IMG/VR virus record: IMGVR_UViG_3300042922_000265
Location: 103,374 to 167,373 of that record
DNA from: a virus
Length of the DNA: 64,000 nt
Direction: 5' to 3' (one strand)
The position numbers were made by a program, and so were the translations under genes. Under the pieces are notes generated by a model. That model was not told where the DNA came from. It made no database searches and worked only from the letters and a program-made list of their open reading frames with translations. Each line of letters begins with the position of its first letter. The stretch's first letter is position 1. This document shows, in pieces, positions 1 to 64,000 of the stretch.

Positions 1-2024
1 ATGGCCTCGGCGACATGCTGGTAGTGCTTGCGGCTCATGGCCTCCAGCAGCATGTTGTAGCCGTTGACGCTCAGGTCGTAGTGACGCGCGATCTTGAGGG
101 CGTGACCGGCCAGAGCGAGCTGACGGCTGGCTTCCTTCTTCTCGCTGGAGCCCGAGTCGCTGCCGCCGCCCGAGGACTCACCGCCTCCGGCGGGAGCCGC
201 AGGTGCTGCCGGGGCTGGCGGTGCCATACCGGCCTGCTGCGACGCGGCGGCTGCCGGGTCCACAGCGCTCTGCGGACTGACGTCCACGGTGCCTTCCGGC
301 GGGGTGACGTCCAGCGGATTGGCGGCCTGCTCGACCGACCGCGCGAACTCGATCGCCTGAACCGCCTGCTGCAGCGGGTCGATGATCATCTGGTATTCCT
401 GCGTCTTCTGGTCAACCAGCTGCGTGACAGCCTGGCCAGCCTGATCCAGCAGGGCACCGTTGTCTACACCAGGTGTAGTCGGAGCGGCAGGCGGAGCCGA
501 TGGGTCCGGGGCCGCTCCTGGTGCGGCAGGGGCAGCCGGGGCCGGAGCGGCGGCGGCGGGCTGCTCACCAAAAGACTGCTTGCGCCGTCCCATGTGCGGC
601 GGAGGTCCACCAGGACCTGACGACGGCCCTTGTGGGGCACCTCCGGCGCTTTCCATCAGGATCTGCTCCAGGGTGCCCGGAGGCAGGCCCAGCGCGTCCT
701 CGATCTGCTCTACAGCCACCAGTTCGGTATCCGGCGGTAGGGCTCCTGCGGCGTCGGGAGCGTATTCCTCGACTCCCGAGAAGTCATCCTGAGCCAGCGG
801 CGGAGCGTCTGACAGATCCGGCGGTCCCGGAGGTGCTTGCGGGTCGCCGGGCGGTGGCCCAGCAGGATCGCCGCCGTCTTCAGGACCGAGATCAGGTGGC
901 CCAGGCGGAGCTTCAGGATCACCAGCCGGTCCCGCATCGTCCGCCGGAGGGCCGGGTGCCTCTTCAGGCGCATCCGAAGGCGGGCCATCTTCACCCCCAT
1001 CCGAGAACGGGTTCTCCGACGAACCGCCACTGTCACTGTCTGACGAGTCGCCATCGTTGCTCTCGGTGTCGTCGGACTCCGACTCGCCGCCCTTCTCAGC
1101 CGCGCCCGACGGCGGTCCGTCGCTGTCGGTGTCGCTGCCCTCAGGACCGTCGGTGTCCTTGTCGTCCGAGCCGCTGCTGGACTCGCTGTCGTGGCTGTCC
1201 GACGAGTCATCGTCGTCGCAGTCGCAGTTCTCGTCGGCCTGGCGAATCAGGTTCGCGAGCATGAAGTAGGTGGAGTCGTCGATGCCGGTGTCGGCATAGT
1301 GGTTCAGGGTGGACAGCTTGGCCACGCGCAGACCGTTGTCGCTGGCGAAGTCCTTGTACAGCTCCACGGCCAGACGGCGCGCTTCCCGGTGAGTTCCGGT
1401 GTCGCCACCCTCGCTGAAATTGCGCTCGACCTTCTCTGGTCCGCCCTGGTCCACCGAGTCCAGGTAGGCGTCGAAGTTGCCCTCCGGGATCAGGTCACCG
1501 TCGTCGAAGTCCTCGGCCAGCAGCTGGCGCGCGGCGTGGCGCGGGTCCTTGTGCTTGGGGACGTTGGGGTCCTTGTTCTTGCCCTCGGCATCTGAGCCGT
1601 CCCCGGTGTTGGTCTCGACCTCATCGGTGACCGACTTGTCGCCGTCCTGGACTTTCTTGTACTGGGAATCGGAGATGGTGCGGCTGTCGCCGTCGCCATC
1701 ATCCTTCGGCTTCTTGGTGGGGTCGTCGGAGTTGTCCTCGCCCAGGGTGGCCACGAACTCACGCTTCATCGCGTTGTGAACGCGGCGCATGACTCCGGTG
1801 TTGGGGAAGGCTCCGGCAGCCTCGATGGTCTTGCGGATGTCCGCCTTGGCGTGGTGCCAGCGGTCCTCGAACTCGTCCTTGCCGGTGCTGCCCATGAGGA
1901 ACGGTCCGTAATCGTCCCGGACGTTCTGGACTGCGGTGGCCAGTCGGGTGGCTGCCACCCGTGCCTGCCGCTGTGGTGCCTGCTGGGCGTCTACATCCGC
2001 CTCAAACAGCCCGAAGTCACTCAT
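1..2024 (-). CDS. large acidic Pro/Ser-rich protein, probable head-associated protein (partial)
   Basis: The frame is open from an ATG at 2024 to the left edge, so at least 674 codons are present and the C-terminus is missing. A purine-rich GGGAGTGAGCAGGG precedes the start. The first 100 residues are helical and charged (MSDFGLFEADVD). A central stretch of roughly 250 residues is Asp/Ser-rich (DCDDDDSSDSHDSES), then Gly/Pro/Asp-rich. The part nearest the edge is helical again. I do not recognise the family. Size, acidity and position downstream of tRNAs, beyond the delivery and lysis genes, suggest a scaffold or head-associated structural protein; that is inference. Confidence 0.8.
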   Translation of the reverse strand, partial: MSDFGLFEADVDAQQAPQRQARVAATRLATAVQNVRDDYGPFLMGSTGKDEFEDRWHHAKADIRKTIEAAGAFPNTGVMRRVHNAMKREFVATLGEDNSDDPTKKPKDDGDGDSRTISDSQYKKVQDGDKSVTDEVETNTGDGSDAEGKNKDPNVPKHKDPRHAARQLLAEDFDDGDLIPEGNFDAYLDSVDQGGPEKVERNFSEGGDTGTHREARRLAVELYKDFASDNGLRVAKLSTLNHYADTGIDDSTYFMLANLIRQADENCDCDDDDSSDSHDSESSSGSDDKDTDGPEGSDTDSDGPPSGAAEKGGESESDDTESNDGDSSDSDSGGSSENPFSDGGEDGPPSDAPEEAPGPPADDAGPAGDPEAPPGPPDLGPEDGGDPAGPPPGDPQAPPGPPDLSDAPPLAQDDFSGVEEYAPDAAGALPPDTELVAVEQIEDALGLPPGTLEQILMESAGGAPQGPSSGPGGPPPHMGRRKQSFGEQPAAAAPAPAAPAAPGAAPDPSAPPAAPTTPGVDNGALLDQAGQAVTQLVDQKTQEYQMIIDPLQQAVQAIEFARSVEQAANPLDVTPPEGTVDVSPQSAVDPAAAASQQAGMAPPAPAAPAAPAGGGESSGGGSDSGSSEKKEASRQLALAGHALKIARHYDLSVNGYNMLLEAMSRKHYQHVAEA

Positions 2025-2211
2025 TCCCTGCTCACTCCCAGTTGAAGGTGTTCTACACCTTCTGGAAGCTGCTGCAGGTTTCTACAGGTTGGCTGGCCCT
2101 CCCCCGTTACAGGGGACCTCCCTCGCGCTCTCTCGACGGTCTATGCGCACTACTCCGTCGGTGCCCCGCTCAGTTCGCCACCGTCAGTTGCAACATCGGG
2201 TGGAGGCCATG

Positions 2212-2282
2212 CGGCCCATCCCGGAGTCGAACCGGGCTATCGCTGGGGTTAGAAGCCAGCTAGGTCGCCAGACCAATGAGCC
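2212..2282 (-). tRNA. tRNA-like gene with enlarged anticodon loop (Arg-UCU or CUA)
   Basis: The acceptor GGCTCAT pairs with ATGGGCC and the T-arm is CCCGG-TTCGACT-CCGGG. The D-arm is compact, GGTC-TGGC-GACC. The anticodon stem GCTGG/CCAGC closes a 9-nt loop CTTCTAACC. Read from the 5' side this is the canonical Arg-UCU loop plus two extra C. If a C-C mismatch is allowed, a 7-nt loop gives CUA, an amber reader. No CCA is encoded; the flank is GCA. Confidence 0.55.
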
Positions 2283-2290
2283 TTGGTGCT

Positions 2291-2314
2291 GCGGGTGGGT
2301 TTGACGCCACCCGC
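2291..2314 (-). repeat. inter-tRNA hairpin, copy 1
   Basis: Inverted repeat GCGGGTGG/CCACCCGC with a short loop. On the minus strand it is followed by AGCACCA and then the 5' end of the tRNA at 2282. The same arrangement recurs at 2389-2412 and, with a different stem, at 2528-2554. There is no U-tract, so a processing signal is likelier than a terminator. Confidence 0.6.
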
Positions 2315-2319
2315 AACGC

Positions 2320-2380
2320 GCCCGAGCGAGGCTTTGAACCTCTACACTCTCGCGCCTCCGAAGAGGTGCACGTCTCGGGC
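2320..2380 (-). ncRNA. 61-nt tRNA-like RNA lacking an anticodon arm
   Basis: A perfect 7-bp acceptor GCCCGAG/CTCGGGC and a T-arm GAGG-TTCAAAG-CCTC are present. A D-like arm GTGC/GCGC has a 12-nt loop containing the usual GGA. Only about nine bases (GAGAGTGTA) remain where a 17-nt anticodon arm should be. The D-like loop can instead fold as CCTC-TTCG-GAGG. It may be a decayed tRNA or a purpose-built tRNA mimic. Confidence 0.5.
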
Positions 2381-2388
2381 CTGGTGCT

Positions 2389-2412
2389 GCGGGTGGCCGT
2401 TAAGCCACCCGC
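2389..2412 (-). repeat. inter-tRNA hairpin, copy 2
   Basis: GCGGGTGG and CCACCCGC arms identical to the copy at 2291-2314 but with a different loop. AGCACCA again follows, directly before the tRNA-like element whose 5' end is 2380. Confidence 0.6.
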
Positions 2413-2417
2413 AACGT

Positions 2418-2521
2418 GACCGGGGAGGGAATCGAACCCAACCCCTTTCCCGGTTGCCCTGCTCTGGTGAGCGCTCACCTCGGCGATCTTCCCGGTTCCG
2501 GTGCTCCTATTGCACCCGGCC
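2418..2521 (-). ncRNA. 104-nt tRNA-like RNA with expanded core
   Basis: Acceptor GGCCGGG/CCCGGTC and T-loop GGG-TTCGATT-CCC are intact. The D-region TGC-AATAGGA-GCA is short. The core is far longer than a tRNA and holds a palindrome GGTGAGCGCTCACC rather than an obvious anticodon stem-loop. No anticodon can be assigned. A tRNA with a long variable arm or insertion, or a degraded tRNA, are the options. Confidence 0.4.
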
Positions 2522-2527
2522 TTGGTG

Positions 2528-2554
2528 CCCCCGGTGGCTTTTACCCCACCGGGG
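2528..2554 (-). repeat. hairpin before the tRNA-like cluster
   Basis: Inverted repeat CCCCGGTGG/CCACCGGGG just after the stop of the Pth2-like gene. On the minus strand it is followed by GCACCA and the tRNA-like element ending at 2521, like the two hairpins further downstream. Confidence 0.55.
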
Positions 2555-2561
2555 ACAGGTC

Positions 2562-2924
2562 TTACATGGTGAAGGCGTTGCGTAGGCACAGCGGGTAGCT
2601 GGCGCAGAGCGCGGACGCTTTCTCTCCAGGTTCGATGGCGATAGCCGTGAACTCGTCACCGAGATCCGGTTCGACCACCTTGGAGACGACGAGATTGTGT
2701 CCCATGCTGGCCTCGGCGGCCAGAGTCAGGAGTTCGTTCTCGTCATTGACGTTGACGATCACGATGAAGTTGGACGTGCGAATCCACTCGCGCGTAACTT
2801 CGGGGTGCTCGTCGTAGAACTGAAAGGCTGCGTGACACGCCTGAGCGGTCTGCAAGCCTGGGGGGATGTCAGCCCGAACTGCGATGTACAGCTTGTCCAT
2901 CAGTTCGCGGGGCTTCTCATTCAT
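2562..2924 (-). CDS. Pth2-family peptidyl-tRNA hydrolase-like protein (copy 1)
   Basis: A 120-residue protein with the Pth2 fold pattern: a beta strand KLYIAVRADIP, then QTAQACHAAFQF, which matches the family's GK-x-AAQ-x-AHA helix, and a later FIVIVNVNDENELL. Pth2 enzymes release peptides from peptidyl-tRNA dropped by ribosomes. The usual Lys before AQ is replaced here, so activity is uncertain. It sits between tRNA clusters. A second, more canonical copy lies at 20239-20646. A promoter is placed at 2937-2967. Confidence 0.75.
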   Translation of the reverse strand: MNEKPRELMDKLYIAVRADIPPGLQTAQACHAAFQFYDEHPEVTREWIRTSNFIVIVNVNDENELLTLAAEASMGHNLVVSKVVEPDLGDEFTAIAIEPGEKASALCASYPLCLRNAFTM

Positions 2925-2936
2925 CTACACCCCATC

Positions 2937-2967
2937 ACTGTAGCACATAGGATCATCGGCCTGTCAA
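2937..2967 (-). promoter_or_regulatory. candidate promoter for the Pth2-like gene
   Basis: Consensus -35 TTGACA and -10 TACAGT, 19 bp apart, end 12 nt before the ATG. The leader holds GGGGTG as a weak ribosome site. A second -10-like TATAGT at 2979-2984 may form an overlapping start. Confidence 0.5.
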
Positions 2968-3005
2968 CCATACTGACCACTATAGCATCTCTACAGGGTT
3001 TAGAG

Positions 3006-3087
3006 TAGCCGAAGTGGGACTCGAACCCACACGTCCGAAGACACGGCATTTTGAGTACCGCGCGTCTACCAGTTTCGCCATTCGGCC
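3006..3087 (-). tRNA. tRNA-Leu (CAA)
   Basis: Class II tRNA: acceptor GGCCGAA/TTCGGCT, Leu-type D-loop CTGGTAGAC, anticodon stem CGGTA/TGCCG around CTCAAAA, a variable arm GTGTCTTCGGACGT and T-arm GTGGG-TTCGAGT-CCCAC. Discriminator A. CCA is not encoded, so the CCA-adding enzyme at 23197-24363 would be needed for maturation. Confidence 0.92.
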
Positions 3088-3130
3088 ATCAGCTCGTCAT
3101 CTCCGGCCTGCAGTCCTCGGATGACTCACG

Positions 3131-3204
3131 TGCCCCTGGGGAGACTCGAACTCCCAACCACACGGGTTTAAACCGTGCCGCTCTACCAATTGGCGTACGA
3201 GGGC
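3131..3204 (-). tRNA. tRNA with Leu anticodon UAA but class I shape
   Basis: Full cloverleaf: D-stem CGC/GCG, anticodon stem CACGG/CCGT G around TTTAAAC, T-arm GGGAG-TTCGAGT-CTCCC, discriminator A. The anticodon is UAA (Leu UUA), yet the variable arm is only about five bases, where bacterial leucine tRNAs have a long one. The acceptor has one C-A mismatch. No CCA is encoded. Confidence 0.8.
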
Positions 3205-3209
3205 CTACG

Positions 3210-3282
3210 TACTCCGAGCGGGACTCGAACCCGCACTGGGTGGCCTCTCAGACCACTGCCTCTGCCATTGGGCTACCGGAGC
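3210..3282 (-). tRNA. tRNA with Leu anticodon GAG but class I shape
   Basis: Acceptor GCTCCGG/TCGGAGT with two wobble pairs, D-stem GCC/GGC, anticodon stem GTGGT/GCCAC around CTGAGAG, T-arm GCGGG-TTCGAGT-CCCGC, discriminator A. Position 34-36 reads GAG (Leu CUC/CUU), but the variable arm is short. Spacers on both sides carry TACGTA. No CCA is encoded. Confidence 0.78.
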
Positions 3283-3287
3283 TTACG

Positions 3288-3373
3288 TACCTGGAGAGGG
3301 ACTCGAACCCTCACGACCGTCAAAGGCCACTGGATTCTGAGTCCAGCGCGTCTACCAATTCCACCACCCAGGC
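3288..3373 (-). tRNA. tRNA-Leu (CAG)
   Basis: Class II tRNA with Leu D-loop AATTGGTAGAC, anticodon stem CTGGA/TCCAG around CTCAGAA, a long variable arm with CCTTTGACGG, T-arm GAGGG-TTCGAGT-CCCTC and discriminator A. No CCA is encoded. Confidence 0.93.
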
Positions 3374-3401
3374 ATAGGTGCTGCTCTATTCAGTTGTCAC
3401 G

Positions 3402-3484
3402 CGGAAGGTAGAGGAATCGAACCCCCAGGAATCACCCCGCCCCGGTATTCGACGCCGGTTGCCGACCATTCAGCGGTACCCTCC
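3402..3484 (-). tRNA. tRNA-Ser (CGA)
   Basis: Acceptor GGAGGGT/ACCTTCC, anticodon loop GTCGAAT giving CGA, a long variable arm containing GGGGTGATTCC, T-loop TTCGATT and discriminator G as expected for serine. The closing anticodon-stem pair is a C-A mismatch. No CCA is encoded. Confidence 0.88.
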
Positions 3485-3496
3485 AAGGTTACTGCG

Positions 3497-3579
3497 CGGA
3501 AGGCGGGAGACTTGAACTCCACGGGGGTTAGTCCGTATCGGTTTAGCAAACCGACTGCATCACCTGATGCTCACCCTCC
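3497..3579 (-). tRNA. tRNA-Ser (GCU)
   Basis: Acceptor GGAGGGT/GCCTTCC, anticodon stem TCGGT/ACCGA around TTGCTAA (anticodon GCU), long variable arm, T-loop TTCAAGT, discriminator G. It is the first tRNA of this cluster in transcription order and shares its acceptor with the neighbouring Ser-CGA tRNA, suggesting duplication. No CCA is encoded. Confidence 0.92.
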
Positions 3580-3584
3580 ATAGC

Positions 3585-3619
3585 GAGGGCGAACGCCCTC
3601 AACCTACGAAAGTCGTAGG
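3585..3619 (-). repeat. pair of perfect hairpins before the tRNA cluster
   Basis: Two back-to-back inverted repeats: CCTACGA/TCGTAGG with a 3-nt loop, then GAGGGCG/CGCCCTC with a 2-nt loop. They stand between the stop at 3662 and the first tRNA. Neither has a U-tract; a processing site or weak terminator is possible. Confidence 0.55.
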
Positions 3620-3661
3620 GAGGATGACAAACTCAGGCGTGTGAACATGGGATTGACTGTA

Positions 3662-5080
3662 TCAGAAGCTGTCGCGGCGGGTCAAGGGCCGCTTGGCACG
3701 CCAGTCCTCGTCACGCTGCTGGGCTAGCGGGCGGGCAACCTCCGACTCGGCGAAGGCCCGACCTTCGTCGCTCAAGTTCGGGCTGTGGTGCAGGTCAGGC
3801 TCGATGTTGTCGGTCACGTGATCAAACATCGCGGTGCCAACACCACGGCGCTGCCAATCCGGGTGGACTCGTAGGTCCCAGATCTCACCCTTCTTGCGCG
3901 GGTGATCGCCGATCCACTGCATGTGGCCGACCATCTGGTCACCGACGTGCGCCGAGATCGCAGGAAAGGCACCGGGGTCGACCTTCTCGCTGGGCTGGAT
4001 CACGTCGGGAAAGGGGGCGGCTCCAAGCGGGTGGTGCTGAAAGGTCAGCCCCTCCGGGTACGGACCGTTGAGACCAGCCATCTGGAGAACCCTATGGCCA
4101 CGTTCGGCCTTCGGACGGATGTCGACCATCTCGCCGATGCCGTATTTGTCATGGGTGACGATCCCGTCATGTCCCTTGGCGATCAGGGCGTCAGAAAGAG
4201 CTTGGCCGGTCGCGCCGCCATGGGCCTGACTCAGATCATGCTTCCAGTTGCCATCGTTGTGCGGCATGTACAGCGGGTTCTCGAAACTGACATTGCCGCG
4301 CTCCCACCCAGGGTGGGGCGTACCCGTGGCGTACTGGCCATCGGACATGTACCGGCCCCACGGCTCGACCTTCTGGGCATAGTCATCAGGACCGGCCCAC
4401 TGTCGCACGCCGCCGTTGTTGCGGATGTAGGGCATCGTCACGGCGGCAGTCCGATGAGCGTTCAGGACCATGTCGTTGGGCACGTGCTCGGGATGGTTCG
4501 GCGACCAGCGGATGTCCCAGGGAACGTCAGGGTGGTGCCCACGCCACTTCTTCGGCCACGGGCTGCCCTGCAGGGCTGCAGTGCGGTTCTGTGCCCTCTG
4601 GTCAGCCACCTGGAGGTAGGGCTTCATCTCGGCCTCATTCTGACCAGTGTAGGGGACATGGGCGGGCGTGTACTGCTTCACCGCCGTCCATCCCCAGTCC
4701 GCCGGGTTGTCCTCGGCCTTGGTGACGTGCTGGTCACCAGGATCGTGGTAATCCGGGTCAGACTGTGCCCAGGCGCGACCGGCGCTGGAGAAGTGATTGG
4801 AGTGCCGGATCGGGTAGCTGGCCTCGTAGGTGGCCGGATCGGACTGTGCGTGCTTGAGCATGGCGCTGGCCACGCCCATCCGCTGGAAGTCCGGGTGCAC
4901 GGTGATGGAATCGATCTCACCGTGCGGGTGCCAGTGCAGGTGGCCCAGAGGACGCCCATCCTGGGCGTGCCGCGCCATGATGCCGTTGGACCAGTGTGTG
5001 TCGAACGGCTCGAACGTCAGCGGTGGCAGGTCACCGTTTGCTCCAGCGGTGACGACTCCCCAGAGCCCCCAGGTGTCCAT
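3662..5080 (-). CDS. GNAT - ART-like - GNAT fusion protein
   Basis: A 472-residue protein with two half-GNAT signatures. The first is near residues 58-75 (VHPDFQRMGVASAM) and the second near the C-terminus (VHPDWQRRGVGTAM). Both carry the Q/R-x-x-G-x-G/A acetyl-CoA loop. Between them lies a domain with AKGHDGIV followed by GEMVDIRP, a pattern seen in ADP-ribosyltransferase-like domains of phage and toxin proteins. The ART assignment is tentative because the catalytic Glu context is not clear. It starts 3 nt after the stop of the NrdH gene. Possible roles are host-protein acetylation or ADP-ribosylation. Confidence 0.7.
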   Translation of the reverse strand: MDTWGLWGVVTAGANGDLPPLTFEPFDTHWSNGIMARHAQDGRPLGHLHWHPHGEIDSITVHPDFQRMGVASAMLKHAQSDPATYEASYPIRHSNHFSSAGRAWAQSDPDYHDPGDQHVTKAEDNPADWGWTAVKQYTPAHVPYTGQNEAEMKPYLQVADQRAQNRTAALQGSPWPKKWRGHHPDVPWDIRWSPNHPEHVPNDMVLNAHRTAAVTMPYIRNNGGVRQWAGPDDYAQKVEPWGRYMSDGQYATGTPHPGWERGNVSFENPLYMPHNDGNWKHDLSQAHGGATGQALSDALIAKGHDGIVTHDKYGIGEMVDIRPKAERGHRVLQMAGLNGPYPEGLTFQHHPLGAAPFPDVIQPSEKVDPGAFPAISAHVGDQMVGHMQWIGDHPRKKGEIWDLRVHPDWQRRGVGTAMFDHVTDNIEPDLHHSPNLSDEGRAFAESEVARPLAQQRDEDWRAKRPLTRRDSF

Positions 5081-5083
5081 CGG

Positions 5084-5308
5084 TCAGCCCTTGAGCGCCT
5101 TGATGCGGTCGGGCCGGAACCCCTGCCAGTGGGTGGCTTCGTCGACCACGACGACCGGCACACCAAGGTAGTTCAACGCCTCCACGGCGGCCTTGGCCGC
5201 CGGGTCGGTAGTGACATCGAGGACCTCATAGTCCACCCCGACCTTCTCCAGCTCCTGCTTGGTGAGCTTGCAGGGCTGGCAGCCGGGCTTGGTGTAGAGC
5301 ATGACCAT
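5084..5308 (-). CDS. nrdH: NrdH-type glutaredoxin
   Basis: 74 residues with the thioredoxin-fold redox motif CQPC at 9-12 after VMLYTKPG, a cis-Pro segment LGVPVVVV and the NrdH signature HWQGFRPDRI near the C-terminus. NrdH proteins reduce class I ribonucleotide reductase, so this would support dNTP supply; no reductase gene is seen in the window. The ATG at 5308 lies 6 nt after a -10 box, so the message is probably leaderless; a second in-frame ATG follows at codon 3. Confidence 0.9.
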   Translation of the reverse strand: MVMLYTKPGCQPCKLTKQELEKVGVDYEVLDVTTDPAAKAAVEALNYLGVPVVVVDEATHWQGFRPDRIKALKG

Positions 5309-5314
5309 GTGTAT

Positions 5315-5320
5315 ATTCTA
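5315..5320 (-). promoter_or_regulatory. -10 box of leaderless nrdH promoter
   Basis: TAGAAT lies 6 nt before the nrdH ATG. The spacer holds ACTCTAG, like other promoters here, but the -35 position (CCCTAA) is weak. Confidence 0.5.
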
Positions 5321-5333
5321 CCTTACTAGAGTA

Positions 5334-5762
5334 TTACTTAGGGAATTGCGAGCACTCGGGATACTGGTTCTTCTCCCGCGCTGCTGCCACCTTAGCCTGG
5401 TCCTTCTTGATTTCGGCGTTGACCGTGAAGAACCGCTGGAGAGCGGCCTTGTTCAGGTCAGCATTGCCCTCGCCCAGAGACAGATCGGTCACCAACTGCT
5501 CCCAGACCGCCTGGCGACGCTCGTCCAACTTGGCGATGTCGTCGTTGTACCCCACTCGGGTGGTCAGCACATTGACCACCTGCACGAGGCAGGCGTTGGT
5601 CTCGTTGGCGAACTCTGCCGTCGCTGCGGCCTGGTTTTCTACCTGATCAGCGGTCTGCTGAGTACGTACGCCGATCCACACGATGAAGAACGTCGCGATG
5701 ACCACGTAGGTCCAGAATCGCGAACTGTATGCGTAGGTCCCGTCAGCTTTCTTCTTGAACAT
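5334..5762 (-). CDS. single-pass membrane protein with coiled extracellular domain
   Basis: 142 residues starting MFKKKADG. One transmembrane helix FWTYVVIATFFIVWIGV lies at about 15-31, followed by a long helical, Gln/Ala/Glu-rich domain (RTQQTADQVENQAAATAEF). The basic N-terminus predicts an N-in, C-out topology. I do not recognise the family. The start at 5762 overlaps the stop of the gene upstream; an earlier in-frame start would overlap that gene fully. Confidence 0.75.
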   Translation of the reverse strand: MFKKKADGTYAYSSRFWTYVVIATFFIVWIGVRTQQTADQVENQAAATAEFANETNACLVQVVNVLTTRVGYNDDIAKLDERRQAVWEQLVTDLSLGEGNADLNKAALQRFFTVNAEIKKDQAKVAAAREKNQYPECSQFPK

Positions 5763-5883
5763 CGTCGACCTTCCTATCACGCCAGAACTTGCAGTACAGA
5801 TGATGCGCGCCGACGCCAGCAAGGAACGACACCGGGGTCTGGTAGACAGCAAACCCCTGGATCGTTTCCATGATGGTGTTCAT
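5743..5883 (-). CDS. 46-residue hypothetical protein
   Basis: Frame MNTIMETIQGFAVYQTP ending in KVDDVQEES. The ATG overlaps the upstream stop (ATGA) and its own stop overlaps the next start, which supports translation. A weak hydrophobic stretch VSFLAGVGAHHLYCKFW may be membrane-associated. Function unknown. Confidence 0.6.
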   Translation of the reverse strand: MNTIMETIQGFAVYQTPVSFLAGVGAHHLYCKFWRDRKVDDVQEES

Positions 5884-6110
5884 CAGCCACCCTCATCCTC
5901 GTCGTCAGACTCAGATTTCTTGCTGCTGCTGTTCTTCTTGTCGATCGCCTCGTTGGCGAACCAGACACCGAAACTGGCCACCAAAAGCTGGTCGAGAACG
6001 GGGGGAGGAGTTGGGTCCCGCCATTGGAACAGTGCCCACAAGCACACCAGCAGAAACAAGCCGACCGTGGTCGGCTTGGTATCGGCCAGCGGGTTCTTCC
6101 ACTTCGCCAC
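5883..6110 (-). CDS. small membrane protein with acidic Ser tail
   Basis: 75 residues from a GTG start with GGAGGGG about 5 nt upstream. A hydrophobic segment TTVGLFLLVCLWALFQW and a second weaker one (LLVASFGVWFANEAI) are followed by a highly charged tail KKNSSSKKSESDDEDEGG. It forms a run with the two membrane genes downstream. A holin accessory or envelope role is possible but unproven. Confidence 0.7.
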   Translation of the reverse strand: MAKWKNPLADTKPTTVGLFLLVCLWALFQWRDPTPPPVLDQLLVASFGVWFANEAIDKKNSSSKKSESDDEDEGG

Positions 6111-6118
6111 TACCCCTC

Positions 6119-6583
6119 CTAGTAGAGGAGCTGATCGTCAAAGTCCTCGAACGTCGAGGTCTGAGCAGCCGCCACTTTCGGACGGTTGGGGATCAGCTCA
6201 GCCACCTGTGATACGAAAGCCTGCACAGCACGCTGCGCAGCTTCAGGAGTCCAGGTGGAGGTCAAAGTGCGGGCGTGCCGCTGAGCGCGGTACAGCGTTT
6301 CTGAGCGGCTCTCCGGGCATTCATGCTCGGCCAGGAAATTGCTCGCCTCCAGGCGCAGCGTCTGGGCCACCTTGCGGGGGACGCTGGACGTCTTCTCGGA
6401 CGGCTTGTCGTCGTCCCGATCCTCCCAGTTGTCTGGGTCCAGATCGTACTTCTCGTGCTCGCGCTGCGGTGCGTTCTTGGTCTCGGCCCAAGGGACACCA
6501 GCAGTACGGTGGGTCGGTCCTACCGACCGGCGCTGGATGTGCGCGGGCACCGCCAGCGGATCGCGCTCTGCATTCTTGAACAT
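6119..6583 (-). CDS. hypothetical protein, acidic linker plus helical C-terminus
   Basis: 154 residues. The first half is polar and acidic (DLDPDNWEDRDDDKPSEK); the second is helical (RKVAQTLRLEASNFLAEHE, then WTPEAAQRAVQAFVSQV). A good AGGAGGTCTTGCC-type site precedes the ATG. No family recognised. Confidence 0.75.
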   Translation of the reverse strand: MFKNAERDPLAVPAHIQRRSVGPTHRTAGVPWAETKNAPQREHEKYDLDPDNWEDRDDDKPSEKTSSVPRKVAQTLRLEASNFLAEHECPESRSETLYRAQRHARTLTSTWTPEAAQRAVQAFVSQVAELIPNRPKVAAAQTSTFEDFDDQLLY

Positions 6584-6618
6584 GGCAAGACCTCCTACCC
6601 ATTACGGGGAGAAGGAGA

Positions 6619-6921
6619 TCAAACCGCAGGGTCGCTGAGCGCCCGGTCGCGCGCCTCGCACCGGTCGTACCGGTAGACCTTGCCGCCCTTGACGCCGTCA
6701 CGCGGATCAGCCTTGCTGAACTCGTAGGCCAGAATGGCCAGGCTGTCATTGAGCAGTCGCTTCAGCTGCGGGTCACGAGCCTCGCTGATGCGCTGATTGT
6801 CGCAGGCGCGGTGTACGAAGAACATGTTGGGCCAACGGCCCTCGGTCTCGATGTCGGCGGTGTAGCCGTCCTGCTCTCCACCGAACAGCTCGACGTGGAT
6901 GGTTTTGGTCTTGATGGCCAT
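6619..6921 (-). CDS. hypothetical protein, 100 aa
   Basis: The start at 6921 (MAIKTKTIHVELFGG) is preferred because CAGGAGGA lies 7 nt upstream; the longer frame to 6978 has no ribosome site and overlaps the gene before it. Beta-rich N-terminus, then a helical part (LKRLLNDSLAILAYEFSKAD). Function unknown. Confidence 0.75.
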   Translation of the reverse strand: MAIKTKTIHVELFGGEQDGYTADIETEGRWPNMFFVHRACDNQRISEARDPQLKRLLNDSLAILAYEFSKADPRDGVKGGKVYRYDRCEARDRALSDPAV

Positions 6922-6974
6922 GGAAGCATCCTCCTGTTCACCTATTCCAGGGGGTCCCAGGTTCCATCGCAGGG

Positions 6975-7334
6975 TCATTTGAAGTCGTCGGAATCGACGC
7001 CCTCACCGAAATATGGACCGCTCTTGTCGCGGTAACTCATCTCGAACTTCTCCAGCAGACTCTGGGCGAGCGCGTCGGTCACGCTGCCGGTGACCACGTA
7101 ATCGTGTTCAGTGAAAACCTGCTCGATGAACCCTCTCAGCTGGCGGTACCGGCGAGCCTCCTCGGCCTCTAGGGCCTCCAGGCGCGCCGCACGATCACGG
7201 AGGTGCTCCACGACACTGGCGACCGTGGCGATCTCATTCACTCCGCCCTCGGTCAGCTTGACCAAGGCGTTGGCCAGGCGGTCCAGGTCGGAGGCGCTCC
7301 AGTCCTCATAGGGGTCGAGTTGGTTGACCATCAT
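6975..7334 (-). CDS. hypothetical coiled-coil protein, 119 aa
   Basis: A helical protein with a Glu/Ala/Arg-rich coiled segment (HLRDRAARLEALEAEEARRY) in the middle. The ATG-ATG start overlaps the stop of the secreted-protein gene (TGATG), so the two are probably translationally coupled. Function unknown. Confidence 0.75.
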   Translation of the reverse strand: MMVNQLDPYEDWSASDLDRLANALVKLTEGGVNEIATVASVVEHLRDRAARLEALEAEEARRYRQLRGFIEQVFTEHDYVVTGSVTDALAQSLLEKFEMSYRDKSGPYFGEGVDSDDFK

Positions 7335-7723
7335 CAGACCAACCGCTTTCCGACGCCGCCGGTGATCGGCACGCCAGAAACATCAGGGCCTGGGGCCGGT
7401 GCGGCAACGACTTCGCCCCGGTGATCATGCCATGGGCACAACTCGACTGCGGCAGACTCCACAATCGCGAAGGCTTCATCCTGATCGTAAAACCAGGGAG
7501 CCCCTCGGAAGGCGGCGATCACAGCGGTGCCGTTGTTGCTGTCCATCGCGGCACAGGCACCCCGGCCCTGAGCGACCATCAAGGCTGAGTCATGGACGAT
7601 CATCAGGTGGACGCCACCCAGGCGGTCTAGATAGCCAGGGACGTCCGCCTGCGCCGGAGATGCCATGATCATGGCTCCAGCTACGGACAGCATGCCTGCG
7701 AGTGCGAATTTTCCGATTGCCAT
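7334..7723 (-). CDS. secreted DUF732-type protein
   Basis: A Sec signal peptide (residues 1-26, ending SPAQA) is followed by a domain resembling mycobacterial DUF732: YLDRLGGV, then a long helix with GRGACAAMD, and a second Cys in AVELCPWH, giving the family's Cys pair. DUF732 proteins are small exported proteins common in mycobacteria, so this gene points to that host range. Expression is from a leaderless promoter at 7730-7758. Role in infection unknown; envelope modification or superinfection control are guesses. Confidence 0.8.
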   Translation of the reverse strand: MAIGKFALAGMLSVAGAMIMASPAQADVPGYLDRLGGVHLMIVHDSALMVAQGRGACAAMDSNNGTAVIAAFRGAPWFYDQDEAFAIVESAAVELCPWHDHRGEVVAAPAPGPDVSGVPITGGVGKRLV

Positions 7724-7729
7724 AGCACA

Positions 7730-7758
7730 AGTATGTCAGACACTAGAACGTTTTGCAA
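7730..7758 (-). promoter_or_regulatory. leaderless promoter of the DUF732-type gene
   Basis: TTGCAA, 17-bp spacer containing TTCTAG, CATACT, then 6 nt to the ATG at 7723. It lies inside the last codons of the upstream gene. Confidence 0.8.
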
Positions 7759-8266
7759 CCCGGACGATGATCCAGGGAGGCACGCCGTACTTCACGGCCA
7801 GGTGCATCCGCAAGATGTCCCGTGCGACCTGTGGCGCGGTGCTGGGCAGTCTGCGCATCACGTTGCGGATGCGGGAACGCTGGTAGCGCGTCAGGTGGTG
7901 GTATTCACCCTGCCGGGCCTCTGTGGCCCAACCACGAACTCTCGTCGGCCAGGGAGCCGTCCAACCACTGGCACCGCGTACGTCACCGATGCGCCCATCG
8001 AACGTGGGCTCGGCGGTCTGAGACCACCACTTGCCGGGGCGTCTGCCGAACAGCGGGTTATAGGCGCGCCGGTACATGCCGTCTTGTAGGTACTCGCCGA
8101 GCTTCAAGCCCACGGAGAACTCACGACGAAGACGAAGCTCATACTGGTGTGGGCTGAGGATTCCGTGAATCGGCCCGGTGACCAGATCTTCGTCGGCCCG
8201 GTCCAACGCCAGGATGGCCCAAGCCTGGTCTTCCAGGTCTTGGGCCACCCCGTAGTGGAGATCCAC
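7736..8266 (-). CDS. hypothetical protein, 176 aa
   Basis: A GTG start directly after the stop of the DUF932 gene. Helical, Arg- and Trp-rich; the C-terminal half (LTRYQRSRIRNVMRRLP, then ARDILRMHLAVKYGVPPW) is strongly basic and might bind nucleic acid. The 3' end overlaps the promoter of the next gene. Family not recognised. Confidence 0.75.
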   Translation of the reverse strand: MDLHYGVAQDLEDQAWAILALDRADEDLVTGPIHGILSPHQYELRLRREFSVGLKLGEYLQDGMYRRAYNPLFGRRPGKWWSQTAEPTFDGRIGDVRGASGWTAPWPTRVRGWATEARQGEYHHLTRYQRSRIRNVMRRLPSTAPQVARDILRMHLAVKYGVPPWIIVRVAKRSSV

Positions 8267-9460
8267 TTAGACGTTGGCCGCCGCTGCCAGCTGCATGGCC
8301 TGGACTGCGGTGCCCTCCAGCTCGAACGCGCGATCCGGGTTGTCGACCCGCTGGACCATCGAGGTGACCGCGTGCATGATGCCGCCGGAGGTCAGCTGGC
8401 CGCCCCGCATGAAGTCGTCCAGGATCATGTCCTGCTCGCCCTCGGAGTACTGGAGCTTCTTGCCCACCAGCTTGACGGTGTCGTCGGCGTTGGAACCGGG
8501 GATCTCGACGCCCGCGTCCTTGATCAGGTCGTCGCGCAGGCTGGTCAGGTAGCCCTCCGAGAGGAAGGACTTGACCGCATCCTTGACCTGGGCGCGGACG
8601 AACTCGTTGGCCGCGTCCTGGGTCTCGGTGCTCCAGTTGATGGAGCCGGTCTCCAGCTTGCCGCCCAGGTGGACCTTGCGGAAGCCGTCCACGTCCCGAC
8701 GCAGACCGTTCTTGCAGACCTGGACCACCGCGCGGGGCAGGATCTGGAAGGCACCACGGCCCACCTCGGAGTTGGTGAACACCAGGCCCGCGCTCATGAA
8801 CGGGTTGTCCTTGGAGTCCTGGTCATAGAAGTGGTAGCCCTTCACCAGGTCCTGGGCGTGGATCTTGATCTCCGGCACGTCGACTGCCAGGTAGATGCGC
8901 TCGTCGGAGAGATCGATACCGGTGATGTTGGAGGCGTCCAGGCGCTTCTCGACGCCGTCCTCGCCGGTCACGGTGACCTCACGCAGGCCCTGCAGGACGC
9001 TCATGACGGTGTCCAGGTGGTCCCGGAAGCCGTAGCGGTCGCTCAGGATGGCCCGCACGTAGCCCATCGAGGTGGGGTCCTCCGGGTTGGAGCCCTGGAT
9101 GATGCGCAGCAGGCTGCGACCCGTGGCGTCGGCAGCCCACTCGTTGACGTTGGTGTCCAGCAGCGAGACCTTCTCGGCCCGCATGCGGCGAATGTAGCGG
9201 ACCGGGATGCCGAACAGGTCGGCGAGGTTCTGGTCCACGATGTGCGCGGTGTCGTAGGCACCGTTCGGGTTGGTCACGCCGTCGCCGTCGAGGATGATCT
9301 CCTGACCGTCGATGATGATGCGACCCATCTCCAGGTGGATGGAGTTGGTGGGGACCACGAGGTCCACCTTGGCCGCGTGCTGGTCCTTGAGGACCTGCAC
9401 CAGGGTCGGCAGATCGGCGTTGCGAAGGGTGCGGGTGGGAAGCGGGGCGAGAGTGGTCAT
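8267..9460 (-). CDS. DUF932 family phage/plasmid protein
   Basis: 397 residues matching the general DUF932 pattern of phage and plasmid proteins: an N-terminal segment with LFGIPVRYIRRMRAE, a central beta-rich part with AILSDRYGFRDHLD, and a C-terminal region with GYHFYDQDSKDNPFMSAGLVFTNSEVG and VQVCKNGLRR. The family's biochemical role is not established; members often occur among DNA-metabolism and nucleotide genes. A promoter and 40-nt leader precede it. Confidence 0.8.
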   Translation of the reverse strand: MTTLAPLPTRTLRNADLPTLVQVLKDQHAAKVDLVVPTNSIHLEMGRIIIDGQEIILDGDGVTNPNGAYDTAHIVDQNLADLFGIPVRYIRRMRAEKVSLLDTNVNEWAADATGRSLLRIIQGSNPEDPTSMGYVRAILSDRYGFRDHLDTVMSVLQGLREVTVTGEDGVEKRLDASNITGIDLSDERIYLAVDVPEIKIHAQDLVKGYHFYDQDSKDNPFMSAGLVFTNSEVGRGAFQILPRAVVQVCKNGLRRDVDGFRKVHLGGKLETGSINWSTETQDAANEFVRAQVKDAVKSFLSEGYLTSLRDDLIKDAGVEIPGSNADDTVKLVGKKLQYSEGEQDMILDDFMRGGQLTSGGIMHAVTSMVQRVDNPDRAFELEGTAVQAMQLAAAANV

Positions 9461-9502
9461 GTGTTGTGTTCTCCTTCGGGGTGTGTCTGACTGACAGGAT
9501 CT

Positions 9503-9532
9503 ACTTTACACCCTCTATAGGACAAAACACAA
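9503..9532 (-). promoter_or_regulatory. promoter of the DUF932 gene
   Basis: TTGTGT, 18-bp spacer with CTATAG, TAAAGT. A leader of about 40 nt with GAAGGAGAAC precedes the ATG at 9460. Confidence 0.6.
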
Positions 9533-9544
9533 CACCTACTAGAA

Positions 9545-10000
9545 CTAGCTGGTAGACGCCTTGATTTCGTCGTCAACCCTGTAGGGTTCCAGCCAGATCT
9601 CCAGCCGGTCCAGGGCACCATCCCCACCGGTCTTCTCCACCCAGCCGTAGATGTACCCGGCGGCGAACGCCAGGGCCTGGTCCACGTCCTCGTCAGCCAA
9701 ACTGATCACCACCGGGATCTCGCCGTCGTGCATCAGCTGCAGCGGTTCATGACCACCCTCGCCCTCCACGCTGGACCACACGGTCACCTGCTGGCCCATG
9801 GCCCCGGTCTTGAACACTGGGAACTGGGTGGCGATACGGTAGGGCTTAACCTCCTTGGGTACCGAGGGGTTCGGCGTCACCTCCACTCGGACGTGCTGGT
9901 CGGGATGCAGCTCACGGTGCTGGCGCGCCTGAGCAAGGAGATCCTGCGCCTGCGCGTTCTTCCTCAGCTGCTCCAGCCGCTCGCTCATGGGGTCGGACAT
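9545..10000 (-). CDS. hypothetical protein, 151 aa
   Basis: The start MSDPMSERLEQLRKN follows GAAGGAGAAGT. An N-terminal helix leads into a mixed alpha/beta part with YRIATQFPVFKTG and an acidic C-terminus. The first 90 nt overlap the end of the upstream gene in another frame. Function unknown. Confidence 0.72.
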   Translation of the reverse strand: MSDPMSERLEQLRKNAQAQDLLAQARQHRELHPDQHVRVEVTPNPSVPKEVKPYRIATQFPVFKTGAMGQQVTVWSSVEGEGGHEPLQLMHDGEIPVVISLADEDVDQALAFAAGYIYGWVEKTGGDGALDRLEIWLEPYRVDDEIKASTS

Positions 10001-10295
10001 ACTTCTCCTTCATCGCGATGGCCAGACGGTACACCGCTGCCTCGCCGTACATGGTCTTGTCGATCTTGCCGTGCGTAACCACCCGATACTCCAGATCATG
10101 ATCTGCAGCAAGACAAGACGTGGTGTCGTAGATCAACGCCAGAACGTAGGTCGGAAAGTGCTTGCCCTGGCTGGGGGTAATGTCACGCGTTAGCGACCAA
10201 GAGAACAACAGCGGCAGATCCGGCAGCGGAATCTCGCCGAACTCCGGGATCTCCGGCAGCTCAGAACCCCATGCCTCGATCCACGGTGTGGTCAC
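9912..10295 (-). CDS. hypothetical protein, 127 aa
   Basis: A GTG at 10295 overlaps the upstream stop (GTGA) and is preferred to a start 7 codons earlier. The Pro-rich N-terminus (SELPEIPEFGEIPLPDLP) leads to a compact domain. The last 30 residues, Ala/Glu-rich, are read from the sequence that encodes the start of the next gene, an unusually long overlap; a sequencing indel or a real overlap are both possible. Confidence 0.6.
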   Translation of the reverse strand: MTTPWIEAWGSELPEIPEFGEIPLPDLPLLFSWSLTRDITPSQGKHFPTYVLALIYDTTSCLAADHDLEYRVVTHGKIDKTMYGEAAVYRLAIAMKEKYVRPHERAAGAAEEERAGAGSPCSGAPAP

Positions 10296-11251
10296 TTCTT
10301 CACCAGCTGTGTCCACTCGCCTTCAGGAGAAATGCGCCAGACCGTGTCATGCAGGTCCTGTCGTTCGGCGAAGCTCTTGGTGTCCAACCACGCGGTCACG
10401 AGGTTGTGAATGGAGCATTCCAGCAGGTCGTCGTTGGCCCGTTCGTGCAGCGGATGCTTGCTGTTGAAGAACCCCCTGCTGTCGATACGGACGATATGGC
10501 CTTTCTCGTCATCACCAAGGTCGCGCAAGTACTTGCGGGCCTCGGCGAGGTCCTTACGCAGCCACTGCGCCTCGCTCACATGCGGCTTAGTGTCCCACTG
10601 GTTGATGCCCCAGACGATGGCATGCAGAGCGATCTGGAAGTGCCAGCCCCACTCGCGCAGGTCCCACTCCCAGCTATCGGTGAACTCGTAGTCCGGGCGG
10701 ACGCTACCTCGCCGACGAGCCCTGGACATCCACTGCGGGACGAAGTCCTTGGCGGGCTCCGGCGGCGGTTCGGGGTGGTAGTACTGGAAGTTGTTCAGCC
10801 GACGGTGCGCCTCGTTCTCATCGATCTCGTCAAGACCGTCCAGGACCTCTTCCCGGATCGCCTTCCAGATGGGCGCGTGTGGGCGATCGACCCACTCCTG
10901 GGACTCGCGGAAGTGCTCGTAGACCCGGCGCTTGAGCGTGTCGGTGGAGAACTTCTTGGCCGTCTCCCGGACCGGTCCCTGTAGCTTCTCGGCCCAGTAT
11001 TGCTCGTTGATATGACCGACCGGCGACCGGAAGAACTCGAACATGTCCGAGATGCGGGCGAAGTGGTAGTCCTCCAGGTCCCCGGTGATAACCAGGTGTC
11101 CCGGCCAGGTGACCAGGTCGAAGCGCCAGATGCTGGTCCCTGGTTCCTGGAAGCGCACGTGCCGGTAGAGGCCCTCGTCCTTGAGCACGATCATCCGGTG
11201 ATTGGTGACCGAGCACTGCAGCATGGACAGTGGGGTGTGCGGCGTCGTCAC
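10292..11251 (-). CDS. conserved phage hypothetical protein, 319 aa
   Basis: The N-terminal block SIWRFDLVTWPGHLVITGDLEDYHFARISDMFEFF (shown in part: FDLVTWPGHLVITGD) is a pattern I know from many phage and prophage proteins of unknown function. The rest is helical with a Trp-rich stretch (SWEWDLREWGWHFQIALHAI). It is likely cytoplasmic. No catalytic motif seen. Confidence 0.75.
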   Translation of the reverse strand: MTTPHTPLSMLQCSVTNHRMIVLKDEGLYRHVRFQEPGTSIWRFDLVTWPGHLVITGDLEDYHFARISDMFEFFRSPVGHINEQYWAEKLQGPVRETAKKFSTDTLKRRVYEHFRESQEWVDRPHAPIWKAIREEVLDGLDEIDENEAHRRLNNFQYYHPEPPPEPAKDFVPQWMSRARRRGSVRPDYEFTDSWEWDLREWGWHFQIALHAIVWGINQWDTKPHVSEAQWLRKDLAEARKYLRDLGDDEKGHIVRIDSRGFFNSKHPLHERANDDLLECSIHNLVTAWLDTKSFAERQDLHDTVWRISPEGEWTQLVKK

Positions 11252-11457
11252 GAGCGATTCACCCGCAACTCAGCGGTAACCGTGCACCAGTCGCTGCCCT
11301 TCTTGTCGCCAGCCATGTCGCGACCGGCGACGTGATGGGTGACCTTCAGTGGCTTCTTGGGGTCGATACCGAGGCCCTCCGCTGCATCGGCCCAGTCCCG
11401 GATGGACTGCAGCGTGAGCACCTCGTCGGGGTCGACGTTGAGCTTGAGTTCGATCAC
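11248..11457 (-). CDS. hypothetical protein, 69 aa
   Basis: A GTG start overlaps the upstream stop (GTGA) and the 3' end overlaps the next ATG. Small alpha/beta protein (MIELKLNVDPDEVLTLQSI). Function unknown. Confidence 0.7.
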   Translation of the reverse strand: MIELKLNVDPDEVLTLQSIRDWADAAEGLGIDPKKPLKVTHHVAGRDMAGDKKGSDWCTVTAELRVNRS

Positions 11458-11612
11458 TTCACGTACTCCACGTAAGAGTCGTTTTCCCCACCGAGGTGGG
11501 CAAGGCGCGCGGGAATGGACAGGCCCGCGTGTCCGACGTGAGCCTCACCGGTCACCGACAACTCGCGAGCGGCAGCGCGGTCGATCTCCTTGCCCTCGTA
11601 GAAGTACCTCAT
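11454..11612 (-). CDS. hypothetical protein, 52 aa
   Basis: ATG at 11612 with AAGAAGGAGC 4 nt upstream; the frame runs MRYFYEGKEIDRAAAREL to YVEYVK. It is coupled by overlap to the gene downstream. Function unknown. Confidence 0.68.
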   Translation of the reverse strand: MRYFYEGKEIDRAAARELSVTGEAHVGHAGLSIPARLAHLGGENDSYVEYVK

Positions 11613-11644
11613 TTTGCTCCTTCTTGGTAGTCGCTATACGGATT

Positions 11645-12736
11645 CTACAGCCTTGCGGGATCGCGATCGTACTGAATCATGGCCGCCTTCTTGGCCAGCT
11701 CCTCCTCGATCCATTTCTGCGACTCCTTGACCTTGACGTCGAAGTAGCCCTGTGGATCGTTGGGGTCCGCACGCGGCAGCACCCGGTAATTCAGATGGTG
11801 GATCTGGGCGTACTGAATCCACCATTCGTCACTGATCTCACGGCGGTCACCGCCATAGCGCAGCGGATCGGGCTCGAACGGAATCTCCGACGGCGTGATG
11901 ATGTACAGATCGCTCTTGAGCGCATCGGCCTGCTTGAGCAGGGCCATGGGTGGATAGTCCCGCAGCCGGGGGAGGCTCCAGGTGTCCAGGCTGTCGTAGT
12001 GATTGGCCCAGTACTGCCAGTAGCCGTGCGTGCTGTACAAGTCGGTGTCCTGGACGCGCAAGGGTGTCCTGAAGGGCATCCGCTGCAGCGCCGCCTGACC
12101 GCGCCAGATGTTGGTCATCGACTCGATCGTGATGCGATTTTCAACGTTCTCCAGGTACGGCCTGGCGAACTCCACGGTCTGGTCGCACCAGTTGTTGCGC
12201 TGCAGCTCACGGGTCAGCCGGGTCTTGCCGGTCGACTCCGCACCGAAGATGGTCACCGTGGTCTGCAGGAATTTGCGGAACTCCGGGAGGATCAGCCCGA
12301 ACTTCTTCAGCGGCTCCTCGCGGATGGCGGTGCCGCTGACCCGGTTCATCACTCGTTCGACGTCGAAGGGCATCCAGATGGCATCGGTCATCTCCGCACA
12401 CCACTTGCAATAGGGCTCACTGCCGACGATGTAGTCACCGGGCTGGATGCCCATGCCCAGCAGCATGCCCTGCCACAGCTCGCGGAACCCCTGGCCCTGG
12501 GCATCCTCGGGCAGCTGCTTGTGCAGGTGGAACAGCTTGACGTTCGAGGCCAGCTTGAAGTCATTCTTGATCGCCAGCTCCAGCGCGCCCTTGCGCTGCC
12601 AGACCATCGGCTCCGATGGCATCGTCCCCAGCATCACCGTGACACCGTCCTCGGCCAACAGAGAGGCGTAGCGGATCAGCTCCATGTGCCCCACCGTCGG
12701 CGGGATGCAGGTGAGCATCACGAACGCTCTGGCCAT
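11645..12736 (-). CDS. nadR: NadR-like NMN adenylyltransferase / ribosylnicotinamide kinase
   Basis: 363 residues with two domains. Residues 1-150 are a nucleotidyltransferase fold: a degenerate HxGH site as PPTVGH at 12-17 and the family loop SGTAIRE at 134-140. Residues 160-340 are a P-loop kinase with Walker A GAESTGKT at 165-172, as in NadR. Such enzymes make NAD from NMN and phosphorylate nicotinamide riboside to NMN. The DNA-binding domain of enteric NadR is absent. The PnuC transporter gene is immediately upstream (stop/start overlap), and NAMPT lies at 45790-47328. Confidence 0.92.
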   Translation of the reverse strand: MARAFVMLTCIPPTVGHMELIRYASLLAEDGVTVMLGTMPSEPMVWQRKGALELAIKNDFKLASNVKLFHLHKQLPEDAQGQGFRELWQGMLLGMGIQPGDYIVGSEPYCKWCAEMTDAIWMPFDVERVMNRVSGTAIREEPLKKFGLILPEFRKFLQTTVTIFGAESTGKTRLTRELQRNNWCDQTVEFARPYLENVENRITIESMTNIWRGQAALQRMPFRTPLRVQDTDLYSTHGYWQYWANHYDSLDTWSLPRLRDYPPMALLKQADALKSDLYIITPSEIPFEPDPLRYGGDRREISDEWWIQYAQIHHLNYRVLPRADPNDPQGYFDVKVKESQKWIEEELAKKAAMIQYDRDPARL

Positions 12737-13491
12737 CAGAAGTCTCCTCGGGCGGCCTGCGTGGCGGCGATCTCGTCGGGTGTTGCCTCACGGACTCCGA
12801 CCGCTTTCCACTCCCTGCTGCGATTCCACATCCAGAAGCCAACCACGGTGTTGACCAGGAATAGCACGTACTGGAAGCCAGCCAGCGGCAGACCCGAGCT
12901 GAAGTAGGTGTAGATGGCGGCCACGTTGACCACGGCCCATACCGCCCACGTCTCCAGCTTCTTGTTGTCCAGCAGCATCTGCGCCAGCACGGTGCCGATC
13001 AGAATCAGAGCGTCCGCCGGGGCGAACCGTCCTCCAAGACCCTCCACGATCTCCACAGCACCCCAGTAGGTCAGCGCCGTCAGGATGACGTACATCGGCA
13101 GCCAGCGCAGCTTCAGGCGGCTCACAGAACGAGCCTGGTCGTCCGAACGCCACCGGAACCAGCCGTACACCAGGTACGGGCACAGGTAGGCGTTCAGAAT
13201 GGCCGAGGCAGCCAGGTCACTCTGCCAGAACAGCACCGCGTAGGCCGCCGTGCTCACCGCGCCGATCGGGTAGTTGATCCGGCGCTGACGCACGCACAGC
13301 CAGGTGCAGGCATAGCTGGTGTAGACAGCGAACGCCTCCAGCGGGTTGATGCCATCAGGGAGCCAGCCTGCCCACAGAGCGATGGCGTAGCTACCACTGG
13401 TGAACAGACTGGCCAGCGCGAACGCTTCCACCAGATGACCGATCAGCTTCTCGCGTCGGATGACCTTGGTGTAGTACTCCGGGACTGTCAT
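12736..13491 (-). CDS. pnuC: PnuC-family nicotinamide riboside transporter
   Basis: 251 residues with about seven hydrophobic helices and the PnuC core: LCVRQRRINYPIGAVS followed by AAYAVLFWQSDL, and the C-terminal WAVWAVVNVAAIYTYFSSGL. PnuC facilitates nicotinamide riboside uptake; trapping needs a kinase, supplied by the overlapping NadR-like gene. The start at 13491 (MTVPEYYTK) overlaps the upstream stop (ATGA); a start 21 codons earlier would lie inside that gene. Confidence 0.92.
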   Translation of the reverse strand: MTVPEYYTKVIRREKLIGHLVEAFALASLFTSGSYAIALWAGWLPDGINPLEAFAVYTSYACTWLCVRQRRINYPIGAVSTAAYAVLFWQSDLAASAILNAYLCPYLVYGWFRWRSDDQARSVSRLKLRWLPMYVILTALTYWGAVEIVEGLGGRFAPADALILIGTVLAQMLLDNKKLETWAVWAVVNVAAIYTYFSSGLPLAGFQYVLFLVNTVVGFWMWNRSREWKAVGVREATPDEIAATQAARGDF

Positions 13492-13673
13492 TTCTTGTCT
13501 CGGTTGTAGGCGTCCCAGTTGCAGCTCAAACCACCCGAGCTGTTGCCGACGCACCAGACCTCACCGCCATACTCGTCCGCCGGGAGCCAGGCCCCGGTGT
13601 TGGTGATGCCCTCGATGCCGCAGCCGGTCAGGACGACAGCCAAGGCGGCCATCCCGATGATCATCTTCTTCAC
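13488..13673 (-). CDS. small lipoprotein, GGLSC motif (paralogue A)
   Basis: A GTG start overlapping the upstream stop gives MKKMIIGMAALAVVLTGCG, a lipoprotein signal with lipobox LTGC. The mature part is 43 residues and ends GGEVWCVGNSSGGLSCNWDAYN. The neighbour at 13670 ends with the related VDYGGLSCDW, so the pair arose by duplication. Likely surface-exposed in the host envelope. Confidence 0.78.
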   Translation of the reverse strand: MKKMIIGMAALAVVLTGCGIEGITNTGAWLPADEYGGEVWCVGNSSGGLSCNWDAYNRDKK

Positions 13674-13966
13674 TTCTTGCTCCAATCGCAGCTCAAGCCG
13701 CCGTAATCGACGGGCATCCATACACACGGAAGTGTGCGCCCGTCCTTGAGGTTGATGTCGATCTCGTAGGTGTAGGGGACCGTGCCGGTGTAGCCGCGAT
13801 CCTGGACGGTGGCCTCTTCTTTGGACACGGTGTCGCAGCCAACCAAGAAGATCATGACTAGCCCCAGGAGGACCCCAAGCGCCATGGCTTGAAAGAGGGC
13901 CTCCAGACGCTCCACCCGGCCCTGGAGTGTGATGGTGCCAGAGGCATCACGGTCGAAATGCTTCAT
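13670..13966 (-). CDS. small lipoprotein-like protein, GGLSC motif (paralogue B)
   Basis: 98 residues. A basic and helical N-terminus (HFDRDASGTITLQGRVERL) precedes a hydrophobic segment ending in LVGC, a possible late lipobox. The C-terminus PCVWMPVDYGGLSCDW matches paralogue A. The ATG at 13966 overlaps the upstream stop. The membrane anchor may be a plain TM helix rather than a processed signal. Confidence 0.72.
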   Translation of the reverse strand: MKHFDRDASGTITLQGRVERLEALFQAMALGVLLGLVMIFLVGCDTVSKEEATVQDRGYTGTVPYTYEIDINLKDGRTLPCVWMPVDYGGLSCDWSKK

Positions 13967-14358
13967 CGCCGTCGCATCCTCACGGTGATGCCCAGACGGG
14001 TCTCCAACTCGGTCATGCGCTCTTGCAATGCGACCTCGCGGTCGGGCTCCTCTTCGGTCTCTCGCACGATTGTCCTCGCTGCTCGGATGGTGGCCGCCAC
14101 GATCTCGTCGATCGTGGCGGTTTCGACGTTCAGCCGCCGGTAGTCGGAGTTGGGCTCGTGCAAGAACTCCAGCTTGCCGGTGCGGTAGGACAGACGTTTC
14201 TTGCCCCGCCAGTTGGTCTCCAGTTCCTTGCTCCACAAGGTTCCCCACACCTCACCAGCGCGAAAGTCCAGCTCCAGGAGCCAGCCGTAGCCCTTGGGTG
14301 GCGCAGGCATCGCGGGTTCCAACTCGGTGACGTAGCCGCCGTTCACGCTCCCGGTCAT
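13963..14358 (-). CDS. hypothetical protein, 131 aa
   Basis: The start MTGSVNGGYVTELEPAMP overlaps the upstream stop (ATGA). Its middle is beta-rich (GYGWLLELDFRAGEVWGTLW), and the C-terminus is a charged coiled helix (EEEPDREVALQERMTELETR). Function unknown; it is translated with the membrane genes on either side. Confidence 0.72.
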   Translation of the reverse strand: MTGSVNGGYVTELEPAMPAPPKGYGWLLELDFRAGEVWGTLWSKELETNWRGKKRLSYRTGKLEFLHEPNSDYRRLNVETATIDEIVAATIRAARTIVRETEEEPDREVALQERMTELETRLGITVRMRRR

Positions 14359-14561
14359 CGTGCCTCCAATTGTTCGACGAGCAGATCGAAGGTGCCGACC
14401 TGGACCAGACCCTTGAAGAGCAAGCCCATGGCCACGATCCATAGAACGGAAGTGACCGTCGCGGCGAGAACCGACCCGATGATGGTCTCGGCTTGTGCCA
14501 TCCCCATCATGAAGTACAGGCAGATGAAGTAGGCGATCGCAGCCAGCGGCAGGTAGCTCAT
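14355..14561 (-). CDS. two-TM small membrane protein
   Basis: 68 residues with two hydrophobic helices (LPLAAIAYFICLYFMMGMA and SVLAATVTSVLWIVAMGLL) in hairpin topology. It overlaps both neighbours by ATGA. Function unknown; size and topology would also suit a holin-like or antiholin protein, but it is far from the endolysin. Confidence 0.72.
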   Translation of the reverse strand: MSYLPLAAIAYFICLYFMMGMAQAETIIGSVLAATVTSVLWIVAMGLLFKGLVQVGTFDLLVEQLEAR

Positions 14562-14806
14562 TGGACCACCTGCGGTGGCAGCATCAGTTCGACCCAGGTG
14601 GTGGGCTCCGGGGGTGCCAGCGGCACCGTGGGGCTCAGCAGGTCCTCGATGTACTGATCGAGAAACGGGGTGATCTGCTCCTCGGGCTGGACGGTGTAGA
14701 CCGTTTCCGAAGGTTGGGCTTCCGGCGGGTTCTCCGGTGAGGTACCGCAGGCACTCAGTCCGAGCGCGGCGGCGACCGCCATGGTGGCGATGAGGGTACG
14801 GTTCAT
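14558..14806 (-). CDS. lipoprotein, 82 aa
   Basis: Signal peptide MNRTLIATMAVAAALGLSACG with lipobox LSAC, then a Pro/Glu-rich mature region (SPENPPEAQPSE). It is the first of a run of five envelope-directed genes down to PnuC. A promoter is likely at 14837-14860. Confidence 0.82.
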   Translation of the reverse strand: MNRTLIATMAVAAALGLSACGTSPENPPEAQPSETVYTVQPEEQITPFLDQYIEDLLSPTVPLAPPEPTTWVELMLPPQVVQ

Positions 14807-14836
14807 GGTCTCTTCCTGGTGGGTGATTGGATACTT

Positions 14837-14860
14837 ACTATAACACTTCTACAGGGTCAG
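14837..14860 (-). promoter_or_regulatory. candidate promoter of the envelope-gene run
   Basis: TATAGT with CTGACC-CTGTAG upstream. The spacing to CTGACC is short (12 bp); GGCTAC at 17 bp is the alternative -35. The leader contains CACCCACCAGGAAGAG before the ATG. Confidence 0.35.
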
Positions 14861-15102
14861 TAGCCCAGTGCGCGGGCGCGGCGAGCCTCGTTCTCCTCCC
14901 GGTTGTTGCGCTCCTCGCGCTCGCGACGATTCCGGGCCTTGGACTCTTCCTCAGTCTCGGCGATCGTGGCCTTGAGTCGGTCGATCTCGTCCAGGGCCTC
15001 CAGGTGACTGTCCAGGACCTGGGCGTAAGAGTTGCTGTCCACGTAGAAGCTCATCTTGTGGGCAAACCGACGCTTGTCCTGCAGCGTCTCGCGCTTCATC
15101 AT
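14857..15102 (-). CDS. coiled-coil protein, 81 aa
   Basis: Almost entirely helical and charged: LDSHLEALDEIDRLKATIAE followed by an Arg/Glu/Asn-rich stretch (NRREREERNNREENEARR). ATG overlaps the stop of the tiny membrane gene upstream. Function unknown; a multimerising adaptor is plausible. Confidence 0.72.
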   Translation of the reverse strand: MMKRETLQDKRRFAHKMSFYVDSNSYAQVLDSHLEALDEIDRLKATIAETEEESKARNRREREERNNREENEARRARALGY

Positions 15103-15212
15103 TTCTCGCCTCCGGTGATGTCATTGATGGTTTGGTTGGCCATTGCCCGCACCGAGCAGGCCAAGGCCAGCGGGATCAGCAGGACCGCGATGACGGCCAC
15201 CCAACCCCACAT
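15099..15212 (-). CDS. 37-residue one-helix membrane protein
   Basis: MWGWVAVIAVLLIPLALACSVRAM is a single hydrophobic helix followed by a short polar tail. The start is TGATG-coupled to the upstream gene and the stop overlaps the next ATG. A Cys at 19 could be a lipidation site, but the context is weak. Confidence 0.6.
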   Translation of the reverse strand: MWGWVAVIAVLLIPLALACSVRAMANQTINDITGGEK

Positions 15213-15529
15213 CAGTTCTTAGCCCTTCCATCGGTGTAGGCGGTGTAGGTGCGGGTGGCCTCACGCTTGCCACCGTTGTCGATCGCGACGAACTGGTCGG
15301 TCATCACGATCAGACCCCGCAGTTCCTCGGCGGTAGCCTGTTCGATCTGCTGGCGCATCTTGTTGACGGTGCGCTTGATGACCGCCGAGTTGTCGCTGTA
15401 GTTGCCACGGCAGCCGCAGGCGCAGCCCAACTTGCCGGAGTAGGTCAGCGAGATGGGCTTGTCCAGCTCGTTGAGTGCCCGGTTCTTGAGGATGATGGTC
15501 TCGGTGGACAGATCGGTGACGAGAGGCAT
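15212..15529 (-). CDS. hypothetical Cys-motif protein, 105 aa
   Basis: The start MPLVTDLSTETIILKN follows GGAGGCGTC. A short CACGC cluster at 36-40 may bind zinc. A basic helix KRTVNKMRQQIEQATAEEL follows. Function unknown. Confidence 0.7.
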   Translation of the reverse strand: MPLVTDLSTETIILKNRALNELDKPISLTYSGKLGCACGCRGNYSDNSAVIKRTVNKMRQQIEQATAEELRGLIVMTDQFVAIDNGGKREATRTYTAYTDGRAKN

Positions 15530-15561
15530 GACGCCTCCTTTCGGTGGGAGGGACTGGCAGG

Positions 15562-15975
15562 TTAGAGGAAGGCGGAGACGGCGTCGTCCAGGGCGGCGAA
15601 GATGGCCGAACGGCCCGCGTAGGAGGGACGTGAGTCCTCGTACTCACCGTCGGTCAGCTCGCCGACCGAGATACCCAGCGCGTCAGCTTCGGCCTCGTAG
15701 CGCTGCTGATCGGTCATCTGGTTGTCCTCGTCGGCCAGAGCGGCCTCGGCAGCGTTGTCATCGAACTCGACGCCGTCGACCAGGATGGTGAAGTTGGCGA
15801 CCGGGGTCTCGTCGATCTGATGGGCCTTGATGGCGAAGGTGCGACCGTCGAGCTTGACGACGTAGTTGACGGTGCCGTCCTTGAGAGGAAAGGCGGTGGC
15901 GACACCCTCGGCGACGAAGAGGTCAACAACAGAGCGGTCGTAGCGGGCGGCGGCAGTGGCGGCGATGGTAGGCAT
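15562..15975 (-). CDS. hypothetical protein, 137 aa
   Basis: The N-terminal beta-rich half (YVVKLDGRTFAIKAHQ, FTILVDGVEFDD) leads to an acidic helical half (DQQRYEAEADALGISVGEL). It is driven by the promoter at 16013-16041 and has a 37-nt leader with CACAGGAGACGAA. Function unknown. Confidence 0.75.
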   Translation of the reverse strand: MPTIAATAAARYDRSVVDLFVAEGVATAFPLKDGTVNYVVKLDGRTFAIKAHQIDETPVANFTILVDGVEFDDNAAEAALADEDNQMTDQQRYEAEADALGISVGELTDGEYEDSRPSYAGRSAIFAALDDAVSAFL

Positions 15976-16012
15976 TTCGTCTCCTGTGGGTGGTTTCGTG
16001 CGGTACCTGTTA

Positions 16013-16041
16013 AGTATGACAGAGACTAGAACCTATTGCAA
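16013..16041 (-). promoter_or_regulatory. promoter, TTCTAG family
   Basis: TTGCAA, 17-bp spacer with TTCTAG, CATACT, followed by a leader carrying an SD for the gene starting at 15975. Confidence 0.8.
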
Positions 16042-16048
16042 CCCCTGA

Positions 16049-16399
16049 TCAGTAATTGCGCGTCATCAGCATCCAGGTCTCGACCGTGGACTTCTTGTTC
16101 CGATCGCGCGGGCCGACGCTGTCACTGGTGCTGACGTATTGGCCATTCAGGGCGGCCTGATCCCTGGGAGTCTGGAAGGTGGCCGAAGTGATCGCGCCCA
16201 GGTAGTTGTAGGTGACCCGAATGTCCTCGGTGAGACGGAATCCCTGCAGGTCGGCAATGATGCGCAGCTTGTGGTCGGGAGGCAACTGCACGGAGGCATG
16301 AAAGGTATCGGACCAGGCACGATTCTCCGCCAGGGTCCACCCCGTACGCTCAGCTAGAGTGCGCAGGTCTTCGCGAGTCTTGGAGAGCTTGTTGGTCAT
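16049..16399 (-). CDS. hypothetical protein, 116 aa
   Basis: Helical N-terminus MTNKLSKTREDLRTLAERTG, then a beta-rich region (DHKLRIIADLQGFRLTED). The ATG is 6 nt after a -10 box, so translation is probably leaderless. Function unknown. Confidence 0.75.
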   Translation of the reverse strand: MTNKLSKTREDLRTLAERTGWTLAENRAWSDTFHASVQLPPDHKLRIIADLQGFRLTEDIRVTYNYLGAITSATFQTPRDQAALNGQYVSTSDSVGPRDRNKKSTVETWMLMTRNY

Positions 16400-16405
16400 G
16401 GTCTA

Positions 16406-16435
16406 ATTAAAGCAGACTAGAACGACATGGCGCAA
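16406..16435 (-). promoter_or_regulatory. leaderless promoter, TTCTAG family
   Basis: TTGCGC, 18-bp spacer with TTCTAG, TTTAAT, 6 nt to the ATG at 16399. Confidence 0.75.
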
Positions 16436-16439
16436 GCGC

Positions 16440-16679
16440 CTAGAACCCGCAGGGTACGTCAGAGCCCTCATCGCCCGCGTGGCTCTCCAGCTCGGAGCTG
16501 CCGTCGGAGTAGTACACCCGGACTGCCGAGTGGTGGCCGCACATCTCAGCCTCACGCCTGACCACTGTCGATTCGGGAGGGTCGAACGTAGCGCACCTTG
16601 GTGCCTCGTCCCACCACGGGTGCGGGGTCCAGGAGACCCGATCGATCTCATCGCGGAGCGGCCCGATGCCCTTCCTCAT
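16440..16679 (-). CDS. hypothetical protein, 79 aa
   Basis: The start MRKGIGPLRDEIDRV overlaps the upstream stop (ATGA). It has a CGHHS cluster and acidic C-terminus. Function unknown. Confidence 0.68.
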   Translation of the reverse strand: MRKGIGPLRDEIDRVSWTPHPWWDEAPRCATFDPPESTVVRREAEMCGHHSAVRVYYSDGSSELESHAGDEGSDVPCGF

Positions 16680-16870
16680 TTGTTCATCGTCCTCGCGTCG
16701 TACTGCTCCTGAGTCTCGCACCAGCACCGGTCATTCCACTGGTTGGTGCAGGTGTGCCTTGGCAGATCTCCTCGCGCGCGGGCGCTCTTGGTCCACTCCC
16801 GGCTGGTCTCCTCACGAAGCTCCCGCTGATCCTCGGGGAAGGACGCGGGGCGCGTGGCCCTGCGCCTCAT
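16676..16870 (-). CDS. hypothetical protein, 64 aa
   Basis: Basic N-terminus (MRRRATRPASFPED), then CTNQWNDRCWC, a Cys cluster that may bind metal. ATGA overlaps at both ends support translation. Function unknown. Confidence 0.65.
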   Translation of the reverse strand: MRRRATRPASFPEDQRELREETSREWTKSARARGDLPRHTCTNQWNDRCWCETQEQYDARTMNK

Positions 16871-17181
16871 TGCATCCAGTCCGGGCGCGGGTCGATGAAG
16901 TCGCTGATCGAGAAGACACACATCGGCGGCGCGGGATGCTCGTCGGTCTCCCACTCGCCGCACCCGTGGCAGCGATGGGTCAGCTCGCCGTCGATCATCA
17001 TCAGATCGCTGCTGTAGATCAGCTCATGGCTGGTGGGCTGCTCACGGACCCCGGCGGCTACCTCCAGGGTCACCAGGCCCAGCCAGACGTGGCTCCTGGT
17101 GCGCGGGTCCCAGAACCGATCGCGGCGTTCGCGCCACTGGACACCGAAGGGCTTCATGTCGTCGATGGCATGTCGGGCCAT
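16867..17181 (-). CDS. zinc-knuckle protein, 104 aa
   Basis: Start MARHAIDDMKPFGVQWRERR; the C-terminal part has CHGCGEWETDEH, a probable zinc-binding pair. The frame is open much further upstream, but that extension overlaps three other genes and lacks a ribosome site, so the start at 17181 (TGATG with the previous stop) is used. Confidence 0.7.
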   Translation of the reverse strand: MARHAIDDMKPFGVQWRERRDRFWDPRTRSHVWLGLVTLEVAAGVREQPTSHELIYSSDLMMIDGELTHRCHGCGEWETDEHPAPPMCVFSISDFIDPRPDWMQ

Positions 17182-17336
17182 CAGTACCCCCTCCGAATGC
17201 TCCAGTAGATGCGCTTGGCGCAGGCGGCCTCGTTGCTGCAGATCACCTCGGTGACGGTGCGCGGGTAGGGCTGGTAGCCGCGCGTGCCCTGGCGACCGCA
17301 CAGACAGCAGAACTTCATCAGGCTGTAGTCGTCCAT
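17181..17336 (-). CDS. small zinc-ribbon protein (tandem copy 2)
   Basis: 51 residues: FCCLCGRQGTRGYQ, then VICSNEAACAKRIYW. The layout Cys-x2-Cys, GTRG, Cys-x5-Cys with a basic aromatic end is shared with the gene at 17336-17509. Start and stop both overlap neighbours as TGATG. Probably a zinc-binding nucleic-acid or protein adaptor; function unknown. Confidence 0.7.
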   Translation of the reverse strand: MDDYSLMKFCCLCGRQGTRGYQPYPRTVTEVICSNEAACAKRIYWSIRRGY

Positions 17337-17509
17337 CACCATTTCCATCCTGCCGGTTTACCCACCTTGCGCCACACCCGCTTGTCACAGGCGATCGACG
17401 CCGTGCAGCGGTACTGGCCCTTGTGCTTGCCCCAACGCACCTCGTGGAAGCCACGAGTGCCGACGCGCTCGCACAGAAAACAGACGCGGCTAACGGGTCT
17501 GTGTGCCAT
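17336..17509 (-). CDS. small zinc-ribbon protein (tandem copy 1)
   Basis: 57 residues: VCFLCERVGTRGFHEV, then RCTASIACDKRVW. It shares Cys spacing, GTRG and the basic aromatic ending with the downstream gene, so the two are tandem duplicates. Its stop overlaps the start of copy 2. Confidence 0.7.
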   Translation of the reverse strand: MAHRPVSRVCFLCERVGTRGFHEVRWGKHKGQYRCTASIACDKRVWRKVGKPAGWKW

Positions 17510-17609
17510 CGTGCACCTCCATCAGGCTCCAGTGGTCCCATTGCGGCGGCGTGGTGCCAAACAGGGCGTGCATGCGGATCTCCGCCACGATCGTGGCCCA
17601 GGGGACCAT
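17490..17609 (-). CDS. 39-residue hypothetical protein
   Basis: Start MVPWATIVAEIRMHALF overlaps the upstream stop (TAATG). The 3' end overlaps the next gene by 20 nt. Function unknown. Confidence 0.5.
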   Translation of the reverse strand: MVPWATIVAEIRMHALFGTTPPQWDHWSLMEVHDGTQTR

Positions 17610-18004
17610 TACCAGGCCACCAGAAGGATGCAGCGGTCCCGGTGGCCGGTCCTGCAGCGCGCGCAGGCGTAGGCGGCACCAACCTCGGGGTGGTCGTGAC
17701 AAGACCGCTGTCCCAGCGCGCCCAGCGGCGCGCTGCGCCCAGAGGCCAGGGCGTGCAGCTTGCGCGCAGGCGGAGTGTAGGGCCGATCGAGCTGCCACGC
17801 CTTGATGCCCTCGATAGACAACCCCGCGCGGTAAGTGCGCTCCACCTGACCGCTGTACACAGTGATCCAGCCCCGGTTCTCCAGCTTCCTGGCCGTCGGC
17901 TTGGTGGAGTTGGCGAAGGTCCAGACCTGCTCACCGAGCCGGTACCGGGCAGCCAGCACCTCCATCATCAGGTCTTCGCTGGGCGAGACGTCGGCGGCGC
18001 TCAT
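17609..18004 (-). CDS. hypothetical protein with C-terminal Cys/His cluster
   Basis: 131 residues: a helical start with LMMEVLAARYRLGEQVWTF, a winged-like middle (ARKLENRGWITVYSGQVE), and CHDHPEVGAAYACARCRTGH at the end, resembling a zinc-binding site. Start at 18004 overlaps the upstream stop (ATGA). Function unknown. Confidence 0.68.
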   Translation of the reverse strand: MSAADVSPSEDLMMEVLAARYRLGEQVWTFANSTKPTARKLENRGWITVYSGQVERTYRAGLSIEGIKAWQLDRPYTPPARKLHALASGRSAPLGALGQRSCHDHPEVGAAYACARCRTGHRDRCILLVAW

Positions 18005-18177
18005 CGTTCCCGCTTGATCGTCATCAGCAAGCGCTGGTGAGCTGAGGGCGCGGGGTGGTTGACCCGGCTGGCGTCGTAGCGATTCTCCCAGCCGGTGCGC
18101 ATCCAGTGCCCAAAGGACCAGAAGACCTGGGGAGACTTCATCGACGGCGTCCAGCCGTTCTTGTGGTGGACCCCCAT
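18001..18177 (-). CDS. 58-residue hypothetical protein
   Basis: Frame MGVHHKNGWTPSMKSP ending LLMTIKRER, Trp- and His-rich and basic. TGATG and ATGA overlaps at the two ends support it. Function unknown. Confidence 0.6.
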   Translation of the reverse strand: MGVHHKNGWTPSMKSPQVFWSFGHWMRTGWENRYDASRVNHPAPSAHQRLLMTIKRER

Positions 18178-18362
18178 CACTGCCTCCGCTTCTTCTTGGA
18201 CTGATTCTCGGCCTTGCGAGTACCGACGAATCGACCACCGGCAGGCAGACCCCGATCGTAGGTGTAGTCAGTACCACCACCGTGGGACTTGATGTCGGTG
18301 ATGATCCGCTCATGCTCCACGGTGATGATCACCCGGTCGCCAATCTCAAAGTCGCTCATCAT
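18177..18362 (-). CDS. small beta-barrel-like basic protein
   Basis: 61 residues: MMSDFEIGDRVIITVEHERI resembles an SH3/KOW-like beta barrel, followed by a strongly basic tail (RKAENQSKKKRRQ). A nucleic-acid-binding role is plausible. Coupled by overlap at both ends. Confidence 0.65.
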   Translation of the reverse strand: MMSDFEIGDRVIITVEHERIITDIKSHGGGTDYTYDRGLPAGGRFVGTRKAENQSKKKRRQ

Positions 18363-18529
18363 TCCCCCTGATTCGGTGCGATCTCGTCGGCCAGGTCAAT
18401 CAGCTTCTGGGCCAGGTCCTGGTCTTTGGTGTACCCCACGACGATCGCGGCAGCGTCGTGCAAGGTGGCAGCGGACTTGAAGCGCAGCTCGCGCTGGGCC
18501 GGGGTCAAGGGCTTGGGCTCAGTAGACAT
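18359..18529 (-). CDS. 56-residue helical protein
   Basis: Start MSTEPKPLTPAQREL with GAGGACGA upstream; two helices (FKSAATLHDAAAIVVGYTK, LAQKLIDLADEIAP). It overlaps the upstream membrane gene by 11 nt. Function unknown. Confidence 0.65.
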   Translation of the reverse strand: MSTEPKPLTPAQRELRFKSAATLHDAAAIVVGYTKDQDLAQKLIDLADEIAPNQGE

Positions 18530-18668
18530 CGTCGTCCTCCTTGTCGAGCACCAGGGCCAGGGCCTTGGCGATGAATACGCCAGCGAGACCAATGACCAGC
18601 ATCGGTACGGCAATGTAGCCCATCAGGCCCCAGAATTGATCCCACGGGAACTCACTCACAGCTTTCAC
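18519..18668 (-). CDS. 49-residue one-helix membrane protein
   Basis: A GTG at 18668 overlaps the stop of the metalloprotein gene (GTGA). The hydrophobic segment YIAVPMLVIGLAGVFIAKAL is followed by a DKEDDDVY tail. Function unknown. Confidence 0.6.
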   Translation of the reverse strand: MKAVSEFPWDQFWGLMGYIAVPMLVIGLAGVFIAKALALVLDKEDDDVY

Positions 18669-19153
18669 AGCTTCACGTCTCCGGTTCGGTAGAGGATGGC
18701 CAGGGCGGTGCTGACCTGCGGACCCATGGTGTGACTCAGCAGGGTGACGAACGTGCGGGCGAAGTCCGGGCCGTGACCATGGGACTTGCTGTAGTGATGG
18801 GCCAACTCGTGCAGGACCACGGTCTCCCGCAGTGCCCAGCCCGATCCGCTGGCCATCTTGGTGGCCTTGGTGTTGATGGCGATCGTGTTCAGCCGGTAGT
18901 GCGCGGCAGTGTCGCCCCGGCGCTCGCGGACGTGGACGCGGCCCACCTTGCCGAACGCACCGATCACGTTCGGGTTCAGGGTGACCAGGTCCACGTAGCG
19001 CTGGACGGCGGCCAGGTCCTCGAACTTGCGCTCGGGCTCCAGCTGCAGTGGCACGCCGTGGAGGTTGATGTTGCCTCCCACGTTGTCGTACAGCCACTGC
19101 AGCTGGTGCTCGGCGGAGTAGACCTTACTCTGCTGGAAGTCTCGGTTGCTCAT
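18665..19153 (-). CDS. HExxH putative metallohydrolase (TIGR04338-like)
   Basis: 162 residues with the zincin motif HELAHH followed by HGPDFARTF, a third ligand His 10 residues after the HExxH. The size and pattern match a small actinobacterial and actinophage putative metallohydrolase family (known to me as TIGR04338) of undefined substrate. The ATG lies 7 nt after a -10 box, so it is predicted leaderless. The frame remains open upstream to 19450, but that region is another gene. Confidence 0.8.
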   Translation of the reverse strand: MSNRDFQQSKVYSAEHQLQWLYDNVGGNINLHGVPLQLEPERKFEDLAAVQRYVDLVTLNPNVIGAFGKVGRVHVRERRGDTAAHYRLNTIAINTKATKMASGSGWALRETVVLHELAHHYSKSHGHGPDFARTFVTLLSHTMGPQVSTALAILYRTGDVKL

Positions 19154-19160
19154 GAGATCT

Positions 19161-19190
19161 ACTCTAGCACATAGAACCCCGGAAGGTCTA
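19161..19190 (-). promoter_or_regulatory. leaderless promoter of the HExxH gene
   Basis: TAGACC, 18-bp spacer with TTCTAT, TAGAGT, 7 nt to the ATG at 19153. Confidence 0.65.
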
Positions 19191-20081
19191 GGCGATAGCC
19201 TTGCGTGATCCGATCGATGCCGAGCTGGAGATCCGGGCGTTGGCACCGGCAGCCGAGCCCGCGCGCGAGGAGGTGTAGGCACCGCCACCGCTCCAGCCAC
19301 CCCGGTAAGAGCCACGGGCGTTGGACTTCTCCTTGTACAGGTTGGCCACGGCCTCCTTCTTCTCGACCAGCACCAGGGCGTAGCCGACATCGCCCTTGGC
19401 CTGCTCGGAGCCCTGCAGCATCTCGGAGGCGTGGACCTTCTCCATAGCATCGAACTTGGCCTGGGCCAGGCGCGAGCCGACGCGGCGGGCGAAGGACTGC
19501 TGGAAGTCCAGGCGCGCGGTCAGCCAGCTCACCGGCTTCTCCTCGCGACCGACCCATTCCTCGACAATGTCGTTGTGCCAGTAGTAGCGCTCGTACTCCG
19601 TGCGCGAGATCTGCTTGCCGGTGACCTTGTTGCGGTAGATCCAGCGGCCACCGACAGTGCGGGTGTCCTTCTTCCACTCGCCGGTCTTGCGGTACTCCGC
19701 AGCGGCGGCGGCCATCTGGACTGACAGGCTGGTGAATAGCGCCTCGGCGACGTCGATGTCCTCCTCGAACCCGAACGCGATGACGTAGGTCGAGTTGCGG
19801 GCGATGTTGAACTTGATGTCGTTGACCTCGGCGATGCCCTGGAAGAGTCGAACCAGGGTGTTGAGGCCCTTGGTGCCGCGCACGCCCATGGTGATGGTGC
19901 GCACGACGGGGACGGTGCGCTCCTTGGCGATCGTCATGTGGCGGGCCTTGGCCAGGTCCACCGAGTAGGTGGTCGCCAGCTCTTGGGCCTTGCGCATGAA
20001 AACCTCGGCCTCGGCATTGGTGCCAGCGTTCTCGGCCTGATTGAGGATCTTGGCGATCTTGGCGGTGATGGAGTCAGACAC
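19188..20081 (-). CDS. DUF2786-containing protein
   Basis: 297 residues from a GTG with GAAGGAGA 7 nt upstream. Residues 4-45 (ITAKIAKILNQAENAGTNAE, MRKAQELATTYSVD) match DUF2786, a short helical domain found in phage and bacterial proteins. The remainder is alpha/beta with a helical core and ends in a Gly/Ser-rich tail with GSYRGGWSGGGAY. Function not established. Confidence 0.8.
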   Translation of the reverse strand: MSDSITAKIAKILNQAENAGTNAEAEVFMRKAQELATTYSVDLAKARHMTIAKERTVPVVRTITMGVRGTKGLNTLVRLFQGIAEVNDIKFNIARNSTYVIAFGFEEDIDVAEALFTSLSVQMAAAAAEYRKTGEWKKDTRTVGGRWIYRNKVTGKQISRTEYERYYWHNDIVEEWVGREEKPVSWLTARLDFQQSFARRVGSRLAQAKFDAMEKVHASEMLQGSEQAKGDVGYALVLVEKKEAVANLYKEKSNARGSYRGGWSGGGAYTSSRAGSAAGANARISSSASIGSRKAIA

Positions 20082-20124
20082 TGGGTGTCTCCTTCTCGTG
20101 TGGGTGAGGTGTAGGTGCCCACTA

Positions 20125-20153
20125 ATCATGACAGAAGCTAGAACGAAATGCAA
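20125..20153 (-). promoter_or_regulatory. promoter of the DUF2786 gene
   Basis: TTGCAT, 17-bp spacer with TTCTAG, CATGAT, then a 43-nt leader. The TAG inside TTCTAG is also the stop codon of the upstream 33-residue gene. Confidence 0.7.
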
Positions 20154-20239
20154 GTCATGATGGCAAACGAAAACAGAATGGTCGCCACCACCAGGCCACT
20201 GATGTAGCCGTACCAGAACATACGACTCGGGTCACCCAT
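20138..20239 (-). CDS. 33-residue membrane peptide
   Basis: MGDPSRMFWYGYISGLV then VATILFSFAIMTC: one hydrophobic helix. It starts in a TGATG overlap with the Pth2 stop and ends inside the promoter of the next gene. Function unknown. Confidence 0.55.
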   Translation of the reverse strand: MGDPSRMFWYGYISGLVVATILFSFAIMTCISF

Positions 20240-20646
20240 CAGAACAGCTTCAACCATCCGGTGACCGGGGCGAGCTTCTCGTCAGTGTCAGGCCCCACCG
20301 CGATGCAGGTGAACGTGGTGCGCCCACCGAACTCGGTGAGCCCGTTGTCGAGGATGGGCGCGGCGATGAGCCCCTGGGCCAGCGCGTCGGTGTAGACGTC
20401 ACTCAACTGGACCTCGGACTCCGCCCGGACGACGACCTTGGTGAAGCTGTTCTGCAGCCACTCGTCGACCAGCAGAGCCTTCTTGGACCACTCCGCCGTC
20501 TCCTCCTCGGTGCCACTGAATCCCTGCAGGTAGGGCAGGACGGCGGCCATGGAGGCGTGGGCGGCCTGGGCCATCAGCTTGCCGCTGCGGACCTTGTGTC
20601 CCTCGGTGTTGCGGAGATCGGTCCGCATGACGATGACCTGCTTCAT
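20239..20646 (-). CDS. peptidyl-tRNA hydrolase, Pth2 family (copy 2)
   Basis: 135 residues with the canonical Pth2 layout: KQVIVMRTDL, GKLMAQAAHASMAAV (the G-K-x-x-AQ-x-AHA helix), KVVVRAESEVQL, a second helix, and TFTCIAVGPDTDEKL. Pth2 hydrolyses peptidyl-tRNA drop-off products and recycles tRNA. With the CCA-adding enzyme and phage tRNAs it forms a tRNA-maintenance set. Start overlaps the upstream stop (ATGA). Confidence 0.9.
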   Translation of the reverse strand: MKQVIVMRTDLRNTEGHKVRSGKLMAQAAHASMAAVLPYLQGFSGTEEETAEWSKKALLVDEWLQNSFTKVVVRAESEVQLSDVYTDALAQGLIAAPILDNGLTEFGGRTTFTCIAVGPDTDEKLAPVTGWLKLF

Positions 20647-20981
20647 TTGTAGTCCTCGAAGTAGCTGATGGCGAGCTTAACGCCGTCGATCTTGGCCGAC
20701 AGACGATTGCGCTCGGCACGCGCGGCGCTCGGATGCAGCTCATCGTGGCGCTCCTGCAACCGGGCCACGGCCCGCTGTAGACGGGACTTGATGTCGGGAT
20801 CGTGGGTCACCTGCAGCTCGTAGCCCATCACCATCAGCTCGTCGCGGATACGCGCGCTGATCACCTTGACGTCGTGATTGCCCTGGTCGTCGGTGAAGTC
20901 CATGCCGAGCATGGCGGCCTCTAGAACCGCGTGGGCTTCAGGCCCGCTCTTGACCGTCTTGATGTAGATCGATGACGTCAT
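20643..20981 (-). CDS. helical hypothetical protein, 112 aa
   Basis: Start MTSSIYIKTVKSGPEAH after GGAGGTTTTC. Long charged helices (SRLQRAVARLQERHDEL) and a C-terminal LSAKIDGVKLAISYFEDY. Function unknown. Confidence 0.72.
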   Translation of the reverse strand: MTSSIYIKTVKSGPEAHAVLEAAMLGMDFTDDQGNHDVKVISARIRDELMVMGYELQVTHDPDIKSRLQRAVARLQERHDELHPSAARAERNRLSAKIDGVKLAISYFEDYK

Positions 20982-21073
20982 GTGAAAACCTCCGTGATGA
21001 GTAGGTAGATGCCGTATCCCAGGGCGAACAGGATGAACGCTGCCAGGATGACGTGGATGATGATCAGGATCAC
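20978..21073 (-). CDS. 31-residue membrane peptide
   Basis: A GTG start overlapping the upstream stop; the whole peptide is hydrophobic (MILIIIHVILAAFILFALGY). It resembles other one-helix peptides at 15099, 37165, 42787 and 42882. Confidence 0.55.
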   Translation of the reverse strand: MILIIIHVILAAFILFALGYGIYLLITEVFT

Positions 21074-21459
21074 CGCGCGGTCCGCACCACGCACAGGTTG
21101 GAGGTGACCAAGTCGATCTGCAGCGAGTCACCACCGTTGATCTCGACACCCTTGACTCCACGGTCGCGGCTGTACTTGACCATGATGTCGTGATGAAACT
21201 CGTCGTCGTTGTGCGGGTTGAAATGCACGGTCTGGTAGCCGTAGTGCTCCGGGACGTAGATGCGGTTGTCGTAGTCGCCGTACCAGATGCTGGTCTTCTC
21301 CACGGTGCCCAGGTGCTCGGCGAGCTTATCCTGGGCCACCTTGGTGGCGCGGCGGCCCTCAGTGAGGCGCTTCTGCGCCCAGGCGGGCAGCTTGTCCTCG
21401 CGGGGGTCCGGGGTAGCCAGCTCCTCGGGCTTGAGTGGGGGAGGGTGTCGTGTGCTCAT
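21070..21459 (-). CDS. hypothetical protein, 129 aa
   Basis: Start MSTRHPPPLKPEELATP with GAGGCAATC upstream. Middle section AWAQKRLTEGRRATKVAQDK is a basic helix, followed by a beta-rich aromatic part (SIWYGDYDNRIYVPEHYGY). Function unknown. Confidence 0.72.
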   Translation of the reverse strand: MSTRHPPPLKPEELATPDPREDKLPAWAQKRLTEGRRATKVAQDKLAEHLGTVEKTSIWYGDYDNRIYVPEHYGYQTVHFNPHNDDEFHHDIMVKYSRDRGVKGVEINGGDSLQIDLVTSNLCVVRTAR

Positions 21460-21469
21460 GATTGCCTCC

Positions 21470-21706
21470 TCAGGCGGTTGCGTAGATCTCGATGTGCCAG
21501 GTGGTGCTGACGGGGGTGGGTTGGGTGGTGTCGTCGTCGGGCACCAGCGCAACGCTGGTGATCTTCCAGGCCATGTCGTCGAAATGGATGGTCTGACCCA
21601 CCACGGGCATGACCGGCATGCCGTTGAACCAGCGCGTGACCTGGATGCTGCGCGGGAAAGCTCCGGGGTCCGGGTTGTCCTTGTACCCGGTGACGTGCAT
21701 CCTCAT
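21470..21706 (-). CDS. hypothetical beta-rich protein, 78 aa
   Basis: MRMHVTGYKDNPDPGAFP then a beta-strand-rich domain with TIHFDDMAWKITSVALVPDD. TGATG overlap with the upstream stop. Function unknown. Confidence 0.7.
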   Translation of the reverse strand: MRMHVTGYKDNPDPGAFPRSIQVTRWFNGMPVMPVVGQTIHFDDMAWKITSVALVPDDDTTQPTPVSTTWHIEIYATA

Positions 21707-22179
21707 CAGGCTGCCGCGCGCTTGATCGCCTTGCGGATCTTCTCAGAGGCGCGGAAGTCAGCATGCCAGCGATCCTCGATCTTGGCCGAGCCATAGAAGT
21801 TGACGTCGAAGTAGTCGACCTGGATCTCGCTGGCGTCGTAGTTGTAGGACGAATGGATGTCCTTGAGAACCTTCTCGACACCCTGGCCCTTGATGGTCAG
21901 TACCTCGGAGGTGCGACCACGCGAGCAATCCCAGTGGTTGCAGCCGGTCTTGGCCTGGCCGGGGCAGGTCTCCCACATGCCCTCCAGATCGATGGCGGTG
22001 ATGTCGATCGAGCGGCCACCGGAGTAGTTGTCCACCTTCACCGAGTAGTTGCGCATCCCACCGGGAAGCGTGCCCGTCTTGATCGCGGCCTTGATGTCAG
22101 CTCGCATGCTCTTGGCGATCTCGGAAGCGGTGACGTAGGTGGTGGGGCAGTTGCGTCCGGTGAACTTGCGCTCGTACAT
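21706..22179 (-). CDS. LPD29-like domain protein
   Basis: 157 residues. The block TASEIAKSMRADIKAA and LPGGMRNYSVKVDNYSGG with SIDITAIDLEG fits the pattern of large-polyvalent-protein domain 29, here as a stand-alone protein; this is recognition by eye. A cysteine pair near CPGQAKTGCNHWDC may bind metal. It has its own TTCTAG-type promoter and a CACAGGAGACCACC leader. Confidence 0.68.
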   Translation of the reverse strand: MYERKFTGRNCPTTYVTASEIAKSMRADIKAAIKTGTLPGGMRNYSVKVDNYSGGRSIDITAIDLEGMWETCPGQAKTGCNHWDCSRGRTSEVLTIKGQGVEKVLKDIHSSYNYDASEIQVDYFDVNFYGSAKIEDRWHADFRASEKIRKAIKRAAA

Positions 22180-22215
22180 GGTGGTCTCCTGTGGGTGGTG
22201 GTTGCGTGTGTATTT

Positions 22216-22244
22216 AGTATAGCAGACTAGAACGATTGATGCAA
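22216..22244 (-). promoter_or_regulatory. promoter of the LPD29-like gene
   Basis: TTGCAT, 17-bp spacer with TTCTAG (shifted two bases relative to most copies), TATACT, then a leader of 36 nt with an SD. Confidence 0.78.
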
Positions 22245-22249
22245 ACCGT

Positions 22250-22498
22250 TCAGCGCCCGCCATTGGCGGCGTAGTCATCGTTGGCGAGCTTGATCGCGGC
22301 CTGGTAGCCAACCCCTTTGCCGAGATCGTTGAGAACCTCGGTGCCACCATGACCCTGCCGGGTGCGCGGGACGGTGACCTTGGCGATCCATCCACCAAGC
22401 TCGTCGATCTTCTCGACGGTGTACTCGGTGCCGAAGTGGGTCTTGGCGGTCTTCTTGATGCCGTTGATGACGGTGGTGAACTTCAGTGCGTTGCTCAT
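22250..22498 (-). CDS. hypothetical protein, 82 aa
   Basis: MSNALKFTTVINGIKKTAKT, beta-rich N-terminus with EYTVEKIDELGGWIAKVTV, then a helix. The first codons MSN recur in many leaderless genes of this window. The ATG is 6 nt after the -10. Function unknown. Confidence 0.75.
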   Translation of the reverse strand: MSNALKFTTVINGIKKTAKTHFGTEYTVEKIDELGGWIAKVTVPRTRQGHGGTEVLNDLGKGVGYQAAIKLANDDYAANGGR

Positions 22499-22504
22499 GA
22501 CTCA

Positions 22505-22533
22505 AGTATGACAGACACTAGAATTTATCGCAA
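22505..22533 (-). promoter_or_regulatory. leaderless promoter, TTCTAG family
   Basis: TTGCGA, 17-bp spacer with TTCTAG, CATACT, TGAGTC, ATG. The same TGAGTC-ATG-AGC follows the -10 at 30745 and 31802. Confidence 0.8.
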
Positions 22534-22728
22534 GCTCCCGCCATGGTCTGGCCGATAGACAGAGTGACGACCGAGGAACACCAGATTCATGCGCGCCTGA
22601 TGTGCGTCGGTGGTCTTGTTGGTCGTCAGCGTGCGGCACTTCTTGTCTGGTAGCGATCCACACGTCGGGCAGGTGTATCGCGCGTAGTCGTAGGGGATGC
22701 GACGACGGTCGGTTATCTCATCCTCCAT
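22525..22728 (-). CDS. zinc-knuckle protein, 67 aa
   Basis: MEDEITDRRRIPYDYARYTC, then CPTCGSLPDKKCRT and AHQARMNLVF. The Cys-x2-Cys-x7-Cys layout plus a following His is shared with the protein at 36340-36537. It overlaps the upstream gene by 16 nt. Confidence 0.65.
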   Translation of the reverse strand: MEDEITDRRRIPYDYARYTCPTCGSLPDKKCRTLTTNKTTDAHQARMNLVFLGRHSVYRPDHGGSLR

Positions 22729-22859
22729 CTCCACTTGAGATTCCAGAACCTGGGCACGGTGGCGCACGGCGTGAAGGGCGGATGCCACCCACGCTGGCAG
22801 TACCACCCCTTCGGCTGGGGGCGCTGACACTGCTGCGGCACAACATCAGGTGTGGTCAT
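22713..22859 (-). CDS. 48-residue Cys/Trp-rich protein
   Basis: MTTPDVVPQQCQRPQPKG, then WYCQRGWHPPFTPCATVP, the Cys-x-Arg-Gly-x-His-x-Pro-Cys pattern seen in many tiny actinophage proteins. ATGA overlap with the upstream stop. Function unknown. Confidence 0.6.
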   Translation of the reverse strand: MTTPDVVPQQCQRPQPKGWYCQRGWHPPFTPCATVPRFWNLKWRWRMR

Positions 22860-23200
22860 CGGTGATTCCTCTCAGCGTTCTCCCGCGCCACCATGCGCAT
22901 CGCCTCCCAGAGATCAGCCATGATGTTGTCCTCCGGGTGGCGCTCATACGGCGGGCACTCGGTGGCGCTGCGGTGATGCAGCCGCCCGTAGCCGCCCCAG
23001 TTCGTGTCCTTGCAATGCGGGTGACGACAGTACTTCTCCGGGTAGAAATGCTCCTGAAAGTGGTCACCGTGACCCTGGTAGGAGTAATCCACCGCGTGCC
23101 GGGGCTTGTGGTCGCCAGGATCACGCACACCGCTAGGGATCGACCGCTTGGCATGCCTGCCGTACAGGAACGCGCCGATGTCGGTCAGAGGGACGCTCAT
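22856..23200 (-). CDS. His-rich hypothetical protein, 114 aa
   Basis: MSVPLTDIGAFLYGRHAKR, then a His/Cys-rich middle (YQGHGDHFQEHFYPEKYC, RHPHCKD) that could bind zinc. Start overlaps the stop of the CCA-adding enzyme gene (ATGA). Function unknown. Confidence 0.7.
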   Translation of the reverse strand: MSVPLTDIGAFLYGRHAKRSIPSGVRDPGDHKPRHAVDYSYQGHGDHFQEHFYPEKYCRHPHCKDTNWGGYGRLHHRSATECPPYERHPEDNIMADLWEAMRMVARENAERNHR

Positions 23201-24363
23201 GATGCCTCCATCCAATCTGCCAGGTGAGAGATGACGTCCTCGTGGGTCAGTTTGCCCTCATCCAGCCGCAGCTCCCAGAGGAAACGCAACGCCTCGCCCA
23301 CGCGCGGACCCTTGGAGAGGCCGGTCAAATCCATCACCTCGGCACCGGACAGGAAGGGCTCGGGATGACCCTCGGCCTCCAGTAGCGTCTCGATGCGACC
23401 GGAGAGGATGTCATCACCCAGCAGTTCCTCCAGCTGAGGCAGTAGGTCACCAGAGATGGCAACCACTCGCCGCACCATAGGCCAGGTCCATTCCGACACC
23501 TCCTGGAATCGCTGCACCCAGGTCACCAGGTTGGTGACGGAACGCTGACGCTCAACGCTCATCCTGAAGCGCTTGGTGATGTCGGTGACCTTGTGCGGGT
23601 CCACCTCCAGCAGCAGGTCCGCCCACGCGGACTCCAGAGTGGCGCGCTGCTTGATCGACGGCGCGGCGATCAGCTCGGGCAGGATCTCCTTGAGCAGGCC
23701 GGTGTGCAGCATCTCCGACAGCCCCCGGAACGGGTCCGGGCTCATCAGCATCCGATCCATCTCCACAGCCTTGCGCTCAGCACTGACCATGTGGATCAGC
23801 TCACGGTTGGCCGCGATGGCCAGCTTCTCCGCGTCACCGACCTTGAAGCCCAGCTGAGCAGCGAAGCGCACTGCGCGCATCATCCGCAGCGGGTCGTCGG
23901 TGAAGGTCTTGACCGGGTCCATCGGCGTCTTGAGCAGCCCCAGGGACAGGGCGGTCTTGCCGTTGAACGGGTCGATGACGTGGTCGTTGAGGCCGAGCTG
24001 AGTAACCTGCATGGCCATCGCGTTGATGGTGAAGTCGCGGCGCTGCAGATCCTCCTCCAGGACCTCGGTGAACGCCACCTCCGGCTTGCGGCCCGGACCG
24101 TCGGTGCGCATCGTGGTGATCTCCACATCGAATCCGTCACGGCGCGCGGCGATGGTTCCGAACCGGGCACCGACGTCCCAGATGGCGTCAGCCCACGAGG
24201 CCAAGATCGCCTGGATCTCATCCGGCTTGGCCGTGGTGGTGAAGTCCCAGTCCTTGACCTCGCGGTTCAGGAGTTTGTCCCGGACGCTGCCGCCGACCAG
24301 GAAGAGCCGATGGCCCGCCTGATCGAACTTCAGCCCGAGGCTGGAGAGAAGTTGGGGGTGCAT
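23197..24363 (-). CDS. cca: CCA-adding tRNA nucleotidyltransferase
   Basis: 388 residues of the class II nucleotidyltransferase family: LVGGSVRD at 22-29, catalytic DWDF at 39-42, RRDFTINAMA at 106-115, and DPLRMMRAVRFAAQLGF in the tRNA-binding part. It adds or repairs the 3' CCA of tRNAs; the six clear phage tRNAs here do not encode CCA, so they need such an enzyme. The ATG at 24363 is chosen because it lies 7 nt after the -10; the ATG three codons upstream overlaps the -10 itself. Confidence 0.93.
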   Translation of the reverse strand: MHPQLLSSLGLKFDQAGHRLFLVGGSVRDKLLNREVKDWDFTTTAKPDEIQAILASWADAIWDVGARFGTIAARRDGFDVEITTMRTDGPGRKPEVAFTEVLEEDLQRRDFTINAMAMQVTQLGLNDHVIDPFNGKTALSLGLLKTPMDPVKTFTDDPLRMMRAVRFAAQLGFKVGDAEKLAIAANRELIHMVSAERKAVEMDRMLMSPDPFRGLSEMLHTGLLKEILPELIAAPSIKQRATLESAWADLLLEVDPHKVTDITKRFRMSVERQRSVTNLVTWVQRFQEVSEWTWPMVRRVVAISGDLLPQLEELLGDDILSGRIETLLEAEGHPEPFLSGAEVMDLTGLSKGPRVGEALRFLWELRLDEGKLTHEDVISHLADWMEAS

Positions 24364-24370
24364 GAAATCC

Positions 24371-24400
24371 ATTCTAGCCGATAGAGGACTACAGGGTCAA
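24371..24400 (-). promoter_or_regulatory. leaderless promoter of the CCA-adding enzyme gene
   Basis: TTGACC, 18-bp spacer starting CTGTAG, TAGAAT, 7 nt to the second ATG of the frame. The first ATG (24372) would lie within the -10. Confidence 0.7.
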
Positions 24401-25068
24401 CTGAGTGCGTCGACCACAGCCTGGGCCTCGTCGAACGTGTTGACGGTGACCGTGGTCTTCTTGGCCTTGAGCTGGTACTTCATGTCGGTGACGACAAACC
24501 GCGTCAGGTAGGCGCGGCCCGACTGCACCACGATCTGCTCCACCAAGAAGCGCCCGCTGTTGCTCATCCACTCGCCGGGATAGTCGCCCGTGGGCAGCAG
24601 ATTGCCCGGACGGGTGGCCTCGCGCTGGGGTGTGGGGTCCAGGTGGATCATCACCCCCAGCGCCGAGGACTCCATGCCCTTCTCCCGGCGCAGGTCCCGG
24701 ATGGCCGCCGAGGGCTCGCGCTTCTTGCGCGGGCGACCGGGCGGGCGCTTCTTGGGCTTCTCGGTGAGCTTGGCGGGCTCGGGCGGGGTCCACGCAGGAC
24801 GCTGTGGCCGCACAGGGCGCGGGTCAGGGTGGATGAGCTTGCCCGCGACCTTCTCGTGCGCGTAGGAACCGCACAGCATGCACTGCGGGGCGCGAGGGTC
24901 GTCCACGGTGAAGGGGTGAGCCTCGATGCGCATGTGCGCACGGGCGCGGTCAGTGCCCTCGTCACCGGTACGCCAATGGGTTTTGACCTTGGCGGGTGCC
25001 GTGCGTTCGATCGACGTGGAGGGCATGACCTTGCCGGTCCACAGCCGCGCGCCGTTGGGGGAGGGCAT
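24397..25068 (-). CDS. AT-hook-like basic protein, 223 aa
   Basis: The N-terminal part has a CMLCGSYAHEK zinc-like pair. The middle is Pro/Lys/Arg-rich with KKRPPGRPRKKRE, matching the AT-hook core GRP. The C-terminal part is alpha/beta. A DNA-binding role is likely from the AT-hook, but no partner is known. Confidence 0.72.
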   Translation of the reverse strand: MPSPNGARLWTGKVMPSTSIERTAPAKVKTHWRTGDEGTDRARAHMRIEAHPFTVDDPRAPQCMLCGSYAHEKVAGKLIHPDPRPVRPQRPAWTPPEPAKLTEKPKKRPPGRPRKKREPSAAIRDLRREKGMESSALGVMIHLDPTPQREATRPGNLLPTGDYPGEWMSNSGRFLVEQIVVQSGRAYLTRFVVTDMKYQLKAKKTTVTVNTFDEAQAVVDALS

Positions 25069-25493
25069 CAGTCGTCGATGCGCCGGAGTTCCCAGCCGTC
25101 ACCACGGAGGTTGGAGGCCATCCCTCGCAGCTGGGCAAGGCTGACGTCGATAGAGGAGGCTCGCGCCGCCTTGAACAGGATCGCGGCGGGCTTGGCCACC
25201 GGATCGTGCAAGGACAGCGGACCCCAGCTCCTGATGACCTTGTCCAGGGACTGGCCGTGGGCGTCGTCCTCGTGGGAGCCATCCGGGCTGTCCACCCGAA
25301 TGAATCCACCGGACAGTGCGTGATGCTCCCAGACGCTGCCGTCGGGCGTGGAGAACTGCTGGGGAGCCTTGAACGGCACGAGGTTTCCTTCCTTGGTGGA
25401 GATCTCTCTGCGCTCTGCGCAGTCGGGTGAGTTGGGAGACAGGCAGTGCGAAAAGCAACCGCACTCGATGCACTGACTGGGGCGTTGTCCCAT
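25068..25493 (-). CDS. Cys-rich N-terminus hypothetical protein, 141 aa
   Basis: MGQRPSQCIECGCFSHCLSP carries four Cys and a His, a probable zinc site, followed by an alpha/beta body with SLAQLRGMASNLRGDGWEL. The start at 25493 overlaps the previous stop (TGATG). Function unknown. Confidence 0.7.
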   Translation of the reverse strand: MGQRPSQCIECGCFSHCLSPNSPDCAERREISTKEGNLVPFKAPQQFSTPDGSVWEHHALSGGFIRVDSPDGSHEDDAHGQSLDKVIRSWGPLSLHDPVAKPAAILFKAARASSIDVSLAQLRGMASNLRGDGWELRRIDD

Positions 25494-25756
25494 CAGATCT
25501 CCTCGGTGGCCTCGACGCGGATGCTGGAGTAGCGCAGGTAGGCCGCGCTGTCCCAGGGGTAAGCCAGCGTGATGCCCGACTTGGCCTTGTTCCAGCGACC
25601 CACGTGGCCACCGGCATTCTTCTGGGCCAACTCCAGCGAACCTGCCCACTCGACGCGGACCTCGCCGTTGTCCTTCTCGAACACGGTGACGTAGGGCATC
25701 CGCTTGCCCTTGCGCTCGAAGGTCTCGCCGTTGATGGTGATCGCGTTGTGGGCCAT
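25493..25756 (-). CDS. hypothetical protein, 87 aa
   Basis: Beta-rich MAHNAITINGETFERKGK with PYVTVFEKDNGEVRVEWAG. Predicted leaderless (ATG 6 nt after the -10). Function unknown. Confidence 0.75.
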   Translation of the reverse strand: MAHNAITINGETFERKGKRMPYVTVFEKDNGEVRVEWAGSLELAQKNAGGHVGRWNKAKSGITLAYPWDSAAYLRYSSIRVEATEEI

Positions 25757-25762
25757 GCATTA

Positions 25763-25791
25763 AGTATGACAGAGGCTAGAACTTATTGCAA
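25763..25791 (-). promoter_or_regulatory. leaderless promoter, TTCTAG family
   Basis: TTGCAA, 17-bp spacer TAAG-TTCTAG-CCTCTGT, CATACT, TAATGC, ATG. One of the best-formed copies. Confidence 0.85.
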
Positions 25792-25800
25792 GCCCCTTTT

Positions 25801-25968
25801 TTACGCGGTGCTCCAGGTGGTCGGACCAGCGACCTGACGCCGCAGCAGCACTGCACCCTTGGTGCAGGGGAATCGCTGAGCGCGACCTACGGCGGCCACA
25901 GCGGACGACTCGCTCTTGTGCTCCAGGATGACGCCACCGGGATAACGCACTGCGTACTCCTTGAGCAT
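25801..25968 (-). CDS. hypothetical protein, 55 aa
   Basis: MLKEYAVRYPGGVILEHKSE, alpha/beta and basic towards the end. TGATG overlap with the upstream gene. Function unknown. Confidence 0.65.
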   Translation of the reverse strand: MLKEYAVRYPGGVILEHKSESSAVAAVGRAQRFPCTKGAVLLRRQVAGPTTWSTA

Positions 25969-26159
25969 CAGAACCCCACGTCCTCGACCGTGGTGACGAC
26001 CCGACACAGGCGAACCTGGGAGAAGTCGCCGGAGTCGCGCAGGCCCTGGGCCATGGCTGCAGCGGCCTGCTCCGGGAAGCCGTCACCGATCACCAGGAAC
26101 TTGGGCTCGTCAGAATCCTCGGCCTTCCACTCCAGACGCCAGGTGATCTTGCTCTTCAT
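25968..26159 (-). CDS. hypothetical protein, 63 aa
   Basis: MKSKITWRLEWKAEDSDEP, then a helix PEQAAAAMAQGLRDSGDF. Start overlaps the NADAR gene stop (ATGA). Function unknown. Confidence 0.65.
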   Translation of the reverse strand: MKSKITWRLEWKAEDSDEPKFLVIGDGFPEQAAAAMAQGLRDSGDFSQVRLCRVVTTVEDVGF

Positions 26160-26755
26160 GCCTTCAGGTCCTCTCGTAGCTCCATCAGTAGCTTGCCCAA
26201 CAGGTTCTCCCCCGGCACGGCGATGTGCCTGGGGCAGTTGCACGAGCCCCAGGTCTGGTCGTGCCAGGTGTTGCCCTCGACCAGCAGCTGCCCTTCAGTG
26301 GCCAGCAGCTTGGCCTTCAGGTCGGCGTGCTGAGTGAACTTCGCCCGCAGTACCTTGGCCATCCAGGGGACCTTGTAGTCCTCCCAGTCGGACCGCAGGG
26401 CCAGCTTTTGGCCCGCTCGTTTGGCCTCACCGGCAGTCGGCAACTGAGCGATCCGCAGCACCTCGGGGATCGTGCGGGCCTTGCCCGCCTGGTAGGCGTG
26501 CTCGGTGGTGGGGTAGACGATGTCCTCGACCGACACCGACGCCAGGTAGAAGTTGCTCAAGAACCGGTACTCCCCGTCAAACGAGGTGATCGCCTTCAGG
26601 TCCGGGTTATTGGACCGCATCTTGTCCCGGCGCAGCTGCCAACAGGCCCAGATCAGGTCCTTGTCGTCACTCTCCTCGGCAGCGTCGAAGGCGTACAGGA
26701 ACGCCTCAATCTCGTCGTGATTCTGCGGCCACTTGGGGTCATCCAGGTTGGTCAT
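26156..26755 (-). CDS. NADAR/YbiA-family N-glycosidase
   Basis: 199 residues with the family core: RFLSNFYLASV at 64-74 and YPTTEHAYQAGKA at 81-93 including the conserved Glu, then LRSDWEDYKVPWM and a C-terminal LLGKLLMELRE. YbiA-type enzymes cleave N-glycosidic bonds in riboflavin intermediates; NADAR relatives are linked to NAD and ADP-ribose and can remove ADP-ribose from guanine. Its presence beside NAD-salvage genes suggests a role in ADP-ribose turnover or defence evasion. Confidence 0.87.
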   Translation of the reverse strand: MTNLDDPKWPQNHDEIEAFLYAFDAAEESDDKDLIWACWQLRRDKMRSNNPDLKAITSFDGEYRFLSNFYLASVSVEDIVYPTTEHAYQAGKARTIPEVLRIAQLPTAGEAKRAGQKLALRSDWEDYKVPWMAKVLRAKFTQHADLKAKLLATEGQLLVEGNTWHDQTWGSCNCPRHIAVPGENLLGKLLMELREDLKA

Positions 26756-26940
26756 AGCACTGTTGCTTCCGGCCTACTACCCTCACGGGGCGGCTTTGGC
26801 GAACCCAGGATGTACGCCTCAAACTCCTTCGCGACATCGAGCACGTCGCGAGTACTGCTGTGCTCTGCAGGAGAGCAGAACGTCGCGGCGGCCACGATAG
26901 CGGTCTTCCTTGCCGCCATCGCCTCCAGTCTGGCGGTCAC
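26752..26940 (-). CDS. hypothetical protein, 62 aa
   Basis: The GTG at 26940 overlaps the VWA gene stop (GTGA). Helical start TARLEAMAARKTAIVAAATF, then VLDVAKEFEAYIL and a Pro/Arg tail. Probably co-translated with both neighbours. Confidence 0.65.
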   Translation of the reverse strand: MTARLEAMAARKTAIVAAATFCSPAEHSSTRDVLDVAKEFEAYILGSPKPPREGSRPEATVL

Positions 26941-27959
26941 CGCAGCACCAGTACCTGGGTGTTGGGCATCAGGTTGCGGTTCACCGAGGTGGATTGCACG
27001 AACACGTCGTAGTCCTTGTGGTGAGCCGGATCGACCTTGACCTCGTAGTCGGGCAAACCGAGCAGCTGACGGGCCGCAGCGCCCGTGTAGACACCCTTGG
27101 CACCCCGGATGGCGATCTGCTTGGACGCCTGGATGGTCTCGCGCTTGGTCAGCTGGTAGAACGCGCTGCCCTTGCGGTAGGGCTCGCCGCTGGACTCGGC
27201 CACGAACTCGTCGATCCGGCACTTCTCCGGGCCGACGTTGTAGAGGTCGAAGTCCTTGCCCTTGATCGGGATCAAGTTGACCTTGACCTCGGCCAGGCTC
27301 GGGGTGGTGATGCTGAACAGCTGCTTGGTGCCACGCACGCCCGCGCGGCGGGCTTGCATGAACGACTCGGTGGCGTCGCGCATGACCTCACCGGCTTTCT
27401 CCAGGCCCTGGTGGTCATTGACGTCCCAGACAGCGATGTTGGCCGCCGGGAAGCCGTTCTGCTGCGCGCGGCTGCGACCGTACTCGTCTGGGACGAACGT
27501 GGCCACGGTCCAGTGCTCGGGCAGCCGGTCGATACGGGTGCGCAGCGTGTAGCTGGAGTTGCGGGACACATTCTCGATACCGTCGGTGAGGACGTAGACC
27601 AGGAAGCTGTGCTCACCGTAGATCTCGGGGGTGAGGGTCAGGTCCTCGATCGCCTTGAGGGTGCCATCGATCAGCGGAGTGTTTCCGTACGGGCTGTAGA
27701 GGCCCGCGATGGACGGCATCCGCAGCACGTCCTTGTCCCAGACCAAGCAGTCGATCTTGGGATGCGGGTATCCGCCGAAGGTGTAGACGGTGATGCGAGT
27801 TTCCTGGTCCAGATCCTTGGACCGCTCCGCCAGATGTGCGATCTGGTTGTCAGCCACCTTGATGAGCGACTGAGCGTTGCGTCCTTCCATCGACGTAGAG
27901 GCGTCGAGTACCAGGACGATGTGGTTGATGATGTTTGCCGGTGCGGCTACTGCAGACAT
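26937..27959 (-). CDS. VWA-domain protein
   Basis: 340 residues. The MIDAS motif DASTS is at 19-23 in VLVLDASTSMEG, followed by NTPLIDGTLKAI and VLTDGIENVS, the other metal-site loops of a von Willebrand A domain. The C-terminal half has no clear family. VWA proteins in bacteria often pair with an AAA+ ATPase; one is at 47352-48590, but it is not adjacent. Confidence 0.85.
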   Translation of the reverse strand: MSAVAAPANIINHIVLVLDASTSMEGRNAQSLIKVADNQIAHLAERSKDLDQETRITVYTFGGYPHPKIDCLVWDKDVLRMPSIAGLYSPYGNTPLIDGTLKAIEDLTLTPEIYGEHSFLVYVLTDGIENVSRNSSYTLRTRIDRLPEHWTVATFVPDEYGRSRAQQNGFPAANIAVWDVNDHQGLEKAGEVMRDATESFMQARRAGVRGTKQLFSITTPSLAEVKVNLIPIKGKDFDLYNVGPEKCRIDEFVAESSGEPYRKGSAFYQLTKRETIQASKQIAIRGAKGVYTGAAARQLLGLPDYEVKVDPAHHKDYDVFVQSTSVNRNLMPNTQVLVLR

Positions 27960-28011
27960 GGCTTTTACTCTGTTCTGTGAGTTCTGATTGTGTGTGGTGG
28001 TTTGGTGCGGT

Positions 28012-28039
28012 GTCTCGGGGGGTGAGCCTACCCCGAGAC
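28012..28039 (-). terminator. 9-bp hairpin upstream of the VWA gene
   Basis: GTCTCGGGG and CCCCGAGAC flank a 10-nt loop between the ParB-like gene stop and the VWA leader. No U-tract, so it may be a weak terminator or a message-stability element. Confidence 0.4.
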
Positions 28040-28056
28040 GTCGACAAGGTGAAGGG

Positions 28057-29070
28057 TCAGTCTTCGTCGGAGTAGCGCAAGGTGCCGTCGTCGTCGCGGA
28101 CGACGGTCTGGCGGATGTCCTCGATCCAGCGGATGCCCTTGCCTCCGCCACCGGCCTGGATCTTGGTGATCTCCTCGCCCATCATCCAGCGGTTGTACGC
28201 GCCGATGACGGTGTCGAAGTTGCGCAGCAGGAAGGGCAGGTGCGTGCCGCCAGTGCGCACCAGCTGGCCCGTACGGCTGATGTAGCGACGCACCGGCTTG
28301 ACGATGTTGCCCAGGCCCGACTCGGAGCTGTAGGTGCCCTCGGCGATGGCGGTGAAGAACTCGGCGATCGTGTCGGGGTTGGCACCGTCGCGCTCCATGA
28401 TGATGGCCAGCGCGGTCAACGGACCCTCGGCGATGGCCCGCTTGGGCTTCATCAGACCACGGCCCAGCTGGTTATCGCTGCTGACCATCAGGTTGCAGCT
28501 CTTGTAGACCGAGGCGGCCCAGGAAGCCCAGCCCTCCAGCTCGTCGCGGTTCTCCACGATCGTCTCGGCGACTCTGGCCCGGTTGGTGGAGTAGCGATCC
28601 AACTCGCGGTCGCCCTGCATCAGGATCAGCTGAGCAGCGGCCATCGTGGAAGCGTTGCGCAGCTTGTGACCCTGCAGCTTGAGCACCTGGGGCACCGTGC
28701 GGATCATGTCGCCGGTGTCGATGGTGGCCAGGCAGTCGATACCGAGTCCGCGCACCACGAGCAGTGGTACTGTCTTGCGCGCCTTGGTGATGGCCGTCAG
28801 GCGGTGCTGTCCGTCGATCAGACGGCCCTGACTGTCGAACTTGATGGTCTCACCGTTGAAGGCGAAGCTACCGTTGAGGATGTCATTGGTCCGGTCTTCG
28901 ATGCGGGTGCTGTTCATATCCCGGTTGTTCGGGATGTTGAGCTTGAGCCACTCGGCGGCCAGCTCCGGGGTCACACGAACGTATTCGACGATGATGGTGT
29001 TGCCGGTCGGGTCCGTGAAGATCATGTCATTGGACGCGGTCCCTGTGGGGTGGAACGAAACGGACGTCAT
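28057..29070 (-). CDS. ParB-like domain protein
   Basis: 337 residues. The N-terminal domain has RIEDRTNDILNGSFAFNGET followed by DGQHRLTAITKA, the sulfiredoxin/ParB-like nucleotide-binding signature found in many phage proteins. The C-terminal two-thirds is helical (SGLGNIVKPVRRYISRTGQL). Whether it cuts DNA or binds CTP is not shown by the sequence. A GCACCGATCCACCCAC leader and GAAGGAA precede the ATG. Confidence 0.8.
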   Translation of the reverse strand: MTSVSFHPTGTASNDMIFTDPTGNTIIVEYVRVTPELAAEWLKLNIPNNRDMNSTRIEDRTNDILNGSFAFNGETIKFDSQGRLIDGQHRLTAITKARKTVPLLVVRGLGIDCLATIDTGDMIRTVPQVLKLQGHKLRNASTMAAAQLILMQGDRELDRYSTNRARVAETIVENRDELEGWASWAASVYKSCNLMVSSDNQLGRGLMKPKRAIAEGPLTALAIIMERDGANPDTIAEFFTAIAEGTYSSESGLGNIVKPVRRYISRTGQLVRTGGTHLPFLLRNFDTVIGAYNRWMMGEEITKIQAGGGGKGIRWIEDIRQTVVRDDDGTLRYSDED

Positions 29071-29114
29071 GATTCCTTCTCTGTGGGTGGATCGGTGCAG
29101 TTGTAAATCGGGCG

Positions 29115-29187
29115 TGGACCGGACGGGACTCGAACCCGCATCTCGCGCATACGTCGGCTCTACTCCGGGGACTTGAGCTACCGGCCC
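29115..29187 (-). ncRNA. tRNA-like RNA, no foldable anticodon arm
   Basis: Acceptor GGGCCGG/CCGGTCC, D-stem GCTC/GAGC with a long 14-nt loop, T-arm GCGGG-TTCGAGT-CCCGT and discriminator A. The 17 bases where anticodon arm and variable loop should be (CGACGTATGCGCGAGAT) do not form a stem, and six bases are missing relative to a normal tRNA. Confidence 0.5.
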
Positions 29188-29198
29188 TTAATCTATCG

Positions 29199-29262
29199 CG
29201 GGCGTCGGGGAATCGAACCCCGATAGCGGCCTCTCGATGGCCGCGCTGACCTTTCAGCGCCC
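29199..29262 (-). tRNA. compact tRNA-like gene, anticodon CGA
   Basis: A 6-bp acceptor GGGCG(C)/(A)CGCCC, tiny D-arm GCTGA-AAGG-TCAGC, strong anticodon stem GCGGCC/GGCCGC around ATCGAGA (CGA, Ser) and T-arm CGGGG-TTCGATT-CCCCG. The variable loop is short, unlike normal Ser tRNAs. No CCA is encoded. Confidence 0.5.
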
Positions 29263-29290
29263 TCGGAGAGCGACAGGGAGCTACCCCGTC

Positions 29291-29315
29291 CTCTCCTGTG
29301 TCGGTTCCAGGAGAG
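29291..29315 (-). repeat. 8-bp hairpin in gene-free region
   Basis: CTCTCCTG/CAGGAGAG with a 9-nt loop within 29264-29433, a 170-nt stretch where I see no gene and no T-arm. Confidence 0.45.
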
Positions 29316-29433
29316 AGCTGTACCGATTCGGCAGCGGCGGCTAACCCTGCTCCCCTTCGGTCTCGTTCTCCTGGTCCCTCATCTCGCTTCAGGCTCACAG
29401 TCGCCATAAACCCAGGCCCTATCACGAGATTGC

Positions 29434-29506
29434 TCCCCGCCCAGGTCTCGAACCTGATAACCACGCCTCGCGAAAGGTCGTTGCGCCCACCTGCTGGGCT
29501 GCGGGG
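29434..29506 (-). ncRNA. tRNA-like RNA with irregular anticodon arm
   Basis: Acceptor CCCCGC/GCGGGG, compact D-arm GCCCA-GCAGG-TGGGC, T-arm CAGG-TTCGAGA-CCTG, discriminator A. The anticodon arm pairs as ACG-CCT/AGG-CGT with a bulged A and a 6-nt loop TTCGCG, so no anticodon can be named. Confidence 0.45.
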
Positions 29507-29510
29507 ACTA

Positions 29511-29563
29511 GAGAGGTCATCGGGGCTCGAACCCGATACGGTCTGACAGAGGCGGCCACCTCC
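29511..29563 (-). ncRNA. short tRNA-like RNA, T-arm plus partial acceptor
   Basis: GGAGGT/ACCTCT flank a core of about 20 bases and a strong T-arm ATCGGG-TTCGAGC-CCCGAT. There is no room for both D and anticodon arms. The 119 nt upstream (29564-29682) show no gene. Confidence 0.35.
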
Positions 29564-29682
29564 ATCAGCGCACTGCCTTCCGTTTTCATCTCGCCCTGCC
29601 ACGTCCGGGATGGCCGTCCCTCGCGCTTTCAGGTCCGATATAGGCAGTTGACCCCATGTGGCAGTACGATGCCAGCGCTCGG

Positions 29683-29952
29683 TCAGGCCGAGGGGTTACC
29701 AGCGGACTTCGGGCCGGTCTTGCCCGCTCCACCGCCGCCGAAGCGGATCGGCGGGTGGCCGTCGTCGCCGATGCTCCACGCCTTGCGCGGCTCCTTCTTG
29801 CCCTCGTAAGGCTTCATGGTGTCGTCGTTGCGCGGGGTGCAGATGCTGCCGAGTGCCGGGAGTCCGGGGCAGGGCGCTGCGGAGGCGACAGGAGCGCCGA
29901 TGCCGGTGGCGGTGACACCCGCGATGGCGAGGGCGATGAGAGTCTTCTTCAT
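29683..29952 (-). CDS. small secreted protein, 89 aa
   Basis: A Sec signal peptide (residues 1-26, cut after ASA) followed by a Pro/Gly/Lys-rich mature part with two Cys (APCPGLPALGSICTP), resembling small exported mycobacterial proteins. It has its own promoter and a GGAAGGAC site. Role unknown. Confidence 0.78.
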   Translation of the reverse strand: MKKTLIALAIAGVTATGIGAPVASAAPCPGLPALGSICTPRNDDTMKPYEGKKEPRKAWSIGDDGHPPIRFGGGGAGKTGPKSAGNPSA

Positions 29953-29999
29953 GATGGAAAGTCCTTCCGTTTGACGGTTGTTTGATTGGTTCTACACAG

Positions 30000-30028
30000 A
30001 TACTACAGGGCGTTCTCTCGATAGTCTA
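30000..30028 (-). promoter_or_regulatory. promoter of the small secreted protein
   Basis: TAGACT, 17-bp spacer ending CCCTG, TAGTAT, then a 47-nt leader. TAGACN -35 boxes also occur at 19185, 41492, 44045 and 51072. Confidence 0.6.
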
Positions 30029-30035
30029 GCAGCTA

Positions 30036-30272
30036 TCAGTCCTCGTGTGTCACCTCCGCATTCATGGCCCAGGTGAGCAGGTGGGTCAGCACCGGCGCGG
30101 CATTGATGGTGACGACATCGGTGCTCGGCGGTTCACGCGTGGTCCAGTAAGTCACCTCGATCTCCGCACAACCCTGACGGAACTCCACGGTCTGGATGTC
30201 GCTGGGACTGATGGAGGGCCAGTCGTGGGCCGATTCGTAGACCTCGTTGCAGATGGCCCGCTTGATGCTCAC
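30036..30272 (-). CDS. hypothetical protein, 78 aa
   Basis: MSIKRAICNEVYESAHDWPS then beta-rich VEFRQGCAEIEVTYWTT. Start overlaps the upstream stop. Function unknown. Confidence 0.7.
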   Translation of the reverse strand: MSIKRAICNEVYESAHDWPSISPSDIQTVEFRQGCAEIEVTYWTTREPPSTDVVTINAAPVLTHLLTWAMNAEVTHED

Positions 30273-30433
30273 TTCTTCTCCTGGGCGTCAATCCATGCCC
30301 GGACAGCGGGACGCATACCGCCGTTGCGGTGCTCCTGGATGCGCTTGATGCGCGCCAGGTCAAGACGGTACTCGCCCCAGGCGAAGGTCAGCGCCCACCA
30401 GTGGCGCTCGAAGAAGTCATGCAGTCGGTTCAT
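30269..30433 (-). CDS. basic helical protein, 54 aa
   Basis: MNRLHDFFERHWWALTFAWG, then LDLARIKRIQEHRNGGMR. Coupled to the upstream gene by ATGA. Aromatic amphipathic N-terminus could associate with membrane. Function unknown. Confidence 0.65.
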   Translation of the reverse strand: MNRLHDFFERHWWALTFAWGEYRLDLARIKRIQEHRNGGMRPAVRAWIDAQEKK

Positions 30434-30747
30434 GCGTAATGCCTTTCTTCCAGAACGAAGGTGCCGGTGCGGATCAATTCGGAGACGACTTCCAACTTCC
30501 GACGCTTGATGTGCTTGGTGCACACGATCGGATGGCCGGGTTGACCAGAATCCCAGTGCCGATAGGTGGCGCGGCGGAGCTGGCCCGACACCGTGTACTC
30601 GATGTAGAGAGCCTCGTCAGTAGAGGTGACCAGCTCGACATACGTGCCGCCACTGCCGTGGTTGATGTCTCCGGATGCGTCACGAACCCACAACTTCTGC
30701 TGGCGGGTGACTTCGCTGATCTTCTTACGGTCGGTGTCGCGGCTCAT
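30430..30747 (-). CDS. hypothetical protein, 105 aa
   Basis: MSRDTDRKKISEVTRQQKL, then a beta-rich domain (GTYVELVTSTDEALYIEYTV). Predicted leaderless. Function unknown. Confidence 0.75.
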   Translation of the reverse strand: MSRDTDRKKISEVTRQQKLWVRDASGDINHGSGGTYVELVTSTDEALYIEYTVSGQLRRATYRHWDSGQPGHPIVCTKHIKRRKLEVVSELIRTGTFVLEERHYA

Positions 30748-30753
30748 GACTCA

Positions 30754-30782
30754 AGTATGACACAAGCTAGAACTTATTGCAA
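30754..30782 (-). promoter_or_regulatory. leaderless promoter, TTCTAG family
   Basis: TTGCAA, TAAG-TTCTAG-CTTGTGT spacer (17 bp), CATACT, TGAGTC, ATG. Confidence 0.85.
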
Positions 30783-30983
30783 GTCCTTGAGTGCGTTCTC
30801 CCACGCCACAGTGATCGCCAGGTCCTGGAATCCGAACTCCCACTCGACATGGCGGGCGAAGTCCTCCCAGTCGTCATAGTCGGGCACCAGACCGTTGTAG
30901 CAGTCCTTCGCGTGACCGTACCGATAGGAGTCGTATCCACAGGCCCAGCAGCCAGGGCCGAGCGTCAGGTCGCAGTCAGGCAT
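30774..30983 (-). CDS. acidic Cys-motif protein, 69 aa
   Basis: MPDCDLTLGPGCWACGYDSY with CWACG and a later HAKDC, a possible zinc site, then an acidic aromatic tail. Its 3' end overlaps the next promoter. TGATG start overlap. Confidence 0.68.
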   Translation of the reverse strand: MPDCDLTLGPGCWACGYDSYRYGHAKDCYNGLVPDYDDWEDFARHVEWEFGFQDLAITVAWENALKDLQ

Positions 30984-31198
30984 CAGAGATTCACCTTCAT
31001 CTGTGGCCACGCGGGCTTGAACCGCAGAAAGGCCATGCCGTTGACGCAGACCCAGATGCGACCATCGCTGGCCACCTGGACACCGACGTCGACCATCTTG
31101 CCCTCCTCGGCGAACCGGTTGATCTCGTCGATGATCTCGGCGTGGTTACAGATACCCAGGCTGCCCTGCTGATGGACCTCGGGATATTCGTCGATCAT
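30983..31198 (-). CDS. hypothetical protein, 71 aa
   Basis: MIDEYPEVHQQGSLGICNHA, helix EIIDEINRFAEEGKM, then GRIWVCVNGMAFLRF. ATGA overlap upstream. Function unknown. Confidence 0.66.
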   Translation of the reverse strand: MIDEYPEVHQQGSLGICNHAEIIDEINRFAEEGKMVDVGVQVASDGRIWVCVNGMAFLRFKPAWPQMKVNL

Positions 31199-31395
31199 GA
31201 GAGTCTGGTCACCTTGGCATGGGCGGACAGCTGGTTGATGTGCGGCTCCCCGGTACAACGCACTCCCGCTAAGCTAACCGCGCCCTCGGCGCTCACACGC
31301 ATCCACTCAACGGTAAACCAAATAGAGCCGATGAGCTGAACACGGTCACCGATCTGGATCTCGGTGGCCAGGACGACGCGGGCCGCGCCGATCAC
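31195..31395 (-). CDS. hypothetical beta-rich protein, 66 aa
   Basis: A GTG start overlapping the upstream stop: MIGAARVVLATEIQIGDRVQ, an SH3-like beta pattern with GSIWFTVEWMRVS. Function unknown. Confidence 0.62.
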   Translation of the reverse strand: MIGAARVVLATEIQIGDRVQLIGSIWFTVEWMRVSAEGAVSLAGVRCTGEPHINQLSAHAKVTRLS

Positions 31396-31544
31396 AGAGT
31401 CACCTCGGCGGCAATGATCGCCACCAGCATCGCGGCGGCCACGATGCCGCAACCGATGCCCATGTTGATCGCGGCTCCACCGATGACGAACCCGGCGATA
31501 GACAGTCCCGCCACGATCGCCAGCAGAGTCAGGATGAACGCCAT
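31392..31544 (-). CDS. 50-residue two-helix membrane protein
   Basis: MAFILTLLAIVAGLSIAGFV and a second hydrophobic run GIGCGIVAAAMLVAIIAA. TGATG start. Function unknown. Confidence 0.65.
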   Translation of the reverse strand: MAFILTLLAIVAGLSIAGFVIGGAAINMGIGCGIVAAAMLVAIIAAEVTL

Positions 31545-31804
31545 CAGGCACCGAACCGATCCAGCTCGTCGTGGATCTCGGCGTCGATGCTGTCCTCGAC
31601 GTCGGTGGTTTTGGAGAGGTCGCGGATGTGGACCTCGATGACGTCTTCGCTGTGGAAGGGGCGGACCATGACCGCGCCGCACTTGTCGCGGCAGACCGCG
31701 ATGATCTCGACGTGCTCGGTGCCCATCGCGACCTCTTCCTCCTGAGTGCGGTCAACGACGGTGTAGATGGCGGTCTCGTGGATCTTGAAGGTCTCGTTGC
31801 TCAT
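31544..31804 (-). CDS. hypothetical acidic protein, 86 aa
   Basis: MSNETFKIHETAIYTVVDRT, then a CRDKCGA pair and acidic tail. Predicted leaderless. The MSNET opening also occurs at 40734. Function unknown. Confidence 0.74.
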   Translation of the reverse strand: MSNETFKIHETAIYTVVDRTQEEEVAMGTEHVEIIAVCRDKCGAVMVRPFHSEDVIEVHIRDLSKTTDVEDSIDAEIHDELDRFGA

Positions 31805-31807
31805 GAC

Positions 31808-32002
31808 TCAAGTATGACAGACACTAGAACGATATGCAAGTCTTTCGGCTCGCATTCTCTCGTGCACCATGTCCGGTGACATGCAGCTGTCGCAGGCCCA
31901 GACGCCCAGAGCGGGCCATTCCGGGGGCACCCAGTGGGCACCAGGTGAGCGGCAGGCCGAACAGATGCCCAGCCCGACGCTCACCCCGGTGATCGGTCGC
32001 AT
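31808..32002 (-). CDS. zinc-knuckle protein, 64 aa
   Basis: CSAC at 15-18 and CDSC at 37-40 form a probable four-Cys zinc site. The start follows the stop of the next gene as TAAATG. The 3' end lies within the promoter at 31811-31839. Confidence 0.7.
   Translation of the reverse strand: MRPITGVSVGLGICSACRSPGAHWVPPEWPALGVWACDSCMSPDMVHERMRAERLAYRSSVCHT
31811..31839 (-). promoter_or_regulatory. leaderless promoter, TTCTAG family
   Basis: TTGCAT, ATCG-TTCTAG-TGTCTGT spacer, CATACT, TGAGTC, ATG at 31804. Confidence 0.85.
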
Positions 32003-32698
32003 TTACTTGGCCGCGTGCGAACGCAGGGCGTTCGACTTGGTGACCGTGACGCGCTGACCGCAGTCGTTGCAGATGCCGTAGTTACCGGCGCAGTAGCCCA
32101 GGCGGGCGGTCGCGCGATCGTAGTTGTGGGTCAGCGAGCCCTTGCACTTGCTGGCCTCGGCAGCCGCCTTCTTCTCAGCCTTGGCCTTGGCCTCGGGCGA
32201 GACGAACATCTTGGTCGGCTGGGCCAGGATCTCGACCGGAGCGGAGGGGAAGCACACGGTGCAGGCCATGCAGCCAGCGGCCTCGACGATCTCGGCCTCG
32301 TCCTTGCCCGAGTAGTCGATCATCCAGGCGTACTGCGTGGTGATGAAGCAGGTGCTGCAGTTCATCGAGCTGTGCACGTGGCCGTTGCTGTTGCTCACCA
32401 GGAAGGCGCGGCTCCAGCCACCACGGCGGACGTACTCGTTCTCGTAGGGCAGGGCCTCGGCCTTGATGGGCACCAGCTGCTCGCGCAGCGCGGGGATGCG
32501 GGCCTCGTACTTCTCGGCCAGACCATCGTAGTGCTTGAAGCCCTGCTTGACCGCCTTACGGGCGCTGCGAGCCTTGTCGTTGATGTCAGCGATCTGGGTC
32601 TGCACGGCGTTGATGCGACCCCAGATCTCAGAGAGGATGGTGTCGATCTCGGCGGGGGTCATGATGGTCAGGTCGGCGGTGGCGGTTCCGTTGCTCAT
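32003..32698 (-). CDS. conserved actinophage zinc-binding protein, 231 aa
   Basis: Helical N-terminal half, then RGGWSRAFLVSNSNGHVHSS, NCSTCFITTQYAW, VEAAGCMACTVCFPSAPVE, and a C-terminal CKGSL...ICNDCGQRV. This set of blocks is common in proteins of unknown function in mycobacteriophages and Gordonia phages. At least six Cys are positioned for zinc. Predicted leaderless. Confidence 0.82.
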   Translation of the reverse strand: MSNGTATADLTIMTPAEIDTILSEIWGRINAVQTQIADINDKARSARKAVKQGFKHYDGLAEKYEARIPALREQLVPIKAEALPYENEYVRRGGWSRAFLVSNSNGHVHSSMNCSTCFITTQYAWMIDYSGKDEAEIVEAAGCMACTVCFPSAPVEILAQPTKMFVSPEAKAKAEKKAAAEASKCKGSLTHNYDRATARLGYCAGNYGICNDCGQRVTVTKSNALRSHAAK

Positions 32699-32704
32699 GC
32701 ATTA

Positions 32705-32734
32705 ACTATAGCATAGTAGAACTTTTACACGCAA
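32705..32734 (-). promoter_or_regulatory. leaderless promoter, TTCTAG-like
   Basis: TTGCGT, 18-bp spacer with TTCTAC, TATAGT, TAATGC, ATG at 32698. Confidence 0.75.
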
Positions 32735-32907
32735 GTCCTGCGCTGAAGACCCTTCAAGATGATCCGCCAGGACGGCGGCTCGGTGAGCAGACGTTCATGG
32801 TCGTAGTCGTAGACCGGGAACATCACCGACCACTCATGGCCACAATCGCACGGCAGGCCATCGGCACGCACACGCGCGCAGATGCTGCACTCCATCTGGG
32901 CCATCAT
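32725..32907 (-). CDS. zinc-knuckle protein, 60 aa
   Basis: MMAQMECSICARVRADGLPC with CDCGHEW: a compact Cys/His site at the N-terminus, then an alpha/beta tail. ATGA overlap upstream; the end overlaps the next promoter. Function unknown. Confidence 0.68.
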   Translation of the reverse strand: MMAQMECSICARVRADGLPCDCGHEWSVMFPVYDYDHERLLTEPPSWRIILKGLQRRTCV

Positions 32908-33185
32908 TTGTGCCGCGCGCGTTCTCTGCTGCTCTTCGGCATCCGTTCGATCGTCTTGATCAGAGCGCGCTTGCGCCAGTTATACCAGCGCACCTTCTCC
33001 CAGTTGCGGCCAATGCCACCAGCCCAGGTGATGCCGCGCATCGAGTACTTGTACCAGTACCGACCGCAGCCATCGCATTGCCAGATCGATCCCACCGGGC
33101 GGTCACAACCGTAGCTGCCCGGATAGTCGCATTGGTGGCCATAGTCCACAGGCGGAGGCACAGGGGCGCGGTAGATGTCACCCAC
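32904..33185 (-). CDS. Cys-rich basic protein, 93 aa
   Basis: The GTG at 33185 is chosen because it follows the upstream gene closely. HQCDYPGSYGCDRPVGS and WQCDGCGRYWYK give a four-Cys zinc ribbon; the tail WRKRALIKTIERMPKSSRE is basic. Probably binds nucleic acid; unproven. Confidence 0.66.
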   Translation of the reverse strand: MGDIYRAPVPPPVDYGHQCDYPGSYGCDRPVGSIWQCDGCGRYWYKYSMRGITWAGGIGRNWEKVRWYNWRKRALIKTIERMPKSSRERARHK

Positions 33186-33324
33186 GAGCGTCCGCCCATT
33201 CCTTGGGCATGAAGCCACCCGAGGACAGCCAGGTGTCGAGCTGGATGGCGAACGTGGCCGCCTCCTCCCAGTCGTCACGGTTGACGGCGTCGCGCAGGTT
33301 GGTCAGAACGGCATCGGGGTCCAT
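33178..33324 (-). CDS. 48-residue helical protein
   Basis: MDPDAVLTNLRDAVNRDDWE with a second helix EAATFAIQLDTWLSS. TGATG start overlap, 8-nt overlap with the next gene. Function unknown. Confidence 0.62.
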   Translation of the reverse strand: MDPDAVLTNLRDAVNRDDWEEAATFAIQLDTWLSSGGFMPKEWADARG

Positions 33325-33566
33325 CAGTCTTCTTCCTGTCCGGTGAGCTTGTTGATGCGGTAGTAGTTCGGTCCCGAACGCCAGCCCGCAGGCCGGTCAT
33401 CGGTGGTGCGCTTACAGCAGGGCAGCTCAAACACCGAGCAGTCGGTATAGCGCTGCAGCACCTTGGCGGCACCGAGATCGAAGATCTGCCCGCACGTGCA
33501 GCGCGCGGGAAAGTTCATGCCCTTGATCTCGGCCAGATGATCAGGCCGATAGTAGGGCAGCGTCAC
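33324..33566 (-). CDS. zinc-ribbon protein, 80 aa
   Basis: CTCG at 23-26 and LPCCKRTTD form a zinc-ribbon-like pair. GTG start overlapping the upstream stop. Function unknown. Confidence 0.68.
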   Translation of the reverse strand: MTLPYYRPDHLAEIKGMNFPARCTCGQIFDLGAAKVLQRYTDCSVFELPCCKRTTDDRPAGWRSGPNYYRINKLTGQEED

Positions 33567-33859
33567 GGCCTCGCTCCGATCGCGCGCACCGGGAACTTCG
33601 GTTTCCAGTCCATCAGCGTTCGGTAGTCGGTGGTGTCTTCCTCGGTCGCCTCAGCACCGTAGTGATACATGTAGCCCTCGGCGTTGGTCAGGTAGTACGA
33701 GATCCCGATCAGGTCACCCTGGTCAGTCGCGGCGGTGAGGAACACGGTCCCGGCATCATCGACACAGGCCAGCTCGGCCACCACGGCCTCGTCGTAGTTC
33801 ATCACCGTGATGCGCTCATGCAGCTCCTCCTCGGTGGAGAAGATCCTGACCTCGCTCAT
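33563..33859 (-). CDS. hypothetical protein, 98 aa
   Basis: MSEVRIFSTEEELHERITVM, beta-rich with FLTAATDQGDLIGISYYLTN. Function unknown; overlaps neighbours by ATGA. Confidence 0.7.
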   Translation of the reverse strand: MSEVRIFSTEEELHERITVMNYDEAVVAELACVDDAGTVFLTAATDQGDLIGISYYLTNAEGYMYHYGAEATEEDTTDYRTLMDWKPKFPVRAIGARP

Positions 33860-33957
33860 CCAAACACCTCATCCAGGATGCCCTCGATGACATTGCCGAT
33901 GCCCCTAGCGATAGCCCGGAAGAAGTTGGCGACCCTGCGCCCCGCTCGGCGGATCAT
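33856..33957 (-). CDS. 33-residue amphipathic peptide
   Basis: MIRRAGRRVANFFRAIARGI then GNVIEGILDEVFG: a basic amphipathic helix that could bind membranes or nucleic acid. ATGA overlaps at both ends. Confidence 0.55.
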   Translation of the reverse strand: MIRRAGRRVANFFRAIARGIGNVIEGILDEVFG

Positions 33958-34190
33958 GGCTTGGCCGTCAGTCTGTCGACCACAGCGGGACGCTTGGCCT
34001 GCTTGGGCGAGGTGATGCGCTGACCGCTGGTCAAAGTCGCCCCGGTGATCTTGTTGGCCCGGATGCGGATCTGCACCCGTTCGTTGCCGCGTTCGTAGAC
34101 GCGGGTCCACCAACCCAACAGACCGGTGCTCTGGCGCTTCCAGCCGTTGTTCTCGGCCAGCTTGTCGATGTCGTTCAATGTGTCTGCCAC
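33954..34190 (-). CDS. hypothetical basic protein, 78 aa
   Basis: A GTG start directly after the tRNA-like element at 34193-34297, with no clear ribosome site; a later start is possible. MADTLNDIDKLAENNGWKRQ, then VQIRIRANKITGATLTSGQR. Function unknown. Confidence 0.62.
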   Translation of the reverse strand: MADTLNDIDKLAENNGWKRQSTGLLGWWTRVYERGNERVQIRIRANKITGATLTSGQRITSPKQAKRPAVVDRLTAKP

Positions 34191-34192
34191 GT

Positions 34193-34297
34193 GCCCGTCA
34201 GGGAGTCGAACCCCGCCAGCACTCGGATCACGCGGTCAAGCGAAGGTCCTAGACCCTCTCCCTACGTGTCTTCGCTTCCAGCCCTCGCTGGACGAGC
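34193..34297 (-). ncRNA. tRNA-like RNA with oversized anticodon loop
   Basis: Acceptor GCTCGTC/GACGGGC, compact D-arm CCAGC-GAGG-GCTGG, then an 8-bp stem AAGCGAAG/CTTCGCTT enclosing about 24 bases, and a T-arm (C)GGGG-TTCGACT-CCCT(G). Inside the large loop a smaller hairpin presents TCTAGGA. It may be a tRNA with an insertion, or part of a longer structured RNA from the promoter at 34825. Confidence 0.45.
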
Positions 34298-34824
34298 TTG
34301 CCCGGATGAGCGCCGGGACTTGGTGATGCGATCAGGCCCTGAAGGAGGCTGGTTCCCGGCGGCTTCTATTCCGGGGCCTCTAGGTCTATTATCGCGGTTC
34401 TCACGTAGCTCTCCCTTCCCGTGGGTGGATCGGTGCGCATCAACAACTCAACAGAGAATCTGGCCAGCGAACCCTTGCTTACCCTCCCCGCTTTGTGCGC
34501 ACGCCACGGTTCTTCTCGGTCATCAGGTCTGCTGTTTGACACGGACACTTCACGGTGCATGGGGTCATGACTCCCCACTTACTCCGGCTCGGCCCTCGAC
34601 TTCGCTCCCCGTCTCCATGCTCTCCTCCACCGTTCGTTCAGGGATCGCTCTCCTGCTGGCCGGGCTCACCGTCTCGCGGATACCGCACAATGCGGGATCG
34701 TTGTACCTGGGGTCTTGCGCAGCGCTGGGAGAGTCGTGGTCGTTAGCCGTCAGCGGTGGGATCTCGGAGTTGGTTGGAAGGCACCTCGTCGGTCCAGATT
34801 CTCTGTTCGGTTGTCGATGGTTCA
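34298..34824 (-). other. transcribed gene-free region, possible structured RNA
   Basis: 527 nt between the tRNA-like element and the promoter at 34825-34853. No convincing protein gene. It contains a CACCGATCCACCCAC leader like that before the ParB-like gene, followed by an SD and a 12-codon frame (34366-34404). The segment ACGGACA at 34541-34547 could pair over 7 bp with the bases flanking the T-arm at 34192, giving a 356-nt unit of tmRNA-like size; this is speculative. Confidence 0.35.
34366..34404 (-). CDS. possible 12-codon leader peptide
   Basis: GTG-started frame MRTAIIDLEAPE with AAGGGAG 8 nt upstream and a leader resembling the one before the ParB-like gene. Too short to be sure. Confidence 0.2.
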   Translation of the reverse strand: MRTAIIDLEAPE

Positions 34825-34853
34825 AGTATAGCAGCTCCTAGAAGGAACTACAA
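34825..34853 (-). promoter_or_regulatory. promoter of the 34 kb tRNA-like/ncRNA region
   Basis: TTGTAG, TTCC-TTCTAG-GAGCTGC spacer (17 bp), TATACT. No start codon follows at the leaderless distance, so it should make a non-coding transcript. Its -35 TAG is also the stop of the gene at 34848. Confidence 0.75.
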
Positions 34854-35009
34854 CCCTGCTGAGCGGTTGGCTGCTCGCATCTGCGCCTGGGCAGAACGGT
34901 TCGACGTGAACACGCCCTTCACCTCGACAGAGAGGACCTTGCCCTCATCGTCACGCTTCACCGTGACGAGATTGCCCTGGCGGTTGATGTAGTGGCCTGC
35001 GTTGCTCAT
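34848..35009 (-). CDS. hypothetical protein, 53 aa
   Basis: MSNAGHYINRQGNLVTVKRD, beta-hairpin then basic helix QAQMRAANRSAGL. Predicted leaderless; ends in TAG within the next promoter. Function unknown. Confidence 0.68.
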   Translation of the reverse strand: MSNAGHYINRQGNLVTVKRDDEGKVLSVEVKGVFTSNRSAQAQMRAANRSAGL

Positions 35010-35015
35010 ACATCA

Positions 35016-35044
35016 AGTATGGCATAGCTCCTAGAATAATGCAA
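35016..35044 (-). promoter_or_regulatory. leaderless promoter, TTCTAG family
   Basis: TTGCAT, 17-bp spacer with TTCTAG, CATACT, TGATGT, ATG at 35009. Confidence 0.8.
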
Positions 35045-35054
35045 GCCCCTAGAG

Positions 35055-35375
35055 CTAACCAGTTTCAGACTGCTCTTCGCCCAGGTCAAGGCACCCAAGG
35101 CGCACCTGGTAGGCGCGCGGATTGGCCGGTTGGCTGGTCAGATGGAAGTGCATTCCGCACGGATAGACACGCATGGTGTGACCCAGGGTGCGACCGGCCA
35201 GCACCGCTGCCGACTCGGCCTCACGACGGACGTAGTAGCGGACCTTCTCCGGGTTGCGGCACTTCCCCGGCTGGACACGGCCCGTGCGCTGTGAAGGCAG
35301 CGGCGGGAACGGCACCACCTCCACGTAGTTCTTTCCCTTGGGCTGCTTGGGACCCTTACCACGCCTTTTGGACAC
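35055..35375 (-). CDS. basic hypothetical protein, 106 aa
   Basis: Lys/Pro-rich start MSKRRGKGPKQPKGKNY, then an alpha/beta part (VRREAESAAVLAGRTLGHTM). Overlaps the upstream gene by 20 nt. A ribosome- or DNA-binding role is possible. Function unknown. Confidence 0.7.
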   Translation of the reverse strand: MSKRRGKGPKQPKGKNYVEVVPFPPLPSQRTGRVQPGKCRNPEKVRYYVRREAESAAVLAGRTLGHTMRVYPCGMHFHLTSQPANPRAYQVRLGCLDLGEEQSETG

Positions 35376-35778
35376 CCCGACCCCCGTAGATCAGCGCTCG
35401 TGTCATCACGTCGAAGCAGGGCTCGCACAGTCGCATCTCCTTGAGCCCACGCATGGTGGGAAACGAGCCACCATGGGTGGCCTCGATAGCCCGGAGGCGG
35501 TTCAGGTAGCCCTGGTCGCTCAAGAAGTCCTTGAAGTCGGTCCAGACCTTCACCTTGGGCAGGCACAGCTCGCACGCCTTGTGCCAGGCGTACTGCTCGG
35601 CCAGCTGGTTGAACAGATGCCAGTCGTAGGTGCCTCGGTGACTGTGACCACGACCGAACACCGCGTTGCCGTCCTTGGCCGGGAACTTCTTGACCAGGTC
35701 CTGCGGGATGACTACCCAATGGCCCTTCTTGTCCGGGGCGATCGGATACGGGTAGGTGCCACGGTGCTTACCTGTCAT
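35356..35778 (-). CDS. hypothetical protein with two Cys pairs, 140 aa
   Basis: MTGKHRGTYPYPIAPDKKGH, a middle with HKACELCLPKVK and a later RLCEPCFDVM; the CELC and CEPC pairs suggest a zinc site. ATGA overlap with the upstream gene. Function unknown. Confidence 0.7.
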   Translation of the reverse strand: MTGKHRGTYPYPIAPDKKGHWVVIPQDLVKKFPAKDGNAVFGRGHSHRGTYDWHLFNQLAEQYAWHKACELCLPKVKVWTDFKDFLSDQGYLNRLRAIEATHGGSFPTMRGLKEMRLCEPCFDVMTRALIYGGRGVQKAW

Positions 35779-36083
35779 GACCGGTTCGTCCAGCTGGTTG
35801 CGGTGTTGGCCGGGCGTTGGCACACTCCGGTGCAGAAGCACGGCTGCCCCTCATTGGGGCAACGAGGTCGCTCTTCCTCAACCTTGGGGAAGAGCGCACC
35901 GGGCAACAGTGTCGGTGCCAGCTCATCCTCCTGTGGTGCATGCTCGCGCCCGTACGCCATGATCGCCTCGAACTCGTCCTTGGACAGCCCGATGCGCCGA
36001 CCGGGCCGGGAGAACTCGATCCAGACCACCGGGAACTCGGTGCCGTTGTACTCGGTCACCTTGTCGACCTTCAGCTCAGCCAT
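35775..36083 (-). CDS. hypothetical protein with C-terminal Cys cluster, 102 aa
   Basis: Beta-rich N-terminus (VTEYNGTEFPVVWIEFSRPG), helix DEFEAIMAYGREHA, and CPNEGQPCFCTGVC near the end, a dense Cys cluster. Function unknown. Confidence 0.7.
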   Translation of the reverse strand: MAELKVDKVTEYNGTEFPVVWIEFSRPGRRIGLSKDEFEAIMAYGREHAPQEDELAPTLLPGALFPKVEEERPRCPNEGQPCFCTGVCQRPANTATSWTNRS

Positions 36084-36343
36084 CAGATCGCCTCCGAGTC
36101 GTATTGGACATAGAGCACGCCGTTGCGCACGGCGGTGTCGAAGTTCTCACCGAACGTAAGGTAGCGGCCTGCGCGGATATGCGTGGCGACCAGAGAAGGA
36201 TTGGCCACTGGCACCGGATAGACCGCCCAGGTGAGCGGGCGTTCCTTCAGCGCGCTGGCGAAGCGCTTGAGCACCGCACGGTGCTCCCGGCGAGGCGGGA
36301 AGGTGTCTTCGGGCAGCTGGTCGACGAACCGGAATGCGCTCAT
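36083..36343 (-). CDS. hypothetical protein, 86 aa
   Basis: Helix REHRAVLKRFASALKERP, then AVYPVPVANPSLVATHIRAG and a closing strand GVLYVQYD. This layout recurs in small actinophage proteins. Function unknown. Confidence 0.7.
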   Translation of the reverse strand: MSAFRFVDQLPEDTFPPRREHRAVLKRFASALKERPLTWAVYPVPVANPSLVATHIRAGRYLTFGENFDTAVRNGVLYVQYDSEAI

Positions 36344-36537
36344 CGCATGGCCGCCTGCTGCTGGGCGATCATCGAACGGACGTAGGGATCATTGGCGATA
36401 CGGTCCAGCAAGCGCGTACGCCCACCATGCACCCAGTTGGCGTCGTCGATCTTGCGCGGGTCGCACTCCTGAGAGGGCAGGACGCCGCAGTCCGGGCACT
36501 GGAATTGCTTGGACTCGGTCACCCGAGAGAATGTCAT
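36340..36537 (-). CDS. zinc-knuckle protein, 65 aa
   Basis: FQCPDCGVLPSQECDP followed by HGGRTRLLDRI. The Cys spacing and following His/Arg helix match the protein at 22525-22728, so these are likely paralogues. Confidence 0.7.
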   Translation of the reverse strand: MTFSRVTESKQFQCPDCGVLPSQECDPRKIDDANWVHGGRTRLLDRIANDPYVRSMIAQQQAAMR

Positions 36538-36743
36538 GTCCTGTCCTGCTCCTTCTTCATGTCTTTCAGCTGCTTGATGCGGTCCTTGCAGGTGGCGATG
36601 CCCTCGGTGGCCCGGCTCTCCATCTGATCAGCCAGGGTGACGTAATGCTGGTGATGCTCACGCATCTGCTTGGCCTGGCGAACTTCCTCCACGTTGCACT
36701 TCAGCGTCCACTCCGCGCTGCGGATGAGAGTGTCGATGTCCAT
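36534..36743 (-). CDS. helical protein, 69 aa
   Basis: MDIDTLIRSAEWTLKCNVEE, then coiled QAKQMREHHQHYV and CKDRIKQLKDMKK. AAGGAGTAGCGG lies upstream of the ATG at 36743. Function unknown. Confidence 0.68.
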   Translation of the reverse strand: MDIDTLIRSAEWTLKCNVEEVRQAKQMREHHQHYVTLADQMESRATEGIATCKDRIKQLKDMKKEQDRT

Positions 36744-36751
36744 TATAGCCG

Positions 36752-37168
36752 CTACTCCTTCTCGCGGATACGGAACGGCAGAATCTTCCACAGCCGCACT
36801 TGGGCTGCCAACAGCGACTTGTCCGTGCTGGAGTCAGCTCCCAGCTCGATGCCGGTGGGCTTGTGGATGAGTTGAACCGACCAAGCGCCGCCAGGGACAG
36901 CCTCCGGGGTGATGTCCCACACGACATCTGCGCCGTCGATCTCCGGCGGATCAGTGAGGGTGGTGCTGGCAGTCTCAAACAGGGTCTCGATGCCCAGCAG
37001 CTCGGCGAAGCGCGACCAGGGGATGATCACCGCACCAGGGTTGGAGTGATCGTCCTGGTAGACCATCACCGTGCCCTGCTTCTCCTCCACGAACTCGATC
37101 AGCCGGGTGACGCTGTCCGAGGACAGAGGCATCACCGCCTGGCGCAGATTGGTCAGTGGTTCTCTCAT
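36752..37168 (-). CDS. hypothetical protein, 138 aa
   Basis: Start MREPLTNLRQAVMPLSSDSV overlaps the upstream stop (ATGA). Helical N-terminus, central PGAVIIPWSRFAELLGIETL, beta-rich C-terminus. Function unknown. Confidence 0.72.
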   Translation of the reverse strand: MREPLTNLRQAVMPLSSDSVTRLIEFVEEKQGTVMVYQDDHSNPGAVIIPWSRFAELLGIETLFETASTTLTDPPEIDGADVVWDITPEAVPGGAWSVQLIHKPTGIELGADSSTDKSLLAAQVRLWKILPFRIREKE

Positions 37169-37263
37169 GCGAGCGCTCCTGTGATGATGTTGATGATGGT
37201 CATGAGCAGGACGCCGCAGGCGACCCCCATGGTGAAGATGATCCAGAACCACTGACGAATCAT
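37165..37263 (-). CDS. 32-residue membrane peptide
   Basis: MIRQWFWIIFTMGVACGVLL followed by MTIINIITGALA, one helix. Overlaps both neighbours. Function unknown. Confidence 0.55.
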   Translation of the reverse strand: MIRQWFWIIFTMGVACGVLLMTIINIITGALA

Positions 37264-37373
37264 GGCGTCAGCGCCGAGATGATGAGTGATGCTCCCAAGA
37301 TCAGAAGGACGATGGAGCCCAGGACCACCGAGATGATGATCCACAGCGATGGTTCGTCACCAGGTTGCCCCAT
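37260..37373 (-). CDS. 37-residue membrane peptide
   Basis: MGQPGDEPSLWIIISVVLGS then IVLLILGASLIIS, one helix. It begins in a TGATG overlap with the HIT gene. Function unknown. Confidence 0.55.
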   Translation of the reverse strand: MGQPGDEPSLWIIISVVLGSIVLLILGASLIISALTP

Positions 37374-38077
37374 CAGACGTGATCCTCCTGGTAACCCCGC
37401 GCGCGGCACATGGTGCACAGGCAGCCTGGCTGATGCTGTGACGCCTCTACATAGCCATCGGCCTCGGCGCGCACTCGCGCCAGAAACTTGGCGTAGGTGT
37501 CGCCGTCGGTGGGCTTCGGCCCGTCCTCGAACGCCTTGGTGATCTTCTCAGCCGGTGTGGGAGGCGGCAGCGGCGGTAGATGGCCAGCTGCCCGAGCTTT
37601 GTCCACCCAGACGTTGTGGGCGTGATCCAGGCCCGCCTCGTAGTCCGGGTTGTAGGGCATGCTGTCCCGACGCTGCGGGAACAGCTCGTCCATCATCTTC
37701 TCCCGCTCCTTGCGCAGGTGCTGCAGTGTCCAGGGCAGCATCAGCTTGTCGTTCTCGCGCCGGGGCACGATGTGGACGTGAGTGTGCATCACCGTCTGGG
37801 TGGCATGCGGGCCGATGCTGGTGATGATGTTGGCCTGCAGCCGGTGATTCCACACGTACTGCCCAGCCAGGTACATCAGGTCAGCGGCCACCTTGAAGCC
37901 GTCGACATCAGTGCCCGTGTTGGCATCGGCAGCGTCCTGGGTATGCGTGCCGCAGATCAGCAGGACATGGCCCTCGGTCACCGGGTCCAGCGGGTTGACC
38001 ACAGCGAAGTTGTCGTCGATGGTCTGCACGATGTCCAGATTGAGCCAGTTGGCGGGACAGAACACGCATCCGGTCAT
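37373..38077 (-). CDS. HIT-family nucleotide hydrolase/transferase
   Basis: 234 residues. Residues 1-110 are a HIT domain: N-terminal CVFC zinc pair, NPLDPVTEGHVLLICGTH, and the catalytic triad MHTHVHIVPR with His at 98, 100 and 102. HIT enzymes hydrolyse or transfer nucleotides. The C-terminal 120 residues are an unrelated, helical, charged extension ending in CLCTMC. A nucleotide-pool or Ap4A-type role is inferred. Confidence 0.88.
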   Translation of the reverse strand: MTGCVFCPANWLNLDIVQTIDDNFAVVNPLDPVTEGHVLLICGTHTQDAADANTGTDVDGFKVAADLMYLAGQYVWNHRLQANIITSIGPHATQTVMHTHVHIVPRRENDKLMLPWTLQHLRKEREKMMDELFPQRRDSMPYNPDYEAGLDHAHNVWVDKARAAGHLPPLPPPTPAEKITKAFEDGPKPTDGDTYAKFLARVRAEADGYVEASQHQPGCLCTMCRARGYQEDHV

Positions 38078-38304
38078 CAGTAATCCTCCAGGTTCTTGGC
38101 GCGTGCGGCGGCGGCCTCGTAGTCGCCTTCAAACCCCTCGCGCTGGTCATAGTCGACGAGCCAATCAGACAGCGGTCCTGCCGAGCCGAGCAGAATATCC
38201 TCGACCACAGCGGACGGTTCACCAATGTGAACGGACTTGAGCATGCGAATGCGTGACCGGTTGCCCACCTTGACCCAGACCTGCAGCTCCACCGACTCAG
38301 CCAT
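38077..38304 (-). CDS. hypothetical protein, 75 aa
   Basis: Beta-rich MAESVELQVWVKVGNRSRIR, then acidic helix. Overlaps the upstream gene by 8 nt. Function unknown. Confidence 0.68.
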   Translation of the reverse strand: MAESVELQVWVKVGNRSRIRMLKSVHIGEPSAVVEDILLGSAGPLSDWLVDYDQREGFEGDYEAAAARAKNLEDY

Positions 38305-38539
38305 CGTTCAGCTTCCTCTCCAGGCTCATGCCCGTGCGGGAATCAACAGGTAGCGCGCTGAAGCCCAGGCCCGTGCCGTGACAGTGCGTACCGAGCACAC
38401 TGACGACCGTGGCGACCTGCTGCTCCAGGGCCTCCACGGCGGCGATGAGCTGAATCAGTACGTTGCTCACCTCGAACTGGTAGCCGTGCTTATCAAGCCG
38501 CTCCCAGGAGTCGCGGGCGCGCTGGGTGTGGATACTCAC
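38297..38539 (-). CDS. helical protein, 80 aa
   Basis: A GTG start in a GTGA overlap: SIHTQRARDSWERLDKHGYQ, then LIQLIAAVEALEQQVATVVS, a coiled segment. Function unknown. Confidence 0.65.
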   Translation of the reverse strand: MSIHTQRARDSWERLDKHGYQFEVSNVLIQLIAAVEALEQQVATVVSVLGTHCHGTGLGFSALPVDSRTGMSLERKLNDG

Positions 38540-38652
38540 CGGGGGATCGCCCCCAACATGTTCTCGATGTCGTTGAGCTTCCAGAAGATGAGCCAGACGC
38601 CCACGTTCATGAGCGAAACCGTCACCCAGATGGGAAAGCCCCAGTCGCTCAC
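38536..38652 (-). CDS. 38-residue membrane peptide
   Basis: GTG start overlapping the upstream stop; SDWGFPIWVTVSLMNVGVWL then IFWKLND, one helix. Function unknown. Confidence 0.55.
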   Translation of the reverse strand: MSDWGFPIWVTVSLMNVGVWLIFWKLNDIENMLGAIPR

Positions 38653-38804
38653 ATTCCCTCCTCGTCGATCTTGGACTGGACGAACGCCCAGAACACACCG
38701 CGCGGGACATCGGGCAGGGCAGCACCGGCCTTCTCTGCGCCCTCGATGTCCCCGGAGGCCATCAGGATCAGCTCTACCTCGTCACGCAGAGAGGGCTCGG
38801 TCAT
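38649..38804 (-). CDS. 51-residue hypothetical protein
   Basis: MTEPSLRDEVELILMASGDI, then AALPDVPRGVFWAFVQSKI. ATGA overlap upstream. Function unknown. Confidence 0.65.
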   Translation of the reverse strand: MTEPSLRDEVELILMASGDIEGAEKAGAALPDVPRGVFWAFVQSKIDEEGM

Positions 38805-39193
38805 TTCTCGTCCGAGAGCTTGTACGCCTTGTGCAGCGCGTGCCTGGCGATGTCCTGGGCGAAACCGGAATCCAGACAACCCTCGGTGGCATCACCCAGG
38901 ACGCTCATGATCTGGGCCACGTGGCTCAGTGGCGGCTCCGGCGCGACACCGTCAACCGGAGTGTCCAGGCGCTCCTCGGTGATCTCACTGCGGATGCGGA
39001 ACGCTCCCCAGACAGGATGCAGATAACTCGTGTTGAGCAGATTGCACACCAGCAGGGCGTCGCGAGCGGAGTCGACCTGGTAGTAGCCCGGCTCGCCGTA
39101 GGGGCGATCACCGTTGACGCGGCGCACCTCGAACTTGGTCTCGCTGCTGCAGCTCTGCGGGTTGGTCACAGGGATCGAGACTTGAATGGGCAT
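38801..39193 (-). CDS. hypothetical protein, 130 aa
   Basis: Alpha/beta protein: MPIQVSIPVTNPQSCSSETK, YYQVDSARDALLVCNLLNT, a Pro-rich linker and a C-terminal helix. Function unknown. Confidence 0.72.
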   Translation of the reverse strand: MPIQVSIPVTNPQSCSSETKFEVRRVNGDRPYGEPGYYQVDSARDALLVCNLLNTSYLHPVWGAFRIRSEITEERLDTPVDGVAPEPPLSHVAQIMSVLGDATEGCLDSGFAQDIARHALHKAYKLSDEK

Positions 39194-39549
39194 CAGAGAA
39201 TCGTCTCCTCGACGGTGGTCTTGCGCGTGATGGCCTCGTACTTGGTGCTGGTGTTGCCACTGAGGATCGCCGCCGTGATCACCGCATCATTGGCCGTGTC
39301 GAACGGACCGAAACGCAACGGCTCCTTCGCGCCCACTCTGCGCAGTAGGTGCCGCTCGGTGACCGTGGTCTTGGTCTTCTCGACGGCGGGCTGCTGCAGG
39401 CCCTGCAACTCCCTGAGCTTGTTCTTGAATGTCAGGTCACCGTCCGCCTCGAACAGCCACTCGCGCGCCTCATGGTCGCCGTTGTAGCGCGTGAGCTTGC
39501 GGCTGCCCTGTTTTCCGGTCAGCTGCCAGACATCGGTGTCCAGGATCAT
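39193..39549 (-). CDS. hypothetical protein, 118 aa
   Basis: MILDTDVWQLTGKQGSRKLT, Lys/Arg-rich middle with KNKLRELQGLQQP. TGATG start overlap. Function unknown. Confidence 0.7.
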   Translation of the reverse strand: MILDTDVWQLTGKQGSRKLTRYNGDHEAREWLFEADGDLTFKNKLRELQGLQQPAVEKTKTTVTERHLLRRVGAKEPLRFGPFDTANDAVITAAILSGNTSTKYEAITRKTTVEETIL

Positions 39550-39764
39550 CAGAACTCCTCTTCGTCGTGCTGGACGGGCCGTGGTGCGCCTGACAAATTC
39601 ACGATGATGGCGGCCAGGATGATGGGGAACAGGAAGGTGAGGCTGGACAGCACCTTGACCAGGCCGCTGGCCTCGATGTCGCTGAAGAACAGCATGGTCA
39701 CGATCAACGTGCCGTAGAGCACCGTGGTGGCCGCCAGCAGGATGTAGGCCGACGCCTTGGTCAC
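39549..39764 (-). CDS. two-TM membrane protein, 71 aa
   Basis: Hydrophobic helices SAYILLAATTVLYGTLIVTM and VLSSLTFLFPIILAAIIVNL in a hairpin, followed by an acidic tail (HDEEEF). Function unknown. Confidence 0.72.
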   Translation of the reverse strand: MTKASAYILLAATTVLYGTLIVTMLFFSDIEASGLVKVLSSLTFLFPIILAAIIVNLSGAPRPVQHDEEEF

Positions 39765-40228
39765 TGGATTGCTCCTGCGTCCTTGGCGGCCTTCTTGGCC
39801 GCGAGCGTGGCCGCGCGCTTCTCAGCCGGAGTGCGGGTGTCGACCTGGGCTTTTGGAGTGCCTTCCTGGGCTTTTGTCGGCTCTTTGAGCAAAAGCGTGG
39901 CCTCGAACTCTTCCTCCTGATCGCCACCTGGGGTTTTGTCCTCGGCCTCGGTCACGACCTGGGCTTTTGCAGCCACCTGAGCGCGGATCTCGTCAGCCTT
40001 CTCGTTGAAGTCATCCTCGGCATCCAGCCGAGCCTCGGCCTCATCGGTGCTCAGCGGGCCGGTGCGAGGGATAAAGCCCTTGTCCACGGCCTCGTCGTAC
40101 AGGCTGTAGCTGCCGGTCTTGCGACGCTTGGGCCGGGCCTTGGCCTTGGGCAGCGGTGAGCCGTCCGGGTTGCGGGGAATGACGGTGGACTCTGGAATGC
40201 CCGAGGGCGTGGTGAGTGGTTGAGACAT
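39761..40228 (-). CDS. charged disordered protein with KAQ repeats
   Basis: 155 residues, Lys/Ala/Glu-rich with no hydrophobic core. It repeats the tripeptide KAQ (AAKAQVV, TKAQEG, PKAQVD), each encoded by the same 12-mer CAAAAGCCCAGG; a 15-mer with CGACC on the + strand recurs at 39842 and 39956. Basic N-terminal KAKARPKRRKTGSY. A linker or nucleic-acid-associated role is possible. Confidence 0.7.
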   Translation of the reverse strand: MSQPLTTPSGIPESTVIPRNPDGSPLPKAKARPKRRKTGSYSLYDEAVDKGFIPRTGPLSTDEAEARLDAEDDFNEKADEIRAQVAAKAQVVTEAEDKTPGGDQEEEFEATLLLKEPTKAQEGTPKAQVDTRTPAEKRAATLAAKKAAKDAGAIQ

Positions 40229-40252
40229 AGCTCCCGATTCTAGCAGGTTGTT

Positions 40253-40483
40253 CTAAAAGGAGATACTGCCAGCCGTGACGCGCTTGTCTCGGGTGGAGAC
40301 GCCGACGATGCGGCCATCGGTGACGGCCAGGACCAACAGACCCTTGAACTCGTCCCATTCCTGCAGCGCACGCAGGATGCGAGGGCTGACGTCGTAGATC
40401 CCTGCACCCGTGATCGCACGGGCAACCTTGGCACCGGGGCGGACGTTGATGGTCTCGATGTGGGTGAAGATCGTGGCGCTCAT
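40253..40483 (-). CDS. hypothetical protein, 76 aa
   Basis: MSATIFTHIETINVRPGAKV, helix SPRILRALQEWDEFKG, then LLVLAVTDGRIVGVSTRD. Overlaps the upstream gene (ATGA). Function unknown. Confidence 0.7.
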   Translation of the reverse strand: MSATIFTHIETINVRPGAKVARAITGAGIYDVSPRILRALQEWDEFKGLLVLAVTDGRIVGVSTRDKRVTAGSISF

Positions 40484-40734
40484 GCGGTCACCACGTCCAG
40501 CTCGGACTCGATGTAGTGCATGATCTCGGTCTCTTCCTGGGTCAGGCCGTACTCTTCAGCGTTCATCGCGCCGTCGGGGAAGCGAACCGTGATGCCGCCG
40601 AGGGGGCTGATGGCCAGCACCTCACCGACGGTCATGTAACCGACCTGCTCGATGACGACCTTGACGACGTCACCGACGTGGATGCGTTCGCAGATGTTGG
40701 TGGGGTTTCCGTGGCTGCAGGTCTCGTTGCTCAT
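40480..40734 (-). CDS. small beta-barrel-like protein, 84 aa
   Basis: MSNETCSHGNPTNICERIHV, then GDVVKVVIEQVGYMTVGEVL, an SH3-like beta pattern, and an acidic helix. Predicted leaderless with a consensus -35. Function unknown. Confidence 0.74.
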   Translation of the reverse strand: MSNETCSHGNPTNICERIHVGDVVKVVIEQVGYMTVGEVLAISPLGGITVRFPDGAMNAEEYGLTQEETEIMHYIESELDVVTA

Positions 40735-40740
40735 GATTAA

Positions 40741-40769
40741 AGTATGACAGTTCCTAGAAGGAATGTCAA
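40741..40769 (-). promoter_or_regulatory. leaderless promoter, TTCTAG family, consensus -35
   Basis: TTGACA, TTCC-TTCTAG-GAACTGT spacer (17 bp), CATACT, TTAATC, ATG. CCTTCTAGGAA forms a near-palindrome in the spacer. Confidence 0.88.
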
Positions 40770-40773
40770 GCCC

Positions 40774-41076
40774 TCAGAGCCAGCTGGTGATGATCTCGAC
40801 GGCGTTCTTGACGCCCTTGACCTCTTCTTCGATCTGAAGGTGCTTGGTGGTCATGTCGACCATCACCGCGCTCTTGATGCGGCCCGTGCCGTAGGCGGCA
40901 AGCTGGATTTCGCTGTTGCCATTGGGGCTGCGCAGGATTTCGTAGTCCGGGCAGATGAAGCCCATGTTCCAACCGGCCTCCAGGGCGTTGGCCCGGACGG
41001 TGAGGCGGGCGTTGCCGTTGGCGCGGGCCTGGGCGATCATGTTGGCGCGGTGCTGGGGGTTCATCTCGTTGCTCAT
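40774..41076 (-). CDS. hypothetical protein, 100 aa
   Basis: Helical Arg/Asn/Ala-rich start MSNEMNPQHRANMIAQARAN, then GWNMGFICPDYEILRSPNGN and a C-terminal helix. Predicted leaderless. Function unknown. Confidence 0.75.
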   Translation of the reverse strand: MSNEMNPQHRANMIAQARANGNARLTVRANALEAGWNMGFICPDYEILRSPNGNSEIQLAAYGTGRIKSAVMVDMTTKHLQIEEEVKGVKNAVEIITSWL

Positions 41077-41082
41077 GGTTAA

Positions 41083-41111
41083 AGTATAGCAGCTGCTAGA
41101 ACTCCATGCAA
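41083..41111 (-). promoter_or_regulatory. leaderless promoter, TTCTAG family
   Basis: TTGCAT, GGAG-TTCTAG-CAGCTGC spacer (17 bp), TATACT, TTAACC, ATG at 41076. Confidence 0.87.
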
Positions 41112-41113
41112 CC

Positions 41114-41461
41114 CTACTTCACTCCCGTCAGGGCCAGGTACAGATCGGATGCCTGCTGGAGCAGGGTGAGCTTGGGGTCATCGGGCTGCAGGCCGTCGGT
41201 GGCACGAATCAGGTAGTGCGTGGCCAGACGAGCATGCTCACGGGCATCAGCGATGTCAGCCTCGGCCTGCAGCTTGTCGGCGACCTTCTGAGCTGCCTCT
41301 TTGGTGGCGAACTTGCGCGTATTGCCCTTGGCGTTCAGGGCAGCAAAGCGATCCAGGCTGCCCGGTGTGTGCACGGTGCGGGTGACCCAGTAGGGGAAGC
41401 GCGCGCTGCGCGTGCCGGTCGCTACGTGCCAGTCCTGGGCGTCAAACTCGCGGTCGCTCAT
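41114..41461 (-). CDS. hypothetical protein, 115 aa
   Basis: MSDREFDAQDWHVATGTRSA, PYWVTRTVHTPGSLDRF, then a helical Ala/Asp-rich half (KVADKLQAEADIADAREHA). Predicted leaderless. Function unknown. Confidence 0.75.
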   Translation of the reverse strand: MSDREFDAQDWHVATGTRSARFPYWVTRTVHTPGSLDRFAALNAKGNTRKFATKEAAQKVADKLQAEADIADAREHARLATHYLIRATDGLQPDDPKLTLLQQASDLYLALTGVK

Positions 41462-41467
41462 GACTCA

Positions 41468-41497
41468 AGTATAGCAGCTGCTAGAGCTTCCTGTCTA
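41468..41497 (-). promoter_or_regulatory. leaderless promoter, CTCTAG variant
   Basis: TAGACA, 18-bp spacer with CTCTAG-CAGCTGC, TATACT, TGAGTC, ATG at 41461. The -35 contains the stop codon of the upstream gene. Confidence 0.78.
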
Positions 41498-41608
41498 GCG
41501 CGAACGCAACTCGTCAATCTCCGCGATGGACTCAGCCACCTCACGGTCCTCCTGGTAGCAGGCCGCGCACGTGGGGATGGAAAGGTCGGTGCAGGTATGG
41601 ATGAGCAT
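41495..41608 (-). CDS. 37-residue Cys-motif protein
   Basis: MLIHTCTDLSIPTCAACYQE: three Cys and a His form a probable zinc knuckle, followed by an acidic helix. TGATG start overlap; ends in TAG within the promoter of the next gene. Confidence 0.6.
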   Translation of the reverse strand: MLIHTCTDLSIPTCAACYQEDREVAESIAEIDELRSR

Positions 41609-41796
41609 CAGAGCGCAACCAACACCGGATCGTAGCCACCCTCATTGGCGTGAGCCACCCGCTTGTCCTTGTGTTCATCACAAGCGAAGGACCGGCTCAG
41701 CTCCAAACCACCAGAAGACTTGATGACGAGTGCCCACTGAGGTGACTTCAAACACTCCCAGCATCCCTTGGGCTCGTCCCACTTCGGTTCACCCAT
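41608..41796 (-). CDS. 62-residue Cys-motif protein
   Basis: MGEPKWDEPKGCWECLKSPQ, then FACDEHKDKR: CWEC and CDEH make a plausible zinc site. TGATG start overlap. Function unknown. Confidence 0.66.
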   Translation of the reverse strand: MGEPKWDEPKGCWECLKSPQWALVIKSSGGLELSRSFACDEHKDKRVAHANEGGYDPVLVAL

Positions 41797-41954
41797 CAGC
41801 CGAACACCGCGCTCTCCAGATCGTTCAGCCGGTTGGCCACCCGCAGGTTGTTCTGCAGGCGTGCCCAGCGCACGAACAGGAAACCCAGCGTGATCATGGT
41901 CAGGCCGACGTACTGGCCGGTGGTCACGGGCTGCAGGACGGTCTTCTTGGCCAT
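41796..41954 (-). CDS. 52-residue one-helix membrane protein
   Basis: Helix TGQYVGLTMITLGFLFVRWA followed by a coiled RLQNNLRVANRLNDLES. Function unknown. Confidence 0.62.
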   Translation of the reverse strand: MAKKTVLQPVTTGQYVGLTMITLGFLFVRWARLQNNLRVANRLNDLESAVFG

Positions 41955-41956
41955 GG

Positions 41957-42172
41957 TCAGTTCTCCTTGGTGACGAGATCGGCATCGGATGGCGGCGTGG
42001 GTGCTGCGCGGGGGAACAATGTCTTGCCCACGAAGTCGGCCAGCTCCTCCAGATCGATCGGTCCGGTGATGGTCACCGTGCCCTCGCCATAGGCTTCCAC
42101 CTGGGCCTGGTCTTCCAGGCCGGTGAGCAGCGCTGTGGCCAGGCTGATGGGCTCGTCAACAGGTGTGGTCAT
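41957..42172 (-). CDS. hypothetical acidic protein, 71 aa
   Basis: MTTPVDEPISLATALLTGLE, then VTITGPIDLEELADFVGKTL. Overlaps the upstream gene (ATGA). Function unknown. Confidence 0.68.
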   Translation of the reverse strand: MTTPVDEPISLATALLTGLEDQAQVEAYGEGTVTITGPIDLEELADFVGKTLFPRAAPTPPSDADLVTKEN

Positions 42173-42390
42173 AATGGTGCCCCTCCCTCGGTGTAGTCCA
42201 GGCCAGTGTAGGCAGAGGCCGCTGGCGCTGGCTCGGGCTGCTGGAGCTGTGGTGCTTCCAGAGCCTGAGCGATGCGCTCCAGGGCGTCGGCCTTGCGGTG
42301 CTCTGCATCGGCAACGCGGTCCTGAGCACGGGCCAGATGCTTCAACTTCTCGGTGAGCTTGCCGATGTCGTAACTGCTGACGTTGCTCAT
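42169..42390 (-). CDS. coiled-coil protein, 73 aa
   Basis: MSNVSSYDIGKLTEKLKHLA with a continuous charged helix ending in a Gln/Pro/Ala tail. ATGA overlap upstream. Function unknown. Confidence 0.68.
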   Translation of the reverse strand: MSNVSSYDIGKLTEKLKHLARAQDRVADAEHRKADALERIAQALEAPQLQQPEPAPAASAYTGLDYTEGGAPL

Positions 42391-42590
42391 ACGACTCGGT
42401 GCCCTGCCTTTCCGAGTAGGTCGATCACCCTGACCACCGACTCCTGGACCTTGACGTCGGCCTTGTTGATCATGTCGATCACCGTGTGGGTCGTGGGACT
42501 CCGCAGGGTGCTCACCGCGACGATGTCGTCGGCGCGGATGAGGAGCGAGTAGCCGGTGACGAAACCGGTGAGCTTGAGGTAGGTGGCCAT
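42387..42590 (-). CDS. hypothetical protein, 67 aa
   Basis: Alternating strands: LKLTGFVTGYSLLIRADDIV, then VKVQESVVRVIDLLGKAGH. TGATG start overlap. Function unknown. Confidence 0.66.
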   Translation of the reverse strand: MATYLKLTGFVTGYSLLIRADDIVAVSTLRSPTTHTVIDMINKADVKVQESVVRVIDLLGKAGHRVV

Positions 42591-42784
42591 CAGAACGGCT
42601 CCTCCTTCTGATCCATCTCGCTGATCTGGACCATGCCGTTGATCTGACGGCTGATCTCCGCCATCACACGGTTGGCGTTCTTCACCAGGGTGTTGTCCTG
42701 ACTGCTGGCCCGCACGCTCTTGGTGATGGTGGTGCCCTGGTACTCCACCACGATGGTGGCAGTGACGGTGGTGTTTTTTGCCAT
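42590..42784 (-). CDS. hypothetical protein, 64 aa
   Basis: MAKNTTVTATIVVEYQGTTI, then helix NANRVMAEISRQING. AAAGGAAGCTGAGC precedes the ATG. Function unknown. Confidence 0.67.
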   Translation of the reverse strand: MAKNTTVTATIVVEYQGTTITKSVRASSQDNTLVKNANRVMAEISRQINGMVQISEMDQKEEPF

Positions 42785-42786
42785 GC

Positions 42787-42882
42787 TCAGCTTCCTTTCA
42801 GTGTGAGGGCGATCAGGGCGATGATGAGTGCGGCCCAGATGACGATGATGATGTCGAACCACAGGTGGCCGGTAGTGGGCAT
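42787..42882 (-). CDS. 31-residue membrane peptide
   Basis: MPTTGHLWFDIIIVIWAALI followed by IALIALTLKGS. TGATG start overlap. Function unknown. Confidence 0.57.
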   Translation of the reverse strand: MPTTGHLWFDIIIVIWAALIIALIALTLKGS

Positions 42883-42971
42883 CAGTAGTCCAACCAGGCC
42901 CACCAGGCGACGATGATCCCGGCGATGATCAGGATGATGCCGCCGATGATCAACACCATGCCGGTGCTCAT
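42882..42971 (-). CDS. 29-residue membrane peptide
   Basis: MSTGMVLIIGGIILIIAGII then VAWWAWLDY. Its stop overlaps the next start (TGATG). It is the smallest of the tandem one-helix peptides. Confidence 0.55.
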   Translation of the reverse strand: MSTGMVLIIGGIILIIAGIIVAWWAWLDY

Positions 42972-43288
42972 CAGTTGCCCTGCATGTGCTCGGCAGCACG
43001 AGAGGCGACGGCGTTGGGGACATTGGCCAGGGTGGCGTGCAGCTGTCCCTGAGCCCAGATGCCCATGGCCTTCTTGCCCAGCTCGTCCATCTTCTCGGTG
43101 ACGGCGTCGATCAAGGCTTTCTGGTCTGGGGTGACGGTGCCGACGGTGTATCCCGGACTCTGGTTGAAGTTCTGAAACATGCTCTCGCGATACTCAGCAG
43201 CCCTACTGATGTCCTGGACGACCTTGCGTCCCTCCAGGGCCAGCTTCTGGGCGATGGCGTAATGCTCCCAGGGCATGAGGTTGGGCAT
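42971..43288 (-). CDS. helical protein, 105 aa
   Basis: MPNLMPWEHYAIAQKLALEG, ISRAAEYRESMFQNFNQ, LIDAVTEKMDELGKKAM and a C-terminal helix. Looks like a helical bundle. Function unknown. Confidence 0.7.
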   Translation of the reverse strand: MPNLMPWEHYAIAQKLALEGRKVVQDISRAAEYRESMFQNFNQSPGYTVGTVTPDQKALIDAVTEKMDELGKKAMGIWAQGQLHATLANVPNAVASRAAEHMQGN

Positions 43289-43476
43289 CAGGACTTCTCC
43301 CCGTTCGGACCGTGCGTCTTGAACTGCTCACCCAAACTCATCGACTCGATGTCGTGATGACCACGAATGAAACGCAGGTCGGACGGGTTGGGCAGGTTGG
43401 TGCCACCAACAATGGTCACCGGCTGATTCATCAACCAGAGCCACGCCCCGACGTAGAACTTCTGACTGTCCATCAA
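43288..43476 (-). CDS. hypothetical protein, 62 aa
   Basis: MMDSQKFYVGAWLWLMNQPV then a short basic part. Overlaps the upstream gene. Function unknown. Confidence 0.66.
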   Translation of the reverse strand: MMDSQKFYVGAWLWLMNQPVTIVGGTNLPNPSDLRFIRGHHDIESMSLGEQFKTHGPNGEKS

Positions 43477-43949
43477 CTCTTGGCCGCCTTGGCCGCCACG
43501 GTGAAGATGCGGCCCACGTTCTTCAGGCCCAGCTGGCGCAGCTCGTTGACGGTGAAGGTGAGCTGGTCACCGGTGGCTGCCTTGAGGACCTCGCGCAGCG
43601 CGGTGATCTCCGCCAGCTCGTCCTCCTTGAGCAGGTTGGGCTCCTTGCCGAACTGACGGTCCAGCTCCCAGTCGTTGGTGGGGATGTAGAAGGCTTTGTC
43701 CAGGTCGTTGAGCTTGAGCGTGCGCTGCACCTCGTAGCGGTTGATCGGGGTGCCGTCCTTCTTGTACCGGGCGATGGCCTTGGTCAGCTCATCACGCAGA
43801 GCGATGGCGTTACCCGCATTCCACTTCGCCTCGTTCTTGGCGTGGTGGGCACGCTTGGCCTTCTTCCAGGCGACCTTGGTCTCGTCATGAGCTTTCAGCG
43901 CCCGGTCGCAGGCGTCGATCAGGGATTCCTTGCTGAACATCAGAGGCAT
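43473..43949 (-). CDS. helical hypothetical protein, 158 aa
   Basis: N-terminal coiled part DACDRALKAHDETKVAWKKA, then INRYEVQRTLKLNDLDKAF and a C-terminal helix. It has its own promoter and a leader of about 70 nt with GAAGGACCCACCC. Function unknown. Confidence 0.75.
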   Translation of the reverse strand: MPLMFSKESLIDACDRALKAHDETKVAWKKAKRAHHAKNEAKWNAGNAIALRDELTKAIARYKKDGTPINRYEVQRTLKLNDLDKAFYIPTNDWELDRQFGKEPNLLKEDELAEITALREVLKAATGDQLTFTVNELRQLGLKNVGRIFTVAAKAAKS

Positions 43950-44020
43950 GTGGGTGGGTCCTTCGCTTGGTTTGTCGGGTACTGACGGTTTCTTTGTGGT
44001 TCTTGTCTAGTGCTTTACGC

Positions 44021-44050
44021 ATTCTACAGGGTAGAGGCGTAGTGGGTCTA
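44021..44050 (-). promoter_or_regulatory. promoter, TAGACC class
   Basis: TAGACC, 18-bp spacer ending CCCTG, TAGAAT, then a long leader to the ATG at 43949. The -35 overlaps the stop of the RlaP-like gene. Confidence 0.6.
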
Positions 44051-44881
44051 GGGTTGCTCTCTATCTGCCCAGTACTGGGCGTAGAAGCCACTGAGCCAGT
44101 GGTTGACCTGGTCGTAGTCGGGCTCATCCTTCAACGGTGAGGTGTCCAGGTAGTGGTCCATGGAATTGGCGAACTCATCCACCATGATGAGCACTTCGTC
44201 CTTGGTGTATTTACCTTCGCGAATATCGCGCAGCACACCGACGTAGTGAGGGGCCATCGGGTAGTTGATGCGACCCGATTGGATGAGGTGCCTACCCTGC
44301 AGGGCGATGCGTACGGCGTGATAGCCCGCCTTGGTGTCCCACCCGAATTTCTCCACCAGCTCCGGGCGTGGTGACTGGTCAGCCTCCAGGTAGCGCACCA
44401 GCTGCTTCTGCAGGTATCCCCAGTAGCGCTGGGCGGCGATCTTGGAGACGAACATCGGGGCGCGTCGCGCTACCTCAATCCACCAATGGGTGACCACCCA
44501 CCGCGTGGTGTGTGGTGAGAACAGCAGGGCGGTCATGTTGGGATCGCCCTTGAGCACCAGGCCGATGAATTTGTTCAGGCCGAAGACGGTCATGTCGATG
44601 CCGTCGGCTGGTGTCTTCTCGCCAATGGGTGCCGAGCTGTAGATGTACTGATCGAACCAGCCCGCGTCATAGCCCAGCATGGCCTCAGGCGGCTCGATGC
44701 ACACGCCTTGCAGATCGGTGTCGCTGTGCTCGGTGTCGGTGCCGTACATGACACTGCCCACCTGGGTGAGCATGATGCAGTTGTTGGCTGCCACGTCGAA
44801 GTGACGGGCGGTGCGATGCTTGCCGGTGATCTCAGGGCCGGGGCGCGTGATGCCGTGGCTGTTCAGTGTGGCGACGACCAT
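44048..44881 (-). CDS. RlaP/YcgL-type Pol-beta nucleotidyltransferase
   Basis: 277 residues. GSVMYGTDTEHSDTDLQGV at 42-60 is the nucleotidyltransferase GS-(x)n-DxD signature as found in RNA-ligase-associated RlaP proteins. The remainder is helical with WGYLQKQLVRYLEA and a typical GRHLIQSGRINYP block. RlaP enzymes are thought to act on RNA ends near RNA ligases; no ligase is seen in the window. Start overlaps the upstream stop (TGATG). Confidence 0.82.
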   Translation of the reverse strand: MVVATLNSHGITRPGPEITGKHRTARHFDVAANNCIMLTQVGSVMYGTDTEHSDTDLQGVCIEPPEAMLGYDAGWFDQYIYSSAPIGEKTPADGIDMTVFGLNKFIGLVLKGDPNMTALLFSPHTTRWVVTHWWIEVARRAPMFVSKIAAQRYWGYLQKQLVRYLEADQSPRPELVEKFGWDTKAGYHAVRIALQGRHLIQSGRINYPMAPHYVGVLRDIREGKYTKDEVLIMVDEFANSMDHYLDTSPLKDEPDYDQVNHWLSGFYAQYWADREQP

Positions 44882-45096
44882 CAGAACCACCGAGTGTTCA
44901 GTGGCTTCTTGACCTTGTGTTTCTTCACGTCTTCAATGCTACCACGGTAGAGAAAATTACTAGCATTCATTCCGGCGCGTTCCTCGGTCTCATTGAGCGC
45001 GTCCAGGACGTTGCAGACCAGCACTTGCTCGTTGACCGAGAGCTGCCCGATGGGCGTGTACAGACCTCCCCTGGACTCCAGAGTGAAGCTACTCAT
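44881..45096 (-). CDS. hypothetical protein, 71 aa
   Basis: MSSFTLESRGGLYTPIGQLS, helix NEQVLVCNVLDALNETEE, basic C-terminus. ATGA overlap upstream. Function unknown. Confidence 0.68.
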   Translation of the reverse strand: MSSFTLESRGGLYTPIGQLSVNEQVLVCNVLDALNETEERAGMNASNFLYRGSIEDVKKHKVKKPLNTRWF

Positions 45097-45536
45097 GCGA
45101 GCCTGGCCACCGCCTTGACCATCAAGCCCTTGGCTGAATAGCCAGGGCTCTCGATGCCGGTCACCTCGTACACCACGGTGTGGTCGATAGTCCATCGCTG
45201 CTGATCTGGTGTGCTCGCTGCTGTCTTGGTCTCGGCATCAAACATCACCAGGTCACCGACATCGACCTTCACAACCGGCTGCAAGTTCATGTTGAGTGCC
45301 ACGATGGTGCCCCGCCCGGTGATGCTGAAGACGTCATCGCCATGAAGCACCGGGATGCTGACAACCGGCTTGAGTGTGGGCACCTTGGGCGCAGGACGCA
45401 GGGTGGCGCAGTAGTCCACCAGTTGACCAATGATGGCCTCACGACCAGGGGTCACACCGTTATCGAAACTGGTGAACCGCAGAACCTCGCGGATAGCCTT
45501 GTCGTCAGCGAGATAGCGCAGCTTGGGTTCGGTCAT
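45093..45536 (-). CDS. protein with EF-Tu domain II-like barrel
   Basis: 147 residues. The helical N-terminus (KAIREVLRFTSFDNG) precedes IPVLHGDDVFSITGRGTIVA at 61-80. That segment closely resembles the opening of translation-factor domain II (EDVFSI-x-GRGTVVTGR in EF-Tu), and is followed by VKVDVGDLVMFD. There is no GTPase domain, so this is the barrel alone. It could mimic EF-Tu to bind aminoacyl-tRNA or a host factor; that is inference. Confidence 0.68.
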   Translation of the reverse strand: MTEPKLRYLADDKAIREVLRFTSFDNGVTPGREAIIGQLVDYCATLRPAPKVPTLKPVVSIPVLHGDDVFSITGRGTIVALNMNLQPVVKVDVGDLVMFDAETKTAASTPDQQRWTIDHTVVYEVTGIESPGYSAKGLMVKAVARLA

Positions 45537-45790
45537 CAGCGCCCCACAATAAACGCGATGAACGCGCCCACAGCGATCACGAGCAGGAACAGCGCCACGA
45601 CAGCGCAGCCGATGAAGGTGGGCACCAGAATCTGCCACCAGCTCCAGTACAGGACCGGGTTCCAATCGGTCTGCGGGAAGAAGTGCAGCACAACGAACAC
45701 AGCCTGGATGAGGCCCAGGACGCCAATGCCCCCGCTGCTGCTCGAACTGCTGCTGGAGGAACCCATGCGAGGGGCGGGTCGCATAGCCAT
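45536..45790 (-). CDS. two-TM membrane protein with poly-Ser N-terminus
   Basis: MAMRPAPRMG followed by nine Ser, then hydrophobic helices IGVLGLIQAVFVVLHFF and VPTFIGCAVVALFLLVIAVG. It lies between the NAMPT gene and the barrel protein, coupled by TGATG. Function unknown. Confidence 0.72.
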   Translation of the reverse strand: MAMRPAPRMGSSSSSSSSSGGIGVLGLIQAVFVVLHFFPQTDWNPVLYWSWWQILVPTFIGCAVVALFLLVIAVGAFIAFIVGR

Positions 45791-47328
45791 CAGCGATGCT
45801 CCTCGCGCTGCTTGGCCAGGTTCTCACGTACCGAGTCGAAGCTCTGGTGCACGATGAACCGGCCATCGCGCCAGATCGGCTTAAGCAGGCTCTGGGCCTC
45901 GGTCTGGTAGTCGGCCTTCTCCACCAGGTAGAGATCCTCGCCGTCACCACCCAGCACGGCCAGGCGACCGGTGGCGCTCTTCTTGGTGCCGTCGTCGGTG
46001 ACGGGGTCCTTGAACAGGTTGACGCCCTTTCCATTGACCTCGGCCCAGGTGGCCTTCATGGCCGAGCCGAAGGTGTCGCGCGTGACGTACTGGTAGGTGT
46101 AGCTACCCACACCGAACACCACGTTGCTGGCCGCAAAGCCCTGGCGCTTGAGGTTGCTCAGAATAGCCTCGGCACGGTCCAAGGTGATGCTGTCACCGTA
46201 GATGGCACCGATGTGCGAGTTCAACTCGCGGAAGCCCTTGGTGTTGGTGGTACCACCGAAGGTCTCCCACAGCAGTGGGATCACACCACGCTGCTCGGCC
46301 ACCGTACGTCCTGCCGGGTTGCCACACAGGATCTTCTCGGGGTCACCCGAGTCCGGGCGGATGACCAGCTTGCCGTCACGCGCCTCGATCTGTGCCTTGA
46401 ACACGGGCAGGATGAACTCCAGCACGTTCCACAGGTCGAAGGTGTCGCTGACCACGCTCACGATGCCGCCGGGGTACAGATCCAGGAGGCGATGAAACAG
46501 AGCTGCCTCGGCCTCACCCCGGTTGTAGCCGTCGCGGAATCCAATGCCGTCCTGCTGGCTCATGATGCCGGTGCTCATCACCGAGTGCTCGGTGGCTGCC
46601 ACGCTCATCAGGTCGTAGTCACCGCCGTAGTACTTCTCGATGTAGTCGGCAGTGAGCAGGCTGTCACTGCCCTTGAAGCTGAGCAGATGGCCTGCGCCCG
46701 AGCTGGCCGCGCTCTCCCAGCTGTTCATGCCCCGAAGGCTGAAGTCGTGCAGCTGGAAGTCGACGTGACTCAGGTTGTCCCCGGTCTCATCACCGAACTT
46801 CTCCAGCTTGACGCGGAAGGCGTGCGCCGTGGTGGCGCTGGTGCTGGGACCCCAGATGGCCGCGCTGATGGCGCTCTCCAGGTAGTTGGTCACCCAGAAG
46901 AAGTCGTCCAAGGTGTTCTCCACCGTGAAGCTGGGCACCCGGATCGGCACCAGAGTGCCCTCGGGTACCGCGCGGAACTCCACGGGCAGGAAGCCCAGGT
47001 CGTGCAGCTGGCCGATGTGTTCGGCACCGATGGCCTCGGCGGCGTCGGGACCCAGGATCTTGAGCACCCGAGCGAAGTACTTCTCGGTGACCTCATCACG
47101 ACTGGCGGCAAAGAAGGGCTCGTAGGCGTCGGTGATCTTGTGCAGGAATGCCTGCAGGCCGAAGTGCACCACGTGATCGAACCCGGCGATCCGACTCTTT
47201 CGGTTCGTGTAGTTGGTCAGCACGCGTGTGACGTCACCGGCCAGCTGGTACTGGCGACGGTGGTCCAGCTTGTAAGCGTCGGTGAGGAACAACGGCGCGA
47301 TGCACGCATTGTCGTAGGTGTCCAGCAT
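45790..47328 (-). CDS. nadV: nicotinamide phosphoribosyltransferase (NAMPT)
   Basis: 512 residues, full family length. Key segments: TDAYKLDHRRQY at 16-27, SGAGHLLSFKGSDS at 210-223, ATEHSV at 245-250 with the catalytic His, VVSDTFD at 292-298 and IRPDSGDP at 323-330 for PRPP/ribose binding. It converts nicotinamide plus PRPP to NMN. PRPP synthetase is two genes upstream and NMN adenylyltransferase is at 11645, so the route nicotinamide to NAD is complete within the phage. Confidence 0.96.
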   Translation of the reverse strand: MLDTYDNACIAPLFLTDAYKLDHRRQYQLAGDVTRVLTNYTNRKSRIAGFDHVVHFGLQAFLHKITDAYEPFFAASRDEVTEKYFARVLKILGPDAAEAIGAEHIGQLHDLGFLPVEFRAVPEGTLVPIRVPSFTVENTLDDFFWVTNYLESAISAAIWGPSTSATTAHAFRVKLEKFGDETGDNLSHVDFQLHDFSLRGMNSWESAASSGAGHLLSFKGSDSLLTADYIEKYYGGDYDLMSVAATEHSVMSTGIMSQQDGIGFRDGYNRGEAEAALFHRLLDLYPGGIVSVVSDTFDLWNVLEFILPVFKAQIEARDGKLVIRPDSGDPEKILCGNPAGRTVAEQRGVIPLLWETFGGTTNTKGFRELNSHIGAIYGDSITLDRAEAILSNLKRQGFAASNVVFGVGSYTYQYVTRDTFGSAMKATWAEVNGKGVNLFKDPVTDDGTKKSATGRLAVLGGDGEDLYLVEKADYQTEAQSLLKPIWRDGRFIVHQSFDSVRENLAKQREEHR

Positions 47329-47351
47329 GGTGTGCCTTTCGTTGTGGGTGG

Positions 47352-48590
47352 TTAGAGGTACTGCCCGACGGCCTCGGGCTCAGCGATGCCCGTGGTGACG
47401 CGATCGGATTCATTGGCCTTGAGGTCTTCCATCAGCTGGGCCAGGCTGACCGGGCCGTGGTAGTTCTTGCTGATGCCGCGCTTGAGCATCCACTGGCGCG
47501 CGAGGTTGGAATCGAACTCCTTGAACTCGACCTGAGCCAGGCAGCGCCCCGGACGGGTGACCGCCTTGTCCAGACGGTCGATCTCCTCGTTGGTGGTGAT
47601 CAGGAAGATGGTGTTGCTGCCTGCGCCCAGGATGCCGTCGGAGAAGTTGAGCAGACGGCTCATGGCCGCGCTGGCGTCACCACGCTGGCGTGCGCGCAGG
47701 AACTCACCAGCATCCTCGGCCACCACCAGACGCCATGGTGTCCTGCGCGACAAACGCCTCTCATCCATGATCTCGGCGTAGTCTTCATCCTCCGGCGAGC
47801 CGTCATCGGGCTCTTCCTCTCCCTCCGACAGTTCGTCATCCTCGATCTCCACGGTGCCGCTGGACGACCCCACATCCATGAGGTACTTGGGCAGCGAGAA
47901 GAACTTCTCGGGATCGGAGATGTAGTGGAAGCTGCACCAGTCCTTCCACTCGCGTGCGAGCGAACGCAGGGCCGTGGTCTTACCGGTGCCAGGAGGGCCA
48001 TGCCACAGCACGATCTTGCCCTGGCCGCTGGGACGCTCGTAGCTCATCATGGTGGTGAGCGCTTCACGGATGCCCTGGGTGTAGTTGTCGCTGATCTCGT
48101 CCCAGCTTTGGGCCTCGATCTTCTTGAGATTGGACTCCGGCCCTTGCGGCCCTGCAGCCCACACCCAGGTGTCCACCACGTGATCAGCGACCACCTTGTT
48201 GGGGATCTTCTTGGCGATCTTCCTGACCATCTCATGGACCTCGGCCTCATTGGGGCCGCACAACGTGATCGAGATAGACGTCTTGGTGGACCGGGTGACG
48301 AGCGCCATGACGCGGTCGTTGTCATCGGTGAACAGCCTGATCTCGTTGAGACCCTTGGTCCCGAACTCATGGCTACGCAGGAGGGTCCATGTGCGATCGT
48401 CGGGCAGATAGCTGTGCACATCCACGAGCTTGGTGTTGGACTGCTTACTGATCAGCCGGGTAAAGGGCTTGGTGCCATTGACGATGCACGCCTGAAACTC
48501 GGCATAGACCGGGACTGAACAACGTCCGTACTCGTTGTCGGGGTTGAGGTTCAGATTCACCATGTTGCTGATGGCATCAGAGGCAGTCAC
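47352..48590 (-). CDS. AAA+ ATPase between PRPP synthetase and NAMPT
   Basis: 412 residues. N-terminal 180 residues are a separate domain of unknown fold. Walker A GPPGTGKT at 198-205, Walker B-like LVVAEDAGE at 288-296, sensor 1 FLITTNEEID and arginine-finger RPGR at 346-349 place it with BCS1/Rubisco-activase-type AAA+ proteins. An acidic insert (EIEDDELSEGEEEPDDGS) precedes Walker B. The GTG start overlaps the PRPP synthetase stop. Its job may be remodelling a host NAD-related or envelope protein; unknown. Confidence 0.85.
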   Translation of the reverse strand: MTASDAISNMVNLNLNPDNEYGRCSVPVYAEFQACIVNGTKPFTRLISKQSNTKLVDVHSYLPDDRTWTLLRSHEFGTKGLNEIRLFTDDNDRVMALVTRSTKTSISITLCGPNEAEVHEMVRKIAKKIPNKVVADHVVDTWVWAAGPQGPESNLKKIEAQSWDEISDNYTQGIREALTTMMSYERPSGQGKIVLWHGPPGTGKTTALRSLAREWKDWCSFHYISDPEKFFSLPKYLMDVGSSSGTVEIEDDELSEGEEEPDDGSPEDEDYAEIMDERRLSRRTPWRLVVAEDAGEFLRARQRGDASAAMSRLLNFSDGILGAGSNTIFLITTNEEIDRLDKAVTRPGRCLAQVEFKEFDSNLARQWMLKRGISKNYHGPVSLAQLMEDLKANESDRVTTGIAEPEAVGQYL

Positions 48591-49483
48591 TTGACTCCAA
48601 ACGTTGTCTCGTAGAGAGGGATGAAGCAGGGGACGATGGCAGAAGCCACGCCTACTCGGTTGTGGCCGGGATGGCTGTCTGTGGTTCCGATCCAGCTGTA
48701 GGACTTCCTGAGCTGATCCGCGTGCCCGCTGAAGATGCCGTGGGTGACCCACAACCCGAGCTGCTCACGTGGTAGTCCGATATTATCAGCAAGTAGAGCG
48801 AAAGTTCCACCCCCATCGCAGATGTCATCTACCACCAGGTAGCGCAGCTTGGGGTCCAGGGGTGGCACCTTGAGCCCCAGAATGGCACCCGTGGCCTGGT
48901 CACGCGCCTTGTCACAGACATGCAGCGGCACGTCCAACGCCTGAGCCACAGCGCCTGCGCGGTGCACTGCACCCTTGTCCGGGCTGATGACGCCGTCGAA
49001 GGGTGCAGTGTTGGCCAGGCCCTGCAGGGCACGGAACACCAGTGGCACCACGTCTACAGAACGGATGCCAGAGATCTGGCGGGTGATGACGCTACTGTGC
49101 GGATCAATTCCCACCACATGGTGGGCACTCAGGCTGTTGATCATGCGGGCATACACCGCACTGCCCAAGGGATAGCCCTTGTCGGCTCGTGCTGCAGGCA
49201 GATAAGGAGCCCAGAGCACGAACCGGAAACCCTGGCGGTCCTGATGCCAGAAGTTCGCCCGATGCGCCAGATCGGCCCACAGAGCCACCTGGGCGTACTC
49301 ATCCATGTCAGCACCGCGCCAGTCGGCGATGAAGGTCACCTGCCCGCGATTGGAGGGGATCTCCGGCAGGTTACGCAGGTGCCACTCACCACCGGGGAAC
49401 CGGAATGCCTCTGGCTTACCGGTCAACACCCCCAGGTTGAGAATGCCATCGACTTGGGTGTGAACACGAAAGTGAATGGTCAT
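48587..49483 (-). CDS. prs: ribose-phosphate pyrophosphokinase (PRPP synthetase)
   Basis: 298 residues of the Prs type: VVGIDPHSS at 123-131, VISPDKGAVHRA at 165-176, and the PRPP-binding loop VVDDICDGGGTF at 217-228. It makes PRPP from ribose-5-phosphate and ATP, the co-substrate for NAMPT. Start overlaps the stop of the potassium channel gene (ATGA), so channel, Prs and AAA+ are translationally linked. Confidence 0.93.
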   Translation of the reverse strand: MTIHFRVHTQVDGILNLGVLTGKPEAFRFPGGEWHLRNLPEIPSNRGQVTFIADWRGADMDEYAQVALWADLAHRANFWHQDRQGFRFVLWAPYLPAARADKGYPLGSAVYARMINSLSAHHVVGIDPHSSVITRQISGIRSVDVVPLVFRALQGLANTAPFDGVISPDKGAVHRAGAVAQALDVPLHVCDKARDQATGAILGLKVPPLDPKLRYLVVDDICDGGGTFALLADNIGLPREQLGLWVTHGIFSGHADQLRKSYSWIGTTDSHPGHNRVGVASAIVPCFIPLYETTFGVK

Positions 49484-49836
49484 GCGCCGAGCTTCTCCTT
49501 GATCGCAGTGACGTCGGACTTGAGCTTCTCCTGCTCGCCGTCAGTCCACGCATCGTTGTTCACGATCATGTAGGCGGCGATGCGGGCGGTGAGGATAGGC
49601 GTGATCACCCAGAGAGCGACGGTCAGGTAAATCACCGTGACGATGCGACCGGCCCTGGTCTTGGGTGTGATGTCGCCGTACCCCGTCGAGCTGCCACTGA
49701 CGATGGACCAGTAGAACGACTCCAAAGGGCCGGTGCCCTCGAACACCGAGTAGGCCACAGCAGCAATGACCGTGGTGGCGATTGCCAGACCAGCCACGCG
49801 AGGAATGGTGCTGGTCAGAGAATGAATTTTGCTCAC
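49480..49836 (-). CDS. 2TM potassium channel pore protein
   Basis: 118 residues: TM1 about 14-32, pore helix SFYWSIVSGSS, selectivity filter TGYGD at 51-55 followed by ITPKTRAGRI, TM2 about 64-88, then a charged C-terminal helix. This is the minimal KcsA/Kcv-type architecture, which would form tetramers in the host membrane and conduct K+. The GTG start is after GAAAGGGCTCACTTC. It directly precedes PRPP synthetase. A role in changing membrane potential or host turgor is inference. Confidence 0.92.
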   Translation of the reverse strand: MSKIHSLTSTIPRVAGLAIATTVIAAVAYSVFEGTGPLESFYWSIVSGSSTGYGDITPKTRAGRIVTVIYLTVALWVITPILTARIAAYMIVNNDAWTDGEQEKLKSDVTAIKEKLGA

Positions 49837-49928
49837 GAAGTGAGCCCTTTCGTTATGCGTGGATAGGAGAAGGACGTGGTGGGTGGAGCACCGGGGTGCA
49901 ATTCCATTCCACCCACCACGTCGGTACC

Positions 49929-50369
49929 TCAGTAGCTCCCGGAAGAGCCGGAATCGAACGACGAGCTGGACCCCGAGTCGTACGACGAAGAGCTGCTGGA
50001 GCCGTAGTCCGAGCTGGACGACGAGCTGGAGCTGCTGCCGGAGTCGTATCCCCCGCTGGAGTAACCGGAGGACCCATAGTCCGAGGAATCCGAAGAGCCC
50101 TGGGTGGAGTACGTGCTGTCGACGTCAGCGCCCTTGGTGCTGTAAGAGTCGTCGTGGGTCGTGTGATGCGGTTGATCATCGGAATGATCCGACCGCGCCG
50201 GGACGTCACGCTCGATGGCACCGAAGCCGGTACCGCTGTACCCCACTCCGTACAAGCCCACCGGACTGGACGGGAGGGGATGGTCGATCGGCGGGCTGTA
50301 CGAGGCAACACGCCGACGATCAGCGGCCACCTTCGCTTGGCGCTCCTTGCGCCGTTGCAGCCACCCCAT
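49929..50369 (-). CDS. Ser/Gly/Tyr/Asp low-complexity protein
   Basis: 146 residues. The basic N-terminus MGWLQRRKERQAKVAADRRR is followed by a disordered second half made of SSSDYGSS, SGGYDSGS and similar repeats. TGATG overlap with the lipoprotein gene. Such sequences can phase-separate or act as extended linkers. Function unknown. The 92 nt downstream hold no gene. Confidence 0.72.
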   Translation of the reverse strand: MGWLQRRKERQAKVAADRRRVASYSPPIDHPLPSSPVGLYGVGYSGTGFGAIERDVPARSDHSDDQPHHTTHDDSYSTKGADVDSTYSTQGSSDSSDYGSSGYSSGGYDSGSSSSSSSSSDYGSSSSSSYDSGSSSSFDSGSSGSY

Positions 50370-50473
50370 CAGTCGTCGTATTCGTACTGGGGCTGGGCCG
50401 CACAGGCCACGCCCGCCACTCCGGTGATGCCCAGGCCAATGGCCAGCACCACCGCTGCGATCTTGCTGTTCAC
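50369..50473 (-). CDS. 34-residue lipoprotein-like peptide
   Basis: GTG start MNSKIAAVVLAIGLGITGVA followed by GVACAAQPQYEYDD: a signal peptide with possible lipobox GVAC and only about 12 mature residues. Coupled to the low-complexity gene downstream. Confidence 0.6.
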   Translation of the reverse strand: MNSKIAAVVLAIGLGITGVAGVACAAQPQYEYDD

Positions 50474-50499
50474 GTTTCTACTTCCTTTCGTTGTTGTTG

Positions 50500-51042
50500 T
50501 TACTGAGCGGCATTGATCAACGCAGCAGCCTTGGCCGCAGCGTCATGGTCCCACCCCGGAACGATCTCGATCTCCGGGATGCCCATCTCTTCCCACAACG
50601 TGATGATTGCCGGGTTGTCATCGACAGCCCCCACCACGTCGAAGCTCTGGCTGATCTCGGCGAAGATTTCACGCTTGACCTCGACGTCCTTGCGGTGGTC
50701 GCCGTCGGTGCGCATGTAGATGTGCGGTTCCCAGTCGAAGAACTCACGGCACGTGCGCTCCAAGAATCGGGTGGTCACACCCTCCCACTTGCGCATGCGC
50801 GCGGTCACGATCAAGACCCGGTAGCCCTGGTTGTTGGCCCTCACACAGAAGTCGATGGCCTGCTGGTTGGCCGGGACGAACTCACTGGCCGCATGGAAGG
50901 CGTCGAAGTTCTTGATAACCTTCACCCCACCGCTGGCCTTCGGCTTGGTCACCGATCCATCGACGTGGAATCGCACCGAGCTGACGTTGGCCAACGTGCC
51001 ATCCATATCAGCCAATACAGCTTTCGGCTTGAACTTTGTCAT
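50500..51042 (-). CDS. HAD-superfamily phosphatase (polynucleotide 3'-phosphatase-like)
   Basis: 180 residues. DMDGT at 12-16 in VLADMDGTLANV is HAD motif I; VLIVTARMRKW is motif II; KREIF and VVGAVDDNPA supply motifs III and IV. The layout resembles the phosphatase half of T4-type polynucleotide kinase, which removes 3' phosphates from RNA or DNA; the kinase half is absent. Together with the RlaP-type enzyme it hints at RNA-end processing. Predicted leaderless. Confidence 0.82.
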   Translation of the reverse strand: MTKFKPKAVLADMDGTLANVSSVRFHVDGSVTKPKASGGVKVIKNFDAFHAASEFVPANQQAIDFCVRANNQGYRVLIVTARMRKWEGVTTRFLERTCREFFDWEPHIYMRTDGDHRKDVEVKREIFAEISQSFDVVGAVDDNPAIITLWEEMGIPEIEIVPGWDHDAAAKAAALINAAQ

Positions 51043-51048
51043 ACAGTT

Positions 51049-51077
51049 ACTATAACTCCTCTATAGGGTTTTGTCTA
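51049..51077 (-). promoter_or_regulatory. leaderless promoter of the HAD gene
   Basis: TAGACA, 17-bp spacer AAACCCTATAGAGGAGT, TATAGT, AACTGT, ATG at 51042. It lies in the last codons of the upstream gene. Confidence 0.78.
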
Positions 51078-51317
51078 TTCGACTTCTACCGTGATCACGT
51101 ACTTGAAGATGCGCGCAATGCGACCCTCCTTGGCCAGCCGCTTCTTGTACGTGCGTGCAGTGGTGAGGTCGGTGTAGATCCGCTTTTTGTCGTTGTAGGG
51201 GGACTTCGCGAACTCCCCTGTACGCGGATTCTGAGCGTAAGCGCCGACCATCCTGCCCTGTAGCTCGCCGTCGACCTCCTCGAACACGCGATAGAGGTAC
51301 ATCGCTTCCTCGCTCAT
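51075..51317 (-). CDS. hypothetical protein, 80 aa
   Basis: MSEEAMYLYRVFEEVDGELQ, then a basic segment DLTTARTYKKRLAKEGRIAR and strand FKYVITVEVE. Overlaps the phosphoesterase stop (ATGA). Function unknown. Confidence 0.7.
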   Translation of the reverse strand: MSEEAMYLYRVFEEVDGELQGRMVGAYAQNPRTGEFAKSPYNDKKRIYTDLTTARTYKKRLAKEGRIARIFKYVITVEVE

Positions 51318-52087
51318 GCGCCGAGGTCCGAGGGCTCCAGCAGCATGACGTTGTCGCGGAAGGTGCCGCCGTCCATGTCCAGGCCACGGTAGATAGTGTT
51401 CTCACCGTTCAGCACGCTGTGGATGTAGTAGGGGACGTGATAATGCCCATGGATGAACACCGCAGGCTTGTGCTTGTCCACGATCTTGCGCAGCTGCTTG
51501 CGGTGCGCATTGGCCCGCGCCAACATGTCCGGGGGCCAATGCTCTGCCCCACCACGTGGCTTGGAATCCGGGCCGATGCCAGGGATGTCCACACCCGTAG
51601 GGCAGTCGTGAGCGAAGATCACGTCCACACCGTGAGGCTGGTGGCAGCACCAGTTGACGTCCTCGTCGGTCAGCTCCTCTTCCTTCCACACGCTCTTGCC
51701 CTCTTTGCGCATGAAACGATCGATGCTGAACGCACCACCGACGGCCATGAACTTCTTACCCCACCACTCCCACCGGTAGCCGATGGGCAAAAACACGGTG
51801 TTGCGAATCAGCGAGGGGTGTTTGCCACGGCCCTTCTCGGGGAGATCTGGCCACGCCTCATGGTTGCCGGGAAGCCAGGCGAACCACATACCGGTCTCCT
51901 TGATGGCCTGCTCGACCACATCCAGATAGTGGTCGCGCCTACCCTCGGTCCAGTATCCGAAATCACCGACCTGCACCATGGCGTCAGCACCCAGATCATG
52001 AGCGCGGTAAATGGCCATTGCGGCGTGACTGCCATTGCCATGCCAATCACCGGCCACAGCGAGCTTGGTCGGTTCCTTCAAGATCAC
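51314..52087 (-). CDS. calcineurin-like metallophosphoesterase
   Basis: 257 residues with the family's metal motifs: GDWHGN near residue 13, GDFGYW, GNHE, the later HDCPTG and HGHYH. The GTG at 52087 overlaps the stop of the ClpC-like gene (GTGA) and is preferred to an ATG seven codons earlier. Substrates of this family include nucleotides, nucleic acids and phosphoproteins; none can be assigned. Confidence 0.9.
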   Translation of the reverse strand: MILKEPTKLAVAGDWHGNGSHAAMAIYRAHDLGADAMVQVGDFGYWTEGRRDHYLDVVEQAIKETGMWFAWLPGNHEAWPDLPEKGRGKHPSLIRNTVFLPIGYRWEWWGKKFMAVGGAFSIDRFMRKEGKSVWKEEELTDEDVNWCCHQPHGVDVIFAHDCPTGVDIPGIGPDSKPRGGAEHWPPDMLARANAHRKQLRKIVDKHKPAVFIHGHYHVPYYIHSVLNGENTIYRGLDMDGGTFRDNVMLLEPSDLGA

Positions 52088-52761
52088 GGGGTGCCTCCGG
52101 TCTTCCATTTGAGCAGGGTGAACAGCAGATCCACATCGGGCTCGATGCCGTGATCGTTGAAGATCTTGGCCAGGACATAGGTCTCGGCAATGACGTACTC
52201 AGGGGTGAGAGACTCATGCTCCGGCGACTCGGTCAGGGTACGCAGGCGCGCCTTGGTGCGCTCGGTCTGGCGGAGCTGTGACTCCCAGGTGGTGGCGGGC
52301 TCGCCGCGTTCAGCAGCAGCGTCGTGAGCATCGGCGATGCGATCCAGCACAGCCTGACGCAGATCAGGAGGACTCACACGCAGGGCGTTGATGATCTGGA
52401 ATCCGACGCCGTCACCCTCACGAAGGAGTCCGAGCAGGATGTGCTCGGTAGCGATGTAGCCCACGTTGAGCTGGCGCGCTTCCTTCAGAGACAACTCCAG
52501 CACCAGCTTGGCGCGCGGCGTGAACGGAATGTGGCCGGTGGGGGCCTGCTGACCATATCCAATGAGGTCGCCAACCCTGTCACGAACCTTCTCCACGGTG
52601 ATGCCACGCTCAGTCAGGACCTGCCCAGCAATGCCCTCGGCCTCGTGCGCCAACGCCAACAGGATGTGCTCGGTGCCGATGTAGTTGTGGTTGAGCATCC
52701 GGGCCTCTTCTTGAGCCAGGACGACCACCCGACGGGCACGGTCTGTGAATCTCTCGAACAT
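52084..52761 (-). CDS. stand-alone ClpC N-domain protein (ClpC2-like)
   Basis: 225 residues. The first 150 are two Clp-N repeats: FERFTDRARRVVVLAQEEAR, NHNYIGTEHILLALAHE, and IPFTPRAKLVLELSLKEARQ, IATEHILLGLLREGDGV. This is close to the host ClpC1 N-domain, but no ATPase domain follows. The last 75 residues are specific. Known stand-alone ClpC-N proteins of mycobacteria (ClpC2) shield ClpC1. The phage protein may act as decoy, adaptor or inhibitor of ClpC1P1P2. Confidence 0.92.
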   Translation of the reverse strand: MFERFTDRARRVVVLAQEEARMLNHNYIGTEHILLALAHEAEGIAGQVLTERGITVEKVRDRVGDLIGYGQQAPTGHIPFTPRAKLVLELSLKEARQLNVGYIATEHILLGLLREGDGVGFQIINALRVSPPDLRQAVLDRIADAHDAAAERGEPATTWESQLRQTERTKARLRTLTESPEHESLTPEYVIAETYVLAKIFNDHGIEPDVDLLFTLLKWKTGGTP

Positions 52762-53039
52762 CAGACGCTTTCTTCTGCCGGGTGTGGTGGTTCCGGGGTG
52801 ACGACCTTCTTGGGTCGCGGCTTGTCGCCATCGCGGATCTGATACACCCTGGGCAACGAAAGCCCACTAGCCTTGGACAGCTTGTTGCCGCTGATGTCCA
52901 TGTCGAAGCCAGTCTTGATCAGGTCGTGCACCTCCTTCATCGCCTCATCCTCGCGACTACGGATGCGACGCAGCTTAGCCTTAGCCTGTTCGAGCTGGTC
53001 AAGGTGCTGCTGCTGTTCTGGGCCGACCTTCTTGGTCAT
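52761..53039 (-). CDS. small helix-turn-helix protein
   Basis: 92 residues. A coiled N-terminus (LDQLEQAKAKLRRIRSRED) is followed by ISGNKLSKASGLSLPRVYQI, a helix-turn-helix with GLS turn and R-x-Y-Q-I recognition helix, then a Pro-rich tail. Likely a DNA-binding regulator. TGATG overlap with the ClpC-like gene. Confidence 0.78.
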   Translation of the reverse strand: MTKKVGPEQQQHLDQLEQAKAKLRRIRSREDEAMKEVHDLIKTGFDMDISGNKLSKASGLSLPRVYQIRDGDKPRPKKVVTPEPPHPAEESV

Positions 53040-53063
53040 GGGCGCGGTGTTCCTCTCATGGCT

Positions 53064-53312
53064 CTATCGAGCCGGGGCGTTATTGGGTGAGTTGTTGGGC
53101 AGGTTGTTGGGTCCCAAAGTTGATACAGCTTCTTTCTCTTGAGATGGGTGAATACCGAGCATCATCATCAGCTCGGTGGCCTCTTCGGCGTTGTCCACAT
53201 TGGCGCATACGGTGAGACGGGCCTTGGAGATCTGATCGTCCTCCAACGGGTCACCGTCCATCGTCACGGTCATGGACTCAGCATCAATTGCCGAGGCGTG
53301 CTTTCCTGCCAT
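53064..53312 (-). CDS. hypothetical protein, 82 aa
   Basis: MAGKHASAIDAESMTVTMDG, an alpha/beta part with ARLTVCANVDNAEEATELMM, and an Asn/Pro-rich tail (NNLPNNSPNNAPAR). Leader of about 50 nt from a possible promoter at 53362. Function unknown. Confidence 0.72.
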   Translation of the reverse strand: MAGKHASAIDAESMTVTMDGDPLEDDQISKARLTVCANVDNAEEATELMMMLGIHPSQEKEAVSTLGPNNLPNNSPNNAPAR

Positions 53313-53361
53313 CTGCTCTCCACTTCGGATACAGCTCCACCACTCTGATGAAGCTATAACT

Positions 53362-53390
53362 ACTATAGCAGATACCTACAGCGAACTAGA
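53362..53390 (-). promoter_or_regulatory. weak candidate promoter after terminase
   Basis: TATAGT with CTGTAG in the spacer and TCTAGT as a poor -35, overlapping the terminase stop. Confidence 0.35.
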
Positions 53391-55665
53391 ACCGCCCACG
53401 TGCACGGTTTGAGCCACCTCCGGCGTACCGATTGCGCTCGGATCGAACAGCGCTTGTGGGAGCATTGCGACCGAACCCACGATCCGGGCGTTCCAGGCGC
53501 TGAGCATTGAAACGCTCCAGGTTGTTGCGGTTGGAACGCGCACGTACTGCGCGAGAATCCTGCGGCGCATCGCGGCCACCGACGCCTGCCAGAGCCATTC
53601 GCTCCTGCTCGCGACCGCTCTTGAGTCCTGCGGTGTTGGTGGAACCGAACGAGGCACGGGTGCGACCCTTGTACCAACGCTCCAAGTGATCCTCCAGCAG
53701 GTCCACAGCCACCACCATGACACAGTCGGCGAGGTCCTTGGTGGTCACCGGGCCGATCTCCTGGCGATCGACCTTGCCGTTCTTCTCCTGGAGGAACTTC
53801 AGCTCTTGCTCCAGCAGGCTCATGCCGTCGTCGAAGAAGTCGTCCTTGTAGGCGTGCACCAGGCCCAGGTTGATGGCGGCCTTGAAACGCTCGAACCGGC
53901 GCTGGTTCTCCTGCACCGTGAACGTCTTCTCGAAGATGTGCATCTGGGGGTGGTCCAAGCGCTGCTGATCGACCAGACCGAAGGCGGCGTACTGGTCGTA
54001 GGTCATCTTGGAGATGGACGGCCACTTGCGCAGCAGGCTGTCGATGTCACGGCCCACCGTGACGTAGTTGACGGTGTGATCGACGAAGTTCTCTGGCTTC
54101 CACACATGCAGCTTGTCGAAGATGACGTGCGGGAGGACACGGCCACCCTTCTTGCAGTTGTGATCGTACTTGAGCTGCGGTGGGGCGTTGCGGGGCAAGT
54201 TGTTGGGGTCCCACCCGCAGCCATCGCACGGCGCGTCCTCGATATGGCCGATGGCAAAGCCGAAGTTGGCGTTGGTGCGCGACGGGTCACCGTGCGCGCG
54301 GTAGACGATGGAGAACTTACCCTTGTCCTGCTTGACGACGTCATCACGCCACCACGGGCGCTCAAACATGCGGTCGACCATGATCTCGTTGAGGTAGGCG
54401 TCCTCGACGCTGGCGAACTGCGCAGCACGTTCGACCTTGAACTTCTCGGGGTTCTTGGCCCGCATGCGCTGCATGGCCCTGGACTCAGGCCCATCACCCT
54501 CCGGGTCCCACTGCACCGGGCGCTTCCACCGGGGGAAGGTGCGCTTCTTGCCGGGACGCATTGGGATGGTGTGGCTGGTGTCCCAATCCTGGTAGGTGGC
54601 CCAGGACGGCAGCTGGAAGATCAGCATGCCAGGGTCAGCGATGGCGACCTCCAGCTCCTCTTCCACCTCGTCCATGTCCATGCCCAGGTGAGCCTCGGTG
54701 TAGGTGCGCCGCTCGAACTTACCCTCGCGCTTGTCGTACTCCTCCATGGTCACGCAGCCCTCTTGGTAGAGCTGGTAGAAGCGACCGACCTTGGTGAAGG
54801 GCGAGCTGGGGACATAGGTGAACTGCTGCAGACCAAACTGGTCCAGCGAGGGCTGCATAGCGGCGTAGACCTCGTCGCCACTCTTGGTCGAGCCAGTGCC
54901 CATGATCTGGTGGGCGAACTCGTCGTAGTAGTTGGCGAAGCCGTTACCACCACGCTTGCTGGTCGAGCTGGTGGCCGCCGCCTGGGCGTGCAGTGAGGCG
55001 TACTCGCGGTCCAGGGACACACCCTGCAGGCGCATCTCGTCGATATAGCGCTCATCGGCGGGCGTGCGGATGTAGAAGTCGGTGACGCGGTTGGCCACGA
55101 TGTGCGGCTTGAGGTACTCGCAGTTCTCCACGGTGCGCCGGATGTCACCGAACTGACGATCGGCGGCCTGAGCCTGGGTGGTCGCGATGACGGTCAACTC
55201 ACCCACAGCGTGAGGCACGATGCCGAAATGCTGCTGCCAGTCGTCCAGGCTCAGGAAGTAGGCCAGGCGCTCTGCCCCGGTGACACCACCAATGATGCCC
55301 TTGGACGCACGACGACCGGCCACGGCCTGGACGTGCGGGAAGTGGTGGTACCCGTTGGTCTTCAGGTAGTGGACGCGGTCCCAGATGTCAGGCTGCACAC
55401 CGATGGGCTGGGTGCGGTCCTTGAAACCCTGCCGCCACTCCTCGATCTTCTCGAAATCGTAGTCGGTCATCATCTCGGTTTCGAGATAGATGAGCTTGAG
55501 CAACGTCAGCTGACGTGGGTACAGGTTCATCCCACAGAAGCTGCGGTGGGTGGCGAAGTCGACGATGGACTCCCACGGCGGCCCCGAACGCATGGCGTTC
55601 TGGAACTGCTTGATGGGGTCAAATGACCAGCCCTCACCGCCTGGCGTGACGTTGCGGGAGACCAC
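53386..55665 (-). CDS. terL: terminase large subunit
   Basis: 759 residues. The ATPase part has a Walker A-like AGRRASKG at 116-123 and Walker B NYYDEFAH at 245-252; a nuclease-like domain follows with conserved Asp/Glu residues. An insertion with CDGCGW may bind zinc. TerL packages DNA into the prohead and cuts it. The last 90 residues are an Arg/Gly/Asn-rich tail (RYAGGGSNRARGRF) unusual for TerL. GTG start. Confidence 0.92.
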   Translation of the reverse strand: MVSRNVTPGGEGWSFDPIKQFQNAMRSGPPWESIVDFATHRSFCGMNLYPRQLTLLKLIYLETEMMTDYDFEKIEEWRQGFKDRTQPIGVQPDIWDRVHYLKTNGYHHFPHVQAVAGRRASKGIIGGVTGAERLAYFLSLDDWQQHFGIVPHAVGELTVIATTQAQAADRQFGDIRRTVENCEYLKPHIVANRVTDFYIRTPADERYIDEMRLQGVSLDREYASLHAQAAATSSTSKRGGNGFANYYDEFAHQIMGTGSTKSGDEVYAAMQPSLDQFGLQQFTYVPSSPFTKVGRFYQLYQEGCVTMEEYDKREGKFERRTYTEAHLGMDMDEVEEELEVAIADPGMLIFQLPSWATYQDWDTSHTIPMRPGKKRTFPRWKRPVQWDPEGDGPESRAMQRMRAKNPEKFKVERAAQFASVEDAYLNEIMVDRMFERPWWRDDVVKQDKGKFSIVYRAHGDPSRTNANFGFAIGHIEDAPCDGCGWDPNNLPRNAPPQLKYDHNCKKGGRVLPHVIFDKLHVWKPENFVDHTVNYVTVGRDIDSLLRKWPSISKMTYDQYAAFGLVDQQRLDHPQMHIFEKTFTVQENQRRFERFKAAINLGLVHAYKDDFFDDGMSLLEQELKFLQEKNGKVDRQEIGPVTTKDLADCVMVVAVDLLEDHLERWYKGRTRASFGSTNTAGLKSGREQERMALAGVGGRDAPQDSRAVRARSNRNNLERFNAQRLERPDRGFGRNAPTSAVRSERNRYAGGGSNRARGRF

Positions 55666-55671
55666 GGTCGG

Positions 55672-55998
55672 TTACTTCTTCCAGGGGTTCTCGTACGTGC
55701 CGTCGTGCGGTGGCTCCACGGCTACTGGAGCGTCCGGGCCGACGGCCAGGGTGTCGACCTCGGTGGCATTCGGGTCCACGGCCAGCACGGTGCCCTTGGG
55801 CTTGTACGGGGCACGGTAGATGCCCAGTGCGGTCAGCACAGCGAACAGCGCGCCGACAACAGCAGGCCACGGTGACGGCAGGGCGTCGGTGGACTGCAAG
55901 ATGAACGGACCGATGAAGGTCAACAGCGAGCCGATGAGGCCCACCCAGGTCTTCATCTTGGACGGGATGATCTCGGTGATGTCGACGGGGTTGGTCAT
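55672..55998 (-). CDS. holin-like membrane protein
   Basis: 108 residues. An N-terminal amphipathic part (ITEIIPSKMKTWVGLIGSLL) runs into two hydrophobic helices (LTFIGPFILQS and AVVGALFAVLTALGIY), then RAPYKP and a polar acidic tail. Position next to the endolysin with ATGA overlap and this layout fit actinophage holins. Confidence 0.8.
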   Translation of the reverse strand: MTNPVDITEIIPSKMKTWVGLIGSLLTFIGPFILQSTDALPSPWPAVVGALFAVLTALGIYRAPYKPKGTVLAVDPNATEVDTLAVGPDAPVAVEPPHDGTYENPWKK

Positions 55999-57728
55999 GA
56001 TGTCTCTCCATCCGATGCCTTGGTCTGCAGCACGCCGATCAGCGCGAGCAGCGGAGCCTTCTCGGTGTCATTGAGCACACCCGAGAGCTGCAGGGCCTCC
56101 AGCGCGTCGTACGCGCGCCCGATGACCTGGCCGGTGCTGCTGGCCGTGGGCTCAGCGACAACCTGCTGCTGCAGCGATGCCTGATATGCCTGGGCCTGCA
56201 GTGCCTCGGTCAGGCCAGGCACTGGCCCTGCCGAGACGGGGGTGTCCCTGGCCGTCGGCACCACATCGGTGACCTCGGCCAGGATGGCGCGGGCGATCTG
56301 CCGGTCCTCCTGACGATCCGGGTAGCGCACGGGGTCAGCATTGGCGACCTCGCGCAATAGTTCCAGTGAGCCAGGATGGCCGTAGCCAGCCAGCAGGCGT
56401 ACCAGCTGCACGTGGCCATGGCCGTCGCCATTGAGCGTGAACCCAGCGATGGTGTCTACCGCGCCTTCACCGAGGTGACGCAGCGGACTGCGGCTCGGGA
56501 AGCGCTTGAGCACTTCGCTGTGGATCTCGCTGATCTTGCGTTCTGCTTCGGCGCTCAACTCGTCCTCCTCGGGTACGGGTGTGGTGTTGATCAGGGCAAG
56601 GAGCTGGACACCGAGCGCCGATGCCCGGTCGTAGCGCGCCTTGCGGTCAGCGGCACCGTTCTGGCCGCCGTTGATGGCCTGGGTGACGGCGTACAGGTTG
56701 CGCTCGTCGCTCAGACGGTTGATCTGTGGTCGGGCCACAGTCCAGTACCAGGCAGGACCGACACCCGCATAGCGGATCTCGGCCAGACGACGCGAGTCGT
56801 CCACAAAGTAGGTCGGCGTGGGGACGATGCCCTGCTCATAGGCCCATTTGCTCAGCTGGGTGTAGTTGTGTCGGCCCGTGACCTGAATCCACGAACGCCC
56901 CTTGAAGCGCACGCCATCACCAGGCTGGGTGTTGCCCAAGTCCTTGCGGCCCTCGTAGGCCGCACCGGAGGCGATCTCCTCGGTGTACTTGAAGCTGGCC
57001 GACTCGTGGCCCATCTGCGCCAACCACATGGCGATGCGGTTGGGGTTGGTGGCATCGCTCTCGGCCAATCCGGTCTGAATGCCAGGCAGGATCTCCGCCG
57101 CGCGAGCCACGCTCAGGCCAGTAGCGCGTACCAGAACGTCGATGGCCGCTGGGACCTGCACGGGTGGCTTGGGCTGCTCGGGCGGCGTAGTGGTACCGCC
57201 GCGCTTGTATGTGCTGAATCCATCCGGGCGGATCTTGCGCCGGATGAAGTCGTTGACCTTGGCAACGTGCTGGGAACCATAGGTGTTGCCACCCATCTGG
57301 AAGTGCATCCAGTCCCGAATGGACCAGTAGCCGCCGCAGAAGATCATGCCCTCATACCAGTCGAGCAGCTCGTCGAGAGCCTTGGCCTTGGGTCCTGGGT
57401 AGGCACGTTCCTTGGTGATGCCATACCGAAACACGGGGGCCTCGGGCGGTCCGTTCCAGTTCAGATCCATGCCGGTGCCAGACAGATGGTTGCTGGAAGA
57501 CACGCTGTTGGTGGCGGTCCAGCACGCGCTGTCAGCATCACGCAGAGGCTCGATGTAGGCGTGGTAATCAGCCGCGAAGGCGGCCATGATCTTCTCCGGC
57601 TGGCCCTCGCGGATCAGCAACGAGACATGTTGCGCGCCGGGGATGCGCACCCAGCGGCAACTGTTCTGGTCGACCATCCGCCACCCGTTCTCCGAGTGGG
57701 TTCGACCATAGACGGTCCTGTCAGCCAC
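55995..57728 (-). CDS. lysA: endolysin LysA: M15 peptidase + GH19-like glycosidase
   Basis: 577 residues, three parts. Residues 20-150: M15/VanY-type peptidase with SNHLSGTGMDLNW at 79-91 and WMHFQM at 140-145 (zinc ligands His81, Asp88, His142). Residues about 190-385: GH19-like glycosidase with MGHESASFKYTEE and the substrate loop RFKGRSWIQVTGRHNY. Residues 390-577: helical C-terminal domain probably for cell-wall binding. It degrades peptidoglycan for lysis. GTG start overlaps the upstream stop. No LysB esterase is seen here. Confidence 0.93.
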   Translation of the reverse strand: MADRTVYGRTHSENGWRMVDQNSCRWVRIPGAQHVSLLIREGQPEKIMAAFAADYHAYIEPLRDADSACWTATNSVSSSNHLSGTGMDLNWNGPPEAPVFRYGITKERAYPGPKAKALDELLDWYEGMIFCGGYWSIRDWMHFQMGGNTYGSQHVAKVNDFIRRKIRPDGFSTYKRGGTTTPPEQPKPPVQVPAAIDVLVRATGLSVARAAEILPGIQTGLAESDATNPNRIAMWLAQMGHESASFKYTEEIASGAAYEGRKDLGNTQPGDGVRFKGRSWIQVTGRHNYTQLSKWAYEQGIVPTPTYFVDDSRRLAEIRYAGVGPAWYWTVARPQINRLSDERNLYAVTQAINGGQNGAADRKARYDRASALGVQLLALINTTPVPEEDELSAEAERKISEIHSEVLKRFPSRSPLRHLGEGAVDTIAGFTLNGDGHGHVQLVRLLAGYGHPGSLELLREVANADPVRYPDRQEDRQIARAILAEVTDVVPTARDTPVSAGPVPGLTEALQAQAYQASLQQQVVAEPTASSTGQVIGRAYDALEALQLSGVLNDTEKAPLLALIGVLQTKASDGETS

Positions 57729-58020
57729 GCGGCCTCCAGAAGTCAGCCAGCTGGCCGAGGCCAGGGAAGGTGATGTTCGGGATCAACTGGTCCAGCGCAG
57801 CAGCGGCGGCATCAGTAACCTGCGCCAAGTCGGGCTTGCCGTCGCGGTTCAGGTCAGCACTGGTGATCGCCTCCACGGCAGCGGCGGCTGACGCGACCGG
57901 GATGATCGGCAGAATGCGCTCGGTGATGAGTTCACCGAGGATGTCCTTGATCGCCTGCTTGGTCTGCGGGTCCGCGATGACCTTGACGATCACGTCTTTG
58001 ACAAAGTCCTGTAGTGCCAC
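57721..58020 (-). CDS. small protein with EF-hand-like loop
   Basis: 99 residues from a GTG with GAGGAGGTGCCC upstream. Helical N-terminus (KDVIVKVIADPQTKQAIKDI), then DLNRDGKPDL at about 66-75, a D-x-N-x-D-G loop as in calcium-binding EF-hand or dockerin motifs. Directly precedes LysA, so a lysis accessory or tail role is likely. Function unproven. Confidence 0.75.
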   Translation of the reverse strand: MALQDFVKDVIVKVIADPQTKQAIKDILGELITERILPIIPVASAAAAVEAITSADLNRDGKPDLAQVTDAAAAALDQLIPNITFPGLGQLADFWRPRG

Positions 58021-58061
58021 TGGGCACCTCCTCTATCCCTTCTAGGGATTGCTGACAGGAA

Positions 58062-58805
58062 CTACAGTGCGGTGCGAGCGAAGAAGAGTGCGGCGGTGGC
58101 CACAGATCCAACCTGGGTCGTCGACTGCCCGCCCTCGGTGTCAAACAGCCAGGCGTTGATGAGCAAATTGGTGGCGGGATGCCAGGAGTCCTGGACGCCA
58201 TCCTGTCCCTCGGCCAGCGCAGCGGTGACCGGCAGCACGGTGATGGTCTGATAATCCAGGTAGTGGCTGCGCCCATATCCCTGGCCAATGAGCGTCTGCG
58301 CCGCGTAGGTGGTCTGGGTGTTGTCGCCGATGCGGATCTCGATGACGGCTCGGCCTGTGCTGGCCACCGAGGTGCTCATAAACACCAAGGGCTGGCCACG
58401 CACGCCAGAGACACCCAGATTCCACTGAGCGATCTTGAGAGGGGTGATGCCCGTGGTGCCACCAAAGGTCTGGTTGGCCCCCCAGGGACCACGCATGGTG
58501 CCTGCGCCGAGGACGGGGACCTGAGCCTGAGGCACCTTGCCGTCACTGCCCAGCGTGGCCACACCGGAAGCCGTGCCCTTTGCTGTCAGGGGAACCAACA
58601 GGTTGTCCTGGGCCGGGTAGTAGCTAGCTGGTGCGTACAGTTCGTCCTGGCTGTCCACGTAGGTCTTGGGTGCACGAGTGGACTTCAGGGTGTCGACACG
58701 GCCCGCGACATAGGCGCGACTGACACCACTGGTGAGGATCTCCTCAGTGGTCTGACGAGTTTCGGTGGCGCGTGGGTGGTCTTCATCCACACCCACGAAT
58801 GGCAA
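58062..58805 (-). CDS. minor tail protein
   Basis: 247 residues. Start region PFVGVDEDHPRATETRQTTE, a hinge with YVDSQDELYA, then TLGSDGKVPQAQVPVLG, the K-V-P-x-x-Q-x-P motif shared with the tail genes upstream, and a beta-rich C-terminal domain. The best ribosome site (AGGAGG) is 12 nt before the TTG at 58805; an in-frame AUC lies closer, so the exact start is uncertain. Confidence 0.8.
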   Translation of the reverse strand: MPFVGVDEDHPRATETRQTTEEILTSGVSRAYVAGRVDTLKSTRAPKTYVDSQDELYAPASYYPAQDNLLVPLTAKGTASGVATLGSDGKVPQAQVPVLGAGTMRGPWGANQTFGGTTGITPLKIAQWNLGVSGVRGQPLVFMSTSVASTGRAVIEIRIGDNTQTTYAAQTLIGQGYGRSHYLDYQTITVLPVTAALAEGQDGVQDSWHPATNLLINAWLFDTEGGQSTTQVGSVATAALFFARTAL

Positions 58806-58824
58806 TCCAGCGATGATGCACCTC

Positions 58825-59595
58825 CTAGAGTCCGGGATAGACCAGCGCGAAGAAGGTCAGTCCCGCGCTGGCAAACGTGTACGTGGACCCGCTCCACAGA
58901 CTGAGCCACAAACTGAAGTCCACCGCGCCCTCGATCGGCAGACGGTTGCCGGGGTTGACCGAGTTATCGGCGAAGGGCAGTGCGGTGTGCATCGCCATGT
59001 GTCGATGGGCCGTGGTCAGGCACCAGGAGTACTTGGTGTCATCATTGCGCAGCACGCTGATCTGGCCGTAGCTGCCGGTGCCCATCATGCGGTTGGCCGA
59101 TGCCCCCAGGGTGGACCCACCCAGAACCTGAGCGAAGATCAGCGGCACGTAGGGGTAGCCAGGATCGGGAATGGTCAGCGACGCAGCCTGGTATTCCTTG
59201 GGGTTGTTGCTGGTCGCCTGGTATTGCCCACTGATGATGATGCTGGTGGCCGGTACGAACAGCGGTTTGCGGTTGGTCTGCACTGTGGGCAGGTACGGCG
59301 AGGTGACGTAGCTGTTGTTGTCGAGCGGGACGACCCCGTTGGCCTGGCCCACCTGGGTGGTCGGCACGTAGTTCTGGTCTGCTGCATCGACGGCGGTCTT
59401 GAGTGCGCGCAGGTTGTCCTGCTGATCGACGTAGGCCGGGTTGACCAGTCCTGCGGCTGACGCCTGTGCGGCGACCTCGGAATTGATGTAGTCGTCGTCC
59501 ACACGGATGGTGTCGTAGCGAGTGTTGACGTAGCTGCGCGGCACCACGGAGGTGTCGCTGTCAGGGGTGCGACCCACATACCGAATCGGTGGCAT
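58825..59595 (-). CDS. minor tail protein
   Basis: 256 residues. N-terminal helical part with YVDQQDNLRALKTA and GQANGVVPLDNNSYV, then a beta-sandwich half (GSTYTFASAGLTFFALVYPG). Layout resembles the neighbouring tail genes: short helical collar, linker, beta domain. AGGAGGAGTC precedes the ATG. Confidence 0.8.
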   Translation of the reverse strand: MPPIRYVGRTPDSDTSVVPRSYVNTRYDTIRVDDDYINSEVAAQASAAGLVNPAYVDQQDNLRALKTAVDAADQNYVPTTQVGQANGVVPLDNNSYVTSPYLPTVQTNRKPLFVPATSIIISGQYQATSNNPKEYQAASLTIPDPGYPYVPLIFAQVLGGSTLGASANRMMGTGSYGQISVLRNDDTKYSWCLTTAHRHMAMHTALPFADNSVNPGNRLPIEGAVDFSLWLSLWSGSTYTFASAGLTFFALVYPGL

Positions 59596-59604
59596 GACTC
59601 CTCC

Positions 59605-60996
59605 TTACGCCGGGTAGGCCATGACGTGGAGCTTGGGCCGGTAATTGCGCAGGGTGCTGATCCCGGCCCCGGTGTTCAGCGCCCTGATGTAGAGCGTGGT
59701 CGCACCTGTCTGCACAGGCATGGAATGCAAGTTCTGCGGAACGACGATGACCGGCGCGTAGTTGCGAAACATGTCGTTGACCCAGATGGACTCGAAATCC
59801 GGTGGCTTGGTCTGGCCAAGGTTTGCTGCCGCCGGAGCCTGCATGAATCCCCAGCCACGATTATTCGGACCGTAAACGGTGAGCCCGGTGTTGTCGGTGA
59901 AATCCAGGATCGGGGTGTTGGAGCCGTGCCGGTAATACCGGAATCGACGCATGTCCAGGTCGTACTCGCCTGCGGTCAACCAGATCAGTTCGTTGTTGGA
60001 TGGCTGCCCTGACGGCGCGGTGGCCAGAACCTGCTCCCCGTCACTGGTCGGCGACCGATACACCAGCGAACACGAACCCGGACTGGTGTTGTGGATCGCC
60101 ACATAGCTGGTGAAATCAGCATTCACGCGAGTGTAGAGCCGGAAGGCAGGGCGACCCTGGGAACCGAACTCAGGGTCACCATTGCCGCCGATGCGTACGA
60201 ACACACCCTGACGGTCAGAGCCGGTCTGAGCAAAGGCGGGGTCGATGGCTCGGGCATGGCAACGCCGAGCCAGGCCCGCGTACGGCCAGTAGGCGCGTCC
60301 GTCATTGATGCCTAGACGACCACCAGATCCGTTATCGCCGCCGGTGCCGTCCGGATTGGTGGCGTAGGTCTGCTCCCACCCAGGGCCGAGGTTGTTGGCA
60401 TCAGGCCGCTCGAAATCGTCCCCGTGAGCCAATTCGGTGACGTCCTGGGAATCGTTGGCTCCCTGACCGACCCCGATGATGGTTCCCGATGCAGAACCGA
60501 GGCGCACGTAGACCACAGAATGCTCGGTATCAACATCCGATCGGGCATCCACTTCCCCGAAGACGACGAGCCGGTACGGATAGCCAGGATCGGTAACTCC
60601 GCACGTGTACAGCGTGGTTTCTGCTGCCGCTGTGGTCTGCGCGTTGTAGGCCGACGGAGACCACGGGCCACGATGGTACTGCTGGGTGTTGGGGGCGTTG
60701 ATGCGCGCCGGGTTGAGCTTGCTGGTGGCGTCCAGGCCCGCCACGCCGTTGGGGACCTCACGACTGGCCAGCTTGACCCGCAGGTTGTCCTGGGCATTGA
60801 CATAGGCGGTAGTGGCCAGCAGCGCGTCGCGATCATCCACGTAGGTCCGCGAAGCGTAGCTGGTCAAACCCGCGTTGATCGCATCATCGATCTCCTCGGT
60901 GGACAGCTCGTTGCCCTTGAGAAGGTCGACATAATCCTGGTACACCAGGTCTCGGTCAGCGGCAATGGCCGCGCCGACGTTGCGCAGCCCTGACAT
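59605..60996 (-). CDS. minor tail protein, possible carbohydrate-binding domain
   Basis: 463 residues. N-terminal YVDDRDALLATTAYVNAQDN and VPNGVAGLDATSKLNPARIN repeat the family pattern. The middle has a jelly-roll-like section (GDDFERPDANNLGPGWEQTY, then RLYTRVNADFTSYVAIHN), reminiscent of concanavalin-like sugar-binding folds; C-terminal beta domain. The start at 60996 is in a TGATG overlap. Confidence 0.8.
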   Translation of the reverse strand: MSGLRNVGAAIAADRDLVYQDYVDLLKGNELSTEEIDDAINAGLTSYASRTYVDDRDALLATTAYVNAQDNLRVKLASREVPNGVAGLDATSKLNPARINAPNTQQYHRGPWSPSAYNAQTTAAAETTLYTCGVTDPGYPYRLVVFGEVDARSDVDTEHSVVYVRLGSASGTIIGVGQGANDSQDVTELAHGDDFERPDANNLGPGWEQTYATNPDGTGGDNGSGGRLGINDGRAYWPYAGLARRCHARAIDPAFAQTGSDRQGVFVRIGGNGDPEFGSQGRPAFRLYTRVNADFTSYVAIHNTSPGSCSLVYRSPTSDGEQVLATAPSGQPSNNELIWLTAGEYDLDMRRFRYYRHGSNTPILDFTDNTGLTVYGPNNRGWGFMQAPAAANLGQTKPPDFESIWVNDMFRNYAPVIVVPQNLHSMPVQTGATTLYIRALNTGAGISTLRNYRPKLHVMAYPA

Positions 60997-63900
60997 CAGC
61001 CGGTCACCGTCACTCGCCACTGTCCCGACGTCGGAGGCACAGCAAACTCAGCGCTGATGGTGTTGACGCCGGTAGGACGCCATCCGACCAAGACAGCGTC
61101 ACCGCTGCTCTTATCGCGGAAGGTGGCTTGCACATCCAGGCTGTTCAGGCTGTGGGTGATGGTCGCAACCGTGGAGCCTGCAGGCACGTCGCCTGCGAAC
61201 TTGCGGGTGGCCACCAGGGGGTCCAGACGAGCCTGGCCGCCACTGATGATGATGCCGCCGCCGGTTGCTGGGTCCAGCTGGAAGTCGCTGCCGATCTTCT
61301 TGACGCCGTTGCTGGCGGTGAAACTGGTGGCCGCGCCTGCGGTGAGAACCTTGGTCCAGTTGTTGGCATTGGTGCCGATCACGCCGGGGTTGTTGGTCTG
61401 CTGCCAGATGGTCTGGGCATGGGCGGCACCCTTGTCCACGATGATCTGAGTGCCCTTGACTAAGTACTGGCCCGCCGCCATGTCAGCCACGCGAGTCCAG
61501 GCACCCGTGTTGACGGTGTACAGGCCGTTGTTGGCCGAGCTGGACTGGGCGGTGAGCAGGACGATGGAGCCCACGGGGACCAGGGTGCCGTCGATGCTCT
61601 GCTGACCGGAGAGGCTGGCCACGGCGCTGCTGGCGCAGTAGTCCGCACGCGGCCTGTTCGAGGCTGCCTCGTTGATCTGGGCGTAGACGTCAGCAGGGCT
61701 GGTCTTGCCTGCCAGGCCCGAGGACAGCGCGGCGGTGGACGCCTTGCTGGCGAGCTGGGTGTCCAGACCAGTGACCTCGGACGTGGCGATAGGTGCCGAG
61801 GAGCTACGTGCACCGACGTCAGCGGCAGACAGCACTACGGTGCCAGACTGACCGTTGACCGTCTGCACCGCGTCATCGGGCGCAGCGAGCTTGACCCAGT
61901 TGCCGAACACCGTCGGGTCGGTGTTGTTGAGGATGTAGGAGCCCTTGTCGGCAGTGGCCGTGATGACGGCGACGTCACCGGGCTGCACCTGGCTGGTGGT
62001 CAGCGCCAGCATGGCGTTGCGGTTTGCCACCGGGAAGACGTTGGTCAGGGCCACCGATGGCAACTGGTTGCTCGGGACCTTGCCGTCGACCAGGTCCGCC
62101 TTGATGGCCAGGGCCGCATTGAGACCGGTGATCTTGTCGATGCCGAGATCAGGCAGCTGAGCCAGCGGCACCTTGCCGCCGACCAGATCCACCTTGGCGT
62201 CCAAGGCAGCCTGCAGGCCGTCAATACCCGCGATGGGCAGCAGTGGGACCTGGTTGACCGGAACCTTGCCTGCGACCAGGTCTGCCTTGCCTGTCTGCAA
62301 CCCTCCTACAAGGTCACTGAGCGTGCTGACCGAACTAGTGGACGCCTTACCATCCACTTCGCTCTCAAGCGCCTCCAGATCGCTCTGTAGAGCCCTATCA
62401 GCCACCTGAGTAGCCAACGTGTCTACCTGGCTCTGGCTAGCCTTGGTGGCCACTGAATCAGCCACGCCATTGAGCGCGGTGATGGACGCCTTGGTGTCCA
62501 CGATGGCGGCCAGGTCGCTCAGAGCCGCCAGAGACGCCTTGGTGTTGATCGCGGCGTTGGCGATGTCCAGATCCGCCTGAGTGGCCGCAGCGTCCACCAG
62601 AACGGCCAGCGCGTCCAGAGCGGCCTCGGTGGCCAGCGGTTCGTCCTCCGGCGCGCTCTCGTTGCGCTGAATGAACTTCAGATGCCCGTTCGGGGTCAGG
62701 TATGGCCAGACCGCCTCACCGGGGTCCGCACCAGCCGGGTTGTAGTAGTAGTTGGTGCCATCGTTGCCGAACGGACTGCGCAGCAGGACCGTGGACAAGT
62801 CGGTGGTCAGACCTCCGGCATTGAACCAAACCGTCTTCGCCGAGCCGCCCGAGCCACCGCTGCCTGGCTCCAGGTCCTCCAGCTGCTGCTCGACAGAGCT
62901 GATGCGCCCGTCCAGGTCGCTGGTGGATGTCAGGGCGTTGTTGGTCAAGATCGCCTGCAGCCCTGTCACGTCGGCGATCGGGATGTTGACCCCCGCAGCG
63001 CGGGCACCGATCGACGCGGGCGTAATCGCGTCAGATCCGCCGGTAGCGTGGCTTGCCGCGTGCGCTACGGGGGTTCTCGGGTTGGTCAGTGCCGGGTCAG
63101 TGTTCAGGACCCGTTCGGCGAGGGCTTCCGGCAGTCCGTCGACATCCTCGATGTCGAGCGTGCCACCTCCGCCAAGGTTGAGAACGGTGCCGTCCTTCTT
63201 GGCCACCAGATTATTGACGGTGACGAAAGCCACGTCGTTGGGCATGGCCGACTTAGCGATAAGTCCGCCGGTCGTACGCACGATGGTGGCGTCAGTCTCC
63301 AGGTTCTGCAGACGCGCATTGATCGCGTTGGTGACGGTGACGTCAGTCTTGAGGACCAGGGCAGCGCCCAGGTCGGAGATGTCAGCCAGCGGCACCGGAG
63401 AGCTGGCACTGCGGGCACCCACGTCGGCTGCCGAGAGAACCACCGCGCCGGTCTGGCCGTTGACCGTGAGCACGGTGGCGCTGACCTGGAAACGGACCCA
63501 GTTGTTGAGGTTGGACGCCGGGGTGGCGTTGAGGAAGAAGATGCCGTCCGGGCGCACCGCGAAGTCACCAGGCTGGATCTGCGAACTGGTGAGGGCCAAC
63601 ATGGCGGCCTCGTTGGCCACCGGCACAGCCTTGCCCAGGGCGACATCAGGCAGCTGACTGGAGGGGATCTTGCCTCCGACCAGATCCGCCTTGGCGAGCA
63701 TCTCGGTCTCGACGTCATCGATCAGCGCGTTGAGCCCTGCGACCTGAGCATTGGTGCTGGTCTGCAGATTGGTCAACGAGGTGTTCAGCGCCGTGACAGC
63801 GGCCTGCCGCTGAGCCTTCTCGGTGATGTCGGCGTTCTGCAGCTGGCCGACAGCCTGGCTCAGGCTGGCAGCAGTGGACTGGTAGACCTGAGTGATCTGG

Positions 63901-64000
63901 TCTTGAATCTGCTGCTGCAGAGAGGTACGCAGCAGGCTGTCCGCGCTCTGGCGCGCGACGATCTCGGCCTCCAGGTTGCCCTGGACCACGGCGGCGGACT
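60996..64000 (-). CDS. long tail fibre protein (partial)
   Basis: The frame is open to the right edge, so at least 1000 codons with the N-terminus missing. It consists of helical coiled segments with repeats of the type LVGGKIPSSQLPDVAL, VAGKVPVNQVPLLP, LVDGKVPSNQLPSVAL, and repeated VNGQ-(S/T)G-x-VVLSAADVGARS blocks. The C-terminus is beta-rich. Trimeric tail fibre architecture and receptor contact are inferred from the repeat type. Confidence 0.85.
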   Translation of the reverse strand, partial: SAAVVQGNLEAEIVARQSADSLLRTSLQQQIQDQITQVYQSTAASLSQAVGQLQNADITEKAQRQAAVTALNTSLTNLQTSTNAQVAGLNALIDDVETEMLAKADLVGGKIPSSQLPDVALGKAVPVANEAAMLALTSSQIQPGDFAVRPDGIFFLNATPASNLNNWVRFQVSATVLTVNGQTGAVVLSAADVGARSASSPVPLADISDLGAALVLKTDVTVTNAINARLQNLETDATIVRTTGGLIAKSAMPNDVAFVTVNNLVAKKDGTVLNLGGGGTLDIEDVDGLPEALAERVLNTDPALTNPRTPVAHAASHATGGSDAITPASIGARAAGVNIPIADVTGLQAILTNNALTSTSDLDGRISSVEQQLEDLEPGSGGSGGSAKTVWFNAGGLTTDLSTVLLRSPFGNDGTNYYYNPAGADPGEAVWPYLTPNGHLKFIQRNESAPEDEPLATEAALDALAVLVDAAATQADLDIANAAINTKASLAALSDLAAIVDTKASITALNGVADSVATKASQSQVDTLATQVADRALQSDLEALESEVDGKASTSSVSTLSDLVGGLQTGKADLVAGKVPVNQVPLLPIAGIDGLQAALDAKVDLVGGKVPLAQLPDLGIDKITGLNAALAIKADLVDGKVPSNQLPSVALTNVFPVANRNAMLALTTSQVQPGDVAVITATADKGSYILNNTDPTVFGNWVKLAAPDDAVQTVNGQSGTVVLSAADVGARSSSAPIATSEVTGLDTQLASKASTAALSSGLAGKTSPADVYAQINEAASNRPRADYCASSAVASLSGQQSIDGTLVPVGSIVLLTAQSSSANNGLYTVNTGAWTRVADMAAGQYLVKGTQIIVDKGAAHAQTIWQQTNNPGVIGTNANNWTKVLTAGAATSFTASNGVKKIGSDFQLDPATGGGIIISGGQARLDPLVATRKFAGDVPAGSTVATITHSLNSLDVQATFRDKSSGDAVLVGWRPTGVNTISAEFAVPPTSGQWRVTVTG

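Follow-up and report, generated by a model that had tools for sequence, protein, structure and literature searches.

Synthesis of NAD from ADP-ribose, ATP, and nicotinamide has been reported for NARP1 relatives of the locus described here (PMC12774641, PMC13232231), and the activity of the first enzyme, Adps, has been reported for Mycobacterium phage DyoEdafos (PMC13232231). The second enzyme, Namat, carries a selectivity-clamp helix with the consensus GSX-phi-X-phi-X-phi-TRD (PMC12774641). In DyoEdafos, the adps and namat genes are separated by the gene of RyDEP, a small glycosidase with a RyR domain that acts on cyclic ADP-ribose signals and was proven to feed NARP1 (PMC13232231). The C-terminal GQYL motif of Mpa and PafE, in which the Q was found to be replaceable, has a proteasome-docking role (PMC12288473, PMC6017811). 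The virus studied here is of the mycobacteriophage type, with a host predicted from its relatives, and the window is the whole stretch of 64,000 nucleotides that was analyzed. It probably carries a NARP1 operon in which a further gene, placed between adps and namat, would encode an ATPase that docks on the proteasome and feeds substrates into it.

The sequence-only reading had described an operon of three genes, for a PRPP synthetase (Prs), an AAA+ ATPase, and a NAMPT. The genes, their places, and their shared strand stand, but two of the names change, from Prs to Adps and from NAMPT to Namat (Table 1). The AAA+ reading frame is open from 48752, with a GTG at 48590 lying inside it. This GTG is almost certainly the true start, since it forms a 4-nt GTGA overlap with the adps stop codon and since the PHROG match does not extend upstream of residue 58 in the long frame. 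The AAA+ gene had been thought to be locked by overlap on both sides, which is correct for the upstream adps gene only; namat begins 23 nt past the AAA+ stop codon, with its own purine-rich ribosome-binding sequence. The coupled run opens one gene earlier, with a potassium-channel-like gene that overlaps the adps start as ATGA and is present in Myrna and Phabba, but absent in ScoobyDoobyDoo. Membrane proteins are also part of the operon.

Table 1. Positions of the operon genes, of their diagnostic motifs, and of the separate NadR and PnuC locus in the window.
Feature	Position	Strand	Match or basis
Small potassium-channel-like membrane protein, TGYGD filter; optional operon member	49480..49836	(-)	Ion_trans_2 5.5e-12
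adps, Prs-like ADP-ribose pyrophosphokinase (first NARP1 enzyme)	48587..49483	(-)	phrog_619 E 3.3e-65
AAA+ ATPase, DUF5925-type N-terminal domain, 412 aa, GTG start	47352..48590	(-)	Pfam AAA 4e-12, DUF5925 1.4e-7
Walker A GPPGTGKT of the AAA+ protein	47976..47999	(-)	conserved across homologs
C-terminal GQYL of the AAA+ protein, predicted 20S proteasome dock	47355..47366	(-)	ends of phage and cellular homologs
namat, NAMPT-like nicotinamide ADP-ribose transferase (second NARP1 enzyme)	45790..47328	(-)	phrog_448 8e-179
Namat selectivity-clamp helix signature GSYTYQYVTRD	46075..46107	(-)	matches published consensus
NadR-like protein, NMN adenylyltransferase plus ribosylnicotinamide kinase; side route at a separate locus	11645..12736	(-)	phrog_3462 3e-38
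PnuC-like nicotinamide mononucleotide/riboside transporter adjoining NadR	12736..13554	(-)	PF04973 3.7e-38; phrog_1880 1.5e-31

A search for the trio in other phages had been proposed as a refuting test, and the trio was found conserved, with its gene order preserved, in Mycobacterium phages Phabba (57-63% protein identity), Myrna (55-58%), and ScoobyDoobyDoo (76-77%), which indicates that the arrangement is not due to chance. All four genomes of the Myrnavirus type that were seen have the AAA+ gene between adps and namat; as it occurs in NARP1 only in Myrnavirus, its link to the operon rests on four related genomes.

The two enzymes show the features of NARP1. The adps product is 45% identical to the Adps of DyoEdafos and matches true PRPP synthetases weakly (best PDB E 1.5e-9; 66 bits, for a cut-off of 113 bits). 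The namat product is 60% identical to the Namat of DyoEdafos and 43% identical to that of SPbetaL1, and its top PDB match, 9w5x/9w5w (E 1e-128), reaches 433 bits, compared with about 204 bits for mammalian Nampt; its nearest relatives of reported activity are Namat enzymes, including that of DyoEdafos. The clamp helix fits the consensus, its positions 3 and 7 being aromatic, and a motif of this type is present in 79 of 85 NARP1 loci; two stand-alone phage Nampts have GGGLLQ..RDT at the same position. The clamp-loop stacking residue corresponds to Arg46, which aligns with Arg40 of the SPbetaL1 Namat structure and is invariant in Myrnavirus. The PRPP-specific Nampts that mark NARP2 are devoid of the clamp aromatics, whereas the window enzyme has the clamp. 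Finally, Namat is found directly downstream of Adps in 80/80 viral loci fetched by an Adps query, with one intervening gene in the window. The clamp signature, the Namat and Adps relatives, and this synteny strongly suggest that the pair is NARP1 and would convert ADP-ribose, through ADP-ribose pyrophosphate (ADPR-PP), into NAD, a chemistry that we infer from the relatives of reported activity. The earlier proposal that this operon lets the phage rebuild NAD, as do known counter-strategies to NAD-depleting defences, is supported.

In the AAA+ protein, a DUF5925 domain precedes the AAA domain, each scoring above the cut-off of Pfam, and the protein aligns over its full length with cellular DUF5925-AAA proteins. 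In the tree, the Myrnavirus proteins group with the actinobacterial clade (support 94/95). The core positions of Walker A, other than two prolines, are invariant across phage, actinobacterial, and distant viral homologs, and the acidic Walker B-type ED, TTN, and RPGR segments are intact and conserved. In the Myrnavirus proteins, the Walker B strand is preceded by a long acidic insertion that most cellular homologs do not have. Structure prediction was poor with 4 input sequences (pLDDT 52) and usable with 23 (pLDDT 78), giving a BCS1-like fold. Among solved structures, BCS1, rather than Mpa, matches it best, together with B. subtilis YjoB, at low global TM-scores (0.3-0.5). No match to pup_AAA (TIGR03689) was obtained in NCBIfam up to E 0.01. 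We rejected the assignment to Mpa or to a known defence ATPase, as NCBIfam and PADLOC gave generic P-loop matches only, and we set aside the AAA+ protein of Rhodococcus phage NiceHouse, which is BCS1-like but a distinct protein, with no GxYL end. The protein belongs to the actinobacterial DUF5925-AAA family, itself uncharacterized, and would be a ring-type ATPase.

The informative feature of this protein, its C-terminal GQYL, was absent from the sequence-only reading. All four phage orthologs end in AVGQYL, and 41/41 cellular homologs, a set which includes close relatives, end in GxYL, down to 33-39% identity. No other ORF among the 386 of the window has such an end, and all 44 GxYL ends among 4,105 ORFs belong to the AAA+ family, compared with 0 in the approximately 4,060 other ORFs. 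Within the AAA+ relatives, only the actinobacterial and Myrnavirus members have GxYL; distant phage homologs, many of which are no more diverged (33-38% identity), have GF-type tails. The tail that precedes GxYL is variable in the alignment and predicted to be disordered, with pLDDT <50 from residue 398. In about one fifth of the sampled Actinomycetes there is a DUF5925-AAA gene, and its GxYL end is invariant. A 20S beta subunit was found in 41 of 42 DUF5925 genomes, as opposed to 161 of all 198 (Fisher p 0.0013), a difference which is confounded by ancestry. The single exception is a fragmented draft, in which Mpa is present and no alpha subunit was found. Our literature search returned no paper linking a phage with the GQYL motif and none on the DUF5925-AAA family. 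The conservation of the tail, with indirect support from the co-occurrence with the 20S, makes a good case for docking on the proteasome, and the likeliest reading is that the phage produces NARP1 along with an ATPase that docks there.

Accessory genes recur in the gap between adps and namat, a slot that houses RyDEP in DyoEdafos and its relatives, in L068 a protein of the SLOG family, and unrelated small genes in other NARP1 phages. RyDEP was discarded as a candidate for the window phage, with no RyR-domain match in the 167-kb record, in a search where the controls were silent too, and no tblastn match in the window. The genes around cellular DUF5925, in 12 regions of 14 kb, are small hypothetical genes and genes of the protein kinase and acetyltransferase types, and no homolog of the phage NAD genes was found alongside. 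The functional tie of the AAA+ protein to NAD is therefore deduced from the operon alone, and the earlier view that this protein lies outside any NAD pathway is supported.

We propose the following mechanism. NAD-cleaving defences would leave ADP-ribose, which Adps would charge to ADP-ribose pyrophosphate and Namat would then couple with nicotinamide to give NAD, in two steps in all. Meanwhile, the flexible GQYL tails of the AAA+ protein most likely insert into pockets of the alpha ring in the host 20S proteasome, like those of Mpa and Bpa/PafE, the N-terminal domain would select the substrate, and the ATPase would feed it into the proteasome. The translational coupling to adps suggests that the AAA+ protein serves the same purpose as NARP1, presumably survival of an NAD-depleting defence, for instance by removal of an activated effector, even if such a target is only weakly indicated. 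Tentatively, then, a phage-encoded proteasome regulatory ATPase, drawn from an unrecognized actinobacterial family of docking AAA+ proteins, might destroy the NAD-cleaving defence machinery through the host 20S while NARP1 rebuilds NAD from the debris.

Other explanations differ in the chemistry or in the role of the AAA+ protein. The sequence-only reading had Prs supply PRPP, NAMPT make NMN from it, and NadR complete NAD, which would amount to a NARP2-like pathway with an added PRPP supply and leave the AAA+ protein as an unrelated passenger. Namat enzymes do retain some in vitro PRPP activity (PMC12774641), and the window phage has a PnuC-like transporter next to a NadR-like protein with intact adenylyltransferase motifs (PPTVGH and SGTAIR) and a C-terminal kinase domain (TIGR01526 1.5e-19, below that model's cut-off). 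Nevertheless, this gene, real as it is and a phage NMN adenylyltransferase of the sort that marks NARP2, is 33 kb from the trio, and no NadR was detectable in Myrna, Phabba, and ScoobyDoobyDoo, which all keep the trio, so that NadR does not appear to be a needed third step. Given the distance of Adps from true PRPP synthetases and the closest relatives of Namat, which favor ADPR-PP as do the clamp signature and the synteny, this explanation is very unlikely, and the last two features led us to reject the PRPP/NMN route as the main chemistry.

The GQYL tail would also fit a cap or decoy that fills the pockets of the 20S, feeds no substrate, and so protects phage proteins from degradation driven by Mpa or Bpa. 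Competition between interactors is known, with Cpa acting in vitro as a competitor of Mpa at the proteasome (PMC6017811), and the acidic insertion sets the phage proteins apart from most cellular homologs, but a pure plug would have no use for the ATPase activity to which the conserved motifs point, which makes this role unlikely. It is also rather doubtful that GxYL is a family-specific structural C-terminus without a proteasome role, the AAA+ protein being a BCS1-like chaperone or remodeler of Adps, Namat, or a membrane partner. This is the role that the solved fold matches, the membrane proteins of the operon, and the relatives from other phages, presumably still functional without the motif, would suggest; however, a structural need would not explain three positions fixed at 33% identity at the end of a variable, probably disordered tail, and GxYL equals a known docking motif with a restricted distribution. 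A chance landing of the AAA+ gene as a mobile passenger, with no link to NAD repair, overlaps with the docking readings and is possible, if not favored, considering the unrelated genes in the slot of other phages and the restriction of the AAA+ gene to Myrnavirus. Against it, the start-stop overlap is kept in four genomes whose AAA+ proteins have diverged to 55-60%, and the slot residents with an identified domain elsewhere include the NARP1-feeding RyDEP and the SLOG-family protein. We thus retain NARP1 with a proteasome-docking, substrate-feeding ATPase as the probable explanation.

A phage protein built for docking on the bacterial proteasome would, if confirmed, reveal a new side of the conflict between mycobacterial phages and their hosts, as well as a new class of proteasome-associated ATPase. 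The AAA+ gene comes already attached to a known counter-defence pathway, which makes its function directly testable in M. smegmatis, and the adps-namat slot is a place to seek further counter-defence proteins related to NAD or ADP-ribose.

Compared with the known systems, the AAA+ protein resembles the mycobacterial proteasomal ATPase Mpa/ARC in being an AAA+ ATPase with a C-terminal GQYL, but has a DUF5925-type N-terminal domain and no match to pup_AAA, i.e. to its coiled coil and OB domains. With Bpa/PafE, an ATP-independent proteasome activator that is dodecameric, it shares the C-terminal GQYL only, and no homology was seen. The overall fold is that of the BCS1-type AAA+ proteins, BCS1 being a heptameric translocase of folded protein; nevertheless, the phage protein has a GQYL tail, no BCS1 Pfam domain, and no evident N-terminal membrane helix in the predicted model. 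The closest proteins are the DUF5925-AAA proteins of Actinomycetes, alike in full-length homology, GxYL end, and ATPase motifs, from which it differs by its 30-37% identity, its acidic insertion, and its location in NARP1. The operon itself has the same enzymes, order, coupling, and Namat clamp signature as NARP1 of Bacillus phage SPbetaL1 and of DyoEdafos, to which it adds the 412-aa AAA+ gene and the coupled upstream potassium-channel-like gene. DyoEdafos, also a mycobacteriophage, likewise has an extra gene between adps and namat in its NARP1 operon (PMC13232231); there the gene encodes the RyDEP glycosidase, and in the window an AAA+ ATPase.

The operon lies in the window, which forms the right-hand 64 kb of a virus record 167 kb long; its members are listed in the table. 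Four-nucleotide start-stop overlaps (ATGA, GTGA) connect the channel-like, Prs-like and AAA+ genes, and 23 nt lie between the AAA+ stop and the NAMPT-like start. The sequence-only reading, in which the AAA+ gene was overlapped on both sides, thus holds on the Prs-like side (GTGA) and not on the NAMPT-like side; its gene names (PRPP synthetase, AAA+, NAMPT) are acceptable as homology labels. The channel-like gene encodes 118 aa, including a TGYGD selectivity filter, and shows translational coupling to the Prs-like gene. An RlaP-type nucleotidyltransferase gene and a polynucleotide-kinase phosphatase gene flank the operon; other actinophages (L005, L007, L008) likewise have a polynucleotide kinase, RNA ligase or nucleotidyltransferase gene near the corresponding enzyme pair. 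Elsewhere in the window, a tRNA with a CTA anticodon, possibly an amber suppressor, has as neighbors a single tRNA-Ser gene and four tRNA-Leu genes, each of the latter with its own anticodon.

Features of the window, with the operon genes in order of transcription
Feature	Position	Strand	Remark
Small potassium-channel-like gene	49836-49480	-	first
Prs-like gene (adps)	49483-48587	-	second
AAA+ gene	48590-47352	-	third
NAMPT-like gene (namat)	47328-45790	-	fourth
Small putative membrane protein gene	start at 45790	-	fifth; 1-base overlap with NAMPT-like stop
RlaP-type nucleotidyltransferase and polynucleotide-kinase phosphatase genes	44048-44890 and 50500-51042	-	flanking
CTA-anticodon tRNA	2211-2282	-	named tRNA-Pyl by ARAGORN
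Four tRNA-Leu, one tRNA-Ser	3005-3579		

The nearest phage DNA is that of Phabba, Myrna and ScoobyDoobyDoo, three Mycobacterium phages that belong to Myrnavirus and were isolated on M. smegmatis mc2 155, and from them we infer that the host is a mycobacterium or close kin. The order of the Prs-like, AAA+ and NAMPT-like genes is identical in the three relatives, the first two genes touching or overlapping in each, so the trio is conserved beyond this phage. Identities to the window proteins are 57-63% for the Prs-like, 55-58% for the AAA+ (over the matched stretch) and 76-77% for the NAMPT-like protein. The channel-like gene is kept in Myrna and Phabba and absent from ScoobyDoobyDoo.

Namat, the second enzyme of NARP1 (in which Adps and Namat convert ADP-ribose into NAD via ADPR-PP), is distinguished from Nampt by the signature GSX-phi-X-phi-X-phi-TRD, whose aromatic residues stack on the adenine with the assistance of a loop arginine, according to structural work (PMC12774641). 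The NAMPT-like protein of the window has GSYTYQYVTRD at this position, with Arg46 as the aligned counterpart of Arg40 in the SPbetaL1 enzyme. Its closest PDB matches are 9w5x and 9w5w (433 bits; mammalian Nampt, about 204 bits), named only Nampt in the entry, which we take to be SPbetaL1 Namat from the numbering shared with the paper (Asp13, Tyr15, Arg40). The NAMPT-like and Prs-like proteins are 60% and 45% identical to Namat and Adps of DyoEdafos, respectively, and the purified DyoEdafos enzymes convert ADP-ribose into NAD (PMC13232231). The Nampt of Vibrio phage Va3, which has no Prs-like neighbor, is only 29% identical and shows GGGLLQ at the signature. Among viral contigs scanned with the Prs-like protein, a Namat-like gene lies directly downstream in 80/80 loci, and the signature is present in 79 of the 85 loci examined. 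All of these features argue strongly that the enzymes are Adps and Namat, both activities being predicted from sequence, and that they carry out NARP1 chemistry in place of the PRPP-based NAD route proposed earlier. NARP1 phages are already known, which makes the enzyme pair in itself ordinary.

The window also has a pnuC gene and a gene for a NadR-like protein whose adenylyltransferase motifs are intact, 33 kb from the operon. NadR had no match in the Mycobacterium phages of the collection, including Myrna, Phabba and ScoobyDoobyDoo, and the trio therefore does not depend on it. In the metagenome loci L065 and L073, nadR and pnuC lie no more than a few kb from adps and namat, indicating that phages sometimes stack both routes; the window phage has the same combination, at separate places.

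The AAA+ protein matches Pfam AAA and DUF5925, both above cut-off, and aligns lengthwise with cellular DUF5925 proteins, which we found in 42 of 198 sampled Actinomycetes genomes, one each. Its ATPase core is whole (GPPGTGKT, ED-type Walker B, TTN, RPGR), with an acidic insertion ahead of the Walker B strand that most cellular homologs lack. A fold search with the predicted structure ranks BCS1 closest and the 26S proteasome ATPases and Mpa lower; the global TM-scores are modest, so this search points to an AAA+ fold and little more. BCS1 forms heptameric rings, and the alpha ring of the proteasome has seven-fold symmetry; a heptameric BCS1-type ring, hypothetical here, would be a natural fit.

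The final four residues are GQYL in 4/4 Myrnavirus proteins, and a G-x-Y-L end is found in 41/41 cellular homologs, at identities as low as 33-39% (L091 5575-6726; L093-L121; L172-L182); the residues immediately preceding this end differ in sequence and number, and disorder is predicted for them. Mpa and PafE/Bpa use a C-terminal GQYL to engage and open the mycobacterial 20S proteasome, and the glutamine of this motif is replaceable (PMC12288473, PMC6017811, PMC8142254). Chance is no reasonable source of the tail, since all 44 such ends among 4,105 ORFs (at least 100 aa, with distinct ends, from the collected loci) belong to this DUF5925-AAA family; the window has one among 386 ORFs. Among relatives in other phage contigs, many of them equally diverged (33-38% identical to the window protein), tails are of the GF type and never GxYL. 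A maximum-likelihood tree places the Myrnavirus proteins together with the actinobacterial ones in a single group (94/95), to which the GxYL end is restricted. A 20S beta subunit is present in 41/42 DUF5925 genomes versus 161/198 overall (Fisher p 0.0013), a co-occurrence that is confounded by ancestry and that we therefore count as consistent but not as strong evidence. The one exception, the draft genome G059, is fragmented; it has Mpa, but neither the alpha nor the beta subunit was detected in it. Together, these observations give good support to proteasome docking by the phage protein. The cellular DUF5925-AAA family may itself constitute an unrecognised class of proteasome-docking ATPases.

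We propose that NARP1 would convert NAD-cleavage debris back to NAD, while the AAA+ protein, from the same message, most likely forms a ring and inserts its GQYL tails into the 20S proteasome of the host, into which it then threads selected proteins. The N-terminal domain would select the substrate; attractive candidates, guessed from membership of the operon, would be an NAD-cleaving effector in its activated state or the sensor for it. The main alternative, with the same docking, is a decoy function by which the protein would bar Mpa and Bpa from the core particle. Substrate, direction of effect and link to defence are tentative.

A proteasome-tailed ATPase between NARP1 enzymes was not described in the literature searched, and searches that started from the phage AAA+ proteins and were extended to the wider family placed the AAA+ gene beside NARP1 only in Myrnavirus. 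In most loci adps and namat touch, and in the remaining ones an extra gene occupies the gap. In the metagenomic phage L068 the gap encodes a SLOG-family (YAcAr) protein (7038-7613); as proteins of this family are thought to bind ligands derived from nucleotides, it may represent another counter-defence gene related to ADPR. L065 has a Phage_VG64-family protein, and other gaps encode small proteins without assigned identity (e.g. L089 6627-7211, L078 6783-7166, L037/L039/L042/L044 about 6786-7308), those tested giving no Pfam match. The Myrnavirus AAA+ gene likewise occupies this slot, which in DyoEdafos, L022, L038 and L045 is filled by RyDEP, proven to convert cyclic ADP-ribose immune signals to ADP-ribose and so feed Adps (PMC13232231).
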